A stretch of DNA of 10,029 bases from Jimgerdemannia flammicorona (Eukaryota; Mucoromycota; Endogonomycetes; Endogonales; Endogonaceae), in NCBI GenBank assembly GCA_003990745.1, contig RBNI01007720.1, positions 1 to 10,029 of the forward strand, read 5' to 3'. Below are positions 1 to 10,029 of this stretch, piece after piece (the stretch's first letter is position 1; every line of letters begins with the position of its first letter). The notes beneath the pieces are model-generated. The model was not told the DNA's origin. It was given only the letters and a program-made list of their open reading frames with translations, and searched no databases. The translations under genes were made by a program, and so were the position numbers.

Positions 1-156
1 GACACCAAGATCATCAAATTTGGATGATTATTCATCAAGTTATTGATGTAAACATTTAATTGTCTAATTTGGAAATCAAAACAATACCGATTCGAATCCA
101 ATTCGAATCTGATTCGAATCCATCCGAATCCCATCCGGATTGACTCATTCGGAGCA
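1..156. other. Left flank, non-coding
   Basis: This is AT-rich sequence with no reading frame I can support. It is not similar to the part of the right LTR (7082-8726) that should lie here if the 5' LTR were complete, so it is either host or other repeat DNA joined to a truncated LTR. It holds a short GATTCGAATCC-type repeat (89-140) and one TGACTCA heptamer (141-147). Confidence 0.6.
89..140. repeat. Short tandem repeat, ATTCGAATCC units
   Basis: Three units start at 89, 100 and 111 (11-base spacing), followed by more degenerate copies at about 121 and 132. Each unit contains the palindromic core TTCGAA or its variant TCCGAA. The core resembles a tRNA T-loop (B box), but there is no A box or clover-leaf, so I treat it only as a simple repeat. 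Confidence 0.6.
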
Positions 157-557
157 CTACTCCTAGTATATGTAGCAATATCATGAATAGCGAATAAACC
201 TATTTGATAACCCACAAACCACTCTTAAGTAAATCCACTCTCCATTAGGTCCCACTCCTAACCCTGTCATGAAATTTCCTAATTGGGTATTGTCTGCAGT
301 GATACGCCAATTCAACTAAGCTGGTCTTAGTTTCTCAAACTTCCTGAAATACAGAAAATCCTGAACATCCAGAACTAGTCCAAAGAAAGGACTTTGGTTG
401 AGACGTCAACCCGATCTTGAAATCAATAAGTGTAGAGGATGTACTCCATACAAAATTGATCTTGACCATAAGAAAACGGTCTTCTAGAATAATCAGAACT
501 TCCAGAAAACCCTTCCAGAACTACGTAATGGTTACCCTAAAAAGCAACCCTCTTATA
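157..557 (+). repeat. 5' LTR fragment (R-U5 part), U3 missing
   Basis: This stretch matches 8727-9123 along its whole length. The only indel is a 4-base TGTA insertion at 171-174 in the left copy. I count 24 substitutions by eye, all transitions. It ends CTCTTATA, where the right copy ends CTCTTACA, so the terminal CA has become TA here. Upstream of 157 the similarity stops abruptly and about 1.6 kb of LTR, including both proposed promoters, is absent. This copy therefore cannot start its own genomic transcript. Confidence 0.92.
193..198 (+). promoter_or_regulatory. AATAAA in left LTR (poly(A)-signal-like)
   Basis: A canonical AATAAA hexamer conserved in both LTR copies (here and at 8759-8764). 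In the 3' LTR it would direct 3'-end formation. In this 5' copy it is only the matching R-region sequence. Confidence 0.4.
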
Positions 558-560
558 ACT

Positions 561-572
561 TGGTAGCAGTGG
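561..572 (+). promoter_or_regulatory. Primer binding site candidate
   Basis: TGGTAGCAGTGG begins three bases after the LTR end. It starts with TGG, the complement of a tRNA 3'-CCA. The first seven bases (TGGTAGC) equal the complement of the 3' end of initiator-Met tRNA as I know it from yeast, and later bases differ. An initiator-Met primer is plausible but not shown; matching against the host tRNA set would decide. Confidence 0.6.
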
Positions 573-598
573 TTTACAATCCAATTCTGCTTCAAGAT

Positions 599-2533
599 GC
601 TTCCTTACCCTACTACAAACCCTTCTGTGAATTCCTACAAGTTGGTATAAAGCCCAACCTCTGAACTGGAATTTATTCTGAACTATCTGATAATCTGGAA
701 AGAATTGAATCTGACATATAAGGACAATTTAACCTCCACACCTGCAACAAGTGGGACAAACTTCATTCAAAGAAAGAGGTACTCCAATTAAACCAGCAAA
801 TAGGTGAAACCCTATTCACCGAACTCCTTGCCCTACACCCAGCAAGTCAAGATGAAGAAGGTCTTATAGAAGCCTTCTTTACTCTTCTCAACAAGAGTTT
901 TGTCAGCTCCATAAATCTGAGCAACCTAGGACAACCAGCAGCAGCCTTTCTAGCCTTAGTTCTACATGAAGCCCAAGCCTCTGTAGCCAAGTGGCTCAAC
1001 TTTACCGACTTTCACCATACCAGGACCAAGACCGCATTATACTACTGATTTCAGAACAGCAAGGCCCACCATATTCTTAAGGAAGAAGCAAGAGAAACCC
1101 TTCATCAACTATCTGATCCCAAACCTGAAGCAGGCCCTGCTACAGCTCTACCTGAATCTGAAACCAATACCGAACCAGAACTTGACTTTGAATTAAGTCC
1201 ATCTGAAATCAGATATACAACTGATTTTGTCTACTTTGACGCTGAGCAAACCCAAGTACATGGGGACCAAACTGAAGAGGAGGAGGAGTATCTCAGCGAA
1301 TTCGATCCTAGATATACTGCCGAAGGAAACGAACCTCCATCAGGACAGAACACACCTACATAGCAACAGACAGCTATCTATCAAGCCCTTACTCCAGACC
1401 CACAACTCTTACTCCAGCAACTTATACAGACCCAAAGAACCCCATCACACTCTGCACCAGTACCTCAAGTAGTACCAGTAATACCACTACCAGCAGTCCA
1501 ATCACCTCTAGTAAACAATATAGCAAACCAACAGATTCTAGACCTCACAGCTCAAGTAGCCATAATGGCAGCAACCATTACTGCCTTAACCAAACAGACC
1601 CGACCTACAAAAAATCTGAGTCTACCTACCTTCAATGGTACTGCACAAGAAGTCCAAAGCTTTATTAGTGTAGTTGACACTAACTTCGAAGCCAATCAAT
1701 GGACCAACGAACGAGTCACTGACCACATTCTGATAAACAATCAAGACCACACTCTGGAACAACTCTTTGCTACCACTACAGCCTATGTCTGCCAAGTTGT
1801 TACATTCTTTCGAGGACCTGCTGAAGAATAGTAGTGAATTCTTCCTAAAAAACCCCTCACATGGGACACCTGACCTGCAGTAGTTGCTCAGAATGCAGTA
1901 AATAATGCTCCAGGATATGGAGTCCATCCTGCAGCCCCTGGACTTAAACAACTCATGATTGCTCAATATTGCAGCAAAACCATGATTGCTGAATCCCGAG
2001 TAAAACTCCACAATCTCAAATTTGATGTACATGGCAAGGAGGAATTCGAAACCTTCTGTATGAAACTTGAGTCACTCTTGAATACTGTTGGCCTAGGATA
2101 TATTGCCAATGATGAAGCATGAAATGGTATAAGAGCAGATCATTTATTTGATGTCCTGCCTGAATGGCTTACTAGAAAAATCCAAGAACAAGGACACCCA
2201 GTTGGTTGTGACCACCAACAATGGTGCCTGGCAAGAATCAAGACCATGCTCAAGCAAATCTTAACAGCTGGACCAATTCTGCCCCGAAGACAATTCAATA
2301 ACAAGGAAAAGACTTGGACCAAAAAAGAAGAACCCAAGTATGAAGCATCCAGAGCTCCCTCAACATCTACTTCATGGACACCCAGAAATCATGAATCCAC
2401 CCAGCTGAGCACCTTTAAGAAACTCACTGAAGGTGAAAGGAATGAACTTAGAAGAAGTGGAGCATGCTTCTATTGCCAAAAGACAGGACACATGGCCAGC
2501 GCCTGCCCTAACCGAAAACCCCAAACAGCAATA
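599..2533 (+). pseudogene. gag: gag (capsid/nucleocapsid) pseudogene
   Basis: This is the structural polyprotein of the virus-like particle, in frame 2. With codon 1 at 599 the order is: N-terminal region (1-220); acidic run (226-230, Glu-rich); Pro/Gln-rich linker (about 255-335); capsid-like core opening LPTFNG at 342; basic stretch; zinc knuckle CFYCQKTGHMASAC with C623, C626, H631, C636 (CX2CX4HX4C). Premature stops lie at 662 TGA, 719 TAA, 1046 TGA, 1361 TAG, 1829 TAG, 1832 TAG, 1835 TGA, 1871 TGA, 2120 TGA and 2534 TGA. The frame is otherwise continuous, with no frame jumps. The start is uncertain: no in-frame ATG is visible near the 5' end, and the ATG at 597 is in another frame; ATA at 647 could be a mutated ATG. 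The frame runs on into dUTPase. The knuckle is certain; the N-terminal half is unrecognised. Confidence 0.87.
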
Positions 2534-2587
2534 TGAGCAACTGTTACCACTCTGCACCACCTCAACAATCTGACCACCAGAACTCTA

Positions 2588-3034
2588 GACTTTGTCAAAT
2601 TAAGACAAACTGCCAAAGTCCCAACCAAAGGAAGTCAAAAAGCAGCTGGATATGACCTGTATGCAGCCGAAGAAGCTACAGTCTCTAACCGAGAAGTTAA
2701 GCAAGTCTACACAGGAATCAGTATCCAAATTCCTGAAGGACATGTTGGAAGAATATGCTATCGCAGCAGCCTAGCATTGAAAGGACTCTCAGTAGAAGGA
2801 GGAGTCATTGACAAAGATTATACAGGCGAAATTATTGTCCTCATCTGAAACCACAGTTGGATACCCTTCAAGATCCCTATAGGCTTCTATATTGCCCAGA
2901 TCCTATTTGAGAAAATCGAGTCAACCCTGATAGTCAAGGAAGTCCCTGAACTACTGCTCACTATCTGAGGATCCAAAGGATTCGGTTCATCAAACAAGGC
3001 CCCAGTCCAATCTACCATGAACAAAGAAGAATAA
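2588..3034 (+). pseudogene. dut: dUTPase domain, gag-frame C-terminus, pseudogene
   Basis: A trimeric-type dUTP pyrophosphatase, which hydrolyses dUTP to dUMP and limits uracil in new cDNA. All five family motifs occur in order in the gag frame: motif 1 AGYDLYAAEE (2645-); motif 2 GRICYRSSLA (2747-2776), where the usual PRSGLA is changed but Arg-Ser is kept; motif 3 GVIDKDYTG (2801-2827) with the catalytic Asp at 2810 and the Tyr at 2819; motif 4 IGFYIAQI (2879-2902); motif 5 GSKGFGSS (2969-2992). Stops at 2846 (TGA) and 2966 (TGA) break it. The second sits where motif 5 usually has Arg, as expected for CGA to TGA. The frame ends at TAA 3032-3034. It lies between the zinc knuckle and the protease, as in betaretroviruses. 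In an active copy it would be made as a Gag-dUTPase fusion. Confidence 0.93.
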
Positions 3035-3110
3035 TTCTACAAGAAAATCGAAGATAGATATATATCAAGTGGCCGATGCCCCCCATGATATTGGAATGTA
3101 CTCTTCCTGA

Positions 3111-3497
3111 ATGATTGATGATTGCTTCTCTTGTGTCAACGAACTGGCTCAAAGAAGAACCAACAGAAGAAAAGCTCCTACAACTGAAATCACCACCATT
3201 GGATCAGACAAACTGCTAACACTTAAAGCTTTTGTCAATCGAGTACCTGTCAAGATCATGATAGACAGTGGTGCCTCAGGCAACTTCATCAATGAAGAAA
3301 CAGCCAACAGACTTAAGGTCTTCACCACTCCAGTACAACAAACTCAAGCAGTTGCCACAGCTGATAGAATCTCACATATCATTAGCAAGGAAGTCCGCAA
3401 TCTACCCTTCCGAATTGGTAACTATCGAGTACATGTTACCCTCCAAATCATATCACTCCCTGACAACGAAATCATCCTTGGAACTCTATGGTTAAAA
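3111..3497 (+). pseudogene. Aspartic protease domain (PR)
   Basis: A retroviral-type aspartyl protease that would cleave the Gag and Pol polyproteins. The active site is MIDSGASGNFI, with D-S-G-A codons at 3264-3275. About 65 residues later comes the hydrophobic, Gly-containing NEIILGTLWL strand that in this family closes the fold. Both hallmarks are intact. The domain is closed by TAA at 3498, probably from CAA, and an upstream TGA (3108) separates it from the dUTPase region. Only one Asp is present per chain, as expected for a homodimeric retroelement protease. Confidence 0.92.
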
Positions 3498-3815
3498 TAA
3501 GAGAACCCCATGATCAATTGGGCAAACCATTCTCTGACCATCAAGAAAGGATGCCACAACTTCAAACTACAAGGTAAAAAGGACACACTCAACTCTAGTG
3601 ACTCTGGACCAAAGATTACCCATATCAACAAACTACAACTCAAGAAATTAGCCAAGAAATGTCCTCTCTTTGCTATCTCCATCCGTTCATCCAAAGGAGA
3701 ACTCGAGAACTCTGAAGAAGACTTTTTCAAAGTTGACAGCCACGTCAGACCACTACTCCAGAAATTCCGAGATATATTCCCAAAGAAACTCCCAAAAGGC
3801 CTACCTCCCAAATGA

Positions 3816-4733
3816 GCAGTGGACCATACTATCAAGACTATTCCTGATGCCAAGCCAGCCTTCAAGTCAATCTACCATATATCTCCAAGAGAAATCAATG
3901 CACTCAAGAAAGAAATTGACGAACTCCTAGAACAAGGATTCATCAGATCCAGTGTATCACCCTATGGTACACCAGTCCTCTTTGTTGTCAAGAAAGGAGG
4001 AGACCTGCAAATGTGCATTGATTACCGTGACCTCAATGAACAGACCATCAAGAACTGTTACCCACTACCCAGAATCGATGAAATATTCGATAGGCTTACC
4101 AACCCACAATTCATGAGCTCTTTTGACCTGTGAAATGGTTACTGGCAAATTTCCATGAAAGAAGAAGACATCTACAAGACAGCCTTCCAAACTCGCTATA
4201 GACATTTCGAATTCCTGGTTATGCCCTTTGGCTTAACTAATGCTCCTGCAACCTTCCAGACCCTGATGAATACCATTCTGCACCCATACCTCAACAAATT
4301 CGTTGTTATCTACATTGATGACATCCTAGTCTTCAGCAAAACTCTGGAGGAACATCTTGAACACCTTGAACTAGTACTACTGAAACTCAGAGAAAACCGA
4401 CTCTTTGCAAAACTCAGCAAATGTGAATTCCTCCTAAAAGAAATTCAATTCCTTGGACACATTGTCACACCAAATAGAATCAAAGTAGATCCCAGCAAAA
4501 TCTCCGCAATCAAGGATTGGCCCAGACCTAAGAAGCTGAAAGACCTCTAGTCATTCCTGGGATTAGCAAACTATTACAGGCAATTTGTTACCAACTTTGC
4601 TAAAATTGCCACTGCCCTCACTCAAATGACCAAGCATAACAAGAAAGGAGAACAGCCCTGGACCATGAAACAAGAGAAAGACTTCAACAATCTTGCAAAT
4701 TGGGGACTCAAATAAGATACAGCCTTTCAAGCA
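3816..4733 (+). pseudogene. Reverse transcriptase domain (RT)
   Basis: RNA-directed DNA polymerase that copies the element RNA. Visible blocks in order: [13 protein letters not shown] and MCIDYRDLN (fingers), [14 protein letters not shown] with a catalytic Asp codon at 4125, VMPFGLTNAPATFQ, then the YIDD box at 4311-4322 carrying the other two catalytic Asp, and FLGHIVTPNRIKVDP followed by FLGLANYYRQF in the thumb/connection. Stops: TGA 4131 falls at the Arg of the usual DLRxGYxQ block, TAG 4548 at the Gln before SFLGL, and TAA 4713 before the RNase H connection. The catalytic triad itself is untouched. The YIDD and FGLTNAPATFQ blocks are diagnostic of Ty3/gypsy. Confidence 0.95.
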
Positions 4734-5160
4734 TTGAAAGATGCTTTGATAATCACTCCAGTACTTCAAGTGGCAAATCCTGTCCTACCATATGAAGTTA
4801 CTACTGATGCCTCTAACCTAGCTCTTAGAGCAGTACTCATGCAAGAAGGACACCCTGTGGCCTATCACTCCCACAAGTTCAATGATGCTGAAATCAACTA
4901 TGTAACTCATGAGAAGGAAATGTTAGCCATCATAGACACTCTGATCAAATGGCGACCATACCTAGAAGGAGCACACTTCACCATATTGACTGACCACAAG
5001 TCATTAGTCAACATCAAGACCCAGGCTACCCTTTCTCAAAAGCAAGCCAGATGGATGAAAGTCCTCACCAACTTTAACTATGAAATCCAGTACCACCCTG
5101 GCAAGGAAAACATTGTTGCCGATGCAATCTCCAGACCACCTATTGAAGAAGTTATCCAAA
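4734..5160 (+). pseudogene. RNase H domain (RH)
   Basis: Degrades the RNA strand of the RNA:DNA hybrid during cDNA synthesis. Catalytic acids are in place: Asp in TTDAS (codon 4806), Glu in HEKEMLAII (4911-4919), Asp in LTDHKSL (codon 4992). The late NIVADAISR block (about 5109-5135) supplies a fourth Asp, as in gypsy RNase H. One oddity is AGA at 4827 (Arg) where this family usually has Gly before AVL, as expected from GGA to AGA. No stop falls inside the domain; it belongs to the longest intact piece of pol (4716-5576). Confidence 0.93.
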
Positions 5161-5369
5161 CTCTCACCCTGGTTACAAACTCCATCATGGAACAAATTAT
5201 CACAGCATGTGCTAATGATAAGGAAGCTCAAGCACTCCAAGAAATCCTGAACAGTGATGATATTGACAAACATACCTGGTACAATCATTATCAACTTAAG
5301 GACAATGCTATCTACTACAAGGACAGACTGTATGTTCCAAACAACCGAGACCTCCAAAGGACTATCTTA

Positions 5370-6350
5370 TTCGAATATCATGATGCCCCTACAGCTGGAC
5401 ACTTAGGATTTGATAAATACTATGAAGTTATCTTCCGAAACTTCTATTGGCCCCACATGGCAGATCAGCTCAAAACCTACATTACTTCCTGTGATGCCTG
5501 CCAATGGAACAAGTCCTCAACACTAGCAAAACCTGGTCTACTCCACCCTATCCCAGTACTATCCGCTAATTGGGAATAAGTCTCTATAGACTTCATTGTA
5601 CAGCTACCCCGAACCAAGAACAGGAAAGATGCAATTGTTGTTTTTGTGGACTATCTCAGCAAACAAGCTCACTTTGTGCCAGCCACCACCACTGCAACAG
5701 CACCAGACATAGCCACACTCTTGTTTGACAATATCTTCCACTATCATGGTCTCCCTAAGATCATTGTTAGTGACCGAGATCCAAAATTCACCAGCCATTT
5801 TTGGAAAGCCCTCCATGCATACCTCGGAATGAAACTTGCACTATCTACAGCCTTTCACCTTAAAACTAATGGCCAAACTGAAAGAATGAACCAAACTCTG
5901 GAACAAATGCTAAGAAACTATATTTCCTACAGATAAGATGATTGGCATGAACACCTCACCACAGTCGAGTTTGCCTATAACAACAGCAAGTAAGCCTCTC
6001 TTGGAATGACCCCATTCTTTGCCAATACTAGACAAAATCCAAACACTCCTCTGACACTCATCCGAACCACTGAAGAACCCTCTACAGTTGAAGCTGTTGA
6101 AGAATTCTTACTCCGAATGCATAATCTAAGCCAGATCGCAATTGACAATTTATCGCGAGCTCAAAAACAACAGTCACAGTATGTTAACCAACATCGCTGA
6201 GAAGAAACCTTCGATATTGGAGAAAAAGTTCTACTAGACATCCGAGGATACCAAGTTGACAACCTCAAGCACAGACCATCTACAAAGCTGAACAGCAAGT
6301 TCATTGGACCATTTGAAGTTATTTCACAAGTCTCTCTGACCTCCTACAAA
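5370..6350 (+). pseudogene. Integrase domain (IN) with HHCC, DD35E and GPF module
   Basis: Inserts the cDNA into the chromosome. The zinc-binding N-terminus has His codons at 5379 and 5400 and Cys at 5490 and 5499 (CX2C). Catalytic core: Asp in SIDFIVQLP (5589), Asp in VSDRDPKF (5772), Glu in NGQTERMN (5880); exactly 35 residues separate the last two, i.e. DD35E. The GPF module is at 6300-6314 (FIGPFEV), as in Ty3/gypsy integrases. Stops at 5577, 5934, 5991 and 6198 (three TAA, one TGA) flank the catalytic core, which is itself unbroken from 5580 to 5933. All metal-binding residues survive, but a full protein cannot be made. Confidence 0.94.
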
Positions 6351-6485
6351 TTGGCGCTACTGAATACTATTAAAATTCACCCAGTCTGCAATGTCCAATG
6401 TCTCAAGCGATACAATGACAATGATGATGAGCTATTCCCGAACTGTACTACAAAACCACCTGCACTCGTCATTATTAATGACCAG

Positions 6486-6653
6486 GAAGAATACGAAGTT
6501 GAACAAATCCTCAACAGACATGGCCACAAGAACCATCCTGAGTATCTCATTAAATGGAAAGGTTATCTGATCCATGATGCAATATGGAAACCCAAGACCA
6601 ATCTCCAGAATGCTACCAATTTCGTTCAGAAATATGAATCCTTGAACAACTAA
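6486..6653 (+). pseudogene. C-terminal chromodomain of integrase
   Basis: A chromatin-reading module at the end of pol. The sequence EEYEVEQILNRHG is followed by PEYLIKWKGY and DAIWKPKTNLQNA, matching the chromodomain pattern: a first aromatic (Tyr codon 6492), Trp in IKWKGY (6555) and Trp in AIWKP (6585), then the C-terminal helix ending ...VQKYESLNN before TAA 6651. In chromoviruses this domain is thought to direct insertion to particular histone marks; the target here is unknown. No stop interrupts the domain. Confidence 0.93.
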
Positions 6654-7067
6654 AATCTGAACACTCCTGCACCTATCAGTTTATACTATATATTATACCC
6701 TCCTAAACATTATAATTATCATGAATCTAATCAAGAACTCAGCAAGAACAAAAGAATACCAACTCTCTGGAAAAATAGCAAAACTGAAAGCCAGCCTATT
6801 CTCCCCATACCACTAGTGGGAAATGAGATGTAGACATTTAAGAAGATTCCTTAGAGGAAATTCTCCAGCAGTAAATGATATCAGAATCACCTCCGGCACA
6901 TGGCATTGAACATATGACCCTTTAATATATGAATCCAATGCATTAGGCAACTGTACTATGAGCATGCCACTTTCTGAAAAAATGGACTTTACCGGACTTT
7001 TGACCTCCCAAATGGTGTAACAATACTAGAACAAAATTAGAAGGCCTCGATGAGGATGTTGAAAGCT
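6654..7067 (+). other. Spacer between pol and polypurine tract
   Basis: About 410 bases follow the pol stop before the polypurine tract. Apart from the possible small reading frame at 6721-7020 I see nothing here: no env-like membrane protein, no tRNA and no clear repeat. The last 45 bases have stops in all forward frames. Confidence 0.5.
6721..7020 (+). pseudogene. Possible small ORF between pol and PPT, unrecognised
   Basis: Frame 1 from ATG 6721 to TAA 7018-7020 gives 99 codons interrupted by TAG 6814 and TGA 6907. Both stops can arise by the transitions that made the other stops here, and stop density is similar to that of pol. The product would start MNLIKNSARTKEYQLSGKI, basic at the N-terminus and then mixed. 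I do not recognise it and see no membrane segment, so it is not an obvious env. It may be a real accessory frame or chance; the only support is the low stop count in AT-rich sequence. Confidence 0.3.
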
Positions 7068-7080
7068 AAGAAGGGGAGAG
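7068..7080 (+). promoter_or_regulatory. Polypurine tract (plus-strand primer)
   Basis: A 13-base pure-purine run, AAGAAGGGGAGAG, stands one base before TGTAAG. This is the expected position for the RNase H-resistant primer of plus-strand DNA, immediately 5' of the 3' LTR. It is the only strong purine run between the end of pol and the duplicated LTR portion, and it sets the LTR start at 7082. Confidence 0.75.
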
Positions 7081-7100
7081 TTGTAAGTGCACAACCTCCA

Positions 7101-7164
7101 AGCCACAGAAATCACACGTCACCCTCTGAACAAGCCACCGAAATCACATGCGATCTCTGAACAA
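7101..7164 (+). repeat. Imperfect ~32-bp tandem duplication in U3
   Basis: Units 7101-7132 and 7133-7164 share AGCCAC, GAAATCACA (7108-7116 and 7140-7148) and CTCTGAACAA (7124-7133 and 7155-7164), with a one-base offset between blocks. It sits just inside the LTR, upstream of the second tandem repeat and the first TATA-like box, as enhancer repeats often do. Confidence 0.65.
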
Positions 7165-7190
7165 ATCTGAAAATCACCTGCAAGATCACG

Positions 7191-7252
7191 AAGCTGAGTC
7201 AAACAGAAGTCACAGTGCATAAAGCTGAGTCAATACTAAGTCACGGAACATA
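7191..7252 (+). promoter_or_regulatory. 31-bp tandem repeat, each unit with TGAGTCA
   Basis: Units 7191-7221 and 7222-7252 are both 31 bases, identical at about 24 positions, and begin AAGCTGAGTCAA. Each carries a perfect TGAGTCA heptamer (7195-7201, 7226-7232), the core site of AP-1/Gcn4-type bZIP factors, and a later AAGTCAC. The repeat ends about 42 bases before the TATATA at 7295. An upstream activating element for the LTR-embedded frame is a reasonable inference; the factor is unknown. Confidence 0.55.
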
Positions 7253-7294
7253 AGGTTTACATAAACAGAATCTTACTAATCAAGAACAGATGCA

Positions 7295-7300
7295 TATATA
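7295..7300 (+). promoter_or_regulatory. TATA-like box of the LTR-embedded ORF
   Basis: TATATA at 7295-7300 lies 73 bases before ATG 7368. The leader between them is rich in C and A and nearly free of G and T from about 7328 on, a style common in expressed fungal leaders. This gives the downstream frame a promoter of its own, separate from the genomic TATA box at 8634. Confidence 0.5.
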
Positions 7301-7367
7301 CTGAGCCCCGAGATGTGTCGAATAAGAACCAAAACAAACAACAACCACAACTTCCAAACACACAAAC

Positions 7368-8444
7368 ATGACCACTGAGATCTACAACTGCATCTGCACT
7401 GACATTTGGAATGCCATTGTCAACTGAGCCACACTCCCTCTGCCCCTCATGAATATCTATAGCCGAGTACCCCTCTACTTTGTGGAAGCCCGATGGAATG
7501 CTCTGAACATGCTTAACGAGGCCCACCAGATTGGACAAATCTCAAGCTACTACCAGATCGGCCACCTCCTGGAAGATATGGTTGAACATCACCATGACAC
7601 AGATATTACCCAGATGTCTCAACACCAGAAGCTCATCGCCTGCAAACACCAAGAACTCTTCTATGAGTACAGCACCTTTATTCCCCGTCTCTAAGTTACT
7701 ACCAGCGAAATGGTTACTACCTTGTCCTATGGCCAAATCAATGACATGATACAAGAACTCAACCACAAGTATCTCGAGTATATTGAAACCACAGACAGAA
7801 CCTTCCCACACCCCGATGACCACATTCTGCGAATGCCCCAAGTTGGATATGCTATGAAGGATGTCTACGATATAATCTGATTTGATGAAGATGAAGCAGA
7901 AGACAATGATCTCTCTGATGCCGACATGACCTCAAGCCAAGGATCTCTACCAACTCTGATCACACTGCCAACCTTACTAATGAACTTACAATAGTTCATA
8001 ACTATATATGAGACTTATTGGGACAATGACCACTGGTACAAATACCAACCTGCATTCACCCCCGATTACTTCAACTACAATGAAGACCTTCAGATAACCC
8101 TCGAAGTCGAACCAACCACTCCACCACCTGAGTATGAGCAATATAAACCACAGCCACCAGCTTACTACAACCCTGTGACTCATAGTGCTGTAACCTATAG
8201 AAGGTATGCAGACAGTGAATCCAATGAAAGCAAAAACAATGCACCACTTCTTCACCCACCAATACCTTATCCAGCTTATGAGACAGACGATGCTATCCTG
8301 TGGGACAGAGATGAAGTTCCAATGTATTATTACCTCAGTGAACAAGGAGAAGTAATCTGCAAACCACTTTTCCTAGATGACTACTTCATCAGAGATGAAG
8401 CAATTGATGGTGATGTCATCGAAGACTATCCAAACAGTACCTAA
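7368..8444 (+). pseudogene. Unrecognised 358-codon ORF inside the 3' LTR (U3), broken by 4 stops
   Basis: One frame (frame 3) from ATG 7368, in the context AAACATGACC, to TAA 8442-8444, 358 codons. Premature stops: codon 20 (TGA 7425), 109 (TAA 7692), 171 (TGA 7878), 209 (TAG 7992); all can be single transitions, as in gag and pol. I do not recognise the protein. Visible traits: a His-rich patch (EHHHDTD) near codon 95; an acidic stretch just after codon 171 (FDEDEAEDNDLSDAD); a Pro/Tyr-rich region with two PPxY motifs, PPEY at 253-256 and PPAY at 263-266; an acidic C-terminus. No signal peptide, membrane segment or zinc finger is seen. Low stop density over 1 kb of AT-rich sequence, plausible codons throughout and an upstream promoter support a real gene. 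It would be duplicated in both LTRs of an intact element. Confidence 0.72.
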
Positions 8445-8633
8445 AACTATAAATAGGTTAGCAGTCATAGTATAGTTAGATTAGCCTTATACGACATGAC
8501 TGTGAACTGACTCAGCAGTCAGATGATCTCTTGATATGTCAGATCACACTTATATTACGTGACTGCATTCCGACTCAGCAAAGCACTTAGTGCTACATCC
8601 ATATTTAGCATAGTTCAGATATCCCCTCACTAG
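8445..8633 (+). promoter_or_regulatory. Upstream promoter region with repeated GACTCAGCA
   Basis: Between the LTR frame and the second TATA box lie TGACTCAGCA (8508-8517) and CGACTCAGCA (8571-8580), sharing a 9-base block 63 bases apart. The first holds a perfect TGACTCA bZIP core. Around them are repeated CAGTCA/TGACTG pieces on both strands and TTACGTGAC near 8556, similar to a CREB/ATF half-site. The cluster is consistent with activator sites for genomic transcription; binding is inferred only. Confidence 0.45.
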
Positions 8634-8640
8634 TATAAAT
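8634..8640 (+). promoter_or_regulatory. TATA box for genomic RNA
   Basis: TATAAAT at 8634-8640 in the 3' LTR is followed by a C-rich stretch and AC-rich sequence. The start of R should lie roughly 30-100 bases downstream, before AATAAA at 8759. In an intact element the same box in the 5' LTR would drive gag-pol. The 5' copy here lacks it. Confidence 0.6.
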
Positions 8641-8758
8641 ACCCCCTTCTCCAGACCTCAGAATCTCAGACCTGAACAATCCGAACACAACTCCTGAGCA
8701 CTTCCCCATAATACTCCTTCACATAACTACTCCTAGTATAGCAATATCATAAATAGCG

Positions 8759-8764
8759 AATAAA
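8759..8764 (+). promoter_or_regulatory. Poly(A) signal AATAAA in 3' LTR
   Basis: AATAAA about 120 bases after the TATA box is in position to end both the genomic RNA and any transcript from the LTR-embedded frame. It is conserved in the left copy (193-198). Confidence 0.5.
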
Positions 8765-9234
8765 CCTATTTGATAACCCACAAACTACTCTTAAGTAAAT
8801 CCACTCTCCATTAGGTCCCACTCCTAACCCCATCACGAAATTTCCTAATTGGGTATTGTCTGCAGCGATACGCCAATTCAACTAAGCTAGTCTTAGTTTC
8901 TCGAACTTCCTGAAATATGGAAAATCCTGAACATCCAGAACTAGTCCAAAGAAAGGACTTTGGTTGAGATGTCAACCTGATCTTGAAATCAATAAGCATA
9001 GAGGACATACTCCATATGAAATTGATCTTGACCATAAGAAAATGGTCTTCCAGAATAACTAGAACTTCCAGAAAACCCTTCCAGAACTATGTAATGGTTA
9101 CCCTAAAAAGCAACCCTCTTACACAAAGGGGACTGGGCCAGAATCTGTAGCCTAGCAGTTGACAAGGAGTTGGAATTGGTGAGGAGTGGAACTGGCATGA
9201 TGTTTGAACCTGGAGTACTGCAGTGAGAAAGTGG

Positions 9235-9267
9235 ATACCACTAAAGTACTGGGTGGTCTAGTGGTAT
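9235..9267. repeat. 9-bp inverted repeat (hairpin)
   Basis: ATACCACTA (9235-9243) and TAGTGGTAT (9259-9267) are exact reverse complements with a 15-base loop. The right arm sits in a tRNA A-box look-alike. No terminator T-run follows, and no function is evident. Confidence 0.5.
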
Positions 9268-9790
9268 ATGTTGCGGAGGAATATCATGCTCAACTTTCGC
9301 TCAGGGCACCTTATCATAGGGGGCTGCTTTGACTGTGAGGAGTGCCATAATGTAGGGCAGGAGGGGGGTTATGTACAGATGCCTAAACATTGGCTAGGAG
9401 AGTGTAAGGTGTTGGGGGATTTTTGGTAGACAATTGGGGAATACTTGGGGATAAGACATAGAGAAGATGAAGTATGGAGGAGATGGGAGGACTTGAGAGA
9501 TAGATTGGTAGGGGAGATAGAGAAGGAGTGGCTTATCTTGGGCTGAGCTTTGGCTATTTGGGTAGGGCTGGCCTGTCACTGGCTATTTGTTTTTGAGGAT
9601 GGGAGGAGATAGGGCTTGGGGGACCAGTTGTTGTGATAGCATAGGCTTATGGAAGATATCTTAACAGGCTGGTGGCTTGGTTGGGAGCTGCAGGGTGGTC
9701 AAAGACATTACTTAGTGGAGAAAATTTATAGATAGAGTAGGGGGAGAGTTGGAGTAGTGGGTGAAAGGGTGATCTTTATTTGTGAGGAGG

Positions 9791-9810
9791 TAGAGAGGGG
9801 CCCCTCTATA
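9791..9810. repeat. Near-perfect 20-bp palindrome
   Basis: AGAGGGGCCCCTCT at 9794-9807 is a perfect 14-bp palindrome. After one mismatch (9793/9808) two more pairs extend it to 20 bp. It lies in the G-rich LINE-like remnant. No role is evident. Confidence 0.6.
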
Positions 9811-9900
9811 GAGATTAAGTAGTGGGTAGTGATAGTGTATACTTATTCATAGATTGGTAATAAAGGTGGAGTCCAAATAACTATAACTAATTGGCTGTTC

Positions 9901-9930
9901 ATTTTTGCAGGCAAATTTGCCTACAAAAAT
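9901..9930. repeat. 30-bp near-perfect palindrome
   Basis: Bases 9901-9930 read as their own reverse complement apart from one mismatched pair (9908 C / 9923 A), centred on GGCAAATTTGCC. It stands exactly where G-rich sequence gives way to A/T-rich sequence, so it may mark a repeat end or a fused pair of terminal inverted repeats. Confidence 0.7.
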
Positions 9931-10029
9931 TTTTAAATTTTTAATTTTTTTTTTTGACTATATATTTATTATAAATTTTCAATAAAATTTTTTTTTTAAA
10001 AAATTAATTTTTCAATATTTTTAATTTTT
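9931..10029. other. AT-rich tail, no gene
   Basis: Almost only A and T, with runs of T and AATTTTT. It could be the 3' tail of the LINE-like remnant, an AT-rich isochore or a simple repeat. The window ends here and I see no gene. Confidence 0.6.

Follow-up and report, generated by a model that had tools for sequence, protein, structure and literature searches.

The window, that is, the whole stretch of 10,029 nucleotides analysed here, is a single contig of Jimgerdemannia flammicorona (C7720) and carries an LTR retrotransposon on its forward strand. Inside the 3' LTR of this element lies an open reading frame (ORF) that is interrupted by stops in the window and fully open in a few other copies. 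The genome searched for such copies comprises 134.8 Mb in 7754 contigs. Its RPB2 finds its best PDB match in 3h0g, the fission yeast entry, which ranks ahead of animal and budding-yeast ones, as suits a fungal host. The features of the window are as follows, with counts out of 40 referring to LTR copies aligned from the genome.

156 to 557, + strand: remaining 3' part (R/U5) of the 5' LTR; 156-555 shares 93% identity with the 3' LTR, and the CTTATA end is followed by a PBS-like sequence
558 to 575, + strand: PBS-like sequence (acttggtagcagtgg...), similar in genomic 5' LTRs (17 of 40 copies)
2462 to 2512, + strand: gag zinc knuckle (CCHC; PF00098)
2612 to 2938, + strand: dUTPase domain in the gag frame, interrupted by stops (PF00692; E 1.5e-22 for the first piece, 0.22 and below cut-off for the second)
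3111 to 6653, + strand: pol with protease, RT, RNase H, integrase and chromodomain, containing several stops (five pieces scanned separately; rve below cut-off)
7069 to 7080, + strand: polypurine tract 5' of the 3' LTR, also in 14 of 40 copies
7082 to 9123, + strand: 3' LTR with TGTAAG...CTTACA ends; like ends occur in genomic copies, of which 9 of 40 are solo with a 5-bp target-site duplication
7195 to 7232, + strand: two TGAGTCA motifs within a 31-nt direct repeat (32 and 36 of 40 copies)
7295 to 7300, + strand: TATATA upstream of the ORF, candidate ORF promoter element (39 of 40)
7368 to 8444, + strand: LTR-encoded ORF, decayed copy of 358 codons with four in-frame stops (365 codons in the naturally open L019 and L021)
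8508 to 8514, + strand: TGACTCA motif (38 of 40)
8634 to 8640, + strand: TATAAAT downstream of the ORF, candidate genomic-RNA promoter element (40 of 40)
8759 to 8764, + strand: AATAAA in R, candidate shared poly(A) signal (39 of 40)

The domain order is that of a Ty3/gypsy chromovirus, with protease, RT, RNase H and integrase in succession and a chromodomain ending pol. The Pfam matches in pol are gag-asp_proteas, RVT_1, RT_RNaseH, Integrase_H2C2 and Chromo (E 1.9e-12, above cut-off), with the integrase core domain below cut-off. The dUTPase domain is placed between zinc knuckle and protease in the gag frame, and pol is in another frame. The LTRs likewise conform to this group, showing TG..CA ends, a PBS, a polypurine tract and a 5-bp target duplication, with some copies starting or ending with TA; several aligned LTRs start TATAAG, not TGTAAG.

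The 3' LTR is 2.04 kb long, and its limits are supported by its ends, by the polypurine tract directly 5' of it and by complete solo LTRs at other loci, which are flanked by 5-bp target duplications. The 5' LTR of the window is left only as 156-557, and another dispersed repeat accounts for bases 1 to about 159. This repeat (window 1-160) occurs in at least 40 places, the window included, at 90-98% identity and often close to contig ends. It abuts the shortened 5' LTR at about 156, either by nested insertion or by an assembly join. A different U3 in the 5' LTR of the window was considered and rejected, as 1-160 is another repeat and none of eight loci with the repeat had LTR sequence in a blastn comparison with the L021 LTR. 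At the other end of the window, 3' of a G-rich flank, a very A+T-rich tail with T runs (9940-10029) reaches the contig end. A search of a plasmid collection gave no match.

An open reading frame within U3

The ORF runs from ATG to TAA and comprises 358 codons plus the stop codon. It begins 286 nt inside the LTR and lies within it over its whole length, 5' of the TATA box that precedes R. Four stops interrupt it, as against 16 and 32 in the other two forward frames of the same region. The sequence-only reading had proposed one hidden frame of 358 codons here, inside the U3 of the 3' LTR; both statements are borne out and the observation is confirmed. The length holds for the window copy, which lacks 21 nt (7 codons) relative to the L021 frame, but the full frame is one of 365 codons. 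Four stops also yield five open pieces rather than the four that had been counted. The description of all four stops as transition-type is accurate for three, at which every difference from the non-stop copies in a set of 59 is a transition; for the third stop this is true against just 6 of 55 non-stop copies of that set.

Searching the genome with the LTR at the DNA level returned 46 matches from the 40 candidates scored out of 3844. The 40 longest were aligned and six shorter ones, located in L041 and L042 and beside the main L035 match, were left out. In each of the 40 aligned copies the ATG is kept and a stop closes the frame at a constant position, and two of them (L019 and L021; 365 aa) are fully open. 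The other 38 contain stops, and 14 of the 40 also have frame-shifting indels. The in-frame stops amount to 156, or 3.9 per copy, whereas the other forward frames, checked in three copies, have 13-32. Contrary to the refuting case named in the sequence-only reading, other copies thus share a conserved frame, with start and end retained in every copy and with naturally open ones among them. In a protein search with the L021 frame, the best 112 of 3875 candidates were scored and all 112 match over nearly the full length; 23 of these rows are free of internal stops, in a sample biased to L021-like copies. The candidate counts suggest a copy number in the thousands. L005 and L041 (C1457:16244-22078) are formed by several consecutive LTR pieces on one contig, an apparent tandem or nested array.

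The 40 aligned copies comprise 17 5' LTRs, followed by the PBS-like sequence, 14 3' LTRs, preceded by the polypurine tract, and 9 solo LTRs with identical 5-bp flanks, leaving none unclassed. The ORF is therefore present in 5', 3' and solo LTRs. Since the window's own 5' LTR is reduced to 156-557, the two-copy layout was examined in other elements. On C1018, a 5' and a 3' LTR both contain the ORF, with a pol match between them and the target duplication CCAAA. On C2241, both LTRs likewise contain it and the target duplication is TGAAC; here the element call rests on PBS, polypurine tract, spacing and target duplication. Hence, the claim that an intact element carries two copies holds in both LTR pairs examined. 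The two pairs differ by 6.9% and 5.3% between 5' and 3' LTR, respectively, and the first member of each pair is the more distant from all other aligned copies.

The frame is wholly inside U3, an assignment that rests on the place of the TATA box. By the usual logic of LTR elements, genomic RNA would carry U3 once, at its 3' end. Reverse transcription would then copy U3 into both LTRs, so that each new insertion would start with two identical copies of the ORF, and recombination to a solo LTR would leave one. The further statement that one copy stands upstream of gag is correct for the 5' LTRs in DNA but not for genomic RNA, which by this logic carries the ORF at its 3' end and not before gag.

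Constraint and decay of the frame

Selection was assessed in 59 copies, namely the 40 aligned ones and 19 picked by their likeness to L021, and sites with the minor allele in at least 10 of the 59 form the shared class. Of the shared variable sites, 43 fall on first, 20 on second and 82 on third codon positions, and their ratio of nonsynonymous to synonymous changes (N/S) is 0.72 when read in frame, compared with 2.52 and 3.92 in the two other phases. Singletons are distributed 44, 37 and 39 over the three positions (N/S 2.19 in frame, 1.62 and 2.63 off frame), and two classes of middle frequency show in-frame N/S of 1.39 and 1.34. At non-CpG transitions the shared class contains 11 of 232 nonsynonymous, 43 of 207 synonymous and none of 24 stop changes (ratio 0.23, p 3.3e-7). 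The corresponding singletons, 62 of 232 nonsynonymous and 36 of 207 synonymous (ratio 1.54, p 0.022), show no nonsynonymous deficit. With all contexts pooled, the ratio is 0.51 in the shared class and 0.93 and 0.97 in the two middle classes. CpG sites give a contrary picture: their ratio is 0.64 in the top class but 2.56 for changes found in 4-9 copies (N 40/111 versus S 11/78, p 0.0008), and four of nine possible CpG stops belong to the shared class. We read the middle-class excess and the shared stops as repeated changes at mutable CpG sites.

The substitution pattern thus shows the constraint by codon position that a genuine frame should leave, both in the non-CpG ratio of the shared class and in its dependence on phase. 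Pairwise dN/dS, which had been proposed as a check, is also below 1: the median is 0.29 in 22 of 28 pairs of eight open copies (six pairs gave no numerical solution), a value that the restriction to open copies may have lowered through dN. Moreover, variation along the LTR follows the frame. In seven 150-nt windows from 7428 to the end of the ORF, second positions vary little and third positions mostly vary strongly, the first position leading in the last window. No three-base rhythm is seen in two windows before, the second of which covers the first 60 nt of the ORF, or in four after.

The members of an LTR pair should diverge only after insertion. The summed differences in the two 5'/3' pairs are 81 nonsynonymous, 47 synonymous and 14 stop changes. 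Because nonsynonymous changes are deficient among shared sites, with no such deficit in singletons or within LTR pairs, we conclude that constraint acted on the frame in those lineages that spread, and that an inserted copy is free to decay.

Frequent stops were also considered as a mark of lineages that spread with a broken frame, and this was rejected for seven of the eight common stops, which are not clustered among near neighbours. The exception is the stop at codon 227 (9 of 59 copies), which is clustered (p 0.008) and may reflect a lineage that spread with a broken frame. The four commonest stops, none of them clustered, stand at codons that include a CpG in the majority of open copies. 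At the other four the usual codon lacks a CpG, and of these codon 227 clusters and three do not. Changes common to at least two of the 59 ORF copies are almost all transitions (392 of 399 sites), with CpG sites worst affected, suggesting cytosine methylation in the host.

The four stops in the window copy, together with the stops in 38 of 40 aligned copies, could be taken to mean that the frame is a chance opening or a relic in non-coding LTR sequence. Against this stand the frame-specific constraint seen in several tests, such as the phase-specific deficit of shared nonsynonymous changes, and a 66% identical relative elsewhere (P0001, see below), and we regard such an origin as extremely improbable. 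The ORF is almost certainly a real, selectively maintained protein gene, which this high-copy fungal Ty3/gypsy chromovirus carries entirely inside the U3 of its LTR.

The predicted product and its relatives

The predicted product has 365 aa and a pI of 4.26. Its C-terminal 160 residues include 36 D/E, 5 K/R and 26 Y/W/F. Among 5.8 billion proteins searched with phmmer, the sole relative at E<=1e-3 is P0001, a protein of 247 aa on a 998-base contig with 65-66% identity over 68% of the frame, and a nine-row profile found the same one at E<=1. A pol search of this collection named an organism in only 2 of 14 matches, both of them a plant. Fungal proteins are thus possibly thin in the collection, and the scarcity of relatives is weak evidence. 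The product matched no Pfam family at E<=1 and no PDB chain at E<=10. PPxY motifs found in some copies are absent from P0001. Structure models of P0001 with window pieces (mean pLDDT 34) and of the N-terminal window piece (46) are too poor to use, and the latter suggests at low confidence only that the N-terminal part may be helical.

This putative helical part would suit a structural protein, gag-like or envelope-like, rather than a regulatory one. However, no membrane-spanning stretch is present (best 19-residue hydropathy mean 0.76), the element already has its own gag with a zinc knuckle, and similarity of the product to that gag was not found in weak single-sequence profile comparisons with two gag pieces, all of which makes a structural role unlikely.

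The same lack of similarity to the two gag pieces, and of any retroelement domain match in the product, would also be expected of a gene captured from the host or from another element by one LTR, hitchhiking with it and kept for the host rather than the element. The genomic distribution argues against this. All 26 loci examined from the protein searches (24 new copies, as L055 repeats L021 and L082 repeats L058) are flanked by LTR sequence on either side up to the limits of their contigs. Among the loci with checked flanks, every copy was inside an LTR, although the searches scored the best 112, 150 and 150 of 3875, 3317 and 2908 candidates, most without a flank check, and a divergent host progenitor could be missed. 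Capture for the benefit of the host is accordingly an improbable account, and a gene that serves the element is preferred.

Expression, precedents and significance

Several motifs flanking the ORF are conserved and suggest how such a gene might be expressed. The TATATA upstream of the ORF is located 73 nt before the ATG and is distinct from the TATA box before R. Of five LTR parts compared, the one that retains it is the most divergent; these first 286 nt of U3 also vary most in length (gap fraction 0.15 versus <0.01 in the four other parts). The start context CAAACATG is present in 36 of 40 copies. From these motifs, we consider it rather probable that any LTR could give rise to a short mRNA of its own, running from this TATA box to the AATAAA that both transcripts would share in R. 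The short ORF mRNA would then come from the first TATA box, and genomic RNA from the second. Because the second box is 3' of the ORF, genomic RNA starting there should include the ORF solely in the U3 at its 3' end. Standard LTR logic makes U3 part of this 3' end, and the ORF might therefore have no promoter of its own and depend for its expression on genomic RNA, or a spliced form of it, in which it would be the last cistron. This alternative deserves serious weight even if we do not favour it, the main point against it being the near-universal TATATA (39 of 40 copies) in so divergent a part of the LTR.

Motifs of the form TGASTCA occur 3.58 times per copy, compared with 0.25 in single-base shuffles of 15 copies, and one common site lies inside the ORF. 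TGAGTCA and TGACTCA are Gcn4/AP-1-like, and their conservation in U3 may link the LTR to a Gcn4/AP-1-type regulator.

Most likely, the product is an accessory protein that would be made from LTRs and act in trans for the element. Foamy virus Tas is a transcriptional activator of its own LTR. By its composition, the fungal product might have a Tas-like role. An activator or anti-silencing role would agree with the acidic tail rich in aromatic residues and with the traces of CpG decay. As a tentative and rather doubtful suggestion, drawn from composition and position, the product might thus be a trans factor that activates the genomic promoter of the LTR or shields it from methylation-based silencing.

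To our knowledge, only a few retroviruses have genes within their LTRs. In mouse mammary tumour virus (MMTV), sag is an open frame within the U3 of the LTR, present in two copies per provirus, and encodes a membrane superantigen of this mammalian retrovirus. The fungal frame resembles it in lying inside U3 and hence in being present twice per element. However, Sag is membrane-anchored, whereas the fungal product lacks a membrane stretch and a Pfam match. The likeness is one of position. Lentiviral nef is a 3' accessory gene that reaches into U3 from a start upstream of the LTR; the fungal ORF also occupies U3 but is wholly inside the LTR. The comparison with sag and nef made in the sequence-only reading therefore stands for the position of the gene and for nothing beyond it.

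Among transposable elements, extra genes are found at other places. The element itself is a chromovirus with a dUTPase, a kind already reported in fungi, including Tmt1 of Tuber melanosporum (PMC2864245). These share the Ty3/gypsy affiliation, the chromodomain and the dUTPase with the element described here; the accessible part of that paper mentions no LTR gene, and a figure key in it names additional ORFs. Plant LTR retrotransposons have additional ORFs, also of unknown function, in the internal region according to the available text of PMC7264820, whereas the fungal frame starts 286 nt inside the LTR and not between gag-pol and the LTR. Rice Retrosat2 likewise combines an extra gene with long LTRs, but its ORF0 is upstream of the gag-pol ORF and, in the part of the source at hand, not placed inside the LTR (PMC3485330). 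In bdelloid rotifers, LTR retrotransposons have captured ORF3 genes after gag and pol, and several lineages have a dUTPase (PMC5408684); extra gene and dUTPase are shared with the fungal element, while the sections seen mention no LTR gene, and a chromodomain was not found there. Another fungal LTR element with an extra gene is the Boty-like element of Botrytis cinerea, whose brtn is, going by a reference title in PMC7264820, antisense, whereas the present ORF is sense and within the LTR. BARE retrotransposons have two promoters (reference title in PMC12786077), and both they and the present LTR would thus have two differently used promoters, but the BARE title implies no LTR gene. In an orchid Ty3/gypsy lineage, an additional ORF encodes an RNA demethylase that raises the element's own expression, as the accessible portion of PMC12786077 describes, which provides a precedent for accessory genes countering host control. 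The wording 'gene within the LTR' in PMC1560396 was rejected as a precedent because, in the passage seen, it concerns a host gene within an LTR retrotransposon. No precedent for an LTR-contained gene of a fungal retrotransposon was found among the open-access papers covered, most subscription papers being outside this scope; to that extent, the description of the layout as unusual and possibly undescribed in a fungal Ty3/gypsy element stands.

Taken together, the ORF is very probably best explained as an LTR-encoded accessory protein gene, and the interpretation given in the sequence-only reading is supported. At somewhat less than even chances, the LTR may even be a self-contained gene cassette, in which a gene of 365 codons has its own promoter, distinct from the one that drives the genomic RNA, and uses a shared poly(A) signal. 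The LTRs, including the solo LTRs, would then be gene copies dispersed in their hundreds or perhaps thousands, of which the open ones would supply a trans factor to the whole family. We know of no non-viral retrotransposon with such a layout. With a conserved LTR gene in a fungal retrotransposon, this layout would be shown to have arisen outside retroviruses too. The naturally open copies make its function directly testable. Moreover, solo LTRs, which are usually seen as regulatory debris, could stay protein-coding, and annotation that treats LTRs as non-coding would miss such genes.
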